Positions 1 through 61,441 of a stretch of 61,441 bases of DNA are shown one piece after another. A program made the translations under genes and the position numbers. Every line of letters begins with the position of its first letter. Positions within the stretch are counted from its first letter, which is position 1. A model generated the notes under the pieces. It had not been told where the DNA came from, did not search any database, and saw only the letters and a list, made by a program, of their open reading frames with translations. Origin of the DNA: Lachnospiraceae bacterium (GTDB taxonomy: Bacteria > Bacillota > Clostridia > Lachnospirales > Lachnospiraceae); the NCBI GenBank assembly GCA_017467805.1, contig JAFUKJ010000107.1:1-61441 (forward strand), given 5' to 3'.

Positions 1-118
1 ATTTCTCGGATATACCATGTCTCGCAGCAATATCCTTCAGTTTAATTGTCTCACCTATATGATCTGCTAAATCCAGCATGATTCGTAACGCATAACGTCC
101 TTTTGTTGATACTGTCAT
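1..118 (-). CDS. Rrf2-family transcriptional regulator (partial, N-terminus only)
   Basis: The first 39 codons of a minus-strand gene run off the left edge of the window. The N-terminus reads MTVSTKGRYALRIMLDLADH and continues into a helix-turn-helix (KLKDIAARHGIS), the hallmark start of Rrf2/IscR/CymR winged-helix regulators. The ATG is preceded by GGAGG at good spacing. The Cys triad that would show Fe-S binding lies outside the window, so the ligand and exact subfamily are unknown. A dyad overlapping the promoter -35 box just upstream suggests autorepression, as is common in this family. Confidence 0.9.
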   Translation of the reverse strand, partial: MTVSTKGRYALRIMLDLADHIGETIKLKDIAARHGISEK

Positions 119-144
119 AACAATCCTCCATAATCTCCAAACCC

Positions 145-181
145 GTTATACCACTTAATTCCTATCATGTCAATAGGAATT
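145..181 (-). promoter_or_regulatory. Promoter and overlapping dyad operator of the Rrf2 gene
   Basis: Minus-strand TTGACA (168-173), a 17-nt spacer and TATAAC (145-150) form a near-consensus sigma-A promoter about 27 nt upstream of the start codon. A 9-bp perfect inverted repeat, AATTCCTAT (157-165) and ATAGGAATT (173-181) with a 7-nt centre, covers the -35 box. A dyad of this size and position fits an Rrf2 dimer acting as autorepressor; that assignment is inference. Confidence 0.7.
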
Positions 182-187
182 GGTGAT

Positions 188-217
188 AAAGGGGACTGAC
201 ATATGCCAATCCCCTTC
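188..217 (-). terminator. Probable intrinsic terminator of the Rep_3 gene
   Basis: AAGGGGATTGGC on the minus strand pairs with its partner ending TCAGTCCCCTT, with G-U wobble, around a short loop. It lies about 30 nt after the Rep stop codon and is followed by only a short TTTAT tract, so termination may be partial. Confidence 0.55.
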
Positions 218-244
218 TTATGTATTCTTTATGAAATTATGCGT

Positions 245-1330
245 TTAATTTGATAAAATCTGCTGCTCAAAGGATTCAAAATCAAGCTGCTCATATGCAT
301 TATCCAAATCCTTATTATTCCAGCTGTTCTTATCCTTACCTGATAATCTGGTTGGCTCATTATATCCATTCTTCAAAATAGACAATACATATCCAACCTT
401 ATTATTAACCTGCTGCTTCATAGTATACGTTAAAATCTCAAAAAGCTGCTCTTTCGTACGATTATTAGCCTTCGCTGTCTTAAGAATATCCTTTGCTTCC
501 TTTACAGAGCAATCGAAGACATCTATAATCTCCCTCTCCTCCTCTGTTGCAACTAATGACTCACCATTCTTCTCGATATCCTCATACTCCACAATCGTCT
601 TCTTCGGCTTAAGTGCCTTAACCCAGAACTCAACCTCGCTGATTCCCTGCTGTCCTGACGGAAGCTTCTCATATATCAGCTTATATTCAAAGGAGATATC
701 TGTATTACCGTTAATCTCCTCATATGGCTTGTCCAGAATCTCACGCTTTACATTACCATTTGCATAAGAGTCAGGAATCTTCATCATCTTACGAAGCTCG
801 TCAAAGGAAATCTTAAAATTCCCTCCTCTAAAATTCTCTCTGTCCTTCAATAAATAATATAGTCTCTTAGAGTACTTCTTCGTCAGATTCAGAGGATATT
901 CAATTCTGTAGTATGCACCCTGCTTAGCAGATATAATCATCTGCTTCACCTCAGGGTGAAGGTCAACTACAATCTTGCTCCTGCCTTCATCGCCACGCTT
1001 CTTCTGGTACTTAATCTTACTAAACCACGGATAGTAAATATCCGTGCCTTCATCCTCCTTCAGTCTGAAACCTACACCCTCAAACTTCTTAACCGCCTTC
1101 TGCAAATAAGAATACGCATTAGACTCATCCTGTAGGTTATACAGATGCTTCACATCTGCAATATTAATCTCATATCGGGTATTATCTTCTGTATCCTCGC
1201 CTTCACCTACAATACCAAGCAAAATATCAATGATGTCATTCTGTCTTCTGTCTAAATCATATCTCGCCTCAATAATTGTCATTGGTCTGAATGCGATGTC
1301 TTTACCACCCTGTTTTTTCTTACGCTCCAT
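245..1330 (-). CDS. Plasmid-type replication initiator protein (RepB/Rep_3 family)
   Basis: The 361-aa protein has the two-winged-helix layout of Rep_3 initiators. An N-terminal segment (residues 15-45, LDRRQNDIIDILL) is followed by KIVVDLHPEVKQ (119-130) and the typical YPLNLTKKYSKRLYYLL stretch (145-161), then the second winged helix (FKISFDELRKMMKIP, 172-186). The acidic C-terminal tail of about 120 residues is variable in the family. Such proteins bind origin iterons on plasmids. Here the gene sits alone on what appears to be a chromosome (pgi, murG and flagellin nearby), without an obvious parA partner or iterons in the window. It has its own promoter (1425-1453), a structured leader and a downstream hairpin. 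It could be a relic of an integrated plasmid or a domesticated DNA-binding protein. Confidence 0.8.
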   Translation of the reverse strand: MERKKKQGGKDIAFRPMTIIEARYDLDRRQNDIIDILLGIVGEGEDTEDNTRYEINIADVKHLYNLQDESNAYSYLQKAVKKFEGVGFRLKEDEGTDIYYPWFSKIKYQKKRGDEGRSKIVVDLHPEVKQMIISAKQGAYYRIEYPLNLTKKYSKRLYYLLKDRENFRGGNFKISFDELRKMMKIPDSYANGNVKREILDKPYEEINGNTDISFEYKLIYEKLPSGQQGISEVEFWVKALKPKKTIVEYEDIEKNGESLVATEEEREIIDVFDCSVKEAKDILKTAKANNRTKEQLFEILTYTMKQQVNNKVGYVLSILKNGYNEPTRLSGKDKNSWNNKDLDNAYEQLDFESFEQQILSN

Positions 1331-1386
1331 GTACTACCTTCCCTCTACACGTAAGTTGGTCTGATTGCTCTAGAATCAAATCCTTA

Positions 1387-1404
1387 TAATGTCTTGTGAC
1401 ATTA
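1387..1404. repeat. Inverted repeat TAATGTC/GACATTA in the rep leader
   Basis: A perfect 7-bp dyad with a 4-nt loop lies in the predicted 5' leader of the rep transcript, about 55 nt before its start codon. A longer version of the same element, TATAATGTC/GACATTATA, occurs at 16891-16912. It could be an RNA hairpin or a protein-binding dyad. Confidence 0.5.
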
Positions 1405-1424
1405 CACCTTAACATAATATCTTT

Positions 1425-1453
1425 ATTATAATCTAAATTTCCCCTTTAAACAA
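1425..1453 (-). promoter_or_regulatory. Promoter of the rep gene
   Basis: Minus-strand TTGTTT (1448-1453), a 17-nt spacer and TATAAT (1425-1430). Transcription would start near 1418, giving a leader of about 88 nt that contains the TAATGTC dyad. The promoter lies immediately after the stop codon of the upstream membrane-protein gene (1462). Confidence 0.6.
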
Positions 1454-1461
1454 GCCGAATT

Positions 1462-2700
1462 TCAACTCTTTCCGTATCTAACCTCTTCGTAAAGAATATG
1501 CAGCTTCTTCATCTCCTCATCCGACAAAAGTCCTGCATTTTCCTCAATTTCCGTAGGTGTTTCATACGGCATCGGTCTATCCTTACGATGCTTGCGTATC
1601 ATCTGTCGATAACGCTTGCGTATACTATAGCCCTCTGTATGCTTCTCTTCCTTCTTTGGCTTAAGCGACTCTATCTTTTCGTCCAGCTCCGTCAAATCCT
1701 CTACCTCGTCGCCGTTCTCATCGAAAGCATCCCTAAAATCATCGAATACCTTTTTCACAGCCTTAATGACCTGCACTACAACTACAATCAATAACATACT
1801 AAGGATTGCCATGAAAACATCGCTAACCCACCTTGGTAAGGTCTTGATTTCCTGTCCGCCCGCAAGCATTTCCATATATTTTATACCATCATCCCCCACC
1901 TGAAGATTCGCTTCCGATTCATAGTCTATCGTAAGCAATGGTCTGTCACTTCTCCACTCACGAATATCTGTATACTGTCTGGCATCCGATAAAAGAATGG
2001 ATACAATAATCACCACAGATATTGCCAACACAAAGATTGCCAACACGCTGCTGGTAATGCCATACAATCTCTTCTTTGGAACACCTGATACACGTTTATT
2101 TAGCAGAAAATATCTCTCTGTAGAAATCATAAAAATATGGAGAATACAAATGATAAAGTACACACAGGCACTATAAAAGGCTCCATCTGCAAGAGGTGGA
2201 AAATAAAAAAATACACCTATCAGATATGCCGCTGCAAAAGCAGCCATCAAAGGCATTCTCGGCTTATCCAAAAATCCCGTTCTTGGCACAAAATCCATAT
2301 CACCGTCACGATGAGTTGTTACAGTATTCAACCTTTCCATAAATCTTGACACCATCACAACAAAACTCTCCAGTACGATGAACACCACATAACCTTGCAT
2401 AAAAGCACTATTGGTCATAACAGGTCCAACAAACCATGCAAGACCACCAGTTATCAACATAACAGGGATACAAGCCAACACATACCCTGCCATACTCTTA
2501 CAATGCCTAACTGCTGCTCCCGACAGTACAATAGGAATAAAAATTAAGAGACTCTTCCAATAAATAGAATCTACTACCCCAATAAGCTCCTGTCTGTTTT
2601 CGCTATTCAACACAAATGTATAAATAATAGGGATAATCAATGTCAGCACCAAGGTTGCATGACACCATTCCAAAACCTGTCTGATATATCGTCTTAGCAT
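1462..2700 (-). CDS. Multi-pass membrane protein with a DUF4129-like C-terminus, last gene of the MoxR operon
   Basis: The ATG at 2700 is chosen because GGGAGG sits 8 nt upstream and it overlaps the previous stop in an ATGCTAA arrangement; an in-frame upstream start would lie inside the DUF58 gene. The product is 412 aa. At least seven hydrophobic helices are visible (roughly residues 13-35, 45-62, 67-85, 95-112, 145-165, 175-195, 215-240 and about 300). A charged tail then carries an RKRYRQMIRKHRKDRPMPYETPTE stretch, with the TPxE motif typical of DUF4129 tails. In most MoxR-DUF58 operons this third protein has a transglutaminase-like domain between the membrane part and DUF4129. I see no Cys-His-Asp core here, so it looks like a core-less version. 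Precise function unknown. Confidence 0.75.
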   Translation of the reverse strand: MLRRYIRQVLEWCHATLVLTLIIPIIYTFVLNSENRQELIGVVDSIYWKSLLIFIPIVLSGAAVRHCKSMAGYVLACIPVMLITGGLAWFVGPVMTNSAFMQGYVVFIVLESFVVMVSRFMERLNTVTTHRDGDMDFVPRTGFLDKPRMPLMAAFAAAYLIGVFFYFPPLADGAFYSACVYFIICILHIFMISTERYFLLNKRVSGVPKKRLYGITSSVLAIFVLAISVVIIVSILLSDARQYTDIREWRSDRPLLTIDYESEANLQVGDDGIKYMEMLAGGQEIKTLPRWVSDVFMAILSMLLIVVVVQVIKAVKKVFDDFRDAFDENGDEVEDLTELDEKIESLKPKKEEKHTEGYSIRKRYRQMIRKHRKDRPMPYETPTEIEENAGLLSDEEMKKLHILYEEVRYGKS

Positions 2701-3806
2701 CTTGGCACCTCCCTTGCAATCCACTGTATATTATTTGTCACATCAGGCTTATCAGGTACTTCGTTAGAATAAGCAGGCTGTATCCATATCGTAAATTGCT
2801 CTGTACCTGCAAACTCCTTTACCTGTTCTACAGAAATATTCTTGGAAATCAGCACCAATACCGCATCCTTTGGAGGTACCTCCAAGCATTTTTCAAAAGG
2901 TATATAGCCCTGCTCTGTCTGATAGAGTGCCAATGCCTTCTCTACCCTATCTGTCTGCATCCTGCCGCTATCTGGCTCCAGGCGTAAAAAGCTGCCATCC
3001 TCATATCTTGCGTTCATATATAAGCCGACTTCTATTCCCTGTGCAATCAGCTTTCTTACTAATGTCGCCGCCACACTGATACTGTCCTCTACCAGTTCAT
3101 CCTGCTTCAGGATACCACTATCCTCGATATCCAGATAAATCATAACCTTCTCAGATAACGCAGAATCAAAGGTATTTACCATAAGATTCCCTGTCTTAGC
3201 ACTTGCCTTCCAGTTAATCGTCTTCATAGGGTCAGTCAGTGTATACTCTCTAATAGAACGAAACGCAAAAGGATCCTCATACAGATGCTTCGCACACTGT
3301 AAGGTTCCTAGCATCTTCTCACATATCATCATGATATCAGAAATATCCGCCTTGGCAGGATAGACATAGAGCGAGGTCTGATTTGGAATCCTGATACCGT
3401 AACGCTTATCGTAGAGCATGGAATAACTCTTAAGCTCCACCTCATCTATCGTATAATAGCCTCTTCTTGTACATACCACATCAATCTGTCGGGTAATCTT
3501 CTGATAACCCAAAGCAGAAAAAATATCTCTCTTATAAATATAATCGCTGACATTGGTATTCTCTGTGTCCTTGAAAACCAATTCCTTTCTGGCTGAAAAC
3601 AATACCTCCAGCACAGGAACAGGAAGGCGCTTACGATTCTCTACCACTTCATAGAGCTTCGTATGCTCCCCCGCATAAACATAGCCCTCAGCAAACTGTA
3701 CCCTGGCATCAAAGGAACAGCTCCAATGCTTCTGATAGTACCTTCGCCAGCCTATATATATGACAATAATTCCAATTAATAAGACTGCTATCATCTCTTT
3801 GTCCAA
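2694..3806 (-). CDS. DUF58 domain protein (MoxR partner)
   Basis: The 370-aa protein starts with a single membrane helix (residues 5-20). It carries the DUF58 core REYTLTDPMKTINWKASAKTG (around residues 190-210), followed by a von Willebrand A-like segment beginning VMIYLDIED that lacks a full MIDAS (DxSxS) motif. It overlaps the upstream moxR by 16 nt and the downstream gene by 7 nt, so translation is coupled. Family knowledge links DUF58 proteins to MoxR ATPases as chaperone or metal-insertion partners, often for envelope processes. The direct target here is unknown. Confidence 0.85.
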   Translation of the reverse strand: MDKEMIAVLLIGIIVIYIGWRRYYQKHWSCSFDARVQFAEGYVYAGEHTKLYEVVENRKRLPVPVLEVLFSARKELVFKDTENTNVSDYIYKRDIFSALGYQKITRQIDVVCTRRGYYTIDEVELKSYSMLYDKRYGIRIPNQTSLYVYPAKADISDIMMICEKMLGTLQCAKHLYEDPFAFRSIREYTLTDPMKTINWKASAKTGNLMVNTFDSALSEKVMIYLDIEDSGILKQDELVEDSISVAATLVRKLIAQGIEVGLYMNARYEDGSFLRLEPDSGRMQTDRVEKALALYQTEQGYIPFEKCLEVPPKDAVLVLISKNISVEQVKEFAGTEQFTIWIQPAYSNEVPDKPDVTNNIQWIAREVPRC

Positions 3807-4729
3807 TCCTCTGTAGGCAATGCCACACTCTGTAACAATCCCTGAATATAAGAAACCTTCTGCTGCTCTCCCATATCCATAATCAATCTGTGCTGCAATA
3901 CAGGTACTGCAACCTTCTTAATATCCTCAGGCACCACATAATCTCTTCCCTGCATCAGCGCATAACCCTGAGAAGCTCTAAGAAATGCCAGTGTACCACG
4001 AGGACTAATACCCTGCTGCGCGCCTTCCTTTCTGGTAGCCTGCACAAGATTTACAATATAGTCCTTCAAATCATTATGTATATATACCTGTCTGCATGCC
4101 TCCTGTAGCTGCTTAATCTCTTCAAGAGAGCATACTGGCTCAATGCTCTGCAATGGCTCATCTACAATAAAGCGGTCTATCATCTGGCGCTCTTCCTCGG
4201 CAGTTAAGGTTCCCATGGAAATCTTCATCAGGAAACGGTCAAGCTGCGCCTCAGGAAGTGGAAAACAACCGATGGTTTCTACAGGGTTCTGTGTCGCAAT
4301 AACGAAAAACGGCTTATCAAGCGCTCTTGTCACACCGTCAACAGTTACCTGCCCCTCCGCCATACACTCTAATAAGCTGGACTGTGTTCTTGGTGTAGCA
4401 CGGTTAATCTCGTCTGCCAGTAAAATATTTGTAAATACTGGACCTTCCTTGAATACAAACGCACCCTTTTCCTGATTATAATATGACATTCCTGTCACAT
4501 CACTTGGCAACAAATCAGGCGTAAACTGTACACGATCAAACTTACTATCCATTGACTTTGCAAGAGACTTTGCAAGTACTGTCTTACCTGTTCCAGGTAC
4601 ATCCTCTAAAAGCACATGACCACCAGCCACAAGAGCGGTTAATAACAAATCCATAACCTCACTCTTACCAATAATCACCTTTGCAATGTTTTCCTTAATC
4701 TTCTGTAGTAATTCTATATTCTCTGCCAT
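3791..4729 (-). CDS. MoxR-family AAA+ ATPase
   Basis: The 312-aa AAA+ protein has Walker A (EDVPGTGKTVLAKSLA, around residue 43), Walker B (LLADEINRATPRTQSSLLE), sensor 1 (FFVIATQNPVE) and a C-terminal lid with SPRGTLAFLRASQ. This is the compact form of the MoxR proper branch. The gene begins 15 nt after the sensor-kinase gene and is the third gene of an apparent five-gene operon with the LytTR system. MoxR proteins act as chaperones with DUF58/VWA partners. Placing one under a quorum-type two-component system suggests envelope remodelling in response to a signal, which is inference. Confidence 0.93.
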   Translation of the reverse strand: MAENIELLQKIKENIAKVIIGKSEVMDLLLTALVAGGHVLLEDVPGTGKTVLAKSLAKSMDSKFDRVQFTPDLLPSDVTGMSYYNQEKGAFVFKEGPVFTNILLADEINRATPRTQSSLLECMAEGQVTVDGVTRALDKPFFVIATQNPVETIGCFPLPEAQLDRFLMKISMGTLTAEEERQMIDRFIVDEPLQSIEPVCSLEEIKQLQEACRQVYIHNDLKDYIVNLVQATRKEGAQQGISPRGTLAFLRASQGYALMQGRDYVVPEDIKKVAVPVLQHRLIMDMGEQQKVSYIQGLLQSVALPTEDWTKR

Positions 4730-4744
4730 AAATAAACCCTCCCA

Positions 4745-5479
4745 TTATGATATTTTAGTAAGCGGCAGCATAACCTCTGTTGCAAATACACCGTTTTCTG
4801 TCTGTCGATTGATAAATCCATGATACTTAGAAACAATACTGTCGATGCGAAGCAGACCAAAGCCGTGGTCTCCCTCTTTATTCGTTAAGAACAGATTACC
4901 TCTTTTCTTCGCCCTGCCATCCATAGAATTTGTAACCGAAATATAAAGTTGTTTCTTCAAAATATCTATATAAATTCTAAGAAAGCGCTTCTCCTCAGGA
5001 AGCTTCATACACGCTTCCATAGCATTGTCCAGAATATTCCCAATCAGTACCGACAAATCAATTCCTGATATGGAAATGCTCTCTGGCACAATCGCTGTCA
5101 CATCCACTTGTATCTTGCGCTCTTTAATCATAGCAAGCTTACTATTGAGAATCGCATCTACCATAACATTTCCTGTCTTAATTACCGTATCTACAGTAGT
5201 TAAATCCTTCTCCAAATGCTCCAGATACTCCGCTGCCTCCTCATACTGCTTCATACCCATGTGTACCTTTAGCACCTGAATATGATTATGATAGTCATGA
5301 CGCCAGCCTCGCATCTTACGGTACATAGTCTCCACCTCATCATAGTGGCGATTTACCAAATCATTTTGAAAGCGGGCTATCTTTTTATTCACCATCCGTG
5401 GCAAAATAAAAAGCCACAGAATCAGATTGATTACAACAATAATTACCAATGTAATCAGAAAAATATTTAACTCCCTCAT
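4745..5479 (-). CDS. Sensor histidine kinase, GHKL (AgrC-like) type with a minimal membrane anchor
   Basis: The 244-aa protein has one N-terminal membrane helix (residues 5-27), a coiled linker and the H-box RHDYHNHIQVL (60-70, phosphoacceptor His61). The N-box GNILDNAMEAC and a G-box (DHGFGLLRID) follow, as in AgrC/ComD-type GHKL kinases. The usual five-to-seven-helix sensor region of AgrC is absent, so ligand sensing is either through the single helix or by partner proteins. The gene starts 21 nt after the response regulator gene and 15 nt before moxR. Confidence 0.9.
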   Translation of the reverse strand: MRELNIFLITLVIIVVINLILWLFILPRMVNKKIARFQNDLVNRHYDEVETMYRKMRGWRHDYHNHIQVLKVHMGMKQYEEAAEYLEHLEKDLTTVDTVIKTGNVMVDAILNSKLAMIKERKIQVDVTAIVPESISISGIDLSVLIGNILDNAMEACMKLPEEKRFLRIYIDILKKQLYISVTNSMDGRAKKRGNLFLTNKEGDHGFGLLRIDSIVSKYHGFINRQTENGVFATEVMLPLTKIS

Positions 5480-5500
5480 AGCTTAACCTTTCTATATTAT

Positions 5501-6205
5501 CTATCCTGTATATACCCTTATAAACGCCTCATTTACCTGCTTCGTCATACCTCTGCTGATAGGCAGCTTAACATTATTATCCATGACCAGCTCTGCCTTT
5601 ACAATTGCCGAAACATGCTGCATATTTACCAGATAAGAGCGATGACTGGAAATAAAACAGGACTTATCCTGTAGCAAATCCTTTACTTCACTAATGGAAT
5701 GCTTAATCCTGCACTCACGATTAGAAGTATACAGTACACTCTGATGTCCTGTCGCCTCAACATACCAGATATCTGACGGCAATATAAAGATACTACCGCT
5801 CTCTGTCTGTAGCAAAAGCTTATCCTCTGGCTTTTTTGTCTTTTGAAACTTATCAAGCACCTGAAACAGCTTCTCCTTATGAATTGGCTTTAACAGATAG
5901 TGTAACGCCGATACCTCATAGCCCTGTGCCATATAGCTCTCATAACCTGTAACAAACAAAATCGGTATATCCGCATATTGCTCACGAAGCTTCATTGCAA
6001 GCTCCATGCCATTGATTTCTCCCATCTCAATATCCAGAACCAGCAGGTCAAATGCTTTATCCTCTGCCCAACAAAATAAAAAGCCCTCCGCATTTAGAAA
6101 AGGGACGACTTCCAATAGAATATTCTGTTGCTTTGCCCATTCCTGCAAGTATTTTGTAAGTAATATTCTCTGTGCTTCCTCGTCATCACAAACCGCTATT
6201 CTCAT
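5501..6205 (-). CDS. LytTR-family response regulator (AgrA/ComE-like)
   Basis: The 234-aa protein has an N-terminal receiver domain (acidic pocket D7-D8, phosphoacceptor Asp58 in LLVLDIEMGEINGMEL, conserved Lys in LLKPI). Its C-terminal LytTR DNA-binding domain carries SSHRSYLVNMQHVSAI and the closing RGMTKQVNEAF. It is the first gene of the operon that continues with the GHKL kinase, MoxR, DUF58 and DUF4129-like genes, and it diverges from the ABC exporter pair. Direct repeats in the shared intergenic region are candidate binding sites. Confidence 0.95.
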   Translation of the reverse strand: MRIAVCDDEEAQRILLTKYLQEWAKQQNILLEVVPFLNAEGFLFCWAEDKAFDLLVLDIEMGEINGMELAMKLREQYADIPILFVTGYESYMAQGYEVSALHYLLKPIHKEKLFQVLDKFQKTKKPEDKLLLQTESGSIFILPSDIWYVEATGHQSVLYTSNRECRIKHSISEVKDLLQDKSCFISSHRSYLVNMQHVSAIVKAELVMDNNVKLPISRGMTKQVNEAFIRVYTG

Positions 6206-6257
6206 GATACCCGTCTCCTTTCTCCTACTTTTTAAATGTACTATCTATAGTGACAAG

Positions 6258-6287
6258 ATTATAGCACTTATGTTCGGAGTTTTTCAA
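6258..6287 (-). promoter_or_regulatory. Promoter of the LytTR/GHKL/MoxR operon
   Basis: Minus-strand TTGAAA (6282-6287), an 18-nt spacer and a perfect TATAAT (6258-6263). The start would be about 45 nt upstream of the response-regulator ATG. Confidence 0.75.
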
Positions 6288-6310
6288 TATAATTTCCTAA
6301 TAATTTGCAA

Positions 6311-6356
6311 TTCGTGCTAAATTAGATACATTTCGTGCAGTATTTACACTTCGCTC
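6311..6356 (+). promoter_or_regulatory. Phased direct repeats, candidate LytTR sites upstream of the ABC exporter
   Basis: TTCGTGC occurs at 6311-6317 and again at 6332-6338, exactly 21 bp (two helical turns) apart. A degenerate third copy, TTCGCTC, lies at 6350-6356. Paired direct repeats at this spacing are the classic LytTR-regulator site architecture. They lie upstream of a plausible -10 (TATTAT near 6366-6371) and the exporter start at 6406. Activation by the divergent regulator is inferred. Confidence 0.6.
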
Positions 6357-6405
6357 TCATTATCTGATATTATCAAGATAGCACTATGATAGGGAGGAGT
6401 ATTCT

Positions 6406-8280
6406 ATGTTAGACCTACGAGGAACCCGAATTGAAAAAACAGTTGGTAAATATAGCTTTTTTAACAATTTATTATATCACTATAAAAATTTATTCCGCTG
6501 GGAACCGTTGCTATTTTGGTCAAGTATTTTAATCCCCATTCCAGCATTGATTTATAGCGTGACAGGAAATCTTTTGCCTGCCCTTGTGGTGCAGGGCTTA
6601 GAGGAGAAATGGACACTTTCCAAATACCTGGTTTGTTTAATTGTTGTTTTGCTCATTATGCTACTCTTCAATCTGATAGAGGGGATTATGATGGTTCATC
6701 TTCAAGAGGGACGCATCATCTACGCCAGCCATTATATGACAGACTACGAACAGAAGAAAATGCGTGTAGACTTCAATGTCTTAGAAGATAAGGACTTTCA
6801 AAACCATGCCAATACTGCTTACAACGCTATCTATCAGGGCAGAGGTATTATAGAGTCTATTCAGAGTCTGCCTTATATGATTAGTTTGTTCGTACCCGCC
6901 TTGGTATATGGTGTCATTCTGGCAAGACTGCACATTATGATTCTTTTGTTATCCTTCATTAGCTGTCTGATATCTGCCAAGCTGCTCAAAATAGCTCGAA
7001 CCAAGCACAGTCAGGCACACCCGACGCTTGCAGACTATTCCCGAAAAATGACATACATTACCTCTAAAAGTATGGAGCCTTCTGCAGGTAAAGATATCCG
7101 TATCTATAAAATGACAGACTGGCTGCTTCGTCGATACGATGCGGACCTACAGGAAATGAATCAGACCTATTATCGTATTCACAATTGGTATATGGTAAAA
7201 AATACCACCGAAGCCGTTCTTACTCTTGTCAGCAACTTTGCAGTATACGCCTATCTGACATGGCTTGTCATAGAAGGTAAAATGACCGCTGCTGACTTTG
7301 TATTATACTTTGGATTTGCAAACAGCTTTTCGCAAAATACCTTCCAATGCCTAAGGCAAGCCCTTTCCCTAGGTATTATTGGAAATACCTTTGGAAGTAT
7401 TCGTGAGTACTTTGATACGCCAGAACGCAGAAACCAAGACAATCGCATCGACGAGGAATTATTAGCCCAAATGCGACAGCAGGCTGTTACGCTGGAGCTT
7501 CGGGATGTCAGCTTTACCTACCCTGGTGAAAAAGACCCCATCCTCTCGCATATTAATCTAAAAATAACCGCTGGCGAAAAGCTTGCACTTATCGGATTAA
7601 ATGGCGCAGGGAAAACCACATTAGTGAAGCTGATTTGCGGATTTTATCCACCGTCTGAGGGAGAAATCCTCATTAATGATATTCCCATTGAGCATTTTGA
7701 AAGAGAACAATATTACAGTCTACTCTCCGTCCTTTTCCAAGACTATACGATATTGCCCGTCAGTGTGGACGAGAATATTGCTTCATCAAAGGCAAGTGAC
7801 ATTCAGAACGATAGGCTTACTCAGGCACTTACACAGTCTGGCTTTGCTTCCCGCTATGAAAGACTGACAAATGGAGGTAAAAGTCTGATGGTACGTGACA
7901 TTCATACAGATGCTATCGACTTCTCAGGTGGAGAAAAACAACGCTTACTCTTTGCAAGGGCGCTCTATAAGGACGTTCCCTTGCTTATCTTAGATGAGCC
8001 GACAGCGGCACTTGATCCTATTGCAGAGAATGAAATCTATATGAAATACGGTGAGGTTACCAAGGGAAAGACCTCTATCTATATTTCTCATAGACTTTCA
8101 AGCACACGCTTTTGCGACCGCATCGTGCTATTAGAGCAAGGGCATATCATAGAAGAGGGTACTCATACACAGCTAATGGCGCAAGGTGGCAGATACGCCG
8201 AGCTATATGAAATGCAAAGCCGTTACTATAAGGAACAGGAAGAAACAAAACGCAGAAATGCTTACATGGAAGGAGACTAA
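6406..8280 (+). CDS. ABC exporter half-transporter 1 (permease-ATPase fusion)
   Basis: The 624-aa protein has a six-helix exporter domain (about residues 30-340) followed by an ATPase domain. The ATPase carries Walker A GLNGAGKTT (396-404), signature FSGGEKQR (506-513), Walker B LLILDEPTAALD and the H-loop ISHRLSS. There is no N-terminal C39 peptidase domain, so it is not a leader-cleaving bacteriocin exporter. GGGAGG precedes the ATG. It pairs with the next gene (1-nt gap) as a heterodimer and diverges from the LytTR operon, the usual layout of a peptide-export or antimicrobial-defence module. The substrate cannot be read from sequence. Confidence 0.93.
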   Translation: MLDLRGTRIEKTVGKYSFFNNLLYHYKNLFRWEPLLFWSSILIPIPALIYSVTGNLLPALVVQGLEEKWTLSKYLVCLIVVLLIMLLFNLIEGIMMVHLQEGRIIYASHYMTDYEQKKMRVDFNVLEDKDFQNHANTAYNAIYQGRGIIESIQSLPYMISLFVPALVYGVILARLHIMILLLSFISCLISAKLLKIARTKHSQAHPTLADYSRKMTYITSKSMEPSAGKDIRIYKMTDWLLRRYDADLQEMNQTYYRIHNWYMVKNTTEAVLTLVSNFAVYAYLTWLVIEGKMTAADFVLYFGFANSFSQNTFQCLRQALSLGIIGNTFGSIREYFDTPERRNQDNRIDEELLAQMRQQAVTLELRDVSFTYPGEKDPILSHINLKITAGEKLALIGLNGAGKTTLVKLICGFYPPSEGEILINDIPIEHFEREQYYSLLSVLFQDYTILPVSVDENIASSKASDIQNDRLTQALTQSGFASRYERLTNGGKSLMVRDIHTDAIDFSGGEKQRLLFARALYKDVPLLILDEPTAALDPIAENEIYMKYGEVTKGKTSIYISHRLSSTRFCDRIVLLEQGHIIEEGTHTQLMAQGGRYAELYEMQSRYYKEQEETKRRNAYMEGD

Positions 8281-8281
8281 T

Positions 8282-10108
8282 ATGAAGAAAGAATCTGATA
8301 TTACGATTATCCGAAAATTATTTGCCCTTTTTGCCAAACGCAACAAAAACCTAATATATGCCTGTCTGCTTACAGATGTCGTCGAATCACTTCGTCCTTA
8401 TGTGGTACTGATACTGTCAGGTATTCTGATAGACGGTTTTATTGACGGCAAAGCACTGCACACACTGCTTCTCTATACACTTATCGGTGTATTGGTTGCT
8501 TTCGTATTTCAATTTCTGTCTGCGGCACTTAGAAAATATCTGAATGCCCGTATTGAGAACTGTATGGAACGCCAGAATCAGGACCTTAATACAGCCAGTC
8601 TAAATATCGACTATGAATATTTAGAAGACCCTGCCCTTCAGGAAAAGAAGCGTAAGCAGGAGCAGGTCATTAATGCAAGAGGCGGTATCTACTGGAATCT
8701 TATCTGGCCGCTGGATAGAGGCTTTGGAGGCGTTATTAGTGTTCTAACCTCTATGATAATTTCCTTCCCGCTATTCTTTGGAAATAAGGATTTTCAATAT
8801 AGCATTATTGCTTCTCCATGGATGGGTCTGCTTTTATTTCTATTAATTGCTACTACTATCTGGGGTATCTACGCTTCTGACCAGTACAGCAGCAAGAAAG
8901 GACATGAATGCTTTGAAGAGTTCAATCAAATAAAAAAAGCTCATAGTTATATCATTGGAAACATTCTTGCCAATAGTGAAAGCGGAAAAGACCTCAGAAT
9001 ATTCGGTCAGAGCAAGCTTATCATGCATACGCTGCATGAAAATGATAAAGAAGCTGCTGTATGCCTGAAAAAGGAACGTAACTACTATATACAAAGTGAA
9101 ATACTCAACCGCTTCTTATCTAATTTCTGTCTTGGCTGTGTTTATCTATATGTGGCACTGAATGCATATGCAGGATTTATCAGCATTGGCAATGTTGTAC
9201 TCTACGCCAGCAGTATTGTAAAGTGTATTGACGGCGTATCCGAGGTGTTATTAGGTATATCAGGCTTTAAACGCGTTGCACAGTATGGACGTGACTATTT
9301 AGATTATATAGACTTTTCAGACAGAAAGTACAAGGGGACGCTTCCCGTTGAAAAGCGACGTGACAACCGCTTTTTAATCGAATTTGACAATGTATCCTTC
9401 TGTTATCCAGGGACAAAGGACTATGTCCTTCGCAACCTGAGTCTTAAGCTGGATATAGGCGAACGTTTTGCCATCGTCGGCAAGAACGGCTCAGGTAAAA
9501 CCACTTTTATCAAACTCTTATGCAGGCTCTATGACCCAACTGATGGCGAGATTAAGTTAAACGGAATTGATATTACAAAGTATAATTATGATGAATATTT
9601 GAATTTATTCTCTGCTGTATTTCAAGATTATCAGATGCTCGCCCTTAAGGTTGGTGAAAATATTGCAGCCTCTGATGAGGTAGACCATGATAAGGTCTAC
9701 GATGCCTTGAACAGGGCAGGACTAGAGGAACGATTTCTTGAGACCGATGATAATGTTTACATCGGCAAAGAATATGACGAAAGCGGTGTGAATTTCTCTG
9801 GTGGAGAAAAGCAGAAAATGGCAATTGCAAGAGCTATTTACAAGGATGCTCCTTTTGTCATTATGGATGAGCCAACCGCTGCACTTGACCCTGAGTCCGA
9901 ATGCGAGGTATATGCAGGCTTTAATAAGATGGTCGGCAACAAGACCGCTCTTTATATTTCACATCGCCTTGCATCCTGCCGCTTCTGTCAGGACATTCTG
10001 GTCTTTGACAACGGGCAGGTCATCCAACGCGGCAGCCATGAGGAACTGATTGAACAGGATGGACTTTACCAAAAGCTTTGGAATGCCCAAGCGCAATATT
10101 ATACCTAA
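8282..10108 (+). CDS. ABC exporter half-transporter 2 (permease-ATPase fusion)
   Basis: The start at 8282 is chosen because GGAGA lies 6-8 nt upstream and it follows the previous stop by 1 nt; the open frame extends further upstream only inside the first transporter. The 608-aa product has a membrane domain (about residues 20-330), Walker A GKNGSGKTT (about 400), signature FSGGEKQK (about 504), Walker B FVIMDEPTAALD and H-loop ISHRLAS. Both nucleotide sites appear intact in the pair. It is followed by a strong terminator. Confidence 0.93.
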   Translation: MKKESDITIIRKLFALFAKRNKNLIYACLLTDVVESLRPYVVLILSGILIDGFIDGKALHTLLLYTLIGVLVAFVFQFLSAALRKYLNARIENCMERQNQDLNTASLNIDYEYLEDPALQEKKRKQEQVINARGGIYWNLIWPLDRGFGGVISVLTSMIISFPLFFGNKDFQYSIIASPWMGLLLFLLIATTIWGIYASDQYSSKKGHECFEEFNQIKKAHSYIIGNILANSESGKDLRIFGQSKLIMHTLHENDKEAAVCLKKERNYYIQSEILNRFLSNFCLGCVYLYVALNAYAGFISIGNVVLYASSIVKCIDGVSEVLLGISGFKRVAQYGRDYLDYIDFSDRKYKGTLPVEKRRDNRFLIEFDNVSFCYPGTKDYVLRNLSLKLDIGERFAIVGKNGSGKTTFIKLLCRLYDPTDGEIKLNGIDITKYNYDEYLNLFSAVFQDYQMLALKVGENIAASDEVDHDKVYDALNRAGLEERFLETDDNVYIGKEYDESGVNFSGGEKQKMAIARAIYKDAPFVIMDEPTAALDPESECEVYAGFNKMVGNKTALYISHRLASCRFCQDILVFDNGQVIQRGSHEELIEQDGLYQKLWNAQAQYYT

Positions 10109-10111
10109 CCT

Positions 10112-10163
10112 AAAATACTGTTTGTGTTTTTCGGTTTTCAGAATAAAACACAGACAGTATTTT
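10112..10163 (+). terminator. Intrinsic terminator of the ABC exporter operon
   Basis: A long stem with arms AAAATACTGT-TGTGTTTT and AAAACACA-ACAGTATTTT (one mismatch), a loop of about 14 nt and a following T-rich run (TTTTCTTATTT). Confidence 0.85.
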
Positions 10164-10234
10164 CTTATTTCACATTAATATGATAAAATAGATATATGTT
10201 TTACGAATACTCAAGACAAAGGAGGCATGTATCT

Positions 10235-11869
10235 GTGAATAGCAAACGACCAGTTATCATTCTTAGTATAATCGGAGTGCTGCTTGTTACTATCATGCTT
10301 ACTCTCTTTCAGCATCACGAAAAAGTAGATAGATATATAGCCCGACAGGATGAGGATTACTGCGTTTGGACAGATTATGAATATTCAACATATCATGATG
10401 ATAATGCGCCACTAGGCATTGTTCAGGAATATACATGGACGATTACTGACACACCAGGACGCAATAGTTGTATTGCCTTTTATCTGGTTCATCAGTACGC
10501 TGAGATCTATGTTGGTAATGAGCTTCTATTTCAACTTTTTAGTAATGAAGATAATCTTCTTACGAATACTATCGGTTGTGACTGGGCAAAGGCATACTTG
10601 CGTGATACCGACGTGAATCAAAAGGTTCGAATTCTGATTTATCCTGTTTACAAGACCAGTATTGATAAGATACCAACTATCTATTATGGCAATCATAATT
10701 CAATTGCTTCTGAAGTAATTGAAAGCAATATCATTATTATAGCACTTGGAATTATTGCAATCATAATCGGACTTGCATTTATCCTCTTTGTAATTGTTAA
10801 TATCAAAAATCGCGAATTAGATAAAAGTATAGCTGCTCTCGGCGCATTTTCTATCTTTACAGGCTCATGGAAAATAGCAGATACAGAAGCGATTCCTTTT
10901 CTGTTTGATTATGCCACCTTATTATTCTCTGGAATTGCATTGATTTCGATTACGCTAATGCTTGTGGCGTTTATTATATTCATTAGAAATCAATTTTCCA
11001 AGCGAGTATATTTTTATTGGAATTGTGTATGTATCGTCGGTTTAATCTTTTGTATTACGATTTGTTTATTACAGTTGTTTGGCATTGCTGATTTGCGTCA
11101 AACCTTATCTGCATGTCACATACTTATTGTAATTGATATTTTATGCATTATTATTACTCTTATTTGGGAAGCCGCACATCATCGCCTTTCTGCTAAGTTA
11201 AAAATGACTTCTCTTTGCTTCATACTATGCTCTGTTGGTGCCGCTATTGATTTGCTTTTATATTATATTTCTGGCGCATCAGGCAATATGATGCTTTGTA
11301 TGTTGGCTTTTCTATTCTATGTTATCCTCATGGGTTATATGGCAGTCAAGGAAGCCTTAGTGCTTATTCAAAGAGGAAAGGAAGCGAAGCGTTATCAGCA
11401 TTTGGCAATCCACGACCAGATGACAGGACTGTATAATCGTGTATTCTGGGCAGAATATATTCAGGAGCATAAGTTTGATGAAAAGGACTGCTTTATCATT
11501 ATGCTTGATGTGAATAATCTAAAGCAGTGCAACGATACTTTAGGACACGATGCTGGAGACAGACTTTTAATTAACAGTGCTAACCTGATTAATGAGAGTT
11601 TTCATCCCAACGGTATTCCATTCCGTATGGGCGGCGATGAGTTTTGTGTCATCTTAAATGTTACCTCAGAAAACATATGCAGAAGTCAATTAAGAAGATT
11701 CCTAGCTTCTGTTGAACAATTTAACAAGAAGTATGCTGATGAATATCCTGTACAAATTGCTTACGGATATGCCCGCTATAATCCAAAGACGGACTTCGAC
11801 TTTGGCGACACACTTCGCCGTGCAGATAAGTATATGTATCAGAAAAAACTGGAAATGAAGAAAGCATAA
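10235..11869 (+). CDS. Membrane-anchored diguanylate cyclase (GGDEF)
   Basis: A GTG start at 10235 is preferred: AAAGGAGG ends 9 nt upstream, whereas the upstream in-frame ATG (10196) precedes that ribosome site. The 544-aa product has an N-terminal helix, an extracellular domain of about 150 residues, then seven membrane helices (roughly residues 165-395) and a GGDEF domain with an intact active site, MGGDEF (GGDEF at 466-470). This is like 7TMR-type sensory cyclases. The RxxD autoinhibitory I-site expected just before the active site is absent, so product inhibition through that site is unlikely. It probably makes cyclic di-GMP in response to an external cue, a possible link to the flagellar and pilus genes. 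Confidence 0.88.
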   Translation: MNSKRPVIILSIIGVLLVTIMLTLFQHHEKVDRYIARQDEDYCVWTDYEYSTYHDDNAPLGIVQEYTWTITDTPGRNSCIAFYLVHQYAEIYVGNELLFQLFSNEDNLLTNTIGCDWAKAYLRDTDVNQKVRILIYPVYKTSIDKIPTIYYGNHNSIASEVIESNIIIIALGIIAIIIGLAFILFVIVNIKNRELDKSIAALGAFSIFTGSWKIADTEAIPFLFDYATLLFSGIALISITLMLVAFIIFIRNQFSKRVYFYWNCVCIVGLIFCITICLLQLFGIADLRQTLSACHILIVIDILCIIITLIWEAAHHRLSAKLKMTSLCFILCSVGAAIDLLLYYISGASGNMMLCMLAFLFYVILMGYMAVKEALVLIQRGKEAKRYQHLAIHDQMTGLYNRVFWAEYIQEHKFDEKDCFIIMLDVNNLKQCNDTLGHDAGDRLLINSANLINESFHPNGIPFRMGGDEFCVILNVTSENICRSQLRRFLASVEQFNKKYADEYPVQIAYGYARYNPKTDFDFGDTLRRADKYMYQKKLEMKKA

Positions 11870-11872
11870 TAG

Positions 11873-11910
11873 ACAGGGTGGTCTTTTTGAATGAAAGGAC
11901 CACCCTGTTT
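11873..11910. terminator. Bidirectional terminator between convergent genes
   Basis: ACAGGGTGGTC pairs with GACCACCCTGT around a short loop, with T tracts on both strands. It separates the plus-strand cyclase from the minus-strand anti-sigma gene. Confidence 0.85.
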
Positions 11911-11919
11911 CTGAATAGA

Positions 11920-12762
11920 TTAATAAATTGTAGCAATAAACTCTTCTACAGAGATATCCTCGGCCAAACTATAACCGTACTTATATCCGTTTACCATGAC
12001 ATGAATATGAATAGGACGTGTCATCCATACTGCAAATTCTTCCTCTGACATCATTTCTCCATAGAACCATGCAGGCATAGTAGCCTCAAAGGTTGCGCAA
12101 TACTCCTCATAGGTATAATCATCACTTACCTTAGTCACTTCATAGCTGATACCATTTGCTTCTATTGTATAATGATATTCCATCTCATAGATTGCTCCCG
12201 TTCCTGACGCGGTTGGCTTTCTTAATATTGTAAGAATATAATTACTGTCCCCATTTGCAAAGGTTCCTATCACACAAGCTTCTCCTGGCTCCAGCTCACC
12301 TACATATTCATAAGCATTTTCCAGTTCTGCATAATTGTCCATCTGGTAATGAGGCAGCATTACATCTAACATCTGATTCTGCTCCAGCTTAGCAAAGAAT
12401 GCAGGATAAGTCTCCTTCCATTGTGTCAGGTCTGCTACCCCTGCTACCTTTGTCTGATTAAAATATGCCGCTTCATAAAATGCACTTGTAATGTTCTCAG
12501 CTCCTACAACAGGCAGCTCCTCATACTCTGCACCTGCAGTGATAAAATTCTCCACCGCCTGAATCACAGTTTCATTTGTTCCCACAAGCAACAGCATCAA
12601 GGCTGCTGCCGTAGCTACTGCTAAACGATAGCCTTTACTCATAGCCTGCTTTCTTGGCTCACAGTTTGTCATTTTAAGCTTCAATTCCTCTTTGAAGGTT
12701 TCTGAACAGTGTACTCCTTGCATTGTGTTCTGATATAATTTCGCTATATTTTCATTCTGCAT
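11920..12762 (-). CDS. Probable anti-sigma factor, single-pass membrane protein
   Basis: The 280-aa protein has a short cytoplasmic N-terminus (about 45 residues), one membrane helix (GYRLAVATAAALMLLLVGT, about residues 45-63) and an extracellular domain of about 215 residues without recognised motifs. Its ATG follows directly on the stop codon of the ECF sigma-factor gene, the standard arrangement for a cognate membrane anti-sigma. No zinc ZAS motif (HxxxCxxC) is present. The role is inferred from context and topology. Confidence 0.72.
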   Translation of the reverse strand: MQNENIAKLYQNTMQGVHCSETFKEELKLKMTNCEPRKQAMSKGYRLAVATAAALMLLLVGTNETVIQAVENFITAGAEYEELPVVGAENITSAFYEAAYFNQTKVAGVADLTQWKETYPAFFAKLEQNQMLDVMLPHYQMDNYAELENAYEYVGELEPGEACVIGTFANGDSNYILTILRKPTASGTGAIYEMEYHYTIEANGISYEVTKVSDDYTYEEYCATFEATMPAWFYGEMMSEEEFAVWMTRPIHIHVMVNGYKYGYSLAEDISVEEFIATIY

Positions 12763-13266
12763 CTAAAAATCCTCCTTATCTAAACGTTGTGCCAGCTGCT
12801 TCCTTGCGCGATTCAGGCGTACATTGACAGCATTGGTGCTTATACCTAGAATCTTGGCTATTTCCGCAGGTGTATACTCCTCCATATAGCAGAGGTGCAA
12901 CACTGTACGATACTTCTCTGACAACCCGTATATTTCCTGCATCAGCCATTCTCTTTGCTGTCCCCGTACAACCTCTTCTTCGCAATCAGCCTGTACACCT
13001 ATGTAATCTGTGAAATTCTCTAATTCTACTCTTCTCTTCTTCCATGGAAGCTTGTAATAATTATTACACTGATTGCAGCATACACGAAGCAGCCACGCTT
13101 TTATATGCTCCGCGGATTCCAGCTTATCGTAATGCTCCACCAGCTTTAGAAAGGTCTGTTGTACAATATCCTCGGCATCCTCTCTATTCCCTGTCCGCAC
13201 CAGGGCAAGGCGGTATAGCATGTCACTATACTGTTCAATTACATTCTCTATCTCCCACTGTTGCAT
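12763..13266 (-). CDS. ECF-type RNA polymerase sigma factor
   Basis: The start is set at 13266, downstream of AAGGAGG; a longer reading frame upstream has no ribosome site. The 167-aa product contains region 2 (YSDMLYRLALVRTGNREDAEDIVQQTFLK) and region 4 (LSEKYRTVLHLCYMEEYTPAEIAKILGISTNAVNVRLNRAR), as in SigW/RpoE-like factors. It is translationally linked to the anti-sigma gene. The target regulon and inducing stress are not evident. Confidence 0.93.
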   Translation of the reverse strand: MQQWEIENVIEQYSDMLYRLALVRTGNREDAEDIVQQTFLKLVEHYDKLESAEHIKAWLLRVCCNQCNNYYKLPWKKRRVELENFTDYIGVQADCEEEVVRGQQREWLMQEIYGLSEKYRTVLHLCYMEEYTPAEIAKILGISTNAVNVRLNRARKQLAQRLDKEDF

Positions 13267-13362
13267 CCTTGCGTGTGCCTCCTTATCAACTGCTCTCACT
13301 ATATAATACAATCTTGCGCAGATAAACTTACAATTTTTTACAAATTCGGGTTTAGGCATAGA

Positions 13363-13390
13363 AAAAGCTTACGCGTATACGTAAGCTTTT
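13363..13390 (-). terminator. Intrinsic terminator after the CarD gene
   Basis: Perfect arms AAAAGCTTACG and CGTAAGCTTTT with a 6-nt loop, followed on the minus strand by more T residues. Confidence 0.85.
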
Positions 13391-13401
13391 GGGTGTTATA
13401 T

Positions 13402-13902
13402 TTAGTTTGCCAGTGCCGCACTTAGTCTGCTGCTGGTTTCTTCCTTATCAAGCTCTAATACAAAGCCAAGCTCTTCGGTAAGCTTTTCGGTGGCTTCCCT
13501 TAGATAACGCTCGTCAGAAGCAGTCATCTTCTTACCCTGGTCCTCACGGGATTTCTTCTTGATACGAACAGTCTTTACAATCCGCATCCACTGATTCCAG
13601 TCACCAGAGCGTAAAGCACTCTTGTATTCCTCTTCTGTCTCACGAGGATTCTTCTCAGCAAAAACAGCTACGCTGCCCGCTTCATTCAACAGACGATTCG
13701 CCTCAGCCTTCGGCATCAGGCTTCTCATCAGCACCTTCTGATTATCAACTGCAATATAAATCTTACCTGCGGCTTCATGCAAAGGCTGCAACACATAATA
13801 CTCTTTCTTCGGCATGTCTTTTGTAAGCTGCATCATGCAGATTTCAGAAACCTTACAAATTCCATTATTTCCATAGGAAATATATTCTCCAACGCTGAAC
13901 AA
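13402..13902 (-). CDS. CarD-family transcriptional regulator
   Basis: The start is TTG at 13902: the family N-terminus FSVGEYISYGNNGICKV begins exactly there and no ATG fits. GGGG lies about 9 nt upstream. The 166-aa protein has the N-terminal RNA polymerase-interacting Tudor-like domain (residues 1-60) and a helical C-terminal DNA-binding domain. CarD/CdnL proteins stabilise open promoter complexes. It is monocistronic, with a likely promoter TTACGA-17-TAAAAT (extended TGG) upstream and a terminator downstream. The rare start codon may keep expression low. Confidence 0.9.
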   Translation of the reverse strand: MFSVGEYISYGNNGICKVSEICMMQLTKDMPKKEYYVLQPLHEAAGKIYIAVDNQKVLMRSLMPKAEANRLLNEAGSVAVFAEKNPRETEEEYKSALRSGDWNQWMRIVKTVRIKKKSREDQGKKMTASDERYLREATEKLTEELGFVLELDKEETSSRLSAALAN

Positions 13903-14053
13903 AAAACGTTCCCCACTTTCTATATTTTGGACAATTAATACGTTTCACTAGTAATATTTTACCAATTTTGAAAGTTTTTCGTAAGCGAAATTTTCCCATT
14001 TCCAATATTTTCATGTATTTGTACCATGCCTGAATACCCGTATTTTGGGCATT

Positions 14054-15010
14054 TTACACGATAATATTTCTCTCCTGTCCTGCAAGAAAGCTCTTGATAT
14101 TCAGATATACCTCTTTTGCACAGCGGCTTCTTGCCTCATGGCTGCCCCATGCCATATGTGGAGTAATGATAAGCTTAGTACTATCCTGAATCTTTGCAAG
14201 TGGATTATCTTTGGCTATTGGCTCCATTACAAGTACATCCAAGCCTGCTGCCGCAATCTGCCCTGTAGTGAGTGCATCGTAAAGCGCCTGCTCGTCCACA
14301 ACTGGTCCTCTTGCTACATTAATCAATATTGCTGTCTTCTTCATCTTTGCAAAAGCATCCGCATTCATAATATTCTGCGTTCTGTCTGTCAAAGGACAAT
14401 GAAGCGATAAAATATCTGACTCCGCAAGAAGTGTATCAAAATCTACTCTTTCATAATCTGTTGTAGTATTCTGTCCTGATGCGGAATAGAAGATAACACG
14501 ACAACCAAATACCTTGGCAATCTCAGCTACCTTTCTACCGATATTTCCCAATCCGATAATGCCCCAGGTCTTACCTTCAAGCTCTGTAAAATATGGTTCA
14601 AAGCAGGTAAAAATTGGACATTTTGCATATTCTCCGCTCTTTACATAGGTATCAAATACAGGAAGCTTCTCTAATAAGTATAACGCCATGGCAAAGGTAT
14701 GCTGTGCCACAATAGGAGTGGAATAACCCTTAACATTGGTTACACGAATACCTTTTTCCTTGCAAAAGTCTAAATCTACATTATTATAGCCAGTTGCTGT
14801 CTCGCAAATAATCTTAAGTGCCTTTGCACCTGCAAGTGTCGTTGCATTAAGCGGTGCCTTATTTGCGATAATAATCTCAGCATCCGATACTCTGTCTGCC
14901 ACCTCTTCAGCAGTTGTATTATCATAATAAACTACCTCGCCGAACTCCTCATAAAAGGAAATATCAACGTCCAATCCTAAGCTGACCTTTTCTAAAACTA
15001 CGATTTTCAT
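14054..15010 (-). CDS. D-isomer 2-hydroxyacid dehydrogenase, NAD-binding
   Basis: ATG at 15010 is chosen because GGAGGGAAGG lies just upstream and the family N-terminus (MKIVVLEKV) begins there. The 318-aa protein has the split catalytic domain and a Rossmann domain with GIIGLGNIGRKVAEIA. The catalytic Arg (NVARGPVVDE), Glu (LDVLVMEP) and His (ITPHMAWGS) are all present. It resembles hydroxypyruvate/glycerate dehydrogenases and D-lactate-type enzymes; the exact substrate is not determined. It lies downstream of pgi but is separated from it by a terminator. Confidence 0.9.
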   Translation of the reverse strand: MKIVVLEKVSLGLDVDISFYEEFGEVVYYDNTTAEEVADRVSDAEIIIANKAPLNATTLAGAKALKIICETATGYNNVDLDFCKEKGIRVTNVKGYSTPIVAQHTFAMALYLLEKLPVFDTYVKSGEYAKCPIFTCFEPYFTELEGKTWGIIGLGNIGRKVAEIAKVFGCRVIFYSASGQNTTTDYERVDFDTLLAESDILSLHCPLTDRTQNIMNADAFAKMKKTAILINVARGPVVDEQALYDALTTGQIAAAGLDVLVMEPIAKDNPLAKIQDSTKLIITPHMAWGSHEARSRCAKEVYLNIKSFLAGQERNIIV

Positions 15011-15108
15011 ACCTTCCCTCCTGTTAGTATCCTTCATCTTATGTAAACATTGTACACCATTAATGACTCTTATGACTAGGTCTATTTCGGAACAAAAATG
15101 ACCAACAG

Positions 15109-15147
15109 AAAAAGAGTCCGCCAATATTGATATGCGAAACTCTTTTT
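15109..15147 (-). terminator. Intrinsic terminator of pgi
   Basis: AAAAAGAGT pairs with ACTCTTTTT across a 21-nt loop, 20 nt after the pgi stop codon; the minus strand reads into a T tract. Confidence 0.75.
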
Positions 15148-15166
15148 CATCACGCTTATAATCTAA

Positions 15167-16747
15167 TTAGATATTTAATAAATCACTATACACCTTTAAT
15201 GCACCGTCTGTCTCATGTGCAAGCACGCGCTTAGCTAATACCTTACCAAGCTGTACCCCTTCCTGGTCAAAGCTGTTGATATTCCATACAAAGCCCTGGA
15301 ACATTACCTTGTTCTCGAAGTGTGATAACAATGCACCAAGTGACTGTGGATTCAACTGTTCACCAATAATAATGCTTGATGGACGACCACCTTCAAAGTT
15401 CTTATTGCGATCTGCATCTTCCTTACCACATGCAAAAGCAACAATCTGAGCTGCTACGTTTGCACATAACTTCTGCTGACTTGTGCTATCTTCTATCACA
15501 ACATCTCTTCCCATCTGATTGTTCTTAAAGCCAACAAACTGAAGAGGCACAATATCTGTTCCCTGATGAAGAAGCTGATAGAATGAGTGCTGACCATTTG
15601 TTCCTGGCTCACCAAAGATTACCGGACCTGTTACATAATTGATTGGCTCGCCAAAACGATTTACCGACTTACCATTTGACTCCATATCAAGCTGCTGTAA
15701 ATGTGCAGGGAAACGACTAAGAGCCTGTGAATATGGAAGCACTGCTGTAGTAGGATAACCTAACACATTACGCTCATATACACCAATCAATGCATCTAAT
15801 AAAGCAGGGTTCTCTAATATATTCTTATTCTTAGCTGTTGTATCTGCTGCTGCCGCTCCGTCTAAAAACTGTGCAAATACTTCAGGACCAAATGCCAATG
15901 ATAATACTGCGCCACCTACTGCTGATGTAGATGAATAACGACCACCAATATAATCATCCATAAAGAATGCCGCTAAATAATCATCACTCTTTGCTAATGG
16001 AGAAGTCTCACTTGTAACAGCAATCATATGTTTAGAAGCGTCTAAACCTGCGTTCTTTAATGCATCCTTTACAAAAGACTCATTTGTCAATGTCTCAAGT
16101 GTTGTACCTGACTTAGATACAAGTACAAAAAGAGAGTGCGCAACATCAATTGTATTTAATACACCTGCTGCATCATCAGGGTCAACGTTACTGATGAACT
16201 TTGCTTCCATCTTAAATGTATTATTTACCTTTGCCCAGTTTTCAAGTGCAAGATACATAGCACGAGGACCAAGGTCACTTCCGCCGATACCAATCTGTAC
16301 AACTGTTGTGAATTTCTCACCTGCTGCATTCGTAATCTCACCATTGTGAACTTTATTCGCTAAATCAGAGATTCTCTTCTGCTGCTCTATATAAAATGTA
16401 CGCTTATCTGCACCATCTGCTACCACAGCATTACCTAACTGACCACGAGTCATATGATGAAGAACCATACGCTTCTCACCAGTATTGATTACCTCACCGT
16501 TGTAAAGTGCTTCAAACTTCTCAATAAGCTGTGTATCATCTGCTAACTTTGCGAGTGTCTCTAACACCTTGTCATCCACTTGCTTTGACGCATAATTAAA
16601 AGCAAGTCCTGCTGCCATAGGCACACTGTACTTCTTTACACGCTCTGCTCCGCTTTCACCTGCCATGACCTTAGTAAGCTCTACAGGTGTTACCTTTGCA
16701 AGCTCTTGGTAAGAATCCATAGTATCTAAATTATTCCATGTTACCAT
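15167..16747 (-). CDS. pgi: Glucose-6-phosphate isomerase
   Basis: The 526-aa enzyme interconverts glucose-6-phosphate and fructose-6-phosphate. The phosphate-binding signature VQIGIGGSDLGPRAMYLAL, VSKSGTTLETLTNESFV and the C-terminal FDQEGVQLGK are all recognisable, and the length matches the long bacterial form. GGAGG lies 8 nt before the ATG. It is monocistronic, bounded by a structured intergenic region upstream and a terminator downstream. A central-metabolism gene here supports a chromosomal location for the window. Confidence 0.97.
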   Translation of the reverse strand: MVTWNNLDTMDSYQELAKVTPVELTKVMAGESGAERVKKYSVPMAAGLAFNYASKQVDDKVLETLAKLADDTQLIEKFEALYNGEVINTGEKRMVLHHMTRGQLGNAVVADGADKRTFYIEQQKRISDLANKVHNGEITNAAGEKFTTVVQIGIGGSDLGPRAMYLALENWAKVNNTFKMEAKFISNVDPDDAAGVLNTIDVAHSLFVLVSKSGTTLETLTNESFVKDALKNAGLDASKHMIAVTSETSPLAKSDDYLAAFFMDDYIGGRYSSTSAVGGAVLSLAFGPEVFAQFLDGAAAADTTAKNKNILENPALLDALIGVYERNVLGYPTTAVLPYSQALSRFPAHLQQLDMESNGKSVNRFGEPINYVTGPVIFGEPGTNGQHSFYQLLHQGTDIVPLQFVGFKNNQMGRDVVIEDSTSQQKLCANVAAQIVAFACGKEDADRNKNFEGGRPSSIIIGEQLNPQSLGALLSHFENKVMFQGFVWNINSFDQEGVQLGKVLAKRVLAHETDGALKVYSDLLNI

Positions 16748-16842
16748 GATTTTTTCCTCCTGATATTATAATTCATAATTTCACACGGTAAAATTATACT
16801 ATCAATTTTTGCATAATTCAAGCAATAGCCCATTTTTGCTAT

Positions 16843-16912
16843 GCCATAATCACTTCGTGATTACGGCAGGGTCTATGGCCATTCGGCCTGTATAATGTCT
16901 GACGACATTATA
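16843..16912. repeat. Cluster of inverted repeats between pgi and a membrane-protein gene
   Basis: Three dyads lie close together: GCCATAATCAC with GTGATTACGGC (16843-16867, one mismatch), GGCC-attc-GGCC (about 16878-16888), and TATAATGTC with GACATTATA (16891-16912, perfect, 4-nt loop). The last overlaps the stop codon of the minus-strand gene and may help end its transcript, but there is no T tract. It is an extended form of the dyad at 1387-1404. Confidence 0.55.
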
Positions 16913-17552
16913 CCATAAATGAACGTAACAGTTCCTCTAATTCTAACGCATCCTCCTTCGAAAAACCTCCCATTTTCGACTTGGTTTCGGGTGATGCCGA
17001 TTTTTTTTCTTCTTCCTGAAGACGTTCCTTGATTTCCATCCCACGATTTAACCTCTCCGCAATATGATTTTCTAAATAATCTGTAAGGTTTACCTTTAAC
17101 ACCTTACGTCTCCCTGATGCATCCACAATAGACGCGATGCTGAAAAACAAATACATTCCAAATAATACAATAATATAAAACGGCAGCAAGTCTGATAAAC
17201 GGCTCCCATCAACAATTCCCTTACAGGCCCCAAAGCCCGCTACCAATACACCTGCCATCACAAGCTGCTTGGATAACTGGCGGATAAATCCTATGCTCAT
17301 TCCACAAAACCTGAGCCGATTCAGAAACTTATCCACAAAAACAGAAATGTTAGACACACCTCCATTCAACTGATATGCCTGAATAAATTTCATTTTACAC
17401 TGCTTCATCAGGTTACTGTCAGTTCCCAGCATATTATCTGTTGCCTGTATCAGCCTTTGATAAATAATTCCTATGGAAATCTGAAATAATACTCCTAACA
17501 GCATTAAAATTATAGTGGTTATCATCAAAAATCGTTGATCTAAAAAGCTCAT
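16908..17552 (-). CDS. Conserved-looking membrane protein of unknown function
   Basis: The 214-aa protein has an N-terminal membrane helix (residues 8-30), a cytoplasmic segment of about 55 residues, two more helices (about 95-115 and 125-147) and a charged, Lys/Glu-rich tail. It has a ribosome site upstream, normal codon usage and a clean start, so it is a real gene. I do not recognise a family. It is monocistronic on the minus strand between pgi and the divergent TSCPD-murG pair. Confidence 0.75.
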   Translation of the reverse strand: MSFLDQRFLMITTIILMLLGVLFQISIGIIYQRLIQATDNMLGTDSNLMKQCKMKFIQAYQLNGGVSNISVFVDKFLNRLRFCGMSIGFIRQLSKQLVMAGVLVAGFGACKGIVDGSRLSDLLPFYIIVLFGMYLFFSIASIVDASGRRKVLKVNLTDYLENHIAERLNRGMEIKERLQEEEKKSASPETKSKMGGFSKEDALELEELLRSFMV

Positions 17553-17734
17553 AGTATATACCTCCTGCTACCTTCAATTTATCTAGATTATAGCCAAGCC
17601 TTTAAGGCTTAACAATACATTCGGAGCCTAATTCGTTCGTCAAATTCATGCAGGAAATTGCAATTTTTCCGCCATTCTCACAGGATAATAAATGATACAA
17701 CAGAATTCTTGCATTTTTTCATGAAAAATATAGC

Positions 17735-17763
17735 TTTCAGCACTTTCCTTTTTCTGCTATAAT
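17735..17763 (+). promoter_or_regulatory. Promoter for the TSCPD-murG transcript
   Basis: TTTCAG (17735-17740), a 17-nt spacer and an extended -10, TGCTATAAT (TATAAT at 17758-17763), 45 nt before the start codon at 17809. Confidence 0.65.
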
Positions 17764-17808
17764 TCATATAATGTTTAAATACATATGATAATAGAAAGGA
17801 ATAATGAT

Positions 17809-18054
17809 ATGAGATACAAGACAAGCGGAACCTGCTCAAGCATGATTGATTTCGAAGTTGAAGACGGCGTTGTTCGTTCTGTTGTATTTACAGGCGGATG
17901 CAATGGTAACCTTCAGGGAATCGGCAAGCTTGTAGAAGGCATGAAGATAGATGAAGTAATTGAAAGATTAGAGGGCATCAGATGCGGCTTTAAGAACACC
18001 TCTTGTCCGGACCAGTTGGCTTGTGCTTTAAAGCAGTATAAGAGCGCAAATTAA
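17809..18054 (+). CDS. TSCPD domain protein (TIGR03905-like)
   Basis: The start at 17809 follows GAAAGGA; an upstream in-frame ATG precedes the ribosome site. The 81-aa product matches the small family with GGCNGNLQGIGKLVEGM and the closing TSCPDQLACALKQY motif. Related TSCPD domains occur at the end of some ribonucleotide reductases, where Cys residues bind metal or act in redox. The stand-alone form is common in Clostridia and its role is not established. It lies 26 nt before murG. Confidence 0.85.
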   Translation: MRYKTSGTCSSMIDFEVEDGVVRSVVFTGGCNGNLQGIGKLVEGMKIDEVIERLEGIRCGFKNTSCPDQLACALKQYKSAN

Positions 18055-18080
18055 TTTATTTTAAAAGCGGAGATTTTGTT

Positions 18081-19148
18081 ATGAAACGAATTGTATTTAC
18101 AGGTGGTGGTACTGCCGGACATGTAACACCCAACATTGCGCTATTTCCAAAGCTTAAAGAGCTTGGTCATGACATACATTATATCGGCTCCTATGACGGA
18201 ATCGAGAAGAAGCTTATCGAGGATTACCAGATTCCTTACTATGGAATCTCTACAGGTAAGCTTAGAAGATATTTTGATTTAAAGAATTTCTCAGACCCAT
18301 TCCGAGTATTAAAGGGATTTTCTGAGGCGAAAAAGATTTTAACTACCTTAAAGCCTGATATCGTATTCAGCAAGGGTGGCTTTGTCAGCGTTCCAGTAGT
18401 TCGTGCTGCCGCTGCACTTAAGATTCCCTGTATTATTCACGAATCAGATATGACACCAGGACTTGCTAATAAGCTGTGTATTCCTGTGGCTACTAAGGTA
18501 TGCTGTAACTTCCCAGAGACTTTGAATGAGCTTCCTGCTGACAAGGCTGTACTTACGGGTTCACCTATGCGTGAGGAGCTGACACAGGGTAATAAGTTCC
18601 GCGCCCTTGAAAAGTGCCAATTCAACTCAGGTAAGCCGATTGTCATGGTAATCGGTGGAAGTCTTGGCGCAACAGGTGTGAATCAGCTGGTTCGCGAGGC
18701 ACTCCCTGAGCTATTAGAGGATTTCCAGATTGTTCATGTATGTGGTAAGGATAAGGTTGATAATCTCTTATTAAATAAGGTAGGTTACAAGCAGTTTGAA
18801 TATGTAAAGGATGACTTGAAAGACCTCTTTGCTATGGCAGATATCGTCATTTCCAGAGCAGGTGCCAATGTTATCTGTGAGTTACTGGCATTGAAGAAGC
18901 CGTCTCTTTTGATTCCGCTTCCTGCAAAGAGCAGCCGCGGCGACCAGATATTGAACGCGAAGAGCTTCGAGGCGCAGGGTTTCTCCATGGTATGTGACGA
19001 AGACGACCTTACTGCAAAGCTGCTGACTGAGAAGGTTCACGAGCTGTACTTTACCAGACATTCCTACATCGAGGCAATGCAGGCAAGTGTACAGAAGAAT
19101 CCAGTGAATACGATTATTGAATTGATTGAAGAAACTGTCAATAAATAA
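18081..19148 (+). CDS. murG: Lipid II synthase: UDP-GlcNAc--undecaprenyl-PP-MurNAc-pentapeptide GlcNAc transferase
   Basis: The 355-aa GT28 enzyme adds GlcNAc to lipid I on the inner face of the membrane to make lipid II. N-terminal GGGTAGHV (residues 7-14) is the first G-loop, SKGGFVSVPVV and IVMVIGGSLGATGVN are the next conserved blocks, and SRAGANVICELLALKKPSLLIPLP is the UDP-GlcNAc binding signature. It sits apart from a division/cell-wall cluster, as in several Lachnospiraceae. Probably co-transcribed with the TSCPD gene and ended by the hairpin at 19154. Confidence 0.96.
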   Translation: MKRIVFTGGGTAGHVTPNIALFPKLKELGHDIHYIGSYDGIEKKLIEDYQIPYYGISTGKLRRYFDLKNFSDPFRVLKGFSEAKKILTTLKPDIVFSKGGFVSVPVVRAAAALKIPCIIHESDMTPGLANKLCIPVATKVCCNFPETLNELPADKAVLTGSPMREELTQGNKFRALEKCQFNSGKPIVMVIGGSLGATGVNQLVREALPELLEDFQIVHVCGKDKVDNLLLNKVGYKQFEYVKDDLKDLFAMADIVISRAGANVICELLALKKPSLLIPLPAKSSRGDQILNAKSFEAQGFSMVCDEDDLTAKLLTEKVHELYFTRHSYIEAMQASVQKNPVNTIIELIEETVNK

Positions 19149-19153
19149 GTTAA

Positions 19154-19187
19154 GGGCAACACGTTAAACGTGCTGCCCATTCTTTTT
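19154..19187 (+). terminator. Intrinsic terminator of murG
   Basis: GGGCAACACG pairs with CGTGCTGCCC (one A-C mismatch) and is followed by TTCTTTTT. It overlaps the last codons and stop of the convergent MFS gene. Confidence 0.8.
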
Positions 19188-20339
19188 GTCGTAATATGTC
19201 AATGCAAATATGCATCCTAAATCTATTAATACCACTGCTGCAACAGAGGTCATTCCTGCTAAGATTCCTGCAGAATCCGCAATAGCACCGATAACTGACG
19301 GCATTGCTATCGAACCGATACCTGCAATCGTAAGCACGAAGCTCCATGCAAGAGGATACTTTTGAATCAAATTTCCCGCATAAGACACGGTAGTCGGATA
19401 GATACCCGCCATAGTGAAGCCGAATCCCACAATACCGATTACAATCCAGGTTGGTGTTGTACTCTTTAGAAGCAGGAAATAGAAAACAACCAAACCAATT
19501 CCCATAATTGGAAGAAGCTTGTTCTTATTTACCTTAGAAGACAAACCTGCCGTAACTAATCTTCCAAGCAGAATCATAATCCACTGCACACTTGCCATAA
19601 GCTGCGCCAGGGATGCACTCATAAGTCCTGTATCCTTGAAATATGTAACCAGCCAACCGATAACTCCCTGCTCTGCGCATAAGTAGAAGAACATTGTCGC
19701 AATAACAAGATAAAAAATCGGCTCCTTGAAGAATCCATAATTACTTCCCTTGTCCTGCTTCTGAGTTTTCTCTTCCTTAATCGGTATTATGAAGTATAAC
19801 AACCAGCAGATAATACCTGCTATCACCATAACTGCACAGGCATATACCCAGTTCGCATCGCCATTTGCAGTAATAAACATCAGAATAATAGGGAATATAA
19901 AGGCTCCCACCGAGAACATTGCATGCAAGCCATTGATAATCGCAGCCTTACCTGGTGCAAGATTATTCACCACTGCATTACAGAAGTTACTTGATGCACC
20001 TCTTGCCAAACCTGTCATCAAAAACGCAATTATCAGGCACACCGAATTACCGCTTAACAATATAATAAGGAAAGAAATCGCATAAAATGAGTTAAATATC
20101 AATATACTCTTCTTCTTACCTATTCTAACTGCCAAAGCTCCCGCCAGAAAACTGGAAAGCAGATTACCTACAGAATGCAGGCTTACTAAGAATCCGCTAA
20201 ACGCATATTCCAAGCCTCTTGCCTCTCTGATAAACGGTAACAACGCTCCAATCGAAAGTGCCAGCATACCATTCATAACAAATGCGATATAGGTAATCAC
20301 TAATTGTTTCTTTTTGTCTTTTTCTGTTAGTAGTTCCAT
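19164..20339 (-). CDS. MFS transporter (12 helices)
   Basis: The 391-aa protein has about 12 evenly spaced hydrophobic helices in two halves joined by a charged loop (KEEKTQKQDKG, about residue 190). The family A-like motif GALAVRIGKKKSIL lies after helix 2. The N-terminal part LLTEKDKKKQLVITYIAFVMNG resembles FucP/YfkF-like sugar or drug MFS carriers, but the substrate cannot be assigned. Expressed from its own promoter and convergent with murG. Confidence 0.88.
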   Translation of the reverse strand: MELLTEKDKKKQLVITYIAFVMNGMLALSIGALLPFIREARGLEYAFSGFLVSLHSVGNLLSSFLAGALAVRIGKKKSILIFNSFYAISFLIILLSGNSVCLIIAFLMTGLARGASSNFCNAVVNNLAPGKAAIINGLHAMFSVGAFIFPIILMFITANGDANWVYACAVMVIAGIICWLLYFIIPIKEEKTQKQDKGSNYGFFKEPIFYLVIATMFFYLCAEQGVIGWLVTYFKDTGLMSASLAQLMASVQWIMILLGRLVTAGLSSKVNKNKLLPIMGIGLVVFYFLLLKSTTPTWIVIGIVGFGFTMAGIYPTTVSYAGNLIQKYPLAWSFVLTIAGIGSIAMPSVIGAIADSAGILAGMTSVAAVVLIDLGCIFALTYYDKKNGQHV

Positions 20340-20378
20340 TCTAATTCTTTCTCCATTTCAATATACTCATACTAAATG

Positions 20379-20407
20379 ATTATATCGAAAGGCGGAGATT
20401 TTGTCTA
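20379..20407 (-). promoter_or_regulatory. Promoter of the MFS gene
   Basis: Minus-strand TAGACA (20402-20407), a 17-nt spacer and TATAAT (20379-20384). The -35 box overlaps the stop codon of the upstream CPBP gene. Confidence 0.65.
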
Positions 20408-21241
20408 TTTCCAAATCACACACTCTGTTGGTTCCAGCTTCCTTGTAATCCGATAGGAGATGATTATATTAGGCAAACCAACCACAAGCGCTCCGATTAT
20501 TTCCATAGTAACAGCAGACATATCCATTGTTGCAGTTGCATCCACATACTGTATTGAAGAAATTTCCAATCCCATAAATGCTAAGATTAGCATTACAAAC
20601 AAATCATTTAACGCATGGATAATCATACATATCCAAATATTCTTAGTCTTCATATAAATTGCTGCCAATAATATACCGACCGATCCTGTAACAAGTATTT
20701 TACTTGTCATCTGTGAAATTACCACTAAGGGATTTCCTCCTATATCAAAAAGATTCTCCCATACATGCATAAAACCAAAGAATAATCCACTGATTACAAT
20801 CGCACCAAATAGCCCTGCCTTGGTCTTTGGCATTATTTTTACAAATCCGTTTGTAATAATACCTCTAAAAAGCCCCTCTTCAAAGAATCCAATAACCAAT
20901 GTATACACTAAATATGCAACACTTAAACTTAACCAGTTCTTGGCAATCTCTACTTCTCCTACTAAAGCGCCAAGACCGATTGTCATTACAAATGATACTA
21001 TCGGAAATATTAAAATATATATACTTCTTATTAATCCATATCTTCCACTTTTCTTCTGCCATGTGAAAAGCTCTTTGCCTGCAACAGTGTATAAAATTCC
21101 TAATATGACAATTCCCAAAACCACTCTAATGGGAATTTGCCCCCATACACCTTCTCCTATGCGAATCTTAATTCCTAACTGTGCAATAACAACTAATCCA
21201 ATCATTATAATGACTGGATGTTTTGAAATAAAACCTTTCAT
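20405..21241 (-). CDS. CPBP-family intramembrane glutamic metalloprotease
   Basis: The 278-aa membrane protein has all CPBP/Abi motifs: EEGLFRG (motif 1), FGFMHVWENL (motif 2) and HALNDL (motif 3). These supply the Glu/His metal-site residues seen in Rce1-type proteases. CPBP proteins in Firmicutes often process or give immunity to bacteriocin-like peptides. It starts 27 nt after an XRE regulator with a membrane tail and is very similar in layout and wording to the CPBP protein at 56607 (shared KKSGRY, FRGII-NG-VK-MPKTKAGL, KTKNIW and PTECVIWK-type C-terminus), so the two are paralogues. Confidence 0.9.
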   Translation of the reverse strand: MKGFISKHPVIIMIGLVVIAQLGIKIRIGEGVWGQIPIRVVLGIVILGILYTVAGKELFTWQKKSGRYGLIRSIYILIFPIVSFVMTIGLGALVGEVEIAKNWLSLSVAYLVYTLVIGFFEEGLFRGIITNGFVKIMPKTKAGLFGAIVISGLFFGFMHVWENLFDIGGNPLVVISQMTSKILVTGSVGILLAAIYMKTKNIWICMIIHALNDLFVMLILAFMGLEISSIQYVDATATMDMSAVTMEIIGALVVGLPNIIISYRITRKLEPTECVIWK

Positions 21242-21268
21242 GTGGATTCCTCTTTTCGTAATGCCTAC

Positions 21269-21673
21269 TTAATTCGTTATATTATAAATAAACTCTCCTA
21301 TGTCATCGCCGATTCCCTGCCCCATCTGCCAAATAACAAAAATAATCACAAAACAAACTGGGATAAGAAATAGTTTTAAATATTGTTTCTTTGAGACATT
21401 ATTCTTATCCCCTTTGAATTCTTTCTCTTCTATGATGTCATTTGCAATATGTACAGTTTCCTCTTTCGATGTCTCTACGTCTACTCCCTTAATTAAGTAA
21501 TCTGTTGATACCTCAAATAATTCACTCAGCGCAACCATCTTTTCAATATCAGGTACACATATTCCACTCTCCCACTTAGAAACAGCTTGTCTGGATATGC
21601 CCATCTTCTCTGCAAGCTGCTCCTGTGAGAATCCTTTTTCTTTTCTAATTGTTTTTAAATTTTCATTGAACAT
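21269..21673 (-). CDS. XRE-family regulator with a C-terminal membrane anchor
   Basis: The 134-aa protein has a Cro/C1 helix-turn-helix (residues 1-60: [25 protein letters not shown]), a charged linker and one membrane helix (about 98-117) ending in [17 protein letters not shown]. The tail shares a G-x-x-[IL]-G-[EQ]-x-[IV]-Y pattern with the 53-aa peptide upstream (21755) and with the second XRE protein (22032). Membrane tethering suggests control by a membrane partner, possibly the adjacent CPBP protease; that is inference. Confidence 0.88.
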
Positions 21674-21754
21674 CTTTTGTTCCTCCTCGTGTTTTGATAG
21701 CTTTACTCTATGTCAAAACATGCCGTTGCCGCAAGCAACGGAAATTAACATCCG

Positions 21755-21916
21755 CTAATTTGCTATATAATATATAGCTTCTCCTATTGCATATCCGAAC
21801 TCATAGGTTAACTTTAATGCGATTGCTATCGCTACAGCAGACACAGCTCTTTTCTCTGTCTTTGAGCACTTTCCCTTCCACCAATTTTCAATCATATTTC
21901 CTACCTTGTTATTCAT
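21755..21916 (-). CDS. 53-aa cationic, amphipathic small membrane protein or peptide
   Basis: A short gene with an excellent ribosome site (AAGGAGG, 9 nt before ATG). The product starts MNNKVGNMIENWWKGKC, has a basic stretch (KTEKRA), then a hydrophobic segment (AVSAVAIAIALKLT) and ends YEFGYAIGEAIYYIAN. The C-terminus matches the membrane tails of both flanking XRE regulators (G-x-x-[IL]-G-[EQ]-x-[IV]-Y). It has no double-glycine leader. A small hairpin (21723-21740, CCGTTGC/GCAACGG) follows. It may be a peptide that interacts with the regulators' membrane tails, or a leaderless antimicrobial-like peptide. Function unknown. Confidence 0.72.
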   Translation of the reverse strand: MNNKVGNMIENWWKGKCSKTEKRAVSAVAIAIALKLTYEFGYAIGEAIYYIAN

Positions 21917-22031
21917 AACATCTGACCTCCTTCATTTGATAATCAAATCTTATCGAAAAACACTCGTATAGCCTATAAATTTACGGTTGCACTTGCAAAA
22001 ATCGCATGTAAACTTTGGGTAGCAAGGCTGA

Positions 22032-22457
22032 TTAATGCAATAAATGATAAACAAACTGGCCTAAAACATATCCGCAACCGTATGAAAGTAATAATACAAT
22101 TGCAAACAATGCAAATGTTACAAGGCAATATAATAAAATGAATTTTGTTTTCTGCGAACCACTTAAATTTGTAATAAATGTATTCCACACCGCCCACATA
22201 TTCTTATTAAAATATTTACCCTTTGGTTCTAATGTCTCAGCTTTCTCTCGTTCCTCATACTCTTTTCCTCGCACCAAGTAATCCAGTGAAACCTGAAAAT
22301 AATCACTCATAAATATCAGCCTCGACATCTCAGGATATGCTCTATCCGTCTCCCACTTAGAGATTGATTGTCTTGATACATCCATTATCTCTGCAAACTT
22401 CTCCTGTGATATATTCTTTTTGGTTCGTAATTCATAAAGTCTTTCTCCAAATGTCAT
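22032..22457 (-). CDS. XRE-family regulator with a C-terminal membrane anchor (second copy)
   Basis: The 141-aa protein has an N-terminal helix-turn-helix (ISQEKFAEIMDVSRQSISKWETDRAYPEM) and a linker. A hydrophobic helix (about residues 108-130) ends LSYGCGYVLGQFVYHLLH. It has the same architecture as the gene at 21269 and a related tail. It is the first of four minus-strand genes (XRE, 53-aa peptide, XRE, CPBP). Gaps of 115 and 81 nt leave room for separate promoters. Confidence 0.88.
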   Translation of the reverse strand: MTFGERLYELRTKKNISQEKFAEIMDVSRQSISKWETDRAYPEMSRLIFMSDYFQVSLDYLVRGKEYEEREKAETLEPKGKYFNKNMWAVWNTFITNLSGSQKTKFILLYCLVTFALFAIVLLLSYGCGYVLGQFVYHLLH

Positions 22458-22569
22458 CTTCTAAACGCTCTCCTCAATACTTACTACAATACTAAATATG
22501 TTTAGGTTAACATAAAGTACCATACTTTATTATATATGAAGAAATATGTTTTTCATCTTTTCTTTACGC

Positions 22570-22929
22570 CTAAAAAGAATCTGCAATTCTATCCCACGCC
22601 TCCACAACCAGCGCCCTATCATCAATATAATAATCGCAGCTAATCTTTCTGCTATTTGTTCCATAATATTCAATTACATCTGGCAGATTATCATTTACCG
22701 CATCAAAGCATAAACCCTCAGACTCGCACCACGCCACTGCATTCTGCAAGGCACTTCCCTCACGACAGGTCCATAGGATAAGCTTATCACCTGCTGCCTT
22801 TCTTAATTTCAAAAAACGAATCAGTTCATAATTGGCTGGTCCTGTCTCAGGCCACTGTCCCAAGCTTAATGTTCCATCGAAATCCACAGCAATCACCTGT
22901 TGTTCACGCTTTAGTTCTGTCATATACAT
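22570..22929 (-). CDS. Small HAD-superfamily hydrolase
   Basis: The 119-aa protein has the HAD motif I AVDFDGTLS, a motif II-like LILWTCREG and a late acidic motif YYIDDRAL. It has no cap domain and is short, like phage- and accessory-region HAD phosphatases. The start could also be two codons later (22923), where spacing to GGAAAGG is better. Substrate unknown. Confidence 0.8.
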   Translation of the reverse strand: MYMTELKREQQVIAVDFDGTLSLGQWPETGPANYELIRFLKLRKAAGDKLILWTCREGSALQNAVAWCESEGLCFDAVNDNLPDVIEYYGTNSRKISCDYYIDDRALVVEAWDRIADSF

Positions 22930-23004
22930 CTTCCTTTCCTTTTATCACTCCCATCATAATAATAGCAAAGGTCATGTACTTGTTATCGTACATGACCCTT
23001 TTAT

Positions 23005-23862
23005 CTAGAAAATCCCTGGTATTACCCTTGCAATCCATATTCCTACAATGATTGATATCAAATTCGCCACCGCAGCATAAGCCCATGGATGATACTTCTT
23101 GCCTGTAGCTTTGTTTTCTCGTCCGATTGCTTTATCATAGATAAATGCTTCTATAATAAATACAACGATTTCCATCCAAACATAATGGAATACAAATGCA
23201 TACTGACCACTATTGTAGTTGATTACATTTAATAGGATATTCAAGATTACCTGCGTTACAACATTTGCCAAGGCAATAGCGGTAAGCGATTTCTTATCAC
23301 GATAACAAAATAATAATGCAATCAGTAACTCTGCAACAACCGTCAATATTACTCTTGCAATTAGGGATACAATTTCCATAGAAAAATCATAGGACTCCTC
23401 TGCTTCTATCTTGGACGCTTCTACGTCCGAAACATATACCGTAAAATAGGAATCAAACGCATATCTTTCATAAATCTGCCCTGTTGCAATAAAGCTGTCT
23501 TTCTCAGGAAGGTAAATCAGCACCTTGAACTTCTGTGGCGGATAATAATTCCATTCAAAGACATCATCCTCCGAGCAATCCTCCATATAGCTCAGGAAAT
23601 AGTATCCATCTGCATCCTCATATTCTGAGAACTTTTTAAAAACGGCCTCATCACCCATATACTCATAATAAGAATTCCCCTCGCTCCAAGGCCCTGTAGA
23701 ATCTATTTCTGACAAAAGTGTCACATAATACTCTTCCTCTTCCAATCCGATAAATTCGATTTCGACTGACGGCTTCGGTCCGATATCCGCAGAGACGCTC
23801 ATCGGTGTTGAAACCATAATAAATAGCAAAACTGCGTATACTAAATGCTTTAGCTTTCTCAT
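23005..23862 (-). CDS. Signal-peptide-bearing membrane protein, function unknown
   Basis: The 285-aa protein has a signal peptide (residues 1-25, AVLLFIMVSTPMSVSA), an exported domain beginning DIGPKPSVEIEF (about 130 residues) and four membrane helices in the C-terminal half. The order exported domain then membrane bundle suggests an envelope protein. The ATG overlaps the upstream ComB-like gene by 4 nt (ATGA), so the two are translationally coupled. I do not recognise a named family. Confidence 0.75.
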   Translation of the reverse strand: MRKLKHLVYAVLLFIMVSTPMSVSADIGPKPSVEIEFIGLEEEEYYVTLLSEIDSTGPWSEGNSYYEYMGDEAVFKKFSEYEDADGYYFLSYMEDCSEDDVFEWNYYPPQKFKVLIYLPEKDSFIATGQIYERYAFDSYFTVYVSDVEASKIEAEESYDFSMEIVSLIARVILTVVAELLIALLFCYRDKKSLTAIALANVVTQVILNILLNVINYNSGQYAFVFHYVWMEIVVFIIEAFIYDKAIGRENKATGKKYHPWAYAAVANLISIIVGIWIARVIPGIF

Positions 23863-24554
23863 AAGTCCTTCCTCCTTGCTATAAATCCCTTCTCATCTCT
23901 CTCAATCTGTATAATAAATGGAAATCTATTGTACTTGATACATAGCCAGAAATCAGGCTCTGGGAAGATTTCCTGCGTATCCTTATTGAAAAAATGCTCA
24001 CCACCATGATATTGAAGCTGTTGCACCCTTTGCTCGATATCCTCAAGCTCTTTTCCTTCCAAAATACTCTTAATATACTCCGCGCAAAGCTCATCCTCTG
24101 CTGCAGGTCTCGTACCATTATTTCCCATACATACCAAGGATACCTCTTCAGGCTGCTTTTCCATAATGTATTCGGCAATCGCCTTTGCATTAACCAGGCT
24201 TCCTGTAATAATTTCGCTTGCCTGTGTTGCATTTACAATTCCCTGCGTTCCCGCACTGGTGGTATGTATAATAGTCTTACCCTCCACAAGCTCTCTCGAA
24301 ACAGAAGATGGCGAATTACCGAAATCAAAGCCCTCTATCTTTTTCCCTCTTCTCTCACCAATTAATAAGCTGTTAGGTATCTCTTCATGCAGCTTTATTG
24401 CATCCTCTATACTGCCTACTGGTCTTATCAAATTGACACCCATGTCATATAGGTAGCATTCCAAAGAAAAAGCTCGAAACACATCAATAATGACTGTCAG
24501 CCCCTTAGCCTGCTTAGCTCCCTCTATCAACGAATACACATTAATCTTTGTCAT
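23859..24554 (-). CDS. ComB-family 2-phosphosulfolactate phosphatase-like protein
   Basis: The 231-aa protein matches the ComB fold (PF04029): VIIDVFRAFS near the N-terminus, IGERRGKKIEGFDFGNSPSSV, IHTTSAGTQGIV and CMGNNGTRPAAEDELCAEYI. The founding enzyme dephosphorylates phosphosulfolactate in coenzyme M synthesis. In Clostridia without that pathway the substrate is unclear, and no other sulfolactate genes are in the window. Confidence 0.85.
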   Translation of the reverse strand: MTKINVYSLIEGAKQAKGLTVIIDVFRAFSLECYLYDMGVNLIRPVGSIEDAIKLHEEIPNSLLIGERRGKKIEGFDFGNSPSSVSRELVEGKTIIHTTSAGTQGIVNATQASEIITGSLVNAKAIAEYIMEKQPEEVSLVCMGNNGTRPAAEDELCAEYIKSILEGKELEDIEQRVQQLQYHGGEHFFNKDTQEIFPEPDFWLCIKYNRFPFIIQIERDEKGFIARRKDL

Positions 24555-24572
24555 ATCTCACCAGTCCCATCC

Positions 24573-25013
24573 TTAAATTTCAAAGCGATATATCTTTACC
24601 TGTCGCTTTCCTTCTTCGTACATCTCATTATCTTCTGGAATATCCGCAATCTCTATAAAGCTTCCACCCGCCAACTCGCAGGTTCTTGCAGATGCCACAT
24701 TTTCAGGCATACAGGTGATAATCACATAGTCAAGCCCATGCTTTTTTGCCTGCTGAAACAATAGTCTGCAAGCCTTTGCGGCAAAATGATGTCCTCTGTA
24801 CTCTTCATCAATCCCATAACCGATATTTCCACCAATATATGTTTTGTCATTGTGACCAATTCTCAAGTCACAATGACCTATCTTTGTCCCATCCAAAAGA
24901 CAAATATCAAAGTAATACGCAGGAAGCCACCGCTTTTCAGGCTGTGCTTCACAGGTACTTACTAGACGCAAGAAAATTTCGGTATCTCTTAAATCCTTAA
25001 CATCATAAAACAT
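24573..25013 (-). CDS. GNAT-family N-acetyltransferase
   Basis: The 146-aa protein has a GNAT acetyl-CoA region (IGYGIDEEYRGHHFAAKACRLLFQQAKKHG) and a late strand-helix (MPENVASARTCELAGGSFIEI), like RimJ/RimL-type enzymes. Substrate unknown. It lies 18 nt upstream of the ComB-like gene and probably shares its transcript. Confidence 0.85.
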   Translation of the reverse strand: MFYDVKDLRDTEIFLRLVSTCEAQPEKRWLPAYYFDICLLDGTKIGHCDLRIGHNDKTYIGGNIGYGIDEEYRGHHFAAKACRLLFQQAKKHGLDYVIITCMPENVASARTCELAGGSFIEIADIPEDNEMYEEGKRQVKIYRFEI

Positions 25014-25018
25014 AAAGC

Positions 25019-25220
25019 TTACTCCTCTAATATCAATTCATAGCACATATCAATCTTGTCTGTACCGTCAATCAAACAGGTTTGCCCATTTGCGTTAAAA
25101 CCATTTGCTTCCAATTACAATGCCATCATCATAAAAAATATCCCTATATACAACTCGCTTTCCAAAAATGATAATTTCCGCTGTACGAGATATGTCCTAC
25201 ATTTGTGCTTTTCTTATCAT
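25019..25220 (-). pseudogene. Decayed small gene fragment
   Basis: Reading the minus strand from an ATG at 25220 gives MIRKAQM, an in-frame TAG, then DISRTAEIIIFGKRVVY and YRDIFYDDGIVI. A -1/+2 shift then continues as ANGFNANGQTCLIDGT to a stop at 25019, joined to the downstream GNAT start. The amino-acid wording is coherent across both breaks, so this looks like a gene of about 65 codons broken by a stop and a frameshift. Family unknown. Confidence 0.4.
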
Positions 25221-25224
25221 ATTT

Positions 25225-25560
25225 TTAGTTTATATACTCCTTCTTTAATCTACTATGATAAAACATCATTATTAGCACTCCAACTACAATTACACCTCCA
25301 ATTATATACGGTGCAATTAAACTCTCTCTTAGAATCATTCCTATAAAATACGAACAAATAATGGAACACCCATATATAATCCACATTCTTCCATGCTTCT
25401 TATTCCACTGCACAACATCGGTCAGTTCTTCTTCTTTTGGTGGTATTTCACCTGTATAAAATCCAACAGGAGTTTTTCTCTTCATCTGAGAAATACCTAT
25501 ACCTATCATAATTATTGATACAATCCCTAAAATAACTAATAAAATAATATTTTCTGCCAT
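25225..25560 (-). CDS. Small membrane protein (three helices)
   Basis: ATG at 25560 follows GAGAGG at good spacing; a longer frame upstream lacks a site. The 111-aa product begins MAENIILLVILG, has one N-terminal helix, a soluble loop with TPVGFYTGEIPPKEEELTDV and two C-terminal helices. The loop and helix order resemble SdpI/DUF-type immunity-like membrane proteins, but similarity is weak. Confidence 0.65.
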   Translation of the reverse strand: MAENIILLVILGIVSIIMIGIGISQMKRKTPVGFYTGEIPPKEEELTDVVQWNKKHGRMWIIYGCSIICSYFIGMILRESLIAPYIIGGVIVVGVLIMMFYHSRLKKEYIN

Positions 25561-25646
25561 ATTTATACCTCTCTCATTATCTTTCTTATCTTTTATTTCA
25601 TATCTCATTCGCGCTTAACGTCCAAACATATATTTGCTCTACCTAT

Positions 25647-26066
25647 TTAAATCCCTTTAATCAAAAACATCTCCATTGGTTGTTCGTATCCCGGAACATC
25701 AATCACAAAACCCCCACAATCCCTATAACCTAATTTTCTGTAGAAATGCTGCGCTTCTTCGTCGACCTGCGTAGATGTCAAAAGCATACCATATCCTTGT
25801 GATTTCATGTCTTTTTCCCAGTGCTCCATTAGTTTCTTTCCATAACCTTTTCCCTGATTATTCCAATCAACAAATAGCATCGTACAAAAAGGTGTGTTAT
25901 CCCAAAAAAGATTATATCTCAACAATCCAACCGGCTTATCATTGTCTAATAAAACATATCCTCTTTTGTCACTAACTTTATTGTCAAATTCTTGCTCTGA
26001 TAAATGTTTATCAAGACTATACCAAAATTCTTTGTCTTCCGCTTGAACATATCTGATTTCTATCAT
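25647..26066 (-). CDS. GNAT-family N-acetyltransferase
   Basis: The 139-aa protein has the acetyl-CoA binding signature WNNQGKGYGKKLMEHWEKDM (R/Q-x-x-G-x-G/A) and YRKLGYRDCGGF at the C-terminal strand. This is a typical compact GNAT; substrate unknown. One of six GNAT genes in 15 kb. Confidence 0.88.
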   Translation of the reverse strand: MIEIRYVQAEDKEFWYSLDKHLSEQEFDNKVSDKRGYVLLDNDKPVGLLRYNLFWDNTPFCTMLFVDWNNQGKGYGKKLMEHWEKDMKSQGYGMLLTSTQVDEEAQHFYRKLGYRDCGGFVIDVPGYEQPMEMFLIKGI

Positions 26067-26096
26067 TATCTTTTGTTACCTCCATAAATTAATGAT

Positions 26097-26792
26097 TTAT
26101 TGCTCTAAAATAGCCTTCACAATAGAACTAATATGTATTTGCATTGTATCTAAGCAAGGAACAGGACTTACTTCATCATTCAGCAAAAGTGGAAGTTCTG
26201 TGCAGCCTAACACAATTGCTTCTATGCCATCCTCATTTTTCATTCGTGTAATAACGTTTTGAAAAATTAGTAGTGTTTCTTCTTTTACAATTCCAAGTTC
26301 TAACTCTGCGGATATTTTTTCATTGATTATTTCCATCTCACTTTCTAATGGAATAACAACTTGAATTCCATTATTAACAAAAGGAGTTTTAAAGAATTCT
26401 CCTGTCATCGTAAAAATTGTACCTAACAAACCTATTTTCTTTAATTGTCTATGATTTGCTTCTTCATAAGTCGCCTCTACAATACTAATCAATGGAATCG
26501 GCGATTGTTCCTTCAATCTGTCAAATACAATGTGTGGTGTATTGGCTGATAATGCCGCAAAGTCAGCACCGCTTCTAGCCAAATTATGGATTGCTTTCAG
26601 CAGATACTCTGTTAATTCATCATATTTCTTTTCACCACATAATTGTAAAACATAAAAAACATTTACACTTTCAATAGACAATTCAGGAAAAAGCGGTTTA
26701 TTTAACGCTTCCTGAACACCATATACAATATCGTGATAATATGGGATTGTTGATTCTGGCCCCATACCACCAACCAAACCTAATTTTTTCAT
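26097..26792 (-). CDS. Aspartate/glutamate racemase-family protein
   Basis: The 231-aa protein has the family N-terminus LGLVGGMGPESTIPYY and C-terminal LGCTELPLLL with the second catalytic Cys. The first catalytic position, usually a Cys in CNT-type motifs, reads SANTPHIVFD (Ala-Asn-Thr). It may therefore be a variant racemase or a different isomerase or lyase of the family, as for E. coli YgeA-like enzymes in which one Cys is replaced. Amino-acid substrate not assigned. Confidence 0.85.
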   Translation of the reverse strand: MKKLGLVGGMGPESTIPYYHDIVYGVQEALNKPLFPELSIESVNVFYVLQLCGEKKYDELTEYLLKAIHNLARSGADFAALSANTPHIVFDRLKEQSPIPLISIVEATYEEANHRQLKKIGLLGTIFTMTGEFFKTPFVNNGIQVVIPLESEMEIINEKISAELELGIVKEETLLIFQNVITRMKNEDGIEAIVLGCTELPLLLNDEVSPVPCLDTMQIHISSIVKAILEQ

Positions 26793-26827
26793 AAATCTCT
26801 CCTCGCCGTTACTTTATAGCATATGTC

Positions 26828-27430
26828 CTACACTCCAAATCGGTATTCCTTCTCATCCTTGTCGTTTGCCACTAAATGATATTTATTAATAATCATATCT
26901 GCAACCACATCTGGCTCAAGGTTAGTGTTATTAATTTTCAGATGATTTTCAAACCAAACCTCATCACTAGCTGTATTGAGTTTATGCCGCTCCACACTCT
27001 TTAAAATATCTGATTTGCTCCATTCTATATCTCTTTTGGAAGCCTTTCTTTCCATTCTATGTGGAGTTTCATTTCTCTCTAGTCGGGTTTCCAAGTCTGC
27101 ACTTAATTCCACAAAATAGAAGTTTCCTCCATTTTCCATGAACATATTAGCTAAGCTTGTCAGATATTCTCTTTCTTGAGGCATCTCAAATGCGCATACA
27201 TAAGTAAACAACAAATCCACATTATGCTTTATCGCCAATTCAAAAGCCTTTTCTCTAAAGAAAGCATTAAATTCTTTCTGCGCAGGCGTCGCAAATCCGA
27301 ATATTTTGTCCGATACCTCGATACTGTCATGATTCATCATCAGATTATACTTTAGTTTATCTCTTAGACTCTCAGCAACGGTCATCTTACCTACCGCTTG
27401 AGGTCCACATATTATGATTAAATTTGCCAT
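26828..27430 (-). CDS. P-loop AAA/kinase-like ATPase
   Basis: The 200-aa protein has N-terminal Walker A IIICGPQAVGKMTVAESL and a shikimate/gluconate-kinase-like layout, with a lid-type basic helix (RMERKASKRDIEWS) in the second half. This looks like a small-molecule kinase or AAA domain of accessory regions. Substrate unknown. 30-nt gaps link it to the racemase and DUF3788 genes. Confidence 0.78.
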   Translation of the reverse strand: MANLIIICGPQAVGKMTVAESLRDKLKYNLMMNHDSIEVSDKIFGFATPAQKEFNAFFREKAFELAIKHNVDLLFTYVCAFEMPQEREYLTSLANMFMENGGNFYFVELSADLETRLERNETPHRMERKASKRDIEWSKSDILKSVERHKLNTASDEVWFENHLKINNTNLEPDVVADMIINKYHLVANDKDEKEYRFGV

Positions 27431-27461
27431 AGTTTTCTCCCTACTCTACTTACCTTTTTCC

Positions 27462-28187
27462 TTATCTGTTCTCATATTGCATAGAAACATATGGAAGTAT
27501 ACCCCACGTTATTTCATCAGCATAATGAACTTCTGTATGTATCATGGAACGATAATCTGCTGAAGTTGCTTTTACACAAGGAAATTCTTTACACTCTCTA
27601 CATTCTAATAATCCTTTTTGTGATGCACAATCTTTAGCATTGCAAGGCTCGTCTTTACAATAACAATTATCGCTATAACATCCTTCGCATCGCATACTCC
27701 AGTCTGTTATCCCCCACATTCTAATTAAGTGAGGTTCCATGATAGTACGTAATGATTCATCCATATTAATATAATGAACACATAAATCACATCGTTGACC
27801 ACATTGAGAATAAATCGCATTATCTTTTGCAAAATGTTTGCGATTTGGTTTCTTCTTAATCACTATTAGCTTTTTGACTTCTTCCAATTGCTCTAATGTA
27901 GATACATCAATATACATCCATTTCCCATCATGAAATGTTTTGGAATTATCATAATAAGCAAGTATGTATTGTGAAAAATCATTTCTGTGCATTTCAAAAT
28001 ATTCACGCTCTTTTTTCCCAAATATAATTAGAAAAGTATATTTATTATCATGAATATAAATGGTAAGAATCGTTTTTGCCCCTTGTCTAAACTTTAATTC
28101 ATCTTTGCCATCACCAATTTCATCAAGACGGTACTTACCGCGCATAAATACCATTGTTTCATGACTTACTTGTTCAAGAATAGTCAT
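27462..28187 (-). CDS. DUF3788-DUF3795 fusion protein
   Basis: The start at 28187 (second ATG) has better spacing to GGGGG than the one two codons earlier. The N-terminal half (LKFRQGAKTILTIYIHDNKYTFLIIFGKKE) is DUF3788-like. The C-terminal half is Cys-rich in the DUF3795 style: CGQRCDLC, CEGCYSDNCYCKDEPC, CASQKGLLECRECKEFPC, a likely metal-binding module with about 14 Cys. Function unknown; such fusions occur in Clostridia. Confidence 0.8.
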   Translation of the reverse strand: MTILEQVSHETMVFMRGKYRLDEIGDGKDELKFRQGAKTILTIYIHDNKYTFLIIFGKKEREYFEMHRNDFSQYILAYYDNSKTFHDGKWMYIDVSTLEQLEEVKKLIVIKKKPNRKHFAKDNAIYSQCGQRCDLCVHYINMDESLRTIMEPHLIRMWGITDWSMRCEGCYSDNCYCKDEPCNAKDCASQKGLLECRECKEFPCVKATSADYRSMIHTEVHYADEITWGILPYVSMQYENR

Positions 28188-28208
28188 TACCATACCCCCA
28201 TTTGTTCA

Positions 28209-28652
28209 CTACATTAGCACTTTATCTATTGTTATTTTTTTCGACAAATGTATTTCTCCATCATCTATGTATCCCAATTTTCCATATACAGACTGGGCTA
28301 TCGTATTTTTCTTTCCTGTCAGAAGCTCATATTTATGAAGAGAATATTTTTCGTTACAATAATTTTCAGCATAAGTTATCATTTCACGTGCAATTCCTTT
28401 TTTACGATACTCTGACTTAACATACACCTCTGTAATCTCTGGCATATATTCCACATAACAAAACGACTTCTTTAACTGAACACACACAAATCCAACTAAT
28501 TTACCCTCTTCTTCGTCCACAACAACAACTTCCTGCTGATTATGCGCAAGAGAATCTCTAATCTTTTCAATGGTCGTTTCTCCCCTACCATTAAACTCAT
28601 CATTTAAAATATCTAATTGTTCTGCATCGCTCACAGTTGCTATTCTTACCAT
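28209..28652 (-). CDS. GNAT-family N-acetyltransferase
   Basis: ATG at 28652 has GGAGG at ideal spacing; the upstream GTG overlaps that site. The 147-aa product has VKSEYRKKGIAREMITYAENYC (acetyl-CoA loop) and AQSVYGKLGYIDDG. The ending resembles small aminoglycoside 3-N-acetyltransferase-like GNATs (AacC1 type), but substrate is not assignable. Confidence 0.88.
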   Translation of the reverse strand: MVRIATVSDAEQLDILNDEFNGRGETTIEKIRDSLAHNQQEVVVVDEEEGKLVGFVCVQLKKSFCYVEYMPEITEVYVKSEYRKKGIAREMITYAENYCNEKYSLHKYELLTGKKNTIAQSVYGKLGYIDDGEIHLSKKITIDKVLM

Positions 28653-28684
28653 AATTTCCTCCACGAATTAGCACTTATCCATAT

Positions 28685-29317
28685 TTATTGCGCACATTGA
28701 ATCATCGGATTGTCAACAAGCTCTATGCTGACCTGTATTGGATTTATATCTAATTTATTTATGTTCGTAACAACATTGCTTAAAACTCTATTTGCACTCT
28801 CAGCGCCTATTGCGCCATCGTACATAGACATAACCACATCATTTTTCAAGTCAATTCCAATAGACTCTAATACTGTTTTCAAATCTTTATTGCCCCTTAT
28901 CGCTTCCAGTACACTATTCAACTGAAAATAGCCATACAACATGACATTATTAAAAACCTCCTCTCCCCAGATGCTTTCATAATATTCCGCAAAACTAACA
29001 TCATTCGGCACTGGAGAAGGTATATTCGCCATTATTTCTTTTAGCATATTTTCTAGCTCTCTTATTCTGTTTTCTTCCCCTATATGTTTCCAATATGCTA
29101 CAGCAAATTCATTTACAAACATTTCATCCCTTACCCTGGACATGCTTATTTCCTGCGCATCAATCAAACAATGCCCTACTTCATGGACAATATTGTACCA
29201 GTGAAAATATAAATCAAACTTATACTGAATATTCTCTTCTCCAAATAGCATCTTATAGCCTGCTTGCTGCTCTTTGCTTCCAAGCTCATATTGTCCTGAT
29301 ATAATTTTATATGACAT
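28685..29317 (-). CDS. HExxH-motif protein, putative zinc metallopeptidase of unknown family
   Basis: ATG at 29317 is supported by AAGGAG. The 210-aa product contains IVHEVGHCLIDAQE followed by FVNEFAVAYW, an HExxH plus downstream Asn-Glu pattern expected for a zinc-binding gluzincin-type site. No signal peptide is present, so it is cytoplasmic. I do not recognise a named family. It lies among GNAT and AlkZ-like genes; a role in regulator cleavage (as in ImmA/IrrE proteins) is possible but unproven. Confidence 0.7.
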   Translation of the reverse strand: MSYKIISGQYELGSKEQQAGYKMLFGEENIQYKFDLYFHWYNIVHEVGHCLIDAQEISMSRVRDEMFVNEFAVAYWKHIGEENRIRELENMLKEIMANIPSPVPNDVSFAEYYESIWGEEVFNNVMLYGYFQLNSVLEAIRGNKDLKTVLESIGIDLKNDVVMSMYDGAIGAESANRVLSNVVTNINKLDINPIQVSIELVDNPMIQCAQ

Positions 29318-29347
29318 ATCTCTGCTCTCCTTAAAATCCAACCTAAT

Positions 29348-30028
29348 TTACAAAATAAATTTCTTGATTACCTTCTCCTGCGCATCTGGATTCAACTCCA
29401 TAATTCTGTCATGAATTTTTTGATATGCCTCATCATAAGTATAGTTCCCCGACAAATCCTCACCCCAGAACTCTTCTACTGTACAGAAAACGGTACTATT
29501 CCAGCCATAAGGCTCGCCTGCTTTATTAAGCTTTGGCATACGTCCACACATGGTAACAAAAAGATTCTTCTGCAAATTCGTGAGTGCTTTGTCAAACTGG
29601 CTTGATGTCTCCTTTGTAATGCAGCAATCTCGCTTCAAATCATGAAGTGCAATCCTGCTGTTCTCACGAATCACTTCGTAAATCTGCTTTTCCAACTGAT
29701 TCAACTTACCAATATCATACCAATCCTCAAAGCTCATTCCCTGTCTTCGCACCGCAAGAAAATATGGATACCATTCTCTTGTGATATAGCCGCTTGTCCC
29801 AAAGAATACCTTACCATATGCAATATCTTTTCTCTCCTCCAGTACACGCATTCTCCACTCCCACGGGTCAGTTTCAGGATTTCCTGTATGCCATACAATC
29901 GGGCAATCTGGAAGTGTCGTCTTCCAATCAAACGGAATAATCGCATAGATTCCCTTCGCATTTCCTCCACCCATGGAGAATCCGCATCTTTGTAGCTCCT
30001 CACAAAATTCATCAAATGAATTTACCAT
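29348..30028 (-). CDS. AlkZ-related winged-helix protein
   Basis: The 226-aa protein begins with a segment of the type FCEELQRCGFSMGGGNAKGIYAIIPF, and a winged-helix stretch (LEKQIYEVIRENSRIALHDLKRD) leads into a WFxxxC-like late domain. It resembles the short proteins annotated as AlkZ-related, which share the winged-helix part of YcaQ/AlkZ DNA glycosylases but lack their full catalytic region. Role unknown. Confidence 0.55.
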   Translation of the reverse strand: MVNSFDEFCEELQRCGFSMGGGNAKGIYAIIPFDWKTTLPDCPIVWHTGNPETDPWEWRMRVLEERKDIAYGKVFFGTSGYITREWYPYFLAVRRQGMSFEDWYDIGKLNQLEKQIYEVIRENSRIALHDLKRDCCITKETSSQFDKALTNLQKNLFVTMCGRMPKLNKAGEPYGWNSTVFCTVEEFWGEDLSGNYTYDEAYQKIHDRIMELNPDAQEKVIKKFIL

Positions 30029-30045
30029 GTCTTAATTCCCACCTT

Positions 30046-30993
30046 TTATAATGTCTTAACCCAATTTTCCAGCATCTCACATGACCAGTTATAGCCATCC
30101 CTTGTATCATATTGTCGATAGTCACACTCCAATGACGCAATTAAAAAAAGATAAATGTCGTACCATTTAGCACGCTTCTCCTGCTCTGGCGTTAGCTTTG
30201 TGATTCCATAACCATCGAAAAATCCCTGCTCATAGCCATAGGTTCTAAAACCAACCTCCATCAGTTCATCAGCCCATAAGCATCTCTCAAAATCAATGAT
30301 TCCCGTTACTCTTTTATCTTTTACAAATACATTTCCTGCCCAAATATCCCAATGAACAAGCTTAGGTTGTCTTACCTCGTCAAATATATATCTGTCCTGT
30401 TCTAAAAGGGCAAGTAAATCAGCCTTTGTAATCGGGCGTGCAATATTCTTACGCTCTGCATCCGCAAAGGTATCCTCTAGCATACTCTTAAACACCTCAT
30501 ACCAGTTACTGCCCTGCTTGTCTCCCTGACAATAATAGCCAAACCTATCATTAGTCAGCTGATTAAGCTGCTTTGTATACTCGCCGATTTGCTTGTGAAT
30601 CTCATATTTTTCCTCTGTGGAATATTCGTCCATGCAGGTAGAGAAGCTTTTTCCCTCCAACATTTCCATAAAGAAATATGGTCGTTCACAAATGACACAA
30701 CTGTCATCATAAAACAAAACATTTGGCACAGGTACACTTGTTTCTTTTGCTATCTTACGCATCGAATCCACTTCACTGTACATGATATTCTTTTCATGCG
30801 TCATGATATCAATATCTTTTGGCGGCGCGATTTTTAATATCACCGACTGATTATTTACCTGTATTTTATAGGCTATATTGAAAAAGCCTTCTGTAAGCTC
30901 CTCCATACTCTCTACCTTACAGCCAAATGCCTTTTCCACCATGGCATTAATGCACTCTTCTGAAAGAGTGCTCTTTGTAATACTTACTGGCAT
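30046..30993 (-). CDS. Aminoglycoside phosphotransferase (APH)-family protein
   Basis: The 315-aa kinase-fold protein has VILKIAPP (ATP Lys), catalytic loop LVHWDIWAGNVFV (HxDxxxxN) and the metal site VTGIIDFERC. The family includes aminoglycoside, choline and homoserine kinases. The sequence alone does not show antibiotic resistance. It lies 17 nt upstream of the AlkZ-like gene and 6 nt after a GNAT gene on the same strand. Confidence 0.88.
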   Translation of the reverse strand: MPVSITKSTLSEECINAMVEKAFGCKVESMEELTEGFFNIAYKIQVNNQSVILKIAPPKDIDIMTHEKNIMYSEVDSMRKIAKETSVPVPNVLFYDDSCVICERPYFFMEMLEGKSFSTCMDEYSTEEKYEIHKQIGEYTKQLNQLTNDRFGYYCQGDKQGSNWYEVFKSMLEDTFADAERKNIARPITKADLLALLEQDRYIFDEVRQPKLVHWDIWAGNVFVKDKRVTGIIDFERCLWADELMEVGFRTYGYEQGFFDGYGITKLTPEQEKRAKWYDIYLFLIASLECDYRQYDTRDGYNWSCEMLENWVKTL

Positions 30994-30999
30994 ATTTTC

Positions 31000-31773
31000 C
31001 TACTCCCTTTTATTCATCCCATCTGTAAACTCTCGACTCTTTACGGTCATTTCCACCCATGCAGGTCTAAATCCGCTCTTTATTGCATTTCTCGCTGACT
31101 TCACATTCGACCATGCGCAGCAGTAAAATGGTACTTTCTCTTGTTTCAATATTTCTATCGCTAATCTGCTCGTAAGTGCACTTGCAATTCCCTGTCTACG
31201 GTACTCTGGAAGAACATCTACACCAATCTGCCACATTGTGTCACAGTCTGCTGAACACCCTGCCAGTCCAATTAATTTCCCCTGATTATATGCTCCAACG
31301 CCTAACACATCCAAATGCTTTCTATCCTCACACAATGCATTACTCCACGCATCTACATACAAATCTGCAAAATCTTCCTGCGTTAGAACTCTTAACTCAT
31401 ATGCGCAGGTCCGCTCTTTTAAAATCGAAACATCTGGCAAAAAGTACTCAGCCATGAAGCAAACTCGCATTCCGCGCTCCTGCATGGCATCATTTAATAT
31501 ATGCATATTAGGTGTCTCGAAGCTGTGTTCCACAGAATAAGTATTTATGTAATGTCTTACAATATCCTCGTACTCCTTCTGCACGGAAGCCACTATATTA
31601 TTTCCATAAGAAACCAAATCACATACAAATGGTAATTTTAAATACCGTCTTGCATTTGGATTTTCTTGTGAATATACCAGTTTATTCTCCTTACTTATAA
31701 AATCCGCTGGTTCACAGTTCGAATCTATTGCCGACTGTTCCATGGCAATTCTTAATATATCTTTGTTTGTCAT
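31000..31773 (-). CDS. GNAT-family N-acetyltransferase (long form)
   Basis: The 257-aa protein has the GNAT domain at the C-terminal half: IGVDVLPEYRRQGIASALTSRLAIEIL (acetyl-CoA loop) and AWSNVKSARNAIKSGFRPAWVEM. The N-terminal 120 residues are of unknown type. GGGAG precedes the ATG. Its start overlaps the upstream membrane-protein gene by 62 nt, which is unusual in this strand's otherwise tidy gene order. Confidence 0.85.
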   Translation of the reverse strand: MTNKDILRIAMEQSAIDSNCEPADFISKENKLVYSQENPNARRYLKLPFVCDLVSYGNNIVASVQKEYEDIVRHYINTYSVEHSFETPNMHILNDAMQERGMRVCFMAEYFLPDVSILKERTCAYELRVLTQEDFADLYVDAWSNALCEDRKHLDVLGVGAYNQGKLIGLAGCSADCDTMWQIGVDVLPEYRRQGIASALTSRLAIEILKQEKVPFYCCAWSNVKSARNAIKSGFRPAWVEMTVKSREFTDGMNKRE

Positions 31774-32230
31774 ACTTCTCCCTTTTCAATTCCTTTACAA
31801 TTCTACTTGTTTCAAAATCTCTATTTTTTATTCTGGTAATAATCTCCCAATTAGGATAGGATAATCTGATTACATAATAATTAACATACTCAATGCACGA
31901 AAATACAAACCAAAAGACTGTCATAACGAAATATGTACTTCTTACTTTACCCATGTTCACAAACATAATGACTAACCCTAGAAATAGTAAAATCAAATTT
32001 AGATACCTAAATAATCCATATACGCTATGTATTCGATTAATAGCATTTTTCTTTATTTTTTGTAATAACAAAAACCAATAAGCTGAACCTTGTAATAGAA
32101 TAAAACTACATACTGATAAATGGTAAATCACCGAAACAGAATACATTTTTAGTTCAGCTACAACAATAATCCAAAATAATAATACACTTACTAATTCACC
32201 AGAATATAAACTTTTTAACTTTTTTTCCAT
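31712..32230 (-). CDS. Small membrane protein (four helices), unknown function
   Basis: The 172-aa protein has four hydrophobic helices (residues 13-30, 35-57, 70-92 and 98-118) and a basic C-terminal tail of about 50 residues. The ATG follows the HD-gene stop without a gap, with AAGGAG inside the upstream gene. Its 3' end overlaps the GNAT gene by 62 nt, so the tail may be an extension after a lost stop codon. Confidence 0.6.
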   Translation of the reverse strand: MEKKLKSLYSGELVSVLLFWIIVVAELKMYSVSVIYHLSVCSFILLQGSAYWFLLLQKIKKNAINRIHSVYGLFRYLNLILLFLGLVIMFVNMGKVRSTYFVMTVFWFVFSCIEYVNYYVIRLSYPNWEIITRIKNRDFETSRIVKELKREKYDKQRYIKNCHGTVGNRFEL

Positions 32231-32701
32231 CTACTTCTCCTTGATTTGCATTTCTTCCAATAAACTACAAAATCTCTCCTGCTCATTCGCCTTCACTTCA
32301 ACCAACGGATTATATAAAACATGTTGCATCACATCCGCATCCTTCAAAATTTCATCTAAAGGGCCATGTTCTAACTCTTTGTCACTATGATGATAAATTG
32401 CAGTACATACTGCCTCTATTTCGTCCTTAGAAAAGATATTTAATTCTTTCAAGATATCTCTTGCCATATCAGCACCCTTATGTGCATGGTCTTCGGAACT
32501 CATAGTTGCATAGGTCGAAATATCATGTAACATCCCCGCAATAATAGCTAACTCTACATTCTCTCCACGTTTCATCGCTAGAAGTCCACAAGCTTGAGAA
32601 ACACCATACAAGTGCACATACGCACAGCGTCTTTCTTCATTATCTTTTATATCCAATATCATATCATCTACAACTTCTCGTACTCGTTCAATTCGATTCA
32701 T
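32231..32701 (-). CDS. HD-domain phosphohydrolase
   Basis: The ATG at 32701 with GAGGG upstream is preferred over one six codons earlier. The 156-aa protein carries the HD signature: AGMLHDISTY (His-Asp) with HAHKGADMA and IYHHSD, as in YedJ-like or nucleotide-hydrolysing HD proteins. Substrate unknown. Confidence 0.82.
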   Translation of the reverse strand: MNRIERVREVVDDMILDIKDNEERRCAYVHLYGVSQACGLLAMKRGENVELAIIAGMLHDISTYATMSSEDHAHKGADMARDILKELNIFSKDEIEAVCTAIYHHSDKELEHGPLDEILKDADVMQHVLYNPLVEVKANEQERFCSLLEEMQIKEK

Positions 32702-32830
32702 AGCTGTTCCCTCTGTCATTTATCATGCTCTCTTATTAATAATTTCCTGCGGTGTTTTTTCCTTTATATCCTCGAATCTGCAACCACAAATATCGCAATT
32801 TTTACTATTTACCTTTAGTCTTCTATTTCC

Positions 32831-33139
32831 TCAAGTACTACATTCATAATATGTATCACTAATTTTTAACTTTATATTCTTATGACGACTATAATAAGCA
32901 TCTATTTTTTTATCCTGTCTCAACTCTATTGCCAAGTGAATGAAAAAGCCTGCTAAAATGATTCCACCGATAGCGACAGAAGCTATTATTAATATTGAAA
33001 TCAGCTTTAACGCCACTACTTGATTAATCATCAGTAAAATTATCGGTATTCCCAGCGCAAATATACATCCTATACCTATCACTTTTCCGCCATAATCAAT
33101 GGAATTTATCTTCTTCACTACAATATCCCCTCTATTCAA
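32831..33139 (-). CDS. Small two-helix membrane protein, apparently cut by UGA in a zinc-ribbon
   Basis: The 102-aa frame has two membrane helices (about 20-40 and 45-70) and ends YYECST followed by TGA at 32831-32833. The same frame stays open for 35 more codons (to TGA at 32723-32725), reading GNRRLKVNSKNCDICGCRFE. With Cys in place of the stop this gives C-x-x-C-G...C-x-x-C-G, a zinc ribbon. TGA differs from a Cys codon by one base. Either the gene has a nonsense mutation in its ribbon or the codon is read through. The membrane part itself looks normal and may still be made. Confidence 0.6.
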   Translation of the reverse strand: MNRGDIVVKKINSIDYGGKVIGIGCIFALGIPIILLMINQVVALKLISILIIASVAIGGIILAGFFIHLAIELRQDKKIDAYYSRHKNIKLKISDTYYECST

Positions 33140-33164
33140 GATAACAATATTTCCAACTAATACT

Positions 33165-33192
33165 TTGACATTCTTCTTATCTATGCTATACT
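33165..33192 (+). promoter_or_regulatory. Strong promoter upstream of the Rpn nuclease gene
   Basis: TTGACA (33165-33170), a 16-nt spacer and TATACT (33187-33192) with an upstream TGC extension. The start would be about 105 nt before the ATG, leaving a long leader. Confidence 0.75.
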
Positions 33193-33223
33193 CATTAAGC
33201 AGGCAATTCTTATACTTGTTTTG

Positions 33224-33250
33224 TTACCAGTTCTGGTAATTTCTTTTTTC
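33224..33250 (+). terminator. Possible attenuator hairpin in the Rpn leader
   Basis: The perfect palindrome TTACCAGTTCTGGTAA (33224-33239) is followed by TTTCTTTTTTC inside the 5' leader. The stem is short (6-7 bp), so early termination would be partial. It could instead be an operator. Confidence 0.45.
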
Positions 33251-33302
33251 TGGCATATCGCCAAATTTTCAAATTTTTATTTCACAAAAGAAAGGATTTT
33301 TT

Positions 33303-34193
33303 ATGCAACAAGAACAATCAAATCTAGTACCTTTTTCAACTTTGCAGGAGGCTCATGGTGTCATTCCATACAATATGACGAATGACTATATGTTTCGTGC
33401 AGTCTTGCAATCTAACAATTTTGTACTTTGTGGTCTTATCCGCTCATTACTACATCTCTCAGAGAAAAACAGTCTTACCGCGGAAATCACAAATCCCATT
33501 ATTCTAGGGGAATCCATTGAAGACAAAGAATTCCGACTAGATATTAATGTAACTATTAACAATTCCATTCTGTTGAATTTGGAAATGCAGATTGCGAACA
33601 AACTTAACTGGCCCAATCGTTCTATTGTCTATCTGTGCCGTTCCTTTGACCAAATCAATCATGGCGAGGATTACAATGATATCCAACCTGCAATTCATAT
33701 TGGATTTCTTAACTACACTCTCTTTGATAATTACCCTGAATTTTATGCCAAATACAAGCTTATGAACATCAAAAATCACCATGTCTATAGTGACAACTTC
33801 GACCTTCGTGTGATAGACTTAACTCAGATAGAATTAGCAACTGACGAAGACAAGCAGTTCCATACTGATTATTGGGCAAGGCTTTTCAAAGCTAAAACAT
33901 GGGAGGAATTAATTATGCTTTCCGATGAAAATATCTACTTAAACGAAGCTTCAAAAACGATATTCAAACTGAGTGCCGAAGACCAAATTCGCAAGCGTTG
34001 CCGCGACCGCGAAGATTATTATTCCGATATTCGTTCTTACCAAAAGGCTATTGCTGAACGGGATGCAACAATCGCTGAACGAGACACTACAATTGCTGAG
34101 CAAGATGCTACAATTGCCAAGCAAGATGCAAGTATTGTATCCCTACAAGAGCGTATCAAAGAACTTGAAGCACAATTAGCAAATCAAAAGTGA
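33303..34193 (+). CDS. Rpn-family recombination-promoting nuclease/putative transposase
   Basis: The 296-aa protein has the PD-(D/E)XK core typical of Rpn/PDDEXK transposase-like proteins: TNDYMFRAVLQ near residue 25, the Asp in KEFRLDINVTIN and the Glu-x-Gln in LLNLEMQIAN. The C-terminus has a tandem 7-residue repeat (IAERDAT, IAERDTT, IAEQDAT, IAKQDAS) and then IKELEAQL, a coiled coil of about 45 residues. Such genes occur in multiple copies in Lachnospiraceae. The 21-bp DNA repeats could vary in number. The gene has its own promoter and terminator and runs against its neighbours. Confidence 0.88.
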   Translation: MQQEQSNLVPFSTLQEAHGVIPYNMTNDYMFRAVLQSNNFVLCGLIRSLLHLSEKNSLTAEITNPIILGESIEDKEFRLDINVTINNSILLNLEMQIANKLNWPNRSIVYLCRSFDQINHGEDYNDIQPAIHIGFLNYTLFDNYPEFYAKYKLMNIKNHHVYSDNFDLRVIDLTQIELATDEDKQFHTDYWARLFKAKTWEELIMLSDENIYLNEASKTIFKLSAEDQIRKRCRDREDYYSDIRSYQKAIAERDATIAERDTTIAEQDATIAKQDASIVSLQERIKELEAQLANQK

Positions 34194-34199
34194 TTTTTT

Positions 34200-34229
34200 T
34201 ACCTGTCTTTTTTAAGGCAGGTATTTTTA
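34200..34229 (+). terminator. Intrinsic terminator of the Rpn gene
   Basis: TACCTG-(tct..aag)-CAGGTA stem followed by TTTTTAT; it overlaps the end of the convergent GNAT gene. Confidence 0.75.
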
Positions 34230-34760
34230 TATCTCAAAATACTCTTCCTTCAATATCGCATAACACAATCTGTCGTATTTATTTCCATTTAGATAGACAG
34301 CCTTTCTCTCGCGACCTTCCAGTGTCATCCCACAACGTGTAATCACCTTCTGCGCACCTGCATTAATTTCAAGAGTGTTTGCTGTAATTCTTTCCATACC
34401 AAGATAACGGAAACCATAATCTATCATAAGCTGTACTGCCTCTGTTCCATAACCTTTCGCACGATTTTCTATCTTAGCAATCCCAAGACCTACAGAACAG
34501 CTTCTATTCTTCACACTAATATCCTGTAAGGCAACATCACCTATGACACTTCCGTCATTTAAGAACACTCCCAATCGCACATTTTGATTTCCCTGTAGTT
34601 TCTGTATCTCATCAAACCATCCATCCGCCTTTTCATCCGAATGTCCTATATTGAATTCCTCTGTCGGATGTTCAAAATCGTATTCAAAATCATTCCAAAG
34701 CTGCTTGCAATCTTTACGCTCAAGCAACGCTAAATATATGTTTTTTCCTTGTAATTTCAT
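34227..34760 (-). CDS. GNAT-family acetyltransferase (RimJ/RimL type)
   Basis: The 177-aa protein has the RimL-like layout: EIQKLQGNQNVRLGVFL, LGIAKIENRAKGYGTEAVQLMIDYGF (acetyl-CoA loop) and LEINAGAQKVITRCGMTLEGRER. Last gene of the apparent operon that starts at dcd (39354); it lies 21 nt after the lipoprotein gene. Confidence 0.9.
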   Translation of the reverse strand: MKLQGKNIYLALLERKDCKQLWNDFEYDFEHPTEEFNIGHSDEKADGWFDEIQKLQGNQNVRLGVFLNDGSVIGDVALQDISVKNRSCSVGLGIAKIENRAKGYGTEAVQLMIDYGFRYLGMERITANTLEINAGAQKVITRCGMTLEGRERKAVYLNGNKYDRLCYAILKEEYFEI

Positions 34761-34781
34761 CGTCTTTTTACCTACTTCCTT

Positions 34782-36497
34782 CTATCTTACGTCCTCTTCA
34801 AGTGCACGTCGTCTCTCCGCCTCCTGTTTGCACCATGTCATGCACTGTTCATAGCCACAAGCCCTTGCACCTGCAACCATCTTAGACACAATCTTCTCAT
34901 ATTCCTCATCCGATTCTGCGTAAATTGCATTCCAGGATTCTGTAACAATGCAGTTTGCTACCTGATCCCAGACTTTTTGCAGCGCTTCTCTCTTTTCTGG
35001 CGCCTCGTAATTGATTGCTGGAACTACCACGCAGTTTTTCGTTTTCATGTATGCAAGGGTCGTAAGCGTGCCTGTATAATCCCGCCAATCCTGCTCCATC
35101 TCACAGGATGCCGACGGTGCATTACTCTTCCAATTATGCGCATTGTAGGTTTCCCCATTGGATTCAGGGTTTTCTGCATTATAGGACCATGTTATATTGT
35201 TAATCTGAGGACAGCCATCACTAAAATAACCCTCATAATCACCAGTCAGCAGAGTAACTCTGTCCTCATAACAGGTCTTTCCAAGCTCGGTAAAGTATGT
35301 ATTTCCCTCTTCATCATAATCCCACATGACTCCTTGGGGACCGTACTCGTATGTGAGTCTTCCTTCAGGAGTGCATAGCCAATTAATGATTTGCATACAT
35401 AGCTCAGGATTCTGTGTGTCAGCACCAATTGTCCAAACTCGATTTCCACCTGTAACACTCATTCCATAGGTAGCAGGAGTAGCATCCTCTGGAAGCAAAC
35501 TTGCCATGTACTTGTTCTCCGCAATATGCCCTTCTGTATTGTATGCAAGACTACCGCAGTACCCCATCACAGAAAAGAAGAGTCCACTACTCTGCAGCTT
35601 TTTCAGCATATCCTCATAGGTCTGTGTCTTAGAATTAGGGTCAAGTAATCCCTTACGATACAAGGTATTAAAATATTTCAGCATTTCCAAATATGGTCCA
35701 TTTTCATCTAACGCACCATAAAATGCGCCAGTGTCGGAATCATATAACCCGAAATGAAATTCATCATAACCGTAATATGCACTGGCCATGGCTTTCACGC
35801 ACATCACCATATTGGTATCCCAGTCTGGCCATATGGACATTGCATAAGTTTCTTCGCCGCTATCATCTGTCGGGCAGATTTTCTTCATATCTTCAAATAA
35901 TGTAGTCAGTTCATCTAAATCCTTCACCGTGGGATATCCTAACTCTTTGTATAAATCCCAACGAATATCCCATGTGTAAATAACCTCCTCGAAGGTATCG
36001 TTGCTTGATGCCACGTTATTTCCAAAGCCAAAAATCTTATCCTTTTGCGGAACGAGACTACGGTTATGCTCCAATGCCTTTGGCATATTTTCTAATATGT
36101 ATGAACCATGTTCCGCAAGCAAATCATTTGCCTCCCAGTCCAGCAATACACCTTCTTCCACTGCTGTCTTGTAACTATCTCCAGTGTTGCCAAATACTAT
36201 AATGTCGCCAAGAAATCCCTGTTCCAAACCCTTTTCAACATCAAGATAGGGCGAAATAATCAACTTTACATTAAACTTCTCCTGCATAACCTGTGCAAAC
36301 CAGCCTCCTTGCACACCATCATAGCTGGACAACTGACTGCATACCACCAATTCAATCGGTTCTTCTTGTGGTGTATCTACTTCTGTGAGAGATTCTTCCA
36401 CCTCTTTTGTTTCTTCCACAATTTGATTACTGGAATTACCACATGCAACGCACAGGCATAATAGTATTAATGAAACCATTACACTGGCTTTTTTCAT
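34782..36497 (-). CDS. Extracellular solute-binding lipoprotein (orphan)
   Basis: The 571-aa protein has a lipoprotein signal (MKKASVMVSLILLCLCVACG, lipobox LCVAC, predicted lipid on the Cys) and a large periplasmic-binding-type domain. Motifs such as VVCSQLSSYDGVQGGWFAQVMQE and EDMKKICPTDDSGEETYA resemble LplA/family-1 sugar-binding proteins of Firmicutes. No permease or ATPase genes accompany it, so it may serve a transporter elsewhere or act as a receptor. It lies 20 nt downstream of a NUDIX gene. Confidence 0.88.
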   Translation of the reverse strand: MKKASVMVSLILLCLCVACGNSSNQIVEETKEVEESLTEVDTPQEEPIELVVCSQLSSYDGVQGGWFAQVMQEKFNVKLIISPYLDVEKGLEQGFLGDIIVFGNTGDSYKTAVEEGVLLDWEANDLLAEHGSYILENMPKALEHNRSLVPQKDKIFGFGNNVASSNDTFEEVIYTWDIRWDLYKELGYPTVKDLDELTTLFEDMKKICPTDDSGEETYAMSIWPDWDTNMVMCVKAMASAYYGYDEFHFGLYDSDTGAFYGALDENGPYLEMLKYFNTLYRKGLLDPNSKTQTYEDMLKKLQSSGLFFSVMGYCGSLAYNTEGHIAENKYMASLLPEDATPATYGMSVTGGNRVWTIGADTQNPELCMQIINWLCTPEGRLTYEYGPQGVMWDYDEEGNTYFTELGKTCYEDRVTLLTGDYEGYFSDGCPQINNITWSYNAENPESNGETYNAHNWKSNAPSASCEMEQDWRDYTGTLTTLAYMKTKNCVVVPAINYEAPEKREALQKVWDQVANCIVTESWNAIYAESDEEYEKIVSKMVAGARACGYEQCMTWCKQEAERRRALEEDVR

Positions 36498-36516
36498 ATA
36501 TTCCTCCTTATCTACT

Positions 36517-37014
36517 TTAAAACTCTGGCATTTCTATGAAAACTACCTTTGTTCCATCCGCTACTCCACCATACAATTTATCATTATGCCTTCCTACACT
36601 TACATAATGCTCCATCATATATTGCGCCGAAAACGGCATATTTAACTCCGATAATTCTTCCATGTCAAACCACTTTAGTTCTCCCTCATTAGAGGATAGC
36701 TTGTCTCCAATATCCTCTTTTAAATCTGCAAAGAAATAATAGTTCTGACGTATCTCGCCCTTTGTCCATCTAAGTGAAACATAGCGTAGCTGTAAATTAC
36801 ATATCATATCTTCCGTAACAGCCAACTCTTCCTCTAGCTCTCGTAACACACAAGCCTTCGCATCATTTAGCTCATACTCTTCAAAATGTCCTCCTGCTGC
36901 CCCAACCCACATATTGTCGACAACCTTAGAACCATGCCTATGTAACAAAAGTATTTTTCCTTGATACGTTAGGTAAATCGCTGTCATGTTTCTTAATTTT
37001 CCGATGTTTTCCAT
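36517..37014 (-). CDS. NUDIX hydrolase (8-oxo-dGTP diphosphatase-like)
   Basis: The 165-aa protein has a NUDIX box (GGHFEEYELNDAKACVLRELEEEL, with G-x5-E-x7-REL-x-EE pattern). It likely cleaves a nucleoside diphosphate derivative; exact substrate unknown. It overlaps the upstream CPBP gene by 22 nt. Confidence 0.88.
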   Translation of the reverse strand: MENIGKLRNMTAIYLTYQGKILLLHRHGSKVVDNMWVGAAGGHFEEYELNDAKACVLRELEEELAVTEDMICNLQLRYVSLRWTKGEIRQNYYFFADLKEDIGDKLSSNEGELKWFDMEELSELNMPFSAQYMMEHYVSVGRHNDKLYGGVADGTKVVFIEMPEF

Positions 37015-37853
37015 ATTAATTTGCTCCTTGCCAAAATACTAACCAAACAATATCCTATCACCGCAATAAGCGATGACTCGATACCAAATTCTCCACCAGT
37101 TAAGATAAACGATTTTGTATCTAGTACATAGCTGCATAGTGAATACTCATCAAATTCTGTTCCTATCCAAATAAATCCACCGAGAATGACGATGTTCCAA
37201 ACAGCATGTACTATTGCACTATTCCAAATAGACTTTGTTTCGGATGCGATAAGAGAAAACATAATTCCTACCATTGTTCCTGCAAAAATGACTAACATAC
37301 AACTTAACAAATCAAAATCCATTCCAAGTATATGAACAAATCCAAACAACAAGGAAGGAACTATAATCGCAACCTTCTTATTGTACCTTTTCTCGATTGC
37401 GCTCATCATCAAACCACGAAAGACCATTTCTTCAACAATTCCTGCGCCAAAACCTGTAAAGAAAATCCCTGCTGATAACAGGTTTAACTTTTCATTAATA
37501 CTCATCTCATTTTGCATAAATGAACCACTTACAAACAACAAGTAAGCCGCACTTACAAGAAGTGGCAAAGCAATGGCTATTACAAGCCATTTCACTTCGA
37601 TTATAAATTTAGGTATATTGTAATTGCTCATATCGTCCTTTATGTACTTTTTACACAATAATTTAATAAAAATAAATGCAAATGTAATATACAAAATTCC
37701 TGCTAATACATTACAAATGAATTCTGGCACTTTTATTACTAAAAATACACTGCTAATCAATTGCGCCAAAACTTGGGATACTATCAGTATAAATAAACTG
37801 AATATAATTATTAAAACCATCTTCTTTGTTTTCATTTTTATCTTCCTTGTCAA
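36993..37853 (-). CDS. CPBP-family intramembrane metalloprotease
   Basis: The 286-aa protein has about seven helices and carries EEMVFRGLMMSA (motif 1), FGFVHILGMDF (motif 2) and the third motif VHAVWNIVI. Its sequence is clearly different from the two closely related CPBP proteins at 20405 and 56607. It is 2 nt downstream of a GNAT gene and 22 nt overlapping a NUDIX gene. Confidence 0.88.
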   Translation of the reverse strand: MTRKIKMKTKKMVLIIIFSLFILIVSQVLAQLISSVFLVIKVPEFICNVLAGILYITFAFIFIKLLCKKYIKDDMSNYNIPKFIIEVKWLVIAIALPLLVSAAYLLFVSGSFMQNEMSINEKLNLLSAGIFFTGFGAGIVEEMVFRGLMMSAIEKRYNKKVAIIVPSLLFGFVHILGMDFDLLSCMLVIFAGTMVGIMFSLIASETKSIWNSAIVHAVWNIVILGGFIWIGTEFDEYSLCSYVLDTKSFILTGGEFGIESSLIAVIGYCLVSILARSKLIWKTSEN

Positions 37854-37855
37854 AC

Positions 37856-38365
37856 TTACTTTTTTATCCTCACATAATACTTCTCTTCATCCTCATGATG
37901 AATATACCCGCCATTCTTTAACATCATATGTAAAGAAGCTAGGTTATCCCGATTTACTCTTAGATAAACTTCATCTTCTGGAATAATACTCTTGGCTATC
38001 TGCAAGGTTAGTCGAAGTCCTTCTGTGCCATAGCATTTTCCTCTGCATGACTTATGTATGAAATATCCAATATGTCCCGCGCCCTCTCGTAAAGACTCAC
38101 AGAGATAATGCCTTATTCGAAACTGCCCTACGATTTCGTCATCATTCCACAAGAACAGAAATGTTTCAGGCACATACCCCTCTGGTAGATTCTCGCCCTT
38201 TGCGTAATCCATCATTTCTTGTAACGCGTCCCCAAAATCTTCTCTTGAAATACCATGCCACTGATTAGTAAATCCATTTTCATCCACAGGCATATCACAG
38301 ACAAACAAGTACTCCTTTTCTATATCTTCTATATTTGCTTCTTTTAAATATAGCATCTCTATCAC
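37856..38365 (-). CDS. GNAT-family N-acetyltransferase
   Basis: The 169-aa protein has the GNAT core: FFIHKSCRGKCYGTEGLRLTLQIA-type acetyl-CoA loop (GYFIHKSCRGKCYGTEGL) and RVNRDNLASLHMMLKNGGYI. Wording matches the predicted-acetyltransferase group found in Clostridia; substrate unknown. Confidence 0.88.
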   Translation of the reverse strand: MIEMLYLKEANIEDIEKEYLFVCDMPVDENGFTNQWHGISREDFGDALQEMMDYAKGENLPEGYVPETFLFLWNDDEIVGQFRIRHYLCESLREGAGHIGYFIHKSCRGKCYGTEGLRLTLQIAKSIIPEDEVYLRVNRDNLASLHMMLKNGGYIHHEDEEKYYVRIKK

Positions 38366-38368
38366 TCC

Positions 38369-38818
38369 CTACTTCAAAACAGCCTTCCATTCTCCATCTT
38401 CTATCACGTACTGAAATTCACTCATATTTTCATCCAGCATCACTTGGAGAAGCTCTTGAAAATCACTTACCAAATTTACCTTATTTAACTCATCCTTATT
38501 TACCCAGTGCATTGCACCTTCCTCAGACGAAATCAACTCACCACTATACTTGTCGGCTGTAAACAAGAACACAATATATCTTCCGCCATCTATCGGAAAC
38601 TGCTTCACGCCACATAGCTTAGGATTCTGTATTGTCAGTCCTGTTTCTTCCTGCATCTCGCGAACAACCGCATCTACAATAGACTCTCCAGGTTCTATAT
38701 GTCCACCTGGCAAGGTATACCCCTTCCAGTCCTTCTTTACTCTATCTTGTAATAAATACTGCTTCTCATTGTGTATGAGGCATAACACTGTTAATTCTAC
38801 ATTTTCTGTACGACTCAT
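38369..38818 (-). CDS. NUDIX hydrolase
   Basis: The 149-aa protein has a textbook NUDIX box, GGHIEPGESIVDAVVREMQEETGL, and is of the MutT/8-oxo-dGTP type. It overlaps dcd by 1 nt and is the second gene of the operon. Confidence 0.93.
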   Translation of the reverse strand: MSRTENVELTVLCLIHNEKQYLLQDRVKKDWKGYTLPGGHIEPGESIVDAVVREMQEETGLTIQNPKLCGVKQFPIDGGRYIVFLFTADKYSGELISSEEGAMHWVNKDELNKVNLVSDFQELLQVMLDENMSEFQYVIEDGEWKAVLK

Positions 38819-39354
38819 TAGTTTTTCTCCTTATCCATAAATACTCGCGAGCCTGTTGCCCCCTTTTGTCCCTGATACTTTCCACAATACGGATTTAATG
38901 CATCCTGATCCATCTCAGCAAACACTAACTGTCCTACTCTTCGTCCTGCTTTTAACTCAATCGCACAACGATTTGCATTAAACAATTCTAACGTAATCTC
39001 TCCCTTGAAGCCTGGGTCTACCCATCCTGCATTTTGTATAAACAATCCCATGCGTCCTAAAGAGCTTCTCCCTTCTACAAATGCCGTCAAATTATTCGGT
39101 AACGAAAAGTACTCCATTGTAGTTGCTAACACAAACTGTCCTGGAAGCAATACATATGTATCTGTTTCTATTGTTTTATACTTAATCTCTTTTTCTAAAT
39201 TAATGATTCCCGTAGAAGAATCCTCAACAATACTGAATGTATTTCCTAAACGCACGTCCACACTGGCAGGCTGTATCTGCTCCTCCATCAAAGGTGCAAT
39301 TTCCAAGGTTCCCTTCTTTAACATTTCCATAATTGTCTTATCTGATAAAATCAT
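38818..39354 (-). CDS. dcd: dCTP deaminase
   Basis: The 178-aa enzyme has [15 protein letters not shown], the dUTPase-like core [19 protein letters not shown] and [14 protein letters not shown] with the catalytic Glu. It deaminates dCTP to dUTP and thereby feeds dTMP synthesis; some relatives go on to dUMP. AAAAGGAGAAGG precedes the ATG. First gene of a tight eight-gene minus-strand run (dcd, NUDIX, GNAT, CPBP, NUDIX, lipoprotein, GNAT). A repeat array of four dyads lies directly upstream. Confidence 0.93.
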
Positions 39355-39403
39355 AGTCCTTCTCCTTTTGCTAAATTGTAATAAATTTTGTTTTTTCTCA
39401 TTT

Positions 39404-39651
39404 TGTGAATATACAAAAAATACTTCTCCACTTCACAATTTCTTCTCTTATTTGGTCTAAAAACGTCCATTTCAACTGTTAATTGTGAATATGCATAAAA
39501 ATTTGCTTCTTCTTCACACACATCCTACATTTTCTGTGAAGTACAACTAAATTTTTTTCCATATTCACAAAACTCTTTATCACCCTCTATTTTTGACCTA
39601 AAAACAAAAGTTGTTTGTGTATTACAATTCATTTTTTTGCTATATACACAA
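39404..39651. repeat. Array of four related 35-37 bp imperfect dyads
   Basis: Four units with flanking half-sites TTGTGAA/TTCACAA: 39404-39438, 39483-39518, 39535-39570 and 39615-39651. Units 1 and 2 read one way (TTGTGAATAT then A-rich); units 3 and 4 are the reverse complement. The fourth has TTGTGTA/TACACAA, a paired change that keeps the dyad. A 14-bp element, TTTGGTCTAAAAAC, recurs as TTTGACCTAAAAAC (39592-39605). The 366-nt gap between dcd and the HIT gene holds no open reading frame of note; apart from this array and a terminator nothing else is seen. Confidence 0.65.
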
Positions 39652-39687
39652 TCTACTATTCTAACTCAACATCCATAAAACAAAAAA

Positions 39688-39711
39688 GTGGAAGTAACTT
39701 ATTACTTCCAC
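39688..39711 (-). terminator. Intrinsic terminator of the HIT gene
   Basis: Perfect GTGGAAGTAA/TTACTTCCAC stem with a 4-nt loop; the minus strand continues into TTTTTTG. Confidence 0.9.
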
Positions 39712-39720
39712 CATTCATCA

Positions 39721-40131
39721 TTACATTGCTAACTCATCTCTTACCTTTACAAGCTCGTCTGGTGTCATCTCCATTGGCGGCATCACAAGATGCTGATTAT
39801 CATCTGCATATCTTGGAATCAAATGCATATGGAAATGGAACACTGTCTGTCCTGCTACTTCGTTATTATTCTGCAACAGATTGAAGCCCTCACAACCAAG
39901 CTTCTCTGTCATAGAAACTGCCATTTTCTTAGCAAGCTTCATAACCTCTGCTGCCGTATCTTCTGGTAATTCATACAAGTTCTTATAATGTGACTTTGGA
40001 AGAATCAAAGCATGTCCCTTTGTTGCAGGAGCATTATCTAAGATTACCTTAAAGTTATCATCTTCATAAATTGAATTCGTTGGAATGTCGCCATTCGCCA
40101 GCTTGCAAAAAATGCAATTATTATCTACCAT
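39721..40131 (-). CDS. HIT-family (histidine triad) nucleotide-binding protein
   Basis: The 136-aa protein has the triad HFHMHLIPRY (HxHxH) and N-terminal NCIFCKLANGDIPTNSIYED, as in HINT-type hydrolases of nucleoside phosphoramidates. Monocistronic with a strong terminator. Confidence 0.94.
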   Translation of the reverse strand: MVDNNCIFCKLANGDIPTNSIYEDDNFKVILDNAPATKGHALILPKSHYKNLYELPEDTAAEVMKLAKKMAVSMTEKLGCEGFNLLQNNNEVAGQTVFHFHMHLIPRYADDNQHLVMPPMEMTPDELVKVRDELAM

Positions 40132-40185
40132 TCTGTTACCTTACCTTTCAAACGCCAAAATTACTGGCGCAATATTTCATTTATA

Positions 40186-41187
40186 TTAGCTTGCCTCAGC
40201 AAAGCGATATAACACATCTAATGTACGAAGAATTCTAAAATCTCCACGCATCTTCATAGAACCTGCCATGAAAGCTCTCTGGAAAGTCATTCTTCCCTGG
40301 ATAATCTCATTCATTACTTCCGCAGAAATCTGTAGCTCTACATCCACACTGTCGCTTGTACCGTAGTAGCATTCCATCTCTGTGTGGTCTACCTTAATAA
40401 TCAACGGCTTGCTCTCCTCTGGCAGTTCAAACTTATAGGTCGCCTTAAAGCCTGGCTGCGGATGGAAGTTTGCTCTCAAATCCTCCAAGAATCTGTTCGA
40501 CTCCACTACATCCTGCTCACCTAATAAGTCTTTGAACATACTTGCAAGCTCCTGAATGTCTTCCTTCTGCTTCTGCACATAGACATCATTAGAAGCAAGC
40601 TCGGATAATCTCTCTGCCTCCTGTGGAGTGAGATTCAGGCTCTGTGTAAAGGATACCTTCTGCTTAACAGCCTGATTACTGCATGGGAATGCAGGAATCT
40701 TCTGATTGATATATCGGTACAAATCCTCTGTACGTCTCTCTATGACTCTGCTATACTGGCTATCCTGCTCTATCTCTGCTACATCTGCTACATAACCGCA
40801 GATACCTGTACATGGAATTCCTCCAAGTATCTCCCATGCAAGAGCAAGGTCTGTCATTGCTTCTCTTTCTCCGTATGTTGTAGACATTACGATTGGCATC
40901 ATATACATCTTAGAAAGCTTTTCCTTATCAGCATATAGCCAACACGCATCAAGGAACTGCTGCATCCAGCCACCAATACCAAACCACTCTACTGTAGTCG
41001 CTAAGATTACACCATCCGTGTCCTTTAACGACTGTGGCAAGGTTGTGATACCATTCTTATATTCGTATAAATCATATCTTTCAACTGTTACATTCAGTTC
41101 CTTAAGAACCTCCTGCATCTTGTTAATCACATACAATGTCGGATCCCCAATTAATCCTCTACCGCCATAATAAATGTTAATCTTCAC
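40186..41187 (-). CDS. Flavodoxin-like / SCP2 sterol-carrier domain fusion
   Basis: GTG at 41187 is chosen: AGGGG lies 8 nt upstream and the flavodoxin fold begins there (KINIYYGGRG). The 333-aa protein has an N-terminal NADPH-dependent FMN reductase/flavodoxin domain (DGVILATTVEWFGIGGWMQQFLD, about residues 60-110) and a C-terminal SCP2-like domain (FKATYKFELPEE to GDFRILRTLDVLYRF, about 240-333). The fusion is found in Clostridia; its substrate is unknown. A long structured leader precedes it. Confidence 0.82.
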   Translation of the reverse strand: MKINIYYGGRGLIGDPTLYVINKMQEVLKELNVTVERYDLYEYKNGITTLPQSLKDTDGVILATTVEWFGIGGWMQQFLDACWLYADKEKLSKMYMMPIVMSTTYGEREAMTDLALAWEILGGIPCTGICGYVADVAEIEQDSQYSRVIERRTEDLYRYINQKIPAFPCSNQAVKQKVSFTQSLNLTPQEAERLSELASNDVYVQKQKEDIQELASMFKDLLGEQDVVESNRFLEDLRANFHPQPGFKATYKFELPEESKPLIIKVDHTEMECYYGTSDSVDVELQISAEVMNEIIQGRMTFQRAFMAGSMKMRGDFRILRTLDVLYRFAEAS

Positions 41188-41225
41188 TTCGTTCACCCCT
41201 ATACATTTGTAACCCCTGTTTATAG

Positions 41226-41345
41226 ACTCACGAAACCGCACTTCGTACTTCCTGTCTGCTTCGCAGACTGTTTCGTTCGTTATTGCGGTGAAAAGCAAAT
41301 GCTGCTTTCAGCATCGCTTGCTTTTCTTCTCGCATACATTATACA
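41226..41345 (-). promoter_or_regulatory. Structured 5' leader of the flavodoxin-SCP2 gene
   Basis: A minus-strand -10 TATAAT at about 41341 would start a leader of about 140 nt. It contains GAAAAGC..ATGCTG-aaag-CAGCAT..GCTTTTC (7 + 6 bp, 41291-41327), GTCTGC-gaa-GCAGAC (about 41256-41270) and outer arms ACGAAAC/GTTTCGT. I do not recognise a known riboswitch, but the folding is clearly non-random. Confidence 0.5.
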
Positions 41346-41376
41346 CCATAAAATAAGGAAATGTATAGACATTATG

Positions 41377-43578
41377 TTACCTAAATTTCAAATTTTTCCA
41401 CAAAATACTTACCTTAAACAAATCTCCATCTACATCTATCTTAAAGCTTCCATCTTGGGCTTCAACAAAACTTTTGGCTATAGCAAGCCCTAAGCCTGAG
41501 CCTTCCGTATTTCGTGACGCATCGCCTCTGACAAAACGCTCTGTCAGCTCGTCACCCTTTACATTTAATTCAGCAGCGGAGATATTTTTTATCTGTATCT
41601 CCAGCATATCCTCTCTATCCTGTACATCAATATACACACGGCTATTAGGCATGGCATATTTCTTAATGTTTACAAACAGATTCTCAAAAATACGATAGGT
41701 TTTCTGATTGTCGAGCTGTAACACGGTATGTGTCGCATCGATATTCCAGCGAAGCTCGATTCCCAGCTTTTCAAAGCTCTCTGAATGCTCAATGGCTACC
41801 TGCTTCATCAGATTTACAACATCCAAATCCATTAGATTCAATGTGATATTGTTAGTAGTTGCCTTACTGACCTCAAATAAATCCTCTATCAGTACCTTTA
41901 GACGAAGTGACTTCTTATCCAAGGTATCAATGTAGCTTCTACGCTCCTCCTCCGTGAGATTCTCGTTCTTCAACAGCTCTACATAGGTGGTAATCGCAGT
42001 AAGAGGCGTCTTTAAATCATGAGATACATTCGTAATCAGCTCTGCCTTCATACGCTGGCTCTTAACCTCTTCTTCAACTGCTTTCTTGAAGCCAGTCTGA
42101 ATCTTTGCAATCTCATCCTTCATCGGCTCAAATACTCCGATATTCTCATTAATCGTAATCTCCAAATCTCCGTCCGCAATCTGATTTGTCGCTTTTAAAA
42201 GTGTGCGATAATCATTTCGAATCTTATCCGCATTCTTCTTGATATTGTAAAAAAGAACGATTGAATACGCCACAAACAAATATACACCAAACAAACCAAA
42301 CCATGAGCATACCACAAATGCCACAAAATTAATCAAAACAATTTTAAAAATATTCTTGGTTACGCCCTCCGAAAGGTCGATATCTGTTATAGACTCCTTA
42401 AAGCACTTCCATAGCTTTTTACTAAACGGATATATCTGATAAATCAAGCTATACTGTCTGATGTATTCTCCAATCCCTAATGAGAACACAGGACGAATCA
42501 CACTCATTGACAGATAGAAGCAGGCAAAATACACAAACCAAAATGCAAACTGTGCTATCAAAAATCCCCACGCCTCACTTGTATATCCTGTTGCAGTTTT
42601 TCCTGTAATAATCAATGTTCGATAGCTTGTTACACCATAATGAATAAATGCTTCTATCAATTGTCTGTATTCAAAGAATATCGCTTCAAAACATAACAAA
42701 TAGATGATTGCCACCTCTGCAATCTGCCACCTTCCATGCCTGTCATAGGATGTGATATCCTTCCATAGCAGCCTGCTGTTCATAAGCAATGCAAGTATCG
42801 CAATTACTACCAAAGTTCCCAAAAAGAATAATCCTGGCTCCGAATCACTATCTATACCATTATTCCATTGTATGCTGTGATCATATAATGGCAAGTTAAC
42901 ATCATAAGGAATACCATATACAACGACAAAATCCGTTATCGGTTGATAAACCGACTCCTGCGTGCAGTCAAAAATATAGCTTTCCAACGCATTATCTCTG
43001 TCAGCCTGCAAAAATGCCTTTATTAACAAATCCTTCTGTAACTCACCACTGCTCTCTACCTGAATACTTAATACTCCGTTTTCATCAAAGCGCAACAGAA
43101 AGTAGAACTCATAAGCCTCTTTTAACTCCTCTAAAACCGCTGAATCAGGGTGCTCCTCTAATAACACCTCCAGCATTTTATCGGTATTCTTTGTTGAAGA
43201 ATCTCCTCCCTGTACGTAATAGTCCACATTCATCAAATCGCCTTCGCTTTCACGCTCCCAGCTTTTCAGCATCGATGCTAACCCACTATATAAGTCAGCA
43301 TACTCTTCCTTCGTCGCCGTCGTAAACACACCGCCAGCCTCTACACTTCTATCTGCCTGCTGACACTGCTGCAAATAAAGACAGTAGCTGTTATTGTACA
43401 ACAACTGAATATTCCCTTCGTAAATATCATCATACTCATGCACAACCGCCTCTTTTTTATCCTCATATTGTGAACTATAATATGCAAAAAAGGCAAAATT
43501 AACTGCCGTAATCAGCATAAGCGCTATTGTTGTAATCCATATTCTCTTTTTTCTATTGTTTTTCAATTTTGTATCCAA
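41377..43578 (-). CDS. Sensor histidine kinase with seven membrane helices
   Basis: The 733-aa protein has an N-terminal helix (13-33), an extracellular domain of about 210 residues, a bundle of about six helices (250-455), then a HAMP-like segment and the HisKA domain. The phosphoacceptor is His520 in NVSHDLKTPLTA. The HATPase domain closes with EGSGLGLAIAKSF. It is coupled to the upstream response regulator (26-nt overlap), the standard cell-envelope-stress type of Firmicutes. The signal is unknown. Confidence 0.9.
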   Translation of the reverse strand: MDTKLKNNRKKRIWITTIALMLITAVNFAFFAYYSSQYEDKKEAVVHEYDDIYEGNIQLLYNNSYCLYLQQCQQADRSVEAGGVFTTATKEEYADLYSGLASMLKSWERESEGDLMNVDYYVQGGDSSTKNTDKMLEVLLEEHPDSAVLEELKEAYEFYFLLRFDENGVLSIQVESSGELQKDLLIKAFLQADRDNALESYIFDCTQESVYQPITDFVVVYGIPYDVNLPLYDHSIQWNNGIDSDSEPGLFFLGTLVVIAILALLMNSRLLWKDITSYDRHGRWQIAEVAIIYLLCFEAIFFEYRQLIEAFIHYGVTSYRTLIITGKTATGYTSEAWGFLIAQFAFWFVYFACFYLSMSVIRPVFSLGIGEYIRQYSLIYQIYPFSKKLWKCFKESITDIDLSEGVTKNIFKIVLINFVAFVVCSWFGLFGVYLFVAYSIVLFYNIKKNADKIRNDYRTLLKATNQIADGDLEITINENIGVFEPMKDEIAKIQTGFKKAVEEEVKSQRMKAELITNVSHDLKTPLTAITTYVELLKNENLTEEERRSYIDTLDKKSLRLKVLIEDLFEVSKATTNNITLNLMDLDVVNLMKQVAIEHSESFEKLGIELRWNIDATHTVLQLDNQKTYRIFENLFVNIKKYAMPNSRVYIDVQDREDMLEIQIKNISAAELNVKGDELTERFVRGDASRNTEGSGLGLAIAKSFVEAQDGSFKIDVDGDLFKVSILWKNLKFR

Positions 43579-44272
43579 CGCCCCACACCACCTTTAAATA
43601 CTTGGGTTCCTTGGGATTAATTTCTATCTTATCCCTCAGATTTCGTAAATGTACCATAACCGTTTCCGTATTGACAGCCTTCTCATTCCAAACTCTCTCG
43701 TATATCTCTTCTGCGGAAAAAACTCTACCAGGATTCTTAATGAGTAAGCACAATATCTTAAATTCCATTGGTGTTACCTTCACCAAATTACCGTCTACAG
43801 TAACCTCTACCGTATCCTCATTCACTTCCAATCCGCCTATCACATACACTCTTTCTTTGTTTGTCTGCGCTGTAAAGCGACTTTGAAATCGGGTATATCT
43901 CCTAATCTGCGAATTCACCCTTGCCATCAGCTCTAACGGCGTAAACGGTTTTGTCACATAGTCATCGGCACCAATATTTAAGCCGATTACCTTGTCCGTC
44001 TCCTCTGATTTTGCCGACAGCATGATTACGGGAAACTCATACTTTTCTCTTAGCTTCATGGTCATTGTAATTCCATCCATGCGCGGCATCATAATATCAA
44101 TAATAGCAAGCTGTATGTCCTGCTGTTCCAACAGCTCTAAGCCCTCTACTCCATCCGCCGCCTGAGACACCTCATATCCCTGACTTCTTAGGAAAATTGC
44201 AATTCCTTCCCTGATTTCTTTATCATCCTCAACTACCAAAACGTGATACTGTTGATTATTTTGCTCCATCAT
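43553..44272 (-). CDS. OmpR-family response regulator
   Basis: The 239-aa protein has a receiver domain (acidic pair E15-D16-D17, phosphoacceptor Asp59 in LAIIDIMMPRMDG, Lys in VTKPFTPLELMARVN) and a C-terminal winged helix (VKVTPMEFKILCLLIKNPGRVFSAEEIYERVW). VanR/PhoB-like. First gene of the two-gene system. Confidence 0.95.
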   Translation of the reverse strand: MMEQNNQQYHVLVVEDDKEIREGIAIFLRSQGYEVSQAADGVEGLELLEQQDIQLAIIDIMMPRMDGITMTMKLREKYEFPVIMLSAKSEETDKVIGLNIGADDYVTKPFTPLELMARVNSQIRRYTRFQSRFTAQTNKERVYVIGGLEVNEDTVEVTVDGNLVKVTPMEFKILCLLIKNPGRVFSAEEIYERVWNEKAVNTETVMVHLRNLRDKIEINPKEPKYLKVVWGVGYKIEKQ

Positions 44273-44313
44273 TTATGTAAACCTCTTCACCTTTTTTCTT
44301 ATAACTGTATCAC

Positions 44314-45498
44314 TCAATACTGGTATGCGCAAGCGTCCTCTCTGCTCTTATGTAATGCCATTTCGTAGTAGCATAATGCACTTTGAGCAATTAGACCTTC
44401 ATGATATTTTCTTGCAGTGTCCACCGCTCTTTTACCCATCTGCTCCAGTAGACCTGCATCCTCTAACAGTGTTTCTATCTGACTGCTCCACTCTCCTTGC
44501 GCATCTCCTGTTAACAATCCATTTCTACCATCTGCCACGACATCCCTTACTCCTGTTGCATCCAATGCCGCCACAGGAGTACCTGCTGCAAACGACTCTA
44601 AAACCACAATTCCCTGTGTCTCTGACTGGGAAGTAAATAAGAACAAATCTGAAGCTGCCATATAGTCAGCAATCTCCTCATTAGGCACATTTCCCACCAG
44701 TATTACCTCATTCTCCAAGCCAAGCTCCCGAATCAACACAGTCAAATACGCTCTCTCAGGCCCTTCCCCCAGCATTAGATGACAAAAACTTTTTCCTCTC
44801 TTAGCCAGCCTCTCCTTTAATAACTTTAATTCCTGCAACTGGAATGTAAGGTTCTTCTCCTTAGCCAGTCTTGATACCGTACAAAACAGATAGTCCTTAC
44901 CCGTACCATAACACTCTTTTAGCTCCTGCACATGCTGCTTATCAGGATGAAAATGTATATCTGAAATACCTGTCGGCAATACACTGACAGGAGTGTCAAT
45001 TTTTAATTCTTCCAGATAATCCTTCATACCAGGAGTCGGCGCAATAATCATATTACAACGATTGCAGAAATACTTTGTATACGTTGTTACCATATTTGTC
45101 CAATCATTTAATAGCTCCAACGGTCTGACATAGTGAAGATACTGCTCATATCTTGTGTGATAGGTATAAACTACAGGAATTCCTAACCTTTTTTGCAGCA
45201 TCAATGCTACATTTCCAGCCAGTGCAGGATGATGTACATGTATCACATCAATCTCCAGCTCCTTCATTTTCCTAATGATATGCCCTGTAAAGACATTAGG
45301 AATCGGTGCGCCCCCTACCTTTATAGGAAAGGACGGATAACGGATAACTCCCTCCTCCTCAACCTGATTGGGATAGCTTGGAGCAAATACATATACCTTG
45401 TGACCTAATTCCCCCAATGCCTTAGCCAAATGCTCTATGGAAGTCGGCACTCCGCCGATGAATGGTTTATAATTGTTAGTCAACATTGCAATTCTCAT
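44314..45498 (-). CDS. GT4 glycosyltransferase, probable diacylglycerol glucosyltransferase type
   Basis: ATG at 45498 follows GGGGG and begins the family N-terminus MRIAMLTNNYKPFIGGVPTS; the longer frame upstream lies in the DedA gene. The 394-aa product has HVHHPALAGNVALM and the C-terminal EX7E region (SQSETQGIVVLESFAAGTPVAAL). The wording matches Firmicutes 1,2-diacylglycerol 3-glucosyltransferases, which make glycolipid anchors. It starts 2 nt after the DedA-family gene, which fits a membrane-lipid role. Confidence 0.85.
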   Translation of the reverse strand: MRIAMLTNNYKPFIGGVPTSIEHLAKALGELGHKVYVFAPSYPNQVEEEGVIRYPSFPIKVGGAPIPNVFTGHIIRKMKELEIDVIHVHHPALAGNVALMLQKRLGIPVVYTYHTRYEQYLHYVRPLELLNDWTNMVTTYTKYFCNRCNMIIAPTPGMKDYLEELKIDTPVSVLPTGISDIHFHPDKQHVQELKECYGTGKDYLFCTVSRLAKEKNLTFQLQELKLLKERLAKRGKSFCHLMLGEGPERAYLTVLIRELGLENEVILVGNVPNEEIADYMAASDLFLFTSQSETQGIVVLESFAAGTPVAALDATGVRDVVADGRNGLLTGDAQGEWSSQIETLLEDAGLLEQMGKRAVDTARKYHEGLIAQSALCYYEMALHKSREDACAYQY

Positions 45499-45500
45499 CT

Positions 45501-46007
45501 CTATACCCCCACTAAAACAATGTCTCCAAAGAGATAGCCTGCGCCTACAAACACCAGATTCCACACAGTAACTCCTAATGCAGAACTCATGACATACTTC
45601 CAAAAATTCATCTTTACGATTCCTGCTGGAATAGAAATCAAGGTTCTTACCATAGGAATTAATTTACTGATAAAGATTCCAACACATCCCTTTTCGTGTA
45701 TATACGTTATTTTTTCTTCAATCAGCTTCTGATGCTTTGGAAATTTTCGATAATACTTCTGCAAAAACAGCTCTCCGCCGCCTCTTCCAAGTCCATACAG
45801 AATAATACTTCCTGTAACTCCCGCTAACACAGTAATAAAGATTGTCACAAAAAAATTCAGTCCTCCACCTGCTGCCCAAATACCTGCCGCAGGCATAACA
45901 ATTCCCGCAGGGAAGCCTGGTAAATTCAGATACTCCATTAATACAATCAGATAAATCGCTATCGGACCATACTCCGCGAAATAGTCCATAATCATTTGTA
46001 GTTCCAT
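45501..46007 (-). CDS. DedA-family (VTT domain) membrane protein
   Basis: The 168-aa protein has the VTT core: PAAGIWAAGGGLNFFVT, YGLGRGGGELFLQKYYRKFPK and the amphipathic FISKLIPMVRTLISIPAGI. DedA/VTT proteins move phospholipids or undecaprenyl-phosphate across the membrane. Forms a two-gene unit with the glycosyltransferase. An extended -10 promoter and a 12-bp perfect palindrome lie just upstream. Confidence 0.9.
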   Translation of the reverse strand: MELQMIMDYFAEYGPIAIYLIVLMEYLNLPGFPAGIVMPAAGIWAAGGGLNFFVTIFITVLAGVTGSIILYGLGRGGGELFLQKYYRKFPKHQKLIEEKITYIHEKGCVGIFISKLIPMVRTLISIPAGIVKMNFWKYVMSSALGVTVWNLVFVGAGYLFGDIVLVGV

Positions 46008-46032
46008 AATCCTCTCCCTCTAAATATAATAA

Positions 46033-46070
46033 GACAGTATGAAAGTTCATTTCATACTGTCATCATAGCA
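46033..46070 (-). promoter_or_regulatory. Extended -10 promoter with a 12-bp perfect palindrome at the start site
   Basis: Minus-strand TGCTATGAT (46062-46070) is an extended -10. Immediately downstream, GACAGTATGAAA and TTTCATACTGTC (46033-46061, 5-nt centre) form a perfect palindrome ending 26 nt before the DedA ATG. The position over the start site fits a repressor operator. Confidence 0.65.
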
Positions 46071-46090
46071 AAACAATCTTAAAAACCCCT

Positions 46091-46122
46091 TTTGAAAAAA
46101 CAAAAGAATTTCGAAAGATTCT
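46091..46122 (-). terminator. Possible terminator of the Tad operon
   Basis: AGAAT..ATTCT (46105-46122) stem on the minus strand followed by TTTTGTTTTTTC. The stem is short and has a bulge; termination is plausible, not certain. Confidence 0.45.
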
Positions 46123-46139
46123 ATTAAGTTTTATGTAAC

Positions 46140-47450
46140 CTAGCTAAAGGTAAAGCTGACATTGCCTAATAATATTTGGTCACCTGCTTCTAAAGGCGAA
46201 AGCTCATCCTTAGCTAACAGCTTTCCATTCTTAATGGTTCCATTCGTGGAGTTCATATCTGTAATATATACTCTGCCGTCAATCTGCTCCAGTCTGGCAT
46301 GACATCTGCTGACAGTATTGTCAGAAATAATCAAGTCCGACACCCCTTCTTGTTTTCCTATTGTAAGCGGGAACCTTTGTAGGGAATACTTAATTTCTTC
46401 GCCATTTACTACACCTACCAGACTATTTTCAGGCGTAGCAAAATAACTTTTTACCATATCCTTAGTCAGACACACCGTTCCCGCATCATAGACTGCTCTT
46501 TCCTCTGTAAACATAGTTGCCTGTAGCATGGACTCCTGCTCTACAATGCTTTTCTTTGCCTGCTTCCTATTTCCATAGTACAGAATACCTGCTACCATAC
46601 ATGACAATGCCGCCACACCACACACATACACCATCTGTATACCGCTTAATCCAAATATTCCAAGCATATATTCCACCGCAAAGAAAAGACATGCCACAAT
46701 TGCGATTCCTATACTGATACGGACAGCCTTTGGCTGCTTTGATACTTCCAAAGTCTCCTCCTGCTTTTCCTGTGATATAAACTCAAAAGCTTTTTCTTCT
46801 GCCATTTCCTTCGAATCACAAAGTAACTCATCCTCTGGCGTATACCTTCTGTTACTTGGTACATTTACCTGCTCTGCTTCCCCCGCAAGTCTCAACATCT
46901 GATGGATTTCACTCAGGACATAATTGGGATTTCTGGTATAACGATACACCTGATACCCCAGCATCACTGCCCTCTCGTCAGTATGGTCTATCTTTGCCAG
47001 CACATAATCCACCAGTTCCACAAACTCCTTACGGATATCGCCCTCATAATCTGGATAGCAAATAAAATACGGCTCCATCCTCTCGGGTTCAAGATAAATA
47101 TATTCAGGTCTCATAATAATCTGAGTACCTTCCAGTAAATATTCCTCCAAGCTCTCAAACAATCGAATGACACCAATCAAAAGCTTTTGGAGCTGCTCAT
47201 ATGATATTTCTGTCTCCTCGTAAAGCTTATCTAAGGTCTCTAAGGAATTTACTTCATAATAATATCTGCTGCTGTCATTCCCACTTTTTAATTTGACAGG
47301 AAGTAGCCCTGGAATCGTATTTTCCAAAAGCATACGCTTTCGATAATCCGCTTTTTCCTCTTCCTCTCCAAAATAATTACATTTCTCCAATATCAAATAA
47401 GTATGATTCATAGTTCTCTCATACTCCCTGTTTGGCATCATACACTCCAT
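46140..47450 (-). CDS. FHA-domain protein with DUF6382 N-terminus, pilus-associated
   Basis: The 436-aa protein has an N-terminal DUF6382-type domain (about residues 1-180), two membrane helices (about 250-270 and 275-295) and a C-terminal FHA domain (about 365-436: LIISDNTVSRCHARLEQIDGRVYITDMNSTNGTIKNG, with conserved Ser-Arg and Asn-Ser-Thr-Asn-Gly). FHA domains bind phosphothreonine, so a Ser/Thr kinase elsewhere may control it. Last gene of the Tad operon, 2 nt after tadE; FHA proteins are regular members of Clostridial Tad loci. Confidence 0.86.
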   Translation of the reverse strand: MECMMPNREYERTMNHTYLILEKCNYFGEEEEKADYRKRMLLENTIPGLLPVKLKSGNDSSRYYYEVNSLETLDKLYEETEISYEQLQKLLIGVIRLFESLEEYLLEGTQIIMRPEYIYLEPERMEPYFICYPDYEGDIRKEFVELVDYVLAKIDHTDERAVMLGYQVYRYTRNPNYVLSEIHQMLRLAGEAEQVNVPSNRRYTPEDELLCDSKEMAEEKAFEFISQEKQEETLEVSKQPKAVRISIGIAIVACLFFAVEYMLGIFGLSGIQMVYVCGVAALSCMVAGILYYGNRKQAKKSIVEQESMLQATMFTEERAVYDAGTVCLTKDMVKSYFATPENSLVGVVNGEEIKYSLQRFPLTIGKQEGVSDLIISDNTVSRCHARLEQIDGRVYITDMNSTNGTIKNGKLLAKDELSPLEAGDQILLGNVSFTFS

Positions 47451-47452
47451 CT

Positions 47453-47935
47453 CTAGTCCTCCCTTGGTTCTTCTCCCACCTGAAATAAGTCATTTATCTT
47501 ACGGAAAGCCCGTATTAGCGTAACCTGTCGATTACGCAGGGCTTCTCTCTTTACCTCCAGCTTAAAGTCCTGACTTCCAAATTCCTGCACTAACCAGCTT
47601 ACAAAGGGCATATTTAACTCCGCCGTATAGGTCACAGTTATACGATTCATATCCACCGTCACCTCATAATTCAAGTCCTTTAGTGCAAACAGCTTTCCCT
47701 CTGTCAAGGTTGCCGCCGCATTCATTGCCTCCTGACTGGCAAGCGTATTCTCACGATACCGATTACTGCTGCCCCTAAGTGCTGCCTCGTAGGCACACTG
47801 TTCCATGACACATCTGTCATAACAATAAATTGCAAGGAACAACATCATTGTAATAATCAGCATAACAAAGGGCATTACCAACGCTGCCTCCACTGTAAAA
47901 TATCCTGCATCCTTTTTCCTTAATTGCTTCTTCAT
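47453..47935 (-). CDS. tadE: TadE-family minor pilin
   Basis: The 160-aa protein has a basic start, then GYFTVEAALVMPFVMLIITMM, the prepilin-like hydrophobic helix with Glu near position +5 after the processing Gly, and an extracellular domain of about 120 residues. TadE pseudopilins are processed by an A24 peptidase. The ATG is fused to the stop of the upstream peptidase gene. Confidence 0.9.
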   Translation of the reverse strand: MKKQLRKKDAGYFTVEAALVMPFVMLIITMMLFLAIYCYDRCVMEQCAYEAALRGSSNRYRENTLASQEAMNAAATLTEGKLFALKDLNYEVTVDMNRITVTYTAELNMPFVSWLVQEFGSQDFKLEVKREALRNRQVTLIRAFRKINDLFQVGEEPRED

Positions 47936-48370
47936 CTACCATACCCATCCTACAACGCAATATCCCACAAACAATGCAGGTACAAACGGTAACCTGGTAT
48001 GCCTGTTTCCTCTTCGAATGCTTAAAATCACTACAGAAATTAACGCCATTACCATTGATGCAATGCTGACAACCACCATGCAATCTCTTACACCACAAAG
48101 TACTCCTAAAGCTATGATAATCAAGCCATCTGCCATACCAATTTGCCCCCCGCTGATAAGCGAGAAGCCAAGCATGCAAAGACCAGGCATCAGACCACCC
48201 AATAACTGCCACAAATTACTACTCTGTCCGATACACGCGATGCCACCGCCTACCACACCAATCATAAGCATGATTAGCAATAACCATCTATGTACTTTCT
48301 TTTCTCTTATATCCTCCACTGCTGCCACCAGTAATAGCAATGCCATAATACCTACCATCCACTTTTCCAT
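47936..48370 (-). CDS. A24-type prepilin peptidase (second copy in the locus)
   Basis: The 144-aa protein has several membrane helices and the two A24 catalytic Asp motifs: AAVEDIREKKVHRW near residue 20 and GGQIGMADGLI (GxxGxxD, about residue 79). Typical TadV/CpaA-size enzyme. It differs from the peptidase at 55464; having two in one operon may separate processing of Flp from that of the TadE-like proteins. Confidence 0.88.
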   Translation of the reverse strand: MEKWMVGIMALLLLVAAVEDIREKKVHRWLLLIMLMIGVVGGGIACIGQSSNLWQLLGGLMPGLCMLGFSLISGGQIGMADGLIIIALGVLCGVRDCMVVVSIASMVMALISVVILSIRRGNRHTRLPFVPALFVGYCVVGWVW

Positions 48371-48388
48371 CTTCCTATCTGCCCTTTC

Positions 48389-49375
48389 CTATCCTTCATC
48401 CTCACCATATAAAGCTTCACACTTCTTACAAAGACCTCTGTCTCCTACCTCAGACAATGGCACCAGCTCTATGGTTCGTTTTAAACTGCTGCATGTCAGC
48501 GAGCAATGCGCCAGTTCCCCATAATCCGTGATATAAAAGGTTACCGCATACTCATCAAAGCATCTATCACATTCCGTGTATTCTCTGCCATCCTGATTCC
48601 TGTACTCCCCAATTCGCTCAATATCCACCGCCTGTATAGACAGCTTCAAGTGAGTGCAATATGACGATAGATGATAAACCGTACCATAGGGTGTTATATA
48701 CACTAACTCGTCATCAGAACCTACTTCCTCTTCCAACGTGGTGTCATAGCCTGTCCACGCTCTTGTCCGCATACGGTTACACATGGAAAATGTAGTAAAT
48801 CCCATAATATCTATCATTGGTGCCACCTGATAGGTCGCAATCAAATCAATACACTCCTCGTCCTCTAGCACCTTGGAACGAAGCCAACTGATTCCGTTTT
48901 TTATTGGCGAAGCCTCTATATATTCCTCCCCCAATATATCCTCTACACGTTGTGCTGCAAAAAGATAGGTTAATCCTAATGACTCCAATTTCCCCGCCTT
49001 ATCAGCCCCCGTAATTTCCTGATATTCATAGGCGTACACCGCCATTTCCTTTGCAGTCCGATGCATTGCAGCACTCAAATTACTCTGCACTCTATAAATT
49101 TCTATCACTGAAATCAGATTAATCAGTGCAAATAAAAACAATGGCATAACAAGTGCCGCCTCTACTGACATACTTGCCTGTAGCCGTCTTTTCCCCCATT
49201 TTCCGATAAAAGAGAGGCAAGAGGATACTCTCTTACAGTGAAACAAAAGCGCACATCTAAAACGGGACTCAAATCTATTTGTCCGAAGAGTCTTAATTCC
49301 TTTCTTTTTATCATCAGTATTTTGGTTGAATAATCTATCATGTCTGTCCCTATCTATAAAACTGTAAAAGAGCAT
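48389..49375 (-). CDS. TadE-like pseudopilin with duplicated Cys-rich C-terminal motifs
   Basis: The 328-aa protein starts at 49375 after GGGAGG. It has an unusual basic N-terminus of about 68 residues, then the prepilin-type segment ASMSVEAALVMPLFLFALIN and a middle domain. A C-terminal part has two related repeats: YHLSSYCTHLKLSI...CDRC and AHCSLTCSSLKRTI...CKKC. Each repeat has His/Cys residues in an Ada-like zinc-binding pattern. I know of no standard TadE with such a tail. The gene lies between DUF5702 and the second peptidase. Confidence 0.78.
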   Translation of the reverse strand: MLFYSFIDRDRHDRLFNQNTDDKKKGIKTLRTNRFESRFRCALLFHCKRVSSCLSFIGKWGKRRLQASMSVEAALVMPLFLFALINLISVIEIYRVQSNLSAAMHRTAKEMAVYAYEYQEITGADKAGKLESLGLTYLFAAQRVEDILGEEYIEASPIKNGISWLRSKVLEDEECIDLIATYQVAPMIDIMGFTTFSMCNRMRTRAWTGYDTTLEEEVGSDDELVYITPYGTVYHLSSYCTHLKLSIQAVDIERIGEYRNQDGREYTECDRCFDEYAVTFYITDYGELAHCSLTCSSLKRTIELVPLSEVGDRGLCKKCEALYGEDEG

Positions 49376-49403
49376 CCCTTTACCTCCCTTCTATTACATT
49401 GCT

Positions 49404-50888
49404 TTACTCGTATCGCATACTTCTGCTAAATACAAACTGTTCCCCACGGCTTCCTGCAAAACCAAAGGTAACCTTCATATAATCAATACATCTGTCCATT
49501 CGGAAAGCTTCATTTCCTGTCGTTTGACGGATATCCATCTCCATAATATCCATGGCTCTTGCCACCTTATTTTCTTTATTTGCCAAAAGCAATAGCAAAC
49601 GTAAATAATCCTCATACACCAATCCATCGGATTCTTCTACTTCTCCATCTGTAAAGACACCTTCCAAAATCCCTGATAAATCACATCGCCAGCTATCCTC
49701 AGACTTAAAAAGTGGTACACCTTCTCCTGCAAACAATGCCCTTACATCTGCAATTCCTTCTACATACGCCCACAATGCCAGCAAAATATATGTTAAAGGC
49801 TCAATTGCATCTACCCTTAACAACAGGCAGATAACCGTCGCTATAACCTCTGCCTCCAGCTTCTTACTCTGGTCTGTCACCAAATAAATGTAATTAGCTG
49901 CACTTCTGATTCCTACCAGTCTTTCAGCCGTAGCCCTTAGATTCGCCACATCACTGCTTCTTCCGCATAATATGTATTCCAACTGATATGCTAAAAGACT
50001 TTCCTCTTTTGGCTCTGTATAGCTTCCACACTTACTTAATAAATACTCTCCAAATAAAATCTCATCATCTACACCATTCGGACTGTCAATGTCCGAGGGC
50101 AATCCACAGCCTTGATTCACATTGCCCTCAGACATCCTTTCCGATACATAATCCGCCTTCTCTATGACCACCGCCGATAACTCCTGCGGCTCCCTGATTG
50201 TCATATTCAGGATTCCCTTACCCTTCATCACATCTATACAGTCCAAAATATCCTGATAAGAGAACCCGCCACCCTCATAGCCATAGTTTTCTTCGGAGGC
50301 TTCCTCCTGTTGTGTCTGCTCCAAGCTTTCTTCAAATTGCTTACGCTTATCCTGAATCACCTGCTCTACATCCAAGGTTGTCAATGAACTAGCTGTTACC
50401 TGCTGTAGCTGATTCTTAATTTCCGCAAGGTAATTAACACCATATCGGTCCTTCATGCAGTCAATTGCCTGTGACTTTAATACCTCTCCCTGTCCATCCG
50501 TGGCAAACGAAACTGCGCCAATTTCCAAATATTCACTTTTTAATTCCAGAAAATTATGATGGTAAAAAAATGTCTGACCTGTCTGTGGCTGTGTGTTGTA
50601 CGAAATGTAATTCTCCAGATGTGCCTGAACCTTATCAAGACTTCCTCTAGATGTTCCATAAGATTCATCAATAAAGAATAGCTCATACTGCTCCCATAAT
50701 TCTCTGTGGTATTCTGCAAACACCGAATCCAGTCCTATATCTGCAACCAGCTCTGACTGCAATCTTGCCGCCGATATCGCCGCACCCTCTACCAGTGCCA
50801 GCAATAGCGATAAAATCACTCCAAATATCAACGACAAATATACTGTCAGATAGCCGTCTTGGCAGCTTGTCTTAAATCGCATTGGCAT
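49404..50888 (-). CDS. DUF5702-family protein (TadG-like pilus component)
   Basis: The 494-aa protein has an N-terminal DGYLTVYLSLIFGVILSLLLALVEGA prepilin-like helix after the processing Gly and a large extracellular part rich in helices, as in the DUF5702 group that replaces TadG in Clostridia. The start overlaps the end of the Flp pilin gene by 17 nt; a second ATG two codons later is possible. Confidence 0.82.
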   Translation of the reverse strand: MPMRFKTSCQDGYLTVYLSLIFGVILSLLLALVEGAAISAARLQSELVADIGLDSVFAEYHRELWEQYELFFIDESYGTSRGSLDKVQAHLENYISYNTQPQTGQTFFYHHNFLELKSEYLEIGAVSFATDGQGEVLKSQAIDCMKDRYGVNYLAEIKNQLQQVTASSLTTLDVEQVIQDKRKQFEESLEQTQQEEASEENYGYEGGGFSYQDILDCIDVMKGKGILNMTIREPQELSAVVIEKADYVSERMSEGNVNQGCGLPSDIDSPNGVDDEILFGEYLLSKCGSYTEPKEESLLAYQLEYILCGRSSDVANLRATAERLVGIRSAANYIYLVTDQSKKLEAEVIATVICLLLRVDAIEPLTYILLALWAYVEGIADVRALFAGEGVPLFKSEDSWRCDLSGILEGVFTDGEVEESDGLVYEDYLRLLLLLANKENKVARAMDIMEMDIRQTTGNEAFRMDRCIDYMKVTFGFAGSRGEQFVFSRSMRYE

Positions 50889-51039
50889 TTGTCTTAATCT
50901 TATTCATAATTGTGTTGATGATGCCTGTAATGCCATTCTTAAATAAAGCAACCAATGCGATAAGCACCACAATAATCAACACGATTTCCACTGTTCCCAT
51001 TCCATCTTCTTCTCTCATAAAATTTCTTAAACTCATCAT
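50872..51039 (-). CDS. flp: Flp-type major pilin
   Basis: The 55-aa product has MMSLRNFMREEDG before a prepilin cleavage site G/M. It is followed by GTVEIVLIIVVLIALVALF, the Flp hydrophobic helix with Glu at +5, and a polar tail ending NKIKTNANAI. AAGGAG precedes the ATG. Flp pilins are the main subunit of Tad pili. It lies 18 nt after tadC and overlaps the DUF5702 gene. Confidence 0.88.
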   Translation of the reverse strand: MMSLRNFMREEDGMGTVEIVLIIVVLIALVALFKNGITGIINTIMNKIKTNANAI

Positions 51040-51057
51040 TCTTAAAAACTCCTTTTC

Positions 51058-52416
51058 TTATAAAAAATCACTAAACGCAGGAACTATCATCAAAATCATT
51101 ACAATTCCAAGTAATAACATCATCGGAAATAAAAGCTTTGTTCCTGCCTGCTCGCCCTTTTTCTTTGCAAGCTTTTTTCTATCCTCTAAGGCAAATGTTG
51201 CCTCCTCCTGCAATAAATCAAATACATTTGTAGAACCCTTTCTCAGATTCTGCGACAAAAGTGTAGCCAGCTTAATATAGCAAGGCGCTCTACACCTCTT
51301 TCCAAAATGCTCTAACGCATCCTTTTGCGAAGCTCCACTCTCAAGCTCATAAGTCGTAATCAGCATTTCTTCATACGCAAATCGCTTTATCCCTGTTTTT
51401 TCCCTTTTTCTTCGATAGTCTGCGGTAATTCTGTTCCATGCATTGGTTACAGTCATCCCTGCACCAATGAGGAGCGCCAACTTACTGACAAGCTCAGGGT
51501 AATCCATTCGTAGCTGTTCATCACGTTCCTCCACCTTTTGATGCAAGTCTTTATCCTTACCAAAGTAAATCAGAACTGCCGTTAATGGTGTCAGAATCAA
51601 GAATAGAATCCCCGTTCCTCCACCAGGATACTCCCAGTTTATTGCTTCCTTCTGATACTCAGCGGGTAGCAATAGGAAATCCTCTTTTCTGGAGGCTTCC
51701 TCCGTTTGTAATAACTCCTTGGTCAGCTTCTCTTCCATACTGATAGGTACTGCTCTGTTTCCAATACAGACAGCAAAAGGATAACAGCTTTGATATTCCC
51801 CACAACTGACATTTGCCATAAGCTCCATTACAATTGGTTTCTCTACAGTATCCATCAGCAAATGTCCCGTTTCATCCATATATTCATTTGGTTCCATTTG
51901 CCAGCTTATTTGAAATGGGTAGCCATCTACTGCTGTTACAAGATTCAAGTCGTAACATACAAGGTCTGGCGACTCATTTTCTCCTAAGAACTGCTCTATT
52001 AATGCTTTGTAAAAGTCCTCTTCCATTGCCAACAGCTCTTCCTCAGTATACTCACGCTCTCCAAGCTCCACTGTCAGAGTAATTTCCTCATCCGCCGTAT
52101 GTGCAATCAGCTCTACACTTTTACTGCCTGCTCCATATTGATTTCGATACAGCGCATTATCCTCCACACGCTTTTCATTTGCCTCCTGCATCATGAATAG
52201 CAAGGTCAATATAAAACCTACCAGCATTATCATCACGCATAGTGTCAGCTTCTCTATGACATATTCCTTATGCTTTTTCGGATTTGTCACCGTCGGTTCT
52301 AAGAGCTTCATATCCTGATAAACCTGTACATTATGCAGGAAACGATAAGTACCGCCTCCCTTAGAAGAAAGCCACTGGTAAAGCTTCTCTGCTATTTTTC
52401 TGCAAAACTCCTTCAT
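51058..52416 (-). CDS. tadC: TadC-like inner-membrane platform protein (T2SSF domain)
   Basis: The 452-aa protein has an N-terminal helix (about 55-72), an extracellular domain of about 180 residues not usual in TadC, another helix, then the T2SSF domain (LRMDYPELVSKLALLIGAGMTVTNAW, about 300-400) and C-terminal helices. Forms the pilus platform with TadB. Starts 4 nt after tadB. Confidence 0.88.
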   Translation of the reverse strand: MKEFCRKIAEKLYQWLSSKGGGTYRFLHNVQVYQDMKLLEPTVTNPKKHKEYVIEKLTLCVMIMLVGFILTLLFMMQEANEKRVEDNALYRNQYGAGSKSVELIAHTADEEITLTVELGEREYTEEELLAMEEDFYKALIEQFLGENESPDLVCYDLNLVTAVDGYPFQISWQMEPNEYMDETGHLLMDTVEKPIVMELMANVSCGEYQSCYPFAVCIGNRAVPISMEEKLTKELLQTEEASRKEDFLLLPAEYQKEAINWEYPGGGTGILFLILTPLTAVLIYFGKDKDLHQKVEERDEQLRMDYPELVSKLALLIGAGMTVTNAWNRITADYRRKREKTGIKRFAYEEMLITTYELESGASQKDALEHFGKRCRAPCYIKLATLLSQNLRKGSTNVFDLLQEEATFALEDRKKLAKKKGEQAGTKLLFPMMLLLGIVMILMIVPAFSDFL

Positions 52417-52420
52417 ATTT

Positions 52421-53236
52421 CTACACCTCTATATTCAGTATTCTGTCCGATACCACACACGCTCCCCCATACAACGCAAGGCACACCGTCATAATTACCA
52501 CGCCAAACACATTGTGATACAGACTATTGAAATAGCCATTAGAAGTAATGGAAATATAGGCAATCATTGCAAACGGAATAAAACGCATAATCTTCTGCTC
52601 CAATAGCTTCTCCGCCATAACTGTGTCAATTTCCTTGGAAATCTCTATCTTATCGCCGATTATTCTCGCTGTATTGGAAATAATGCCTCTCATGTCTCCA
52701 CCGCTACGCTTCGCAATTCCAAAGATATCCGCAAACTCCCGTATATCCTCTACCTGTGTACGCTCCGCAAGCTCAGATAAAACAGACTCCAATGGCTGAT
52801 TATTCTGTAGCTTTCCCTTTAACCGCACCAGCTCCTTTGCCATATAGCTATCAGCTCCAAAAAGCATTGCTACATCGTAATACGCTTCACAAAAGGCATT
52901 CTCTACAGAATAGCCTGCCTGCAAATTCGCAGATACTGACATGATAACCTCCCGAAATTCCTTAGAAATCTCTTTCTTTTGCTTCCTATCAGCGGCCTCT
53001 CTTTGCCTTTTTAACATAGGTATTTGTAACGGCAACAGGCAGACAAAAGCAAATACACTCTGATAAAACAGAACGCTTACCATTCCTATCCATACACAAT
53101 TTTTAGTGATATTCCATGCAAGTTCATTTTTGTTAGTAAAATTAATTTTGTTAGTATTATGAATATTTTTGTTAATGAAATTTATTTTGTTAATATAATT
53201 ATAATTTTTGTTACTAAAAATATTTTTGTTAATCAT
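52421..53236 (-). CDS. tadB: TadB-like inner-membrane platform protein with repeat-encoded N-terminus
   Basis: ATG at 53236 is preferred: AAGG overlapping the tadA stop lies 8 nt upstream; the frame extends further only inside tadA. The 271-aa product begins with about 40 Asn/Lys/Ile-rich residues (MINKNIFSNKNYNYINKI and so on) encoded by a 39-bp tandem repeat. Membrane helices and the T2SSF domain (VIMSVSANLQAGYSVENAF, about residue 120) follow. The Asn-rich tail is not part of the family and may be an insertion. Confidence 0.85.
   Translation of the reverse strand: MINKNIFSNKNYNYINKINFINKNIHNTNKINFTNKNELAWNITKNCVWIGMVSVLFYQSVFAFVCLLPLQIPMLKRQREAADRKQKKEISKEFREVIMSVSANLQAGYSVENAFCEAYYDVAMLFGADSYMAKELVRLKGKLQNNQPLESVLSELAERTQVEDIREFADIFGIAKRSGGDMRGIISNTARIIGDKIEISKEIDTVMAEKLLEQKIMRFIPFAMIAYISITSNGYFNSLYHNVFGVVIMTVCLALYGGACVVSDRILNIEV
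53128..53231. repeat. 39-bp tandem repeat (three units) in the tadB 5' end
   Basis: TTTTGTTA recurs on the plus strand at 53128, 53146, 53167, 53185, 53206 and 53224. Spacings are 18, 21, 18, 21 and 18 bp, i.e. a 39-bp unit about three times, all multiples of three. It encodes three 13-residue units of the type INK-INF-NK. It is strongly AT-rich compared with its surroundings. Confidence 0.8.
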
Positions 53237-53246
53237 TTCTATTACC

Positions 53247-54485
53247 TTAAAATCCTGCTGCCATAAGCTTCTCTCGATGCAAAAGCTCATTTACCATATG
53301 CATACTTCCCTGTATCCTACCTTCAAGCTCCCCCTCTTCCCGAAAAAGATATAAAGGCTGTATAATAATCTCCTCATTCTCCATGCCGATTACCTCGACA
53401 ATCTCTAACACTCTTCTTGATTTGTCTCGAAGCCTTCCCAGATGTACGATAATGTCTACCCCTGATGCAATCTGGCGTCGAATTGCAGATAGAGGCAGCT
53501 CCATCCCCATAAGTGCCATGGTTTCCAAGCGTGAGAGCATATCCCTTGCCGAATTGGCATGACCTGTGCTAAGAGAACCGTCATGCCCCGTATTCAATGC
53601 CTGAAGCATATCAAAGGCTTCGCCGCCTCTTACCTCCCCTACAATAATTCTGTCAGGTCGCATTCTAAGAGAGGTCCGAATCAAATCCCTGATATTGATT
53701 TCCTTTGTTCCCTCGGCGTTAGCATTTCTGGTTTCCAGATTTACCAGATTTTCTACATTTTGAAGCTGTAGCTCCGCCGAATCCTCGATTGTAATAATTC
53801 TTTCTGTCTTGGGAATATACTGCGATAATGCATTAAGAAATGTCGTTTTACCAGAGCCTGTACCTCCGCTAACCATGATGTTATAGCCTGCAATTACCAG
53901 CTTTTCTAACTCTTGTGCTACCTCCTTGGTCAAAGAACCGTAGCTTATCAAATCCTCCACGCCAATAGGCTTCTCTGGAAACTTACGAATGGTCACAATC
54001 GGACCATTTAACGCCACAGGTGCAAGCACAATATTGACTCGCGAACCATTTTCCAGTCTGGCGTCTACAATAGGAGACGCTTCATTTACTACTCGGTTAC
54101 ACTTAGAAACAATCTGCTGAATCACATCCTCCAGCTTCTCTTTCGATGTAAACTGCTTATCCCAAGGCATCATTCTGCCGTCCTTTTCGATGAATATCCG
54201 TCCCATTCCATTAATCATAATCTCTGTGATATCCTTCTCATCCACCAGCTCCTGTAGGATATCCAGCCTTCGAATTGAATAGAATAGCTCCCTTGCCAAC
54301 TCCTGACGCTCCATCAAAGACAAGCCGTACTCTCTTCCCTGAGAAATGACCATATCATCTATCAGATTCTGCATTTCCTCATCAGAAATTTCCCTAGATA
54401 AATCTATTTCCCGCATTATCTGTTGATAAACTTCTTCCTTACAGCTCAAATAGCGGCTTGGTGTCTCACATAATTCCATCCTCAT
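53247..54485 (-). CDS. tadA: TadA/CpaF secretion ATPase
   Basis: The 412-aa protein has the PilT/CpaF fold with Walker A MVSGGTGSGKTTFLNALS (about residue 206), an Asp box (ITIEDSAELQLQ), and RMRPDRIIVGEVRGGEAFDMLQALNTGHDGSLSTGHAN (Walker B and His box). Powers assembly of the Flp pilus. Overlaps tadZ by 20 nt. Confidence 0.95.
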   Translation of the reverse strand: MRMELCETPSRYLSCKEEVYQQIMREIDLSREISDEEMQNLIDDMVISQGREYGLSLMERQELARELFYSIRRLDILQELVDEKDITEIMINGMGRIFIEKDGRMMPWDKQFTSKEKLEDVIQQIVSKCNRVVNEASPIVDARLENGSRVNIVLAPVALNGPIVTIRKFPEKPIGVEDLISYGSLTKEVAQELEKLVIAGYNIMVSGGTGSGKTTFLNALSQYIPKTERIITIEDSAELQLQNVENLVNLETRNANAEGTKEINIRDLIRTSLRMRPDRIIVGEVRGGEAFDMLQALNTGHDGSLSTGHANSARDMLSRLETMALMGMELPLSAIRRQIASGVDIIVHLGRLRDKSRRVLEIVEVIGMENEEIIIQPLYLFREEGELEGRIQGSMHMVNELLHREKLMAAGF

Positions 54486-55464
54486 AAAGTATTCCTTTCA
54501 TATATTGACCTGGATGCCCTAAGGCAAGCGACCTATAATCGTATTCCTTCTGTCTCCACTCCTGTGGTTCTGTAATAAAGCTTGTCCTCTGTATAAATGC
54601 CTCTTTTCCATAAAAGTGCCTATATTCTGCAATCCCTGCCACAGAGAGCTTTGACTCACCATATAGCGTATAGATTTTGTCGCTTCTATTCAGCAGTTTA
54701 AACAAGCCCTGACAGGCATCTGACACCTCTATTACAATTTCCTCATAATTTCCAAATTCCATAAGCGCATCCACTATCTGCTCCCACTGTTCCTCCGATA
54801 GCTGCATGATGTCTTTTGGATTTGCAAAGGGTGGCATATAATCCAATCCCTCTACTGACTGCTTCATCGCACCAAGCTTATAGACCAATCGGTCCGAATG
54901 CTTCAGGGCAAAATAGATAAAGTCCGAAAGGTCGGAAGTGTAATGACACTCCAGCATATCCTGCAATCCACTAAATGGCTTAAGGTTCAGATAAAGAACC
55001 TTTTTCTTCTCACTCAGAATCTGTCCTGCTGCCAAAGCCGCCAAGGTTTGATTTGCCTGTACATCAGGCGAATAGAACGTTATTAATCTTGTTCTCTGAG
55101 TTACACAAGGCATACCGCTTTTACAGCATTCATCCTTTGCATAGCCATCTAACACACTGCTTAGCAGCTTCTCAGCCGACTGATATTTCATAATCACAGA
55201 ATTATCCTCCGTCATCCGCCTGCCTCCTTCTTCCGTTAGGAAAAACAGCTTATTAACCTGCATATTCTCTACGGATTCTTCATATAACTGCTCATTTAAC
55301 AGCAGGATTTCAAATACATTCTCGCGATTATATTCCTGTGCCAGCTCCAAACTGCTAAAGCTCTTGAAATGAAAGTCAGCCAGCTTCTTTTTTTCCAAAT
55401 AATTTTGTAAGCCTGCCAGATACTCCTCATCTGAATCGCAGATTACAAACAGCTTTTCCTTCAT
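54466..55464 (-). CDS. tadZ: TadZ/CpaE-like pilus localisation protein
   Basis: ATG at 55464 overlaps the upstream stop (TGATG) and has GGGAGG at correct spacing. The 332-aa product has a receiver-like N-terminal domain (FVICDSDEEYLAGLQNYL) and a MinD/ParA-like C-terminal domain beginning LITFYSPDVQANQTLAALAAGQIL. Its P-loop is degenerate (no GKT). TadZ proteins place the secretion apparatus at a cell pole. Confidence 0.78.
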   Translation of the reverse strand: MKEKLFVICDSDEEYLAGLQNYLEKKKLADFHFKSFSSLELAQEYNRENVFEILLLNEQLYEESVENMQVNKLFFLTEEGGRRMTEDNSVIMKYQSAEKLLSSVLDGYAKDECCKSGMPCVTQRTRLITFYSPDVQANQTLAALAAGQILSEKKKVLYLNLKPFSGLQDMLECHYTSDLSDFIYFALKHSDRLVYKLGAMKQSVEGLDYMPPFANPKDIMQLSEEQWEQIVDALMEFGNYEEIVIEVSDACQGLFKLLNRSDKIYTLYGESKLSVAGIAEYRHFYGKEAFIQRTSFITEPQEWRQKEYDYRSLALGHPGQYMKGILYEDGIM

Positions 55465-55964
55465 CACAGAATACCTCCCACCTGCAACAATACACTGCAA
55501 AGCATTGGCACTGACAGACGAATTACACATCGTTTGTTTTGCTTATTCACCTCATAGGTATCTAGTGTCTGACACCATATCAGCTTTCGCAGGTAACAGA
55601 GTAAATACTTGAACCGCTCTCTGCTCTCCCTATAGAGAAGCATTTTAAGAATGGCTGCCACTCCCGCAATCAGCATTGTTGTGACTGCACATATCTTCAG
55701 TTCTTCTTTAGGTAAGTAACATGCTATTACCATAAGCAGCTTTACATCTCCTGCACCAATTCCTCTCATCATATAGAAGGGATATCCTATCGCAAATACT
55801 ATCACCACAAGTCCTGCTGCCCTTAACATCGCCTCCACACCTCCGAGCGAAAACGCCCTGATGAATCCTGTCAAAATTCCCACCGCTATACACATATTAG
55901 GAATCTTATACGAGGTGATATCCACAATTACTGCTATCATTAATACACATATTAGAATGACCAT
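55464..55964 (-). CDS. tadV: A24-type prepilin peptidase (TadV/CpaA)
   Basis: The 166-aa protein has membrane helices and catalytic Asp motifs IVDITSYKIPN (residue about 14) and RGIGAGDVKLLM (GxGD, about residue 72). First gene of the Tad operon. Processes Flp and TadE-type prepilins. Its C-terminal 60 residues extend beyond the usual enzyme. Confidence 0.92.
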   Translation of the reverse strand: MVILICVLMIAVIVDITSYKIPNMCIAVGILTGFIRAFSLGGVEAMLRAAGLVVIVFAIGYPFYMMRGIGAGDVKLLMVIACYLPKEELKICAVTTMLIAGVAAILKMLLYRESRERFKYLLCYLRKLIWCQTLDTYEVNKQNKRCVIRLSVPMLCSVLLQVGGIL

Positions 55965-56014
55965 TTTACTCCATCCTTTCGCCCTTAATCTATGTTTGCT
56001 CGTTACGTTTTCTC

Positions 56015-56076
56015 ATTATACGAATCAGTCTCCAAAAAGCTACTCGAAATGTAAAAACTCGTGATTTTTACATTTC
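56015..56076 (-). promoter_or_regulatory. Tad operon promoter with an upstream 12-bp palindrome
   Basis: Minus-strand TATAAT (56015-56020) has a poor -35. Perfect arms GAAATGTAAAAA and TTTTTACATTTC (56046-56076, 7-nt centre) lie just upstream of the -35 region, a position typical of an activator site. It would control all eleven pilus genes. Confidence 0.6.
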
Positions 56077-56234
56077 AACCCCTCAAATTGCTCGGTTTTT
56101 CCAGCTTATGTGAACTTCGCCTGTCCAGCTTGGAACAACCTCTTTTCAACATGAATAAATTGGAAATAAGAGGACTATACTATTACCAAAATCATCAATG
56201 GCAAATATTTCTTTTGAATAGAAAGGTATAAAAC

Positions 56235-56585
56235 ATGAAAACATATTTTAGTCTTAGAAATTTATTTTCAGGAAATGTATTTCCTTGGAAAACTTCGACA
56301 GAACCTAAAGAGGAAGAAATACTTACCCCAAAGGATATGCTTCTTGCAGATATTAAGAAAACCATGGAGGCTTTAGATATCGCCTATGCAGGCTTAGACA
56401 ATGCAACAGACCCTGACCTGATTGACTGCTACATCTATGAAGTGAACGCTACCTTGAAGCGTTACCGCTTCCTGATTCATCAGGCAGAAAGCATGGAAAT
56501 CGTAACACCCTGCTACGAAGAAAAGTATGCTACCATTCCAGTTCCAACGCCACTGGCTACAACGATGCTATTGGAGGCAGAGTAA
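56235..56585 (+). CDS. DUF2508-family protein
   Basis: The 116-aa protein has the DUF2508/YaaL-type helix pair: LLADIKKTMEALDIAYAGLDN, then TDPDLIDCYIYEVNATLKRYRFLIHQAE. A ribosome site (GAAAGG) precedes the ATG. Function unknown; in Bacillus the relative is near recR. Diverges from the Tad operon. Confidence 0.72.
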   Translation: MKTYFSLRNLFSGNVFPWKTSTEPKEEEILTPKDMLLADIKKTMEALDIAYAGLDNATDPDLIDCYIYEVNATLKRYRFLIHQAESMEIVTPCYEEKYATIPVPTPLATTMLLEAE

Positions 56586-56598
56586 GACAATATGAAAT

Positions 56599-56622
56599 GG
56601 AGGCTGTCAACTGACAGCCTCC
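56599..56622. terminator. Bidirectional terminator hairpin
   Basis: Perfect GGAGGCTGTC/GACAGCCTCC stem with a 4-nt loop between convergent genes; it overlaps the stop codon of the CPBP gene. T tracts are poor. Confidence 0.6.
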
Positions 56623-57494
56623 AATGCATCTTCCTTATCTATATCATTTGATTTCCACATCACACATTCCTCTGGATTTAACTTTCTCATAATCCTAATC
56701 GCAATAATTGCATTAGGAATACTAACTATTGCTGTAACCAATGCTGATATTACAAGTGCGCTTTCGCTCACCCCTTTTTCTACATATGAGTGAGATACCA
56801 CTCCTCCTGTCAATGGATTAATAAGAAACAGAATAAAATCAATCATCGCATGAAGCAAAATACATGCCCATATGTTCTTGGTTTTAAAGTAAATTGAAGC
56901 TAATAGCATACCAATAGAACCAATTTTAAATATTGACATCATCATTTGTACAATACCTGATAAAGAATAGTATTCTGCATCTAGCAAATACCACATTATG
57001 TGTACAAATCCGAATAAGATGCTGCTTATTATAATTGCCTTATATAAGCCTGCTTTTGTTTTAGGCATTACCTTTACCAACCCATTAACAATAATTCCTC
57101 TGAATAATCCTTCTTCGAATAATCCTATCATCAATGCCAATGCCAAAAATACAAGTGCTTTACACCACCAATCATCATGTAAACGTCTAAAAGGATTCTG
57201 ATATGTTTCTATAACCCTTATTGTCAACACGAAAATATTGGATATTAAAGGAACTATTCCGCATAAAAAGGCATATCTTCCACTCTTTTTTGACCATAAA
57301 AAGATTTCCTTTCCCGCAACAATATGTAAAGTACTGAGCATAATTACACCTAGTACCATTCTAAGTAGAATACTTCCTAAATATCCATGACCTATTATAT
57401 GTACGAAGTATCCCTCAAAATATAGTACAACCATTGAAATCATTAATAGTATACTTATTACAAAGATTGGTTTTTCTTGTATTATTTTCTTCAC
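56607..57494 (-). CDS. CPBP-family intramembrane metalloprotease (paralogue of 20405)
   Basis: The 295-aa protein has EEGLFRGIIVNGLVKVMPKT (motif 1), FGFVHIMWYLL (motif 2) and LHAMIDFILF (motif 3). It closely parallels the protein at 20405 throughout, including KKSGRY, KTKNIWACILLHA and the C-terminal RKLNPEECVMWK. Located downstream of the bacteriocin-like genes; CPBP proteins often serve as immunity factors there, so that role is plausible here. Confidence 0.9.
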   Translation of the reverse strand: MKKIIQEKPIFVISILLMISMVVLYFEGYFVHIIGHGYLGSILLRMVLGVIMLSTLHIVAGKEIFLWSKKSGRYAFLCGIVPLISNIFVLTIRVIETYQNPFRRLHDDWWCKALVFLALALMIGLFEEGLFRGIIVNGLVKVMPKTKAGLYKAIIISSILFGFVHIMWYLLDAEYYSLSGIVQMMMSIFKIGSIGMLLASIYFKTKNIWACILLHAMIDFILFLINPLTGGVVSHSYVEKGVSESALVISALVTAIVSIPNAIIAIRIMRKLNPEECVMWKSNDIDKEDALEAVS

Positions 57495-57563
57495 TTATAT
57501 TACCTCTCTTATCGGTTATCAAATAAAAACAATATGATAACAAACGTCCTAACTATTATTTAT

Positions 57564-57872
57564 CTAACGAATCATCTGCATAACATATCTACCAAACAGA
57601 AATGCCAAGCACGCTATATATGACAAACTTGATATAATATTCACAGCATATATGCAAACCATCGAATCAAAGCTTTTTCCTCTTTTGATTACACCTTTGT
57701 AATTACTATAATAACCAAACAATACAGAACTAAATACCCAAATAAAAATTTTAGGAATTACACCACCTAATTGTAACCTCATAAATACAATTGTTGATAT
57801 CCATAAAACAACCAATACAATCAATGATCCCCAATAAAATTCTTTTGTTTCTTTTATTTCTTCTACTCTCAT
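57564..57872 (-). CDS. Small three-helix membrane protein
   Basis: ATG at 57872 follows GAGGAG. The 102-aa product has helices at about 15-32, 40-56 and 75-98. No family recognised. Its place between bacteriocin-like genes and a CPBP protease makes an immunity or accessory role possible. Confidence 0.6.
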   Translation of the reverse strand: MRVEEIKETKEFYWGSLIVLVVLWISTIVFMRLQLGGVIPKIFIWVFSSVLFGYYSNYKGVIKRGKSFDSMVCIYAVNIISSLSYIACLAFLFGRYVMQMIR

Positions 57873-57922
57873 TCTAACACTCCTCTTCAACAAAATCGTT
57901 TTTCACATGAGTAGATTATAAC

Positions 57923-58589
57923 TTATGTAAACCTTATTGCAAGATTTATGTCGTGAAATGAATTTTTTTTGTCGCGAACGGTGTATTCCTTATCCTTATT
58001 TTTCTTATTCAAGACAAAATATAGATATATCATATCGCCTACAACACATACCAAGCCAACTACACATAGTATGCCCTTCGATACCTCATCTAATATCTGC
58101 ATATTATGAAAAGCTCCCATGAAATTAAATGCCATATGATGTACTATTGGCGCAAACAAAACCTGTGCCATGAATCTTATGCCTACATTTCCTTCTATCA
58201 ATGTCTCTGTCTTAGTATGATATGTATCCACCATATTACCTTCTATAAAAGTAAGTAAATATCCGAAAAATACCACTTCTGCTACTCCTATGATTATGAT
58301 AGGAACAATCTCTCGTAGGCTCAATCTTGCAAGCTTAATAATTTCTCTTCCGTCATTACTTTTACTTCTCATATAAAAAACAAAAACAGAATTACAACAT
58401 ACGATATAATATATACAATCCATTTGCTTTCTCTCAGCAATGCTGACGAACTTTCTGCCAATATAATATCTCCATTATCCTTATAATTGACATAAATGCC
58501 CTTCATAAAGGATGATAACGCTTGTACCACAATCGTTATGGAAAAAAATAAATTAAATATTCAAATGAACTAAAAAGGGATTTCTTCAT
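57923..58589 (-). pseudogene. CPBP-like protease pseudogene with catalytic core deleted
   Basis: From ATG 58589 (GAGGT upstream) the product begins MKKSLFSSFEYLIYFF, then shifts frame at a run of seven T, continues SITIVVQALSSFMKGIYVNY, shifts again at a run of six T, and proceeds YMRSKSNDGREIIKLARLSL to a stop at 57923. The late part, QVLFAPI followed directly by VHHMAFNFMGAF, joins the segment before motif 1 to motif 3; EE-x-x-FRG and motif 2 are missing. Both shifts would be repaired by one extra T, but the internal deletion shows true decay. Confidence 0.72.
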
Positions 58590-58599
58590 TTGTACCTCA

Positions 58600-58863
58600 T
58601 TAAATGTTTTTCACTCTCTTTTCTGGTCTCTTTAACATCATTCCATGCAAAATATTTATTATGAATAGTTTATCTATTCCTATGTTCAAACCTAATTCTC
58701 TATTATATGCGGATAATTGTGTCGTATTCAACTTAGGAATAAATCCCAGCTTATCTGTGATATAGAACTTTTTATCCATCCAAAAATATGTAATGAATAT
58801 TTTTATTGATACATCTAGCAATACCAAACCACATACTATACTTAATCTACATGTTCTTTTCAA
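58600..58863 (-). CDS. Truncated LspA-like (signal peptidase II) protein
   Basis: A TTG start at 58863 is supported by AAAAGGAG 8 nt upstream. The 87-aa product has VCGLVLLDVSIKIFITYFW (the family's N-terminal D-x-x-x-K helix) and KLGFIPKLNTTQLSAYN, but stops before the later helices and the catalytic Asp pair. It resembles the atypical short signal-peptidase-II-like proteins found in Lachnospiraceae, cut short. Probably non-functional as a peptidase. It lies in the bacteriocin-like cluster. Confidence 0.5.
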   Translation of the reverse strand: MKRTCRLSIVCGLVLLDVSIKIFITYFWMDKKFYITDKLGFIPKLNTTQLSAYNRELGLNIGIDKLFIINILHGMMLKRPEKRVKNI

Positions 58864-59076
58864 AGAACGTTCTCCTTTTGAAAATAATATTCTTTTGCAC
58901 CCATATAAAAGCAATATTCTTCTCCTAGGTACTTTTAAGTGCTTTGTGATTTTAACTCCGATATATGCAAAAAATACCACTCTACATGTATAACAAGTGA
59001 TATTCCTTGCAATCTAATATTACACCTATTAAATCTCTTTTATCTTAATGAATCATGTTTAAATGTATCTTAATTA

Positions 59077-59340
59077 TTAATCAGCCAACAAACTAAATCC
59101 ATAACCCAATAATGCCACTCCTGCCACAGCTAAAACAACTCCTCCTGTTGCCATTAAGCCAACAGAGCAACTAACACCTATAAAAGTTGCTGTTCCTCCT
59201 GTTGCCGTTGCTGCTGTATAAATTGCACCTACTCCCGCAGCCGCAACATCTGCACCAGTAATTATACAACCTAATCCCGTGCTTATATCCGCTCCTCCAT
59301 TAATAATCTCTAACTCTTCAAATGTAAGATTTTGCACCAT
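59077..59340 (-). CDS. Double-glycine-leader bacteriocin-like peptide 1
   Basis: An 87-aa product with a class II leader: MVQNLTFEELEIINGG (double Gly at 15-16). The mature part of 71 residues begins ADISTGLGC, is strongly Gly/Ala/Val-rich with GxxxG-type spacing, contains two Cys and ends YGFSLLAD. This is like the lactobin A/cerein 7B-type two-peptide bacteriocins. AAGGAGGAG precedes the ATG. It lies 15 nt after peptide 2, so both are one transcript. Confidence 0.82.
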   Translation of the reverse strand: MVQNLTFEELEIINGGADISTGLGCIITGADVAAAGVGAIYTAATATGGTATFIGVSCSVGLMATGGVVLAVAGVALLGYGFSLLAD

Positions 59341-59355
59341 ATTCTCTTCTCCTCC

Positions 59356-59613
59356 TTAATTGAATATTTGATAAACACCATAAACCGTTAATGCAGCACC
59401 TGCTACAATACATGTAGATCCTAGTAGTCCCATCCCCGCAACACATGCAGCTGTAAGTATAGTAGTTCCTGTCATCTCAGATGCTACAGCAAAAATTCCA
59501 TAACCTGTTGCTATGCCCGTAATTCCTCCAGCAATATCTGCTATCGCATTTCCTCCATTGACCCATAACATATCATCCGCGCATAAGTTTTCAAACCCTA
59601 CTACATATTCCAT
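59356..59613 (-). CDS. Double-glycine-leader bacteriocin-like peptide 2
   Basis: ATG at 59613 follows AAGGAGG at ideal spacing (the frame extends 11 codons further without a site). The 85-aa product has leader MEYVVGFENLCADDMLWVNGG (double Gly at 20-21) and a mature part beginning NAIADIAGGITGIATGYG, Gly/Ala-rich with GxxxG motifs and two Cys, ending YGVYQIFN. Paired with peptide 1, this fits a class IIb (two-peptide) bacteriocin. Confidence 0.82.
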   Translation of the reverse strand: MEYVVGFENLCADDMLWVNGGNAIADIAGGITGIATGYGIFAVASEMTGTTILTAACVAGMGLLGSTCIVAGAALTVYGVYQIFN

Positions 59614-59674
59614 ATAATAATCCTCCTTCATGACTATATTTAACATGATTCATTAATTACAATTGGATTAAAAA

Positions 59675-59848
59675 TTATTTTTTTCTTAAAATCCATACTA
59701 TAACTCCTAAAAGACCAATCAGCGTAACAGCTATATATCCTATTACTGGAATCACTGACGCATTTTTAGACACAAAAAATGTATCTACTAATTTAATCAT
59801 TCCAAATAATAATAACGTTACACTCAAAAACCCCTCTTGTTTCTTCAT
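59675..59848 (-). CDS. 57-aa two-helix membrane protein, candidate immunity protein
   Basis: GAGGT lies 8 nt before the ATG. The product begins MKKQEGFLSVTLLLFGMIKL, has a second helix (VIPVIGYIAVTLIGLLGVIVW) and ends in RKK. It is the first gene after the LytTR-regulated promoter and immediately precedes the two bacteriocin-like genes. Size and topology fit class II bacteriocin immunity proteins, though no family is recognised. Confidence 0.7.
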   Translation of the reverse strand: MKKQEGFLSVTLLLFGMIKLVDTFFVSKNASVIPVIGYIAVTLIGLLGVIVWILRKK

Positions 59849-59964
59849 TTCTAATTACCTCTTTGACTCAAAACTATCTGATTATTTCCTATATACAAGC
59901 ACAGGATAGTATAATAATAATCAGTTATTAGCTATATATCTCTTCACTCATTGTTTACATAATT

Positions 59965-59994
59965 AGATTACCACTATGCACTTACTAATTACAA
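59965..59994 (-). promoter_or_regulatory. Promoter of the bacteriocin-like operon
   Basis: Minus-strand TTGTAA (59989-59994), an 18-nt spacer and an extended -10 TGGTAATCT (TAATCT at 59965-59970). The -35 lies 9 nt from the nearest LytTR repeat, the position expected for activation. The predicted leader is about 110 nt. Confidence 0.62.
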
Positions 59995-60002
59995 ACAAAA
60001 GG

Positions 60003-60055
60003 TAATGAACGGTCGATTTTTGTAATAAACGGTCACTTTTATGTCATGAACGATC
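60003..60055 (-). promoter_or_regulatory. Three phased direct repeats, LytTR-type binding sites
   Basis: On the plus strand TAATGAACGGTC (60003), TAATAAACGGTC (60023) and TCATGAACGATC (60044) are spaced 20 and 21 bp apart. On the minus strand each reads (A/C)CGTTNAT-like, close to the boxes bound by PlnC/ComE-type LytTR regulators. The last copy overlaps the stop codon of the LytTR gene. Confidence 0.75.
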
Positions 60056-60377
60056 ATTCATCTCGCATAAGATACTCTTTGTATCTTTCCTCGAACTCCT
60101 TTTTACGCCGTCTGGCAAGCGGAACAGATGTGCCATCCTTAAGAACCACCGTACTTTCTACCTTTGCCACATATCTTAGATTCACGATATAGCTTTTATG
60201 TATGCGAACAAAGCCCTCGCTTTCCAACTCCTGTTCCCACTCACCTAAGCTTTTATCCGAAAGAACCTCCTCTCCTTCTACATCAACAACTGTGTATCTT
60301 CCTTCTGCTATTAACAACTCTATCTTTCTACTTTGTACTACATTCTTTCTCCAATCATTAAATAGTGAAACCTGCAT
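60054..60377 (-). CDS. Stand-alone LytTR DNA-binding regulator
   Basis: ATG at 60377 with GAGAGGG upstream is preferred, since a promoter (TTGAAA-17-TATATT) lies between it and a longer open frame. The 107-aa product is a LytTR domain without receiver: GRYTVVDVEGEEVL, FVRIHKSYIVNLRYVAKVEST, VPLARRRKKEFEERYKEY. Three matching repeats follow directly, ahead of the bacteriocin-like operon it probably controls. Confidence 0.85.
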   Translation of the reverse strand: MQVSLFNDWRKNVVQSRKIELLIAEGRYTVVDVEGEEVLSDKSLGEWEQELESEGFVRIHKSYIVNLRYVAKVESTVVLKDGTSVPLARRRKKEFEERYKEYLMRDE

Positions 60378-60423
60378 TCGTAATAAATCCCTCTCATAAC
60401 AATTCTCTTTATTAGATAGCTTC

Positions 60424-60452
60424 AATATACTTTTTGACTTCATCATTTTCAA
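60424..60452 (-). promoter_or_regulatory. Promoter of the LytTR gene
   Basis: Minus-strand TTGAAA (60447-60452), a 17-nt spacer and TATATT (60424-60429), about 40 nt before the chosen start. Confidence 0.65.
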
Positions 60453-60504
60453 GATGCATGTGCTGATTGGTAGTGAAAACGTGCTATTTGACATAATTTA
60501 TGCA

Positions 60505-60542
60505 AAAAATCCCCTAAAGCCACCCATAGCTTTAGAGGATTC
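60505..60542 (-). terminator. Intrinsic terminator of fliS
   Basis: AATCCTCTAAAGC pairs with GCTTTAGGGGATT (one G-U) and is followed on the minus strand by TTTTTTG. It isolates fliS from the LytTR gene. Confidence 0.88.
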
Positions 60543-60568
60543 TCTATACCCCTATTTAATTTTTTATC

Positions 60569-61045
60569 CTACGCAAAATACCCCCGCTTTGCGTCATAGC
60601 CTACGACATTCTCGTTTACATCGGTCTTGCCGTAGGTAAAGCCTGCGTATACCGTCTGGATATTCGCCATCAAAGGCTCCGAATCGTCCTGACTGCTAAT
60701 CGTGTAATAAGCGTCATGGAGCTTTGTGAAAATCATTGTCACTACATCCAGATTGTCAAGCTTATAGCCATACATATCTGCTGCCAGCTCTCTGTCAGCA
60801 AAGCAGTACAGCTGGAATAAATTCTTCGACAACTCATACTGGAAGTTCAGAGTGGTACGCATCTGACCAATGCACTCTCTTGCCATCTTCAGATTGGTAA
60901 CAAACTCTTTTCTATCATCATTATGAAATGCATTCTTAGCATCCTCAAGGTACACCAATAGCATTTCATATACGATAACTACCAGCTGTGTTTTATTTGC
61001 ACTTGTGATTCTTCTTGTAAATCCCTGTTTTGTTTCAGTTGTCAT
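60569..61045 (-). CDS. fliS: FliS-like flagellin export chaperone
   Basis: The 158-aa helical protein matches FliS: the N-terminal ITSANKTQLVVIVYEMLLVYLEDA and RECIGQMRTTLNFQYELSKNLFQLYCFADREL. FliS binds the C-terminal disordered part of flagellin in the cytosol and prevents premature polymerisation. It lies directly downstream of flagellin. The C-terminus is about 30 residues longer than in Bacillus. Confidence 0.86.
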   Translation of the reverse strand: MTTETKQGFTRRITSANKTQLVVIVYEMLLVYLEDAKNAFHNDDRKEFVTNLKMARECIGQMRTTLNFQYELSKNLFQLYCFADRELAADMYGYKLDNLDVVTMIFTKLHDAYYTISSQDDSEPLMANIQTVYAGFTYGKTDVNENVVGYDAKRGYFA

Positions 61046-61087
61046 ATTGTAACCTTAGTCCTTTCCAGGTCTTGAATTCCCCCAATA

Positions 61088-61107
61088 TAAGCCATAGCTA
61101 CGGCTTA
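61088..61107 (-). terminator. Hairpin after the flagellin gene
   Basis: ATAAGCC/GGCTTAT with a 6-nt centre, 25 nt after the flagellin stop. No T tract follows, so it may stabilise the mRNA rather than terminate it. Confidence 0.5.
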
Positions 61108-61132
61108 TGCGACCTGCATAACTTATTAATAA

Positions 61133-61441
61133 TTACTGTAACAGCTGTAATACGGACTGTGGTCTCTCGTTAGCCTGGGCAAGCATTGCTGTAGAAGACT
61201 CTACCAATACCTGCACTGTTGAATATTCTGTCATCTCAGTTGCCATATCAACATCCATAATTCGAGAATATGCTGCTGTCATATTCTCTGTAGTTGTATC
61301 AAGATTTGTGATTGTATGCTCAATACGATTTGCATACGCACCAATCTTAGAACGAATCGATGAAAGCTGGTTAATTGCATCGCCGATTGTATCAATCGCT
61401 GCTGTAGCCTTCTCCTCTGTTGTGATATCGAGCTTATCAAC
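61133..61441 (-). CDS. Flagellin (partial, C-terminus only)
   Basis: The last 102 codons of a minus-strand flagellin. The conserved C-terminal D0/D1 helices are clear: SSIRSKIGAYANRIEHTITN, then MTAAYSRIMDVDMATEMTEY, and the terminal SSTAMLAQANERPQSVLQLLQ. The start is beyond the right edge. Such termini recognise TLR5 in the host (family knowledge). Confidence 0.96.
   Translation of the reverse strand, partial: VDKLDITTEEKATAAIDTIGDAINQLSSIRSKIGAYANRIEHTITNLDTTTENMTAAYSRIMDVDMATEMTEYSTVQVLVESSTAMLAQANERPQSVLQLLQ

Follow-up and report, generated by a model that had tools for sequence, protein, structure and literature searches.

Organisation of the island

The window, by which we mean the whole stretch of 61,441 nucleotides analysed here, contains what appears to be an island for exported peptides, which lies on the minus strand between the gene for FliS and a DUF2508 gene. 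Its core consists of a regulator with a LytTR domain only, three direct repeats, a promoter, a 57-aa hydrophobic protein and two small peptides, and is accompanied by a second promoter that stands before a 102-aa membrane-like protein and an intramembrane protease. The features are, from the FliS side:

60569-61045, FliS, the neighbour on the regulator side of the island
about 56.6-60.5 kb, minus strand, the putative exported-peptide island, between FliS and the DUF2508 gene
60424-60492, minus strand, class 2 promoter of the LytTR gene, GTCAAATAG-12-ACCAATCAG, 10 bp, TTGAAA-17-TATATT
59077-60377, minus strand, the core: regulator, repeats, promoter, 57-aa protein and two peptides
60054-60377, minus strand, LytTR-only protein (PF04397) from its probable true start, 107 aa, Shine-Dalgarno GAGAGGG
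60005-60054, minus strand, three class 1 LytTR-type repeats, 9-mers ATCGTTCAT, ACCGTTTAT and ACCGTTCAT, kept in the congener G011
59965-59994, minus strand, core promoter of the peptide operon, TTGTAA-18-TGGTAATCT, with an extended -10
59675-59848, minus strand, 57-aa hydrophobic protein with two likely membrane helices (by eye)
59356-59613, minus strand, peptide 1, 85 aa, leader ending in NGG, mature part 64 aa, AGGAGG Shine-Dalgarno
59077-59340, minus strand, peptide 2, 87 aa, leader LTFEELEIINGG, mature part 71 aa, AGGAGG Shine-Dalgarno
57923-58980, minus strand, stretch of short frames of no recognised family, by eye decayed or unknown membrane proteins
57915-57982, minus strand, second LytTR-type promoter, ACCGTTCGC-12-TCATTTCAC, 10 bp, TTGCAA-16-TATAAT
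57564-57872, minus strand, 102-aa membrane-like protein, start set by Shine-Dalgarno GAGGAG (longest frame 109 aa)
56607-57494, minus strand, CPBP (Rce1-like) intramembrane protease, 295 aa (PF02517, E 2.4e-17)
56598-56623, minus strand, terminator-like hairpin closing the island, with matching sequence after the upstream CPBP gene in G011
56235-56585, plus strand, DUF2508 gene, the neighbour on the CPBP side

The 102-aa protein has no family match in the family models, padloc or PHROGs. CPBP queries gave no convincing match to the stretch of short frames, and the idea that its 57923-58530 part is a broken CPBP gene received no support from tblastn. Rfam and padloc searches found nothing. The source genome is a draft of 2.99 Mb in 121 contigs, 95.25% complete.

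A regulator made of a LytTR domain

The preliminary description had placed a receiver-less LytTR protein upstream of the repeats, and this holds: the regulator carries a LytTR domain (PF04397, E 9e-20 on the 146-aa frame) and no receiver, and PHROGs returned LytTR-like families for it. Its longest frame, of 146 aa, extends up to 60494, and the first 39 residues of this frame overlap the promoter TTGAAA-17-TATATT (60452-60424), before which stand direct repeats with a 21-bp spacing. A Shine-Dalgarno site accompanies a start at 60377, which gives a protein of 107 aa. The promoter layout is the same in G011 (TTGAGA-17-TATAGT), and the G011 gene lacks the longer reading frame. A conserved promoter of its own within the 146-aa frame makes the 107-aa protein starting at 60377 the probable regulator; the upper end of the locus, originally set at 60452, falls on a TTG in the -35 of this promoter. 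An apparent frameshift in the G011 regulator gene was also discarded, as the mismatch precedes the probable start and belongs to the promoter sequence.

Compared with G011, the 107-aa regulator shows a dN of 0.096 and a dS of 0.505 (dN/dS ~0.19), while the values are 0.011 and 0.468 for FliS and 0.111 and 0.600 for DUF2508. The regulator is therefore kept under selection, with a constraint about as loose as that on DUF2508. Distant LytTR relatives were not informative: the 80 loci kept are mostly from Bacteroidota at 30-49% identity, and further comparison among them was limited to one, L044.

The source genome has 15 LytTR matches in Pfam, seven of them in frames of 145-162 aa and eight in frames of 238-270 aa. 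Each of the six other short LytTR genes has directly downstream a membrane-like protein of 133-158 aa; two of these partners score over the DUF3021 cut-off and one below it, one passes DUF6608, one has a sub-threshold match to EamA and one is without a match. The island regulator, unlike these six, has no membrane-like partner directly downstream. The window had been described as free of kinases, but a GHKL kinase (4745-5479) and a full LytTR response regulator (5501-6205) are both present, as is a pair of OmpR type, recognised by eye, at 41377-44272.

Two classes of operator

Three direct repeats phased at 20-21 bp and an extended -10 promoter had been noticed ahead of the peptide genes, and both are borne out by the analysis. 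The first of the three 9-mers starts at the last base of the regulator stop codon, the spacing is 21 and 20 bp, and the last repeat is separated by 10 bp from the -35 of the peptide promoter. The layout is the same in G011, where the promoter reads TTGTAA-18-TGCTACAGT. LytTR control is well supported by this anatomy, with the repeats, the -35 and the extended -10 all conserved in the congener.

These class 1 sites are rare in the source genome. The double-site pattern has only two matches in its 2.99 Mb, at 60021-60051 and 57949-57979, both within the island, and the reversed-control pattern has none. The second of them stands before the 102-aa and CPBP genes, and the 41 nt around it (57942-57982) share 85% identity with the site that precedes the G011 C39 exporter. 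Over the 39 congeners, source genome included, the pattern has 10 matches in 8 genomes, six of these matches lying outside the source genome and G011, and the reversed control has 4 matches in 3 genomes. When the family was scanned (397 genomes, two of them from the genus, G011 not included), the source genome was the sole match.

The regulator's own sites belong to a different class (class 2), AATAGCAC and ATCAGCAC, 21 bp apart. Their pattern matches the source genome once, upstream of the regulator, with no match for the reversed control, and it matches G011 once, in the same place before the regulator; the two matches in G024 are both inside a radical-SAM peptide cluster. Over the 39 congeners there are 20 matches in 13 genomes, compared to 2 in 2 genomes for the reversed control. 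Four of the 20 fall at LytTR or peptide loci of the source genome, G011 and G024 and 16 elsewhere, and at the seven of these 16 loci that were inspected no LytTR link was seen by eye. The position of the regulator gene under a different, genome-unique class of site suggests a cascade, in which another LytTR regulator would probably switch on the 107-aa regulator.

To analyse the distance between operator and promoter, -35/-10 pairs were scored in nine promoters over a range of offsets from the last 9-mer. The mean score peaks at the 10-bp offset, which is also the best individual offset in 7/9 promoters, the best offset being 4 in both promoters from G024. With the two G011 counterparts removed, the remaining seven promoters average 8.93 at an offset of exactly 10 bp, where shuffles average 5.08 and 0/5000 reach 8.93. 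The register of the last 9-mer was chosen in knowledge of the published 10-bp rule, and two of these seven (the second window promoter and that of the G011 exporter) share a similar 41-nt site, so that the offset test is not fully independent.

The peptides and the 57-aa protein

Both peptides have the double-glycine leaders noted previously, ending in NGG, and the mature parts are rich in Gly and Ala (36% in the 64 aa of peptide 1, 41% in the 71 aa of peptide 2) with exactly two Cys each, as counted before. Peptide 2 has a leader that conforms to the Leu(-12)...Glu(-8)-Leu(-7) rule for double-glycine leaders, as given in the available part of the source (PMC6363468). When aligned, the precursors share 36% identity, and they may be paralogues. 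GxxxG spacing, earlier attributed to both mature peptides, is absent from peptide 2 (0 found, 2.48 expected from shuffles) and close to chance in peptide 1 (2 found, 1.66 expected). A looser motif for two-peptide bacteriocins, AxxxA/GxxxG/SxxxS, appears in the available part of another paper (PMC13289728); by eye ADVAA in peptide 2 falls under it, which has little meaning at 36-41% Gly+Ala. The net charge of the mature parts is -2 for peptide 1 and -3 for peptide 2, and neither contains Lys or Arg.

A search of bacteriocin and leader models had been suggested as a check, and neither peptide passes the cut-off of any model in Pfam or NCBIfam; the nearest for peptide 1 is a lantibiotic model, at 11.1 bits vs a cut-off of 32.95. 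Of the original two-peptide bacteriocin assignment, therefore, the adjacent double-glycine pair stands, while the models, the GxxxG counts and the negative charges do not speak for it. Searches for relatives of the peptides yielded little: PHROGs gave one weak match for peptide 2 (E 0.018), no relatives of peptide 2 were found in 98 other genomes, a two-peptide profile had its sole match in the 38 other congeners at E 0.095, and plasmids and viral contigs held no relative of either peptide. RecA-like matches of peptide 1 in the PDB (E down to 4e-10) were judged spurious, since the low E-values come from fused multi-RecA chains and single RecA chains gave 0.0019 at best. Structure prediction for peptide 2 was uninformative (pLDDT 42.5). 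A strict double-glycine leader motif picked out just the two known peptides in the island and nothing near the window kinase (4-11 kb), with the motif being insensitive enough to miss the NGG precursors of G011 and G024.

The 57-aa two-helix protein was found where it had been described, with the helices judged by eye. It has no family match above cut-off and is a candidate for an immunity protein or a membrane partner.

The same switch with different cargo in a congener

In G011 the regulator, repeats and promoter are 86% identical to those of the window over 520 nt. This conservation of the switch and its sites is seen in 1/38 other congeners; two further ones gave short and weak DNA matches, of 76 and 61 nt. 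Behind the switch in G011 come genes for an NGG peptide of 69 aa, a CPBP protease and a radical-SAM protein; the best NCBIfam model for the last is PapB, below its cut-off, and a second CPBP gene precedes the regulator. The 57-aa protein is absent. DUF2508 follows the cargo in both genomes, and the cargo between the regulator and DUF2508 is unrelated in the two.

On another G011 contig, a catalytic C39 exporter (with the motif DCGAAC) stands directly after FliS, preceded by LytTR-type repeats and cut by the contig end. Because of the synteny, this contig and the one with the regulator are likely to form one island. A second exporter N-terminus, identical over 71 residues, lies at a contig end; the same contig encodes a response regulator with 93% identity to one of the source genome.

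A fuller arrangement exists in G024, where one cluster (C101) contains a LytTR response regulator (at most 27% identical to those compared in the source genome), two NGG peptides, CPBP, a radical-SAM protein, a GHKL-type kinase, a C39 exporter that is 91% identical to the G011 part, and an HlyD-like protein. A candidate pheromone, a peptide of 44 aa whose double-glycine leader is ComC-like, is encoded between the class 2 sites of this cluster and the exporter. The window CPBP protein is 39.6% identical to that of this cluster. The radical-SAM clusters G024:C101 and G011:C99 thus resemble the window in their double-glycine NGG leaders, CPBP and LytTR-type promoter sites, and G011:C99 additionally has the window's regulator and repeats. 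However, their peptides are short, Cys-containing and unrelated to those of the window, and the window island has neither a radical-SAM enzyme nor an exporter.

Possible export of the peptides

How would the peptides leave the cell, then? As had been observed, there is no C39 exporter in the window, and a catalytic one was not found in the source genome either, as far as this 95.25% complete draft was searched; nor was a counterpart of the two exporter copies of G011. ABC_membrane has 26 matches in the source genome, 25 of them over the cut-off, and C39 coincides with it in one alone. This protein (G000:C49), which sits between an RTX protein and an HlyD-type protein, gives the sole C39 match of the genome and was rejected as an exporter, as it has NTGYLC in place of the DCGAAC of G011 and Tyr in place of the His of the second motif; we take its C39 domain as a degenerate type I secretion domain. 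Over the 39 congeners, 17 have a C39 match and 16 one over the cut-off, many of the proteins being short and not exporters. The preliminary description had itself tied the bacteriocin claim to an exporter elsewhere in the genome, and that claim is weakened by the lack of a catalytic C39 exporter among the proteins searched. Exporter genes are easily missed here, because the assembly is a draft and the G011 copies sit at contig ends.

Proposed mechanism and alternatives

What the sequence shows directly is the anatomy of the locus, how rare its sites are in the genome, and a switch kept with other cargo in one congener; DNA binding, activation, a cascade, export and killing are what we infer. 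We see about an even chance that this is a cassette-exchange island for exported peptides, in which the LytTR-only protein activates the peptide operon. The 107-aa protein would bind the three 9-bp repeats, which end 10 bp before the -35, and most likely activate the operon that encodes the 57-aa protein together with both double-glycine peptides; through the second pair of sites it would also activate the CPBP operon. Since it has no receiver, its output would be set by the amount made, and its gene would probably be turned on by another LytTR regulator via the class 2 sites. The peptides would then be cut at Gly-Gly and leave through a C39 transporter supplied in trans; they would work as bacteriocins or similar antagonists, and the 57-aa and/or CPBP proteins would give immunity.

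This account is supported by the 86% identical switch with unrelated cargo in G011 and DUF2508 after both cargoes, by the rarity of the site pattern, the promoter score at 10 bp and the regulator dN/dS of ~0.19, and by the G011 catalytic C39 exporter after FliS and the conformity of the peptide 2 leader with the published rule. It is weakened by the missing catalytic exporter and the near lack of peptide relatives, by the acidic nature of the peptides without GxxxG excess, unlike class IIb bacteriocins, by the fact that both site patterns also match places in congeners with no known LytTR link, and by the closest published analogue, BlpS, being a repressor in the available part of its description.

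A more far-reaching version can be offered only tentatively: a two-tier LytTR cascade would operate at a fixed FliS-DUF2508 landing site where cargo, exporter and immunity genes are swapped, and the peptides, a new family, would be exported by a remote transporter. In such a reading regulator, operator and promoter are the constant part, carrying an unmodified Gly/Ala-rich pair here and a radical-SAM peptide in G011.

The alternatives overlap one another and the cassette-exchange account, and their likelihoods need not sum to one. The one that survives best, which we nevertheless regard as unlikely, is that the regulator represses, as an antagonist that would occupy the sites of a phosphorylated full-length LytTR response regulator encoded elsewhere. 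BlpS (108 aa) competes with BlpR in this way at the operator of a two-peptide bacteriocin, according to the available part of the source (PMC8545106), eight LytTR matches of the source genome fall in the longer frames (238-270 aa), and in G011 a kinase/response-regulator pair on contig C90 is followed by class 1 sites. However, the island is without a kinase or response regulator, the C90 regulator has no close counterpart among the compared LytTR loci of the source genome (best 32% identity), and the class 1 double-site pattern matches that genome in the island alone.

The peptides might also not be bacteriocins at all but secreted signals, or structural or adhesive Gly-rich peptides, under LytTR control; this would agree with the failure of any bacteriocin model to pass its cut-off, the acidic sequences without Lys or Arg and the lack of peptide relatives for comparison. 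We consider it quite unlikely in view of the double-glycine leaders, the paired genes, the CPBP protease nearby and the radical-SAM peptide clusters found at the same site (G011) or with class 2 sites (G024). Least probable is a relict, in which the island would have lost its exporter and kinase and the peptide operon would be left over without any output today. The C39 exporter beside FliS and the second exporter fragment of G011, neither with a counterpart found in the source genome, and the decayed look of 57923-58980 by eye might imply this. Against it, the peptides have intact frames and Shine-Dalgarno sites, their promoter and the regulator are intact too, purifying selection acts on the regulator between the species, and the 121-contig, 95.25% complete draft could hide an exporter of which both G011 copies sit at contig ends.

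If the cassette-exchange account is true, peptide-antibiotic genes would be exchangeable under one pre-installed, phosphorylation-independent switch, like plugs under a common socket. The island gives the impression of a slot into which genes for bacterial chemical weapons or signals are plugged, and its peptides match no family model searched. In addition, the sequence rule [9-mer]-12-[9-mer]-10-(-35) may tie together operons that lie apart but belong to one LytTR regulon in the genus.

Comparison with known systems

The earlier statement that the set does not obviously match a described system was too strong, as both BlpS and the LytTR Regulatory Systems (LRS) have been published. BlpS of Streptococcus gallolyticus is, in the available part of the report, a 108-aa LytTR-only protein controlling the two-peptide bacteriocin gallocin, and it acts as a repressor of the gallocin genes, in competition with BlpR for a shared operator (PMC8545106). 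As far as this part of the source goes, BlpS and the island regulator are alike in consisting of a LytTR domain only (108 vs 107 aa), in lying near a two-peptide double-glycine operon, in having an operator just upstream of the -35 and in the presence of Abi-type (CPBP) proteins in the locus. In contrast, the BlpS locus has the kinase and response regulator BlpH/BlpR, a pheromone and an exporter, none of which is adjacent to the island regulator.

LRS are receiver-less LytTR regulators of bacteriocins, such as HdrRM and BrsRM of Streptococcus mutans, in which HdrR and BrsR activate bacteriocin genes through repeats of this kind, according to the available part of the source (PMC6193735). In that same part, the 9-bp repeats lie for the most part 12 bp from each other and 10 bp ahead of the -35, the hdrRM promoter has a -35, 15 bp and a TGn extended -10, as in the island, and the targets are bacteriocins. 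The repeats of the island fall within the range used to recognise LRS, that is 9-bp repeats 11-13 bp apart and about 10 bp from the -35. However, the defining membrane inhibitor, encoded downstream in the same operon, is absent, and the island regulator is followed instead by the repeats, a new promoter and the 57-aa protein. In LRS the regulator acts on repeats before its own promoter; in the island, the repeats that precede the regulator's own promoter belong to another sequence class than those of the peptide operon. What a LytTR-only protein does when it has no membrane partner, activating (as HdrR) or repressing (as BlpS), could be tested directly on this locus.

The peptides resemble class IIb bacteriocins in being two adjacent, small, hydrophobic and Gly/Ala-rich products with double-glycine leaders. 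They differ in matching no model, in being acidic, in that GxxxG is missing from peptide 2 and close to chance in peptide 1, and in that no exporter was found. Mature class IIb peptides are usually cationic.

None of the titles or opening abstract lines among the literature matches listed describes the arrangement as a whole, which is no proof of its being unpublished. Because one defining feature each of LRS (the adjacent membrane inhibitor) and of BlpS (the adjacent two-component system) and several features of class IIb bacteriocins are lacking here, the island as read from its sequence is strictly a member of neither the BlpS nor the LRS type, but it would work like these.

A possible partner system and other loci in the same genome

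Elsewhere in the window lies a set of genes for a two-component system and ABC exporters, which could possibly serve as a remote partner system for the island:

4745–5479, GHKL-type kinase
5501–6205, full LytTR response regulator
6406–10108, two ABC exporter proteins

The first of the two exporter proteins has ABC domains and no match to C39. Within the island, a short membrane-like frame at 58600–58980 resembles signal peptidase II by eye and matched no family. At 20405–22457 of the window, another CPBP protease, 49% identical to the CPBP protease from the radical-SAM peptide cluster of the congener G024, is adjoined, as judged by eye, by a 53-aa hydrophobic protein and by two XRE-type regulators, both seemingly with a C-terminal membrane segment.

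On contig 53 of the same assembly (L206, 644–3347) an AgrB-like protein has, by eye, a kinase and a response regulator of the LytTR type as neighbours, an arrangement suggestive of an Agr-like quorum-sensing locus. Contig 49 (L024, 4308–12406) encodes a 1590-aa RTX-type protein with an HlyD-like protein and a type I secretion ABC protein, the C39 domain of which is without catalytic residues.

Related loci in congeners

In G011, LytTR repeats similar to those at the island's peptide promoter (class 1) are found on contig 90 (L134, 6180–6230), between a kinase/response-regulator pair and, by eye, a metalloprotease-like gene. The G024 radical-SAM/SPASM peptide cluster (contig 101, L160, 4346–14794) comprises a LytTR regulator, kinase, CPBP protease, C39 exporter and a long HlyD-like protein (704 aa); MVRYTE...EECQLAxNGGC is common to the precursors it encodes. 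A 44-aa ComC-like double-glycine peptide (8702–8836, minus strand), flanked on one side by class 2 sites, the LytTR-type sites that differ from class 1, and on the other by the exporter, is a candidate pheromone.
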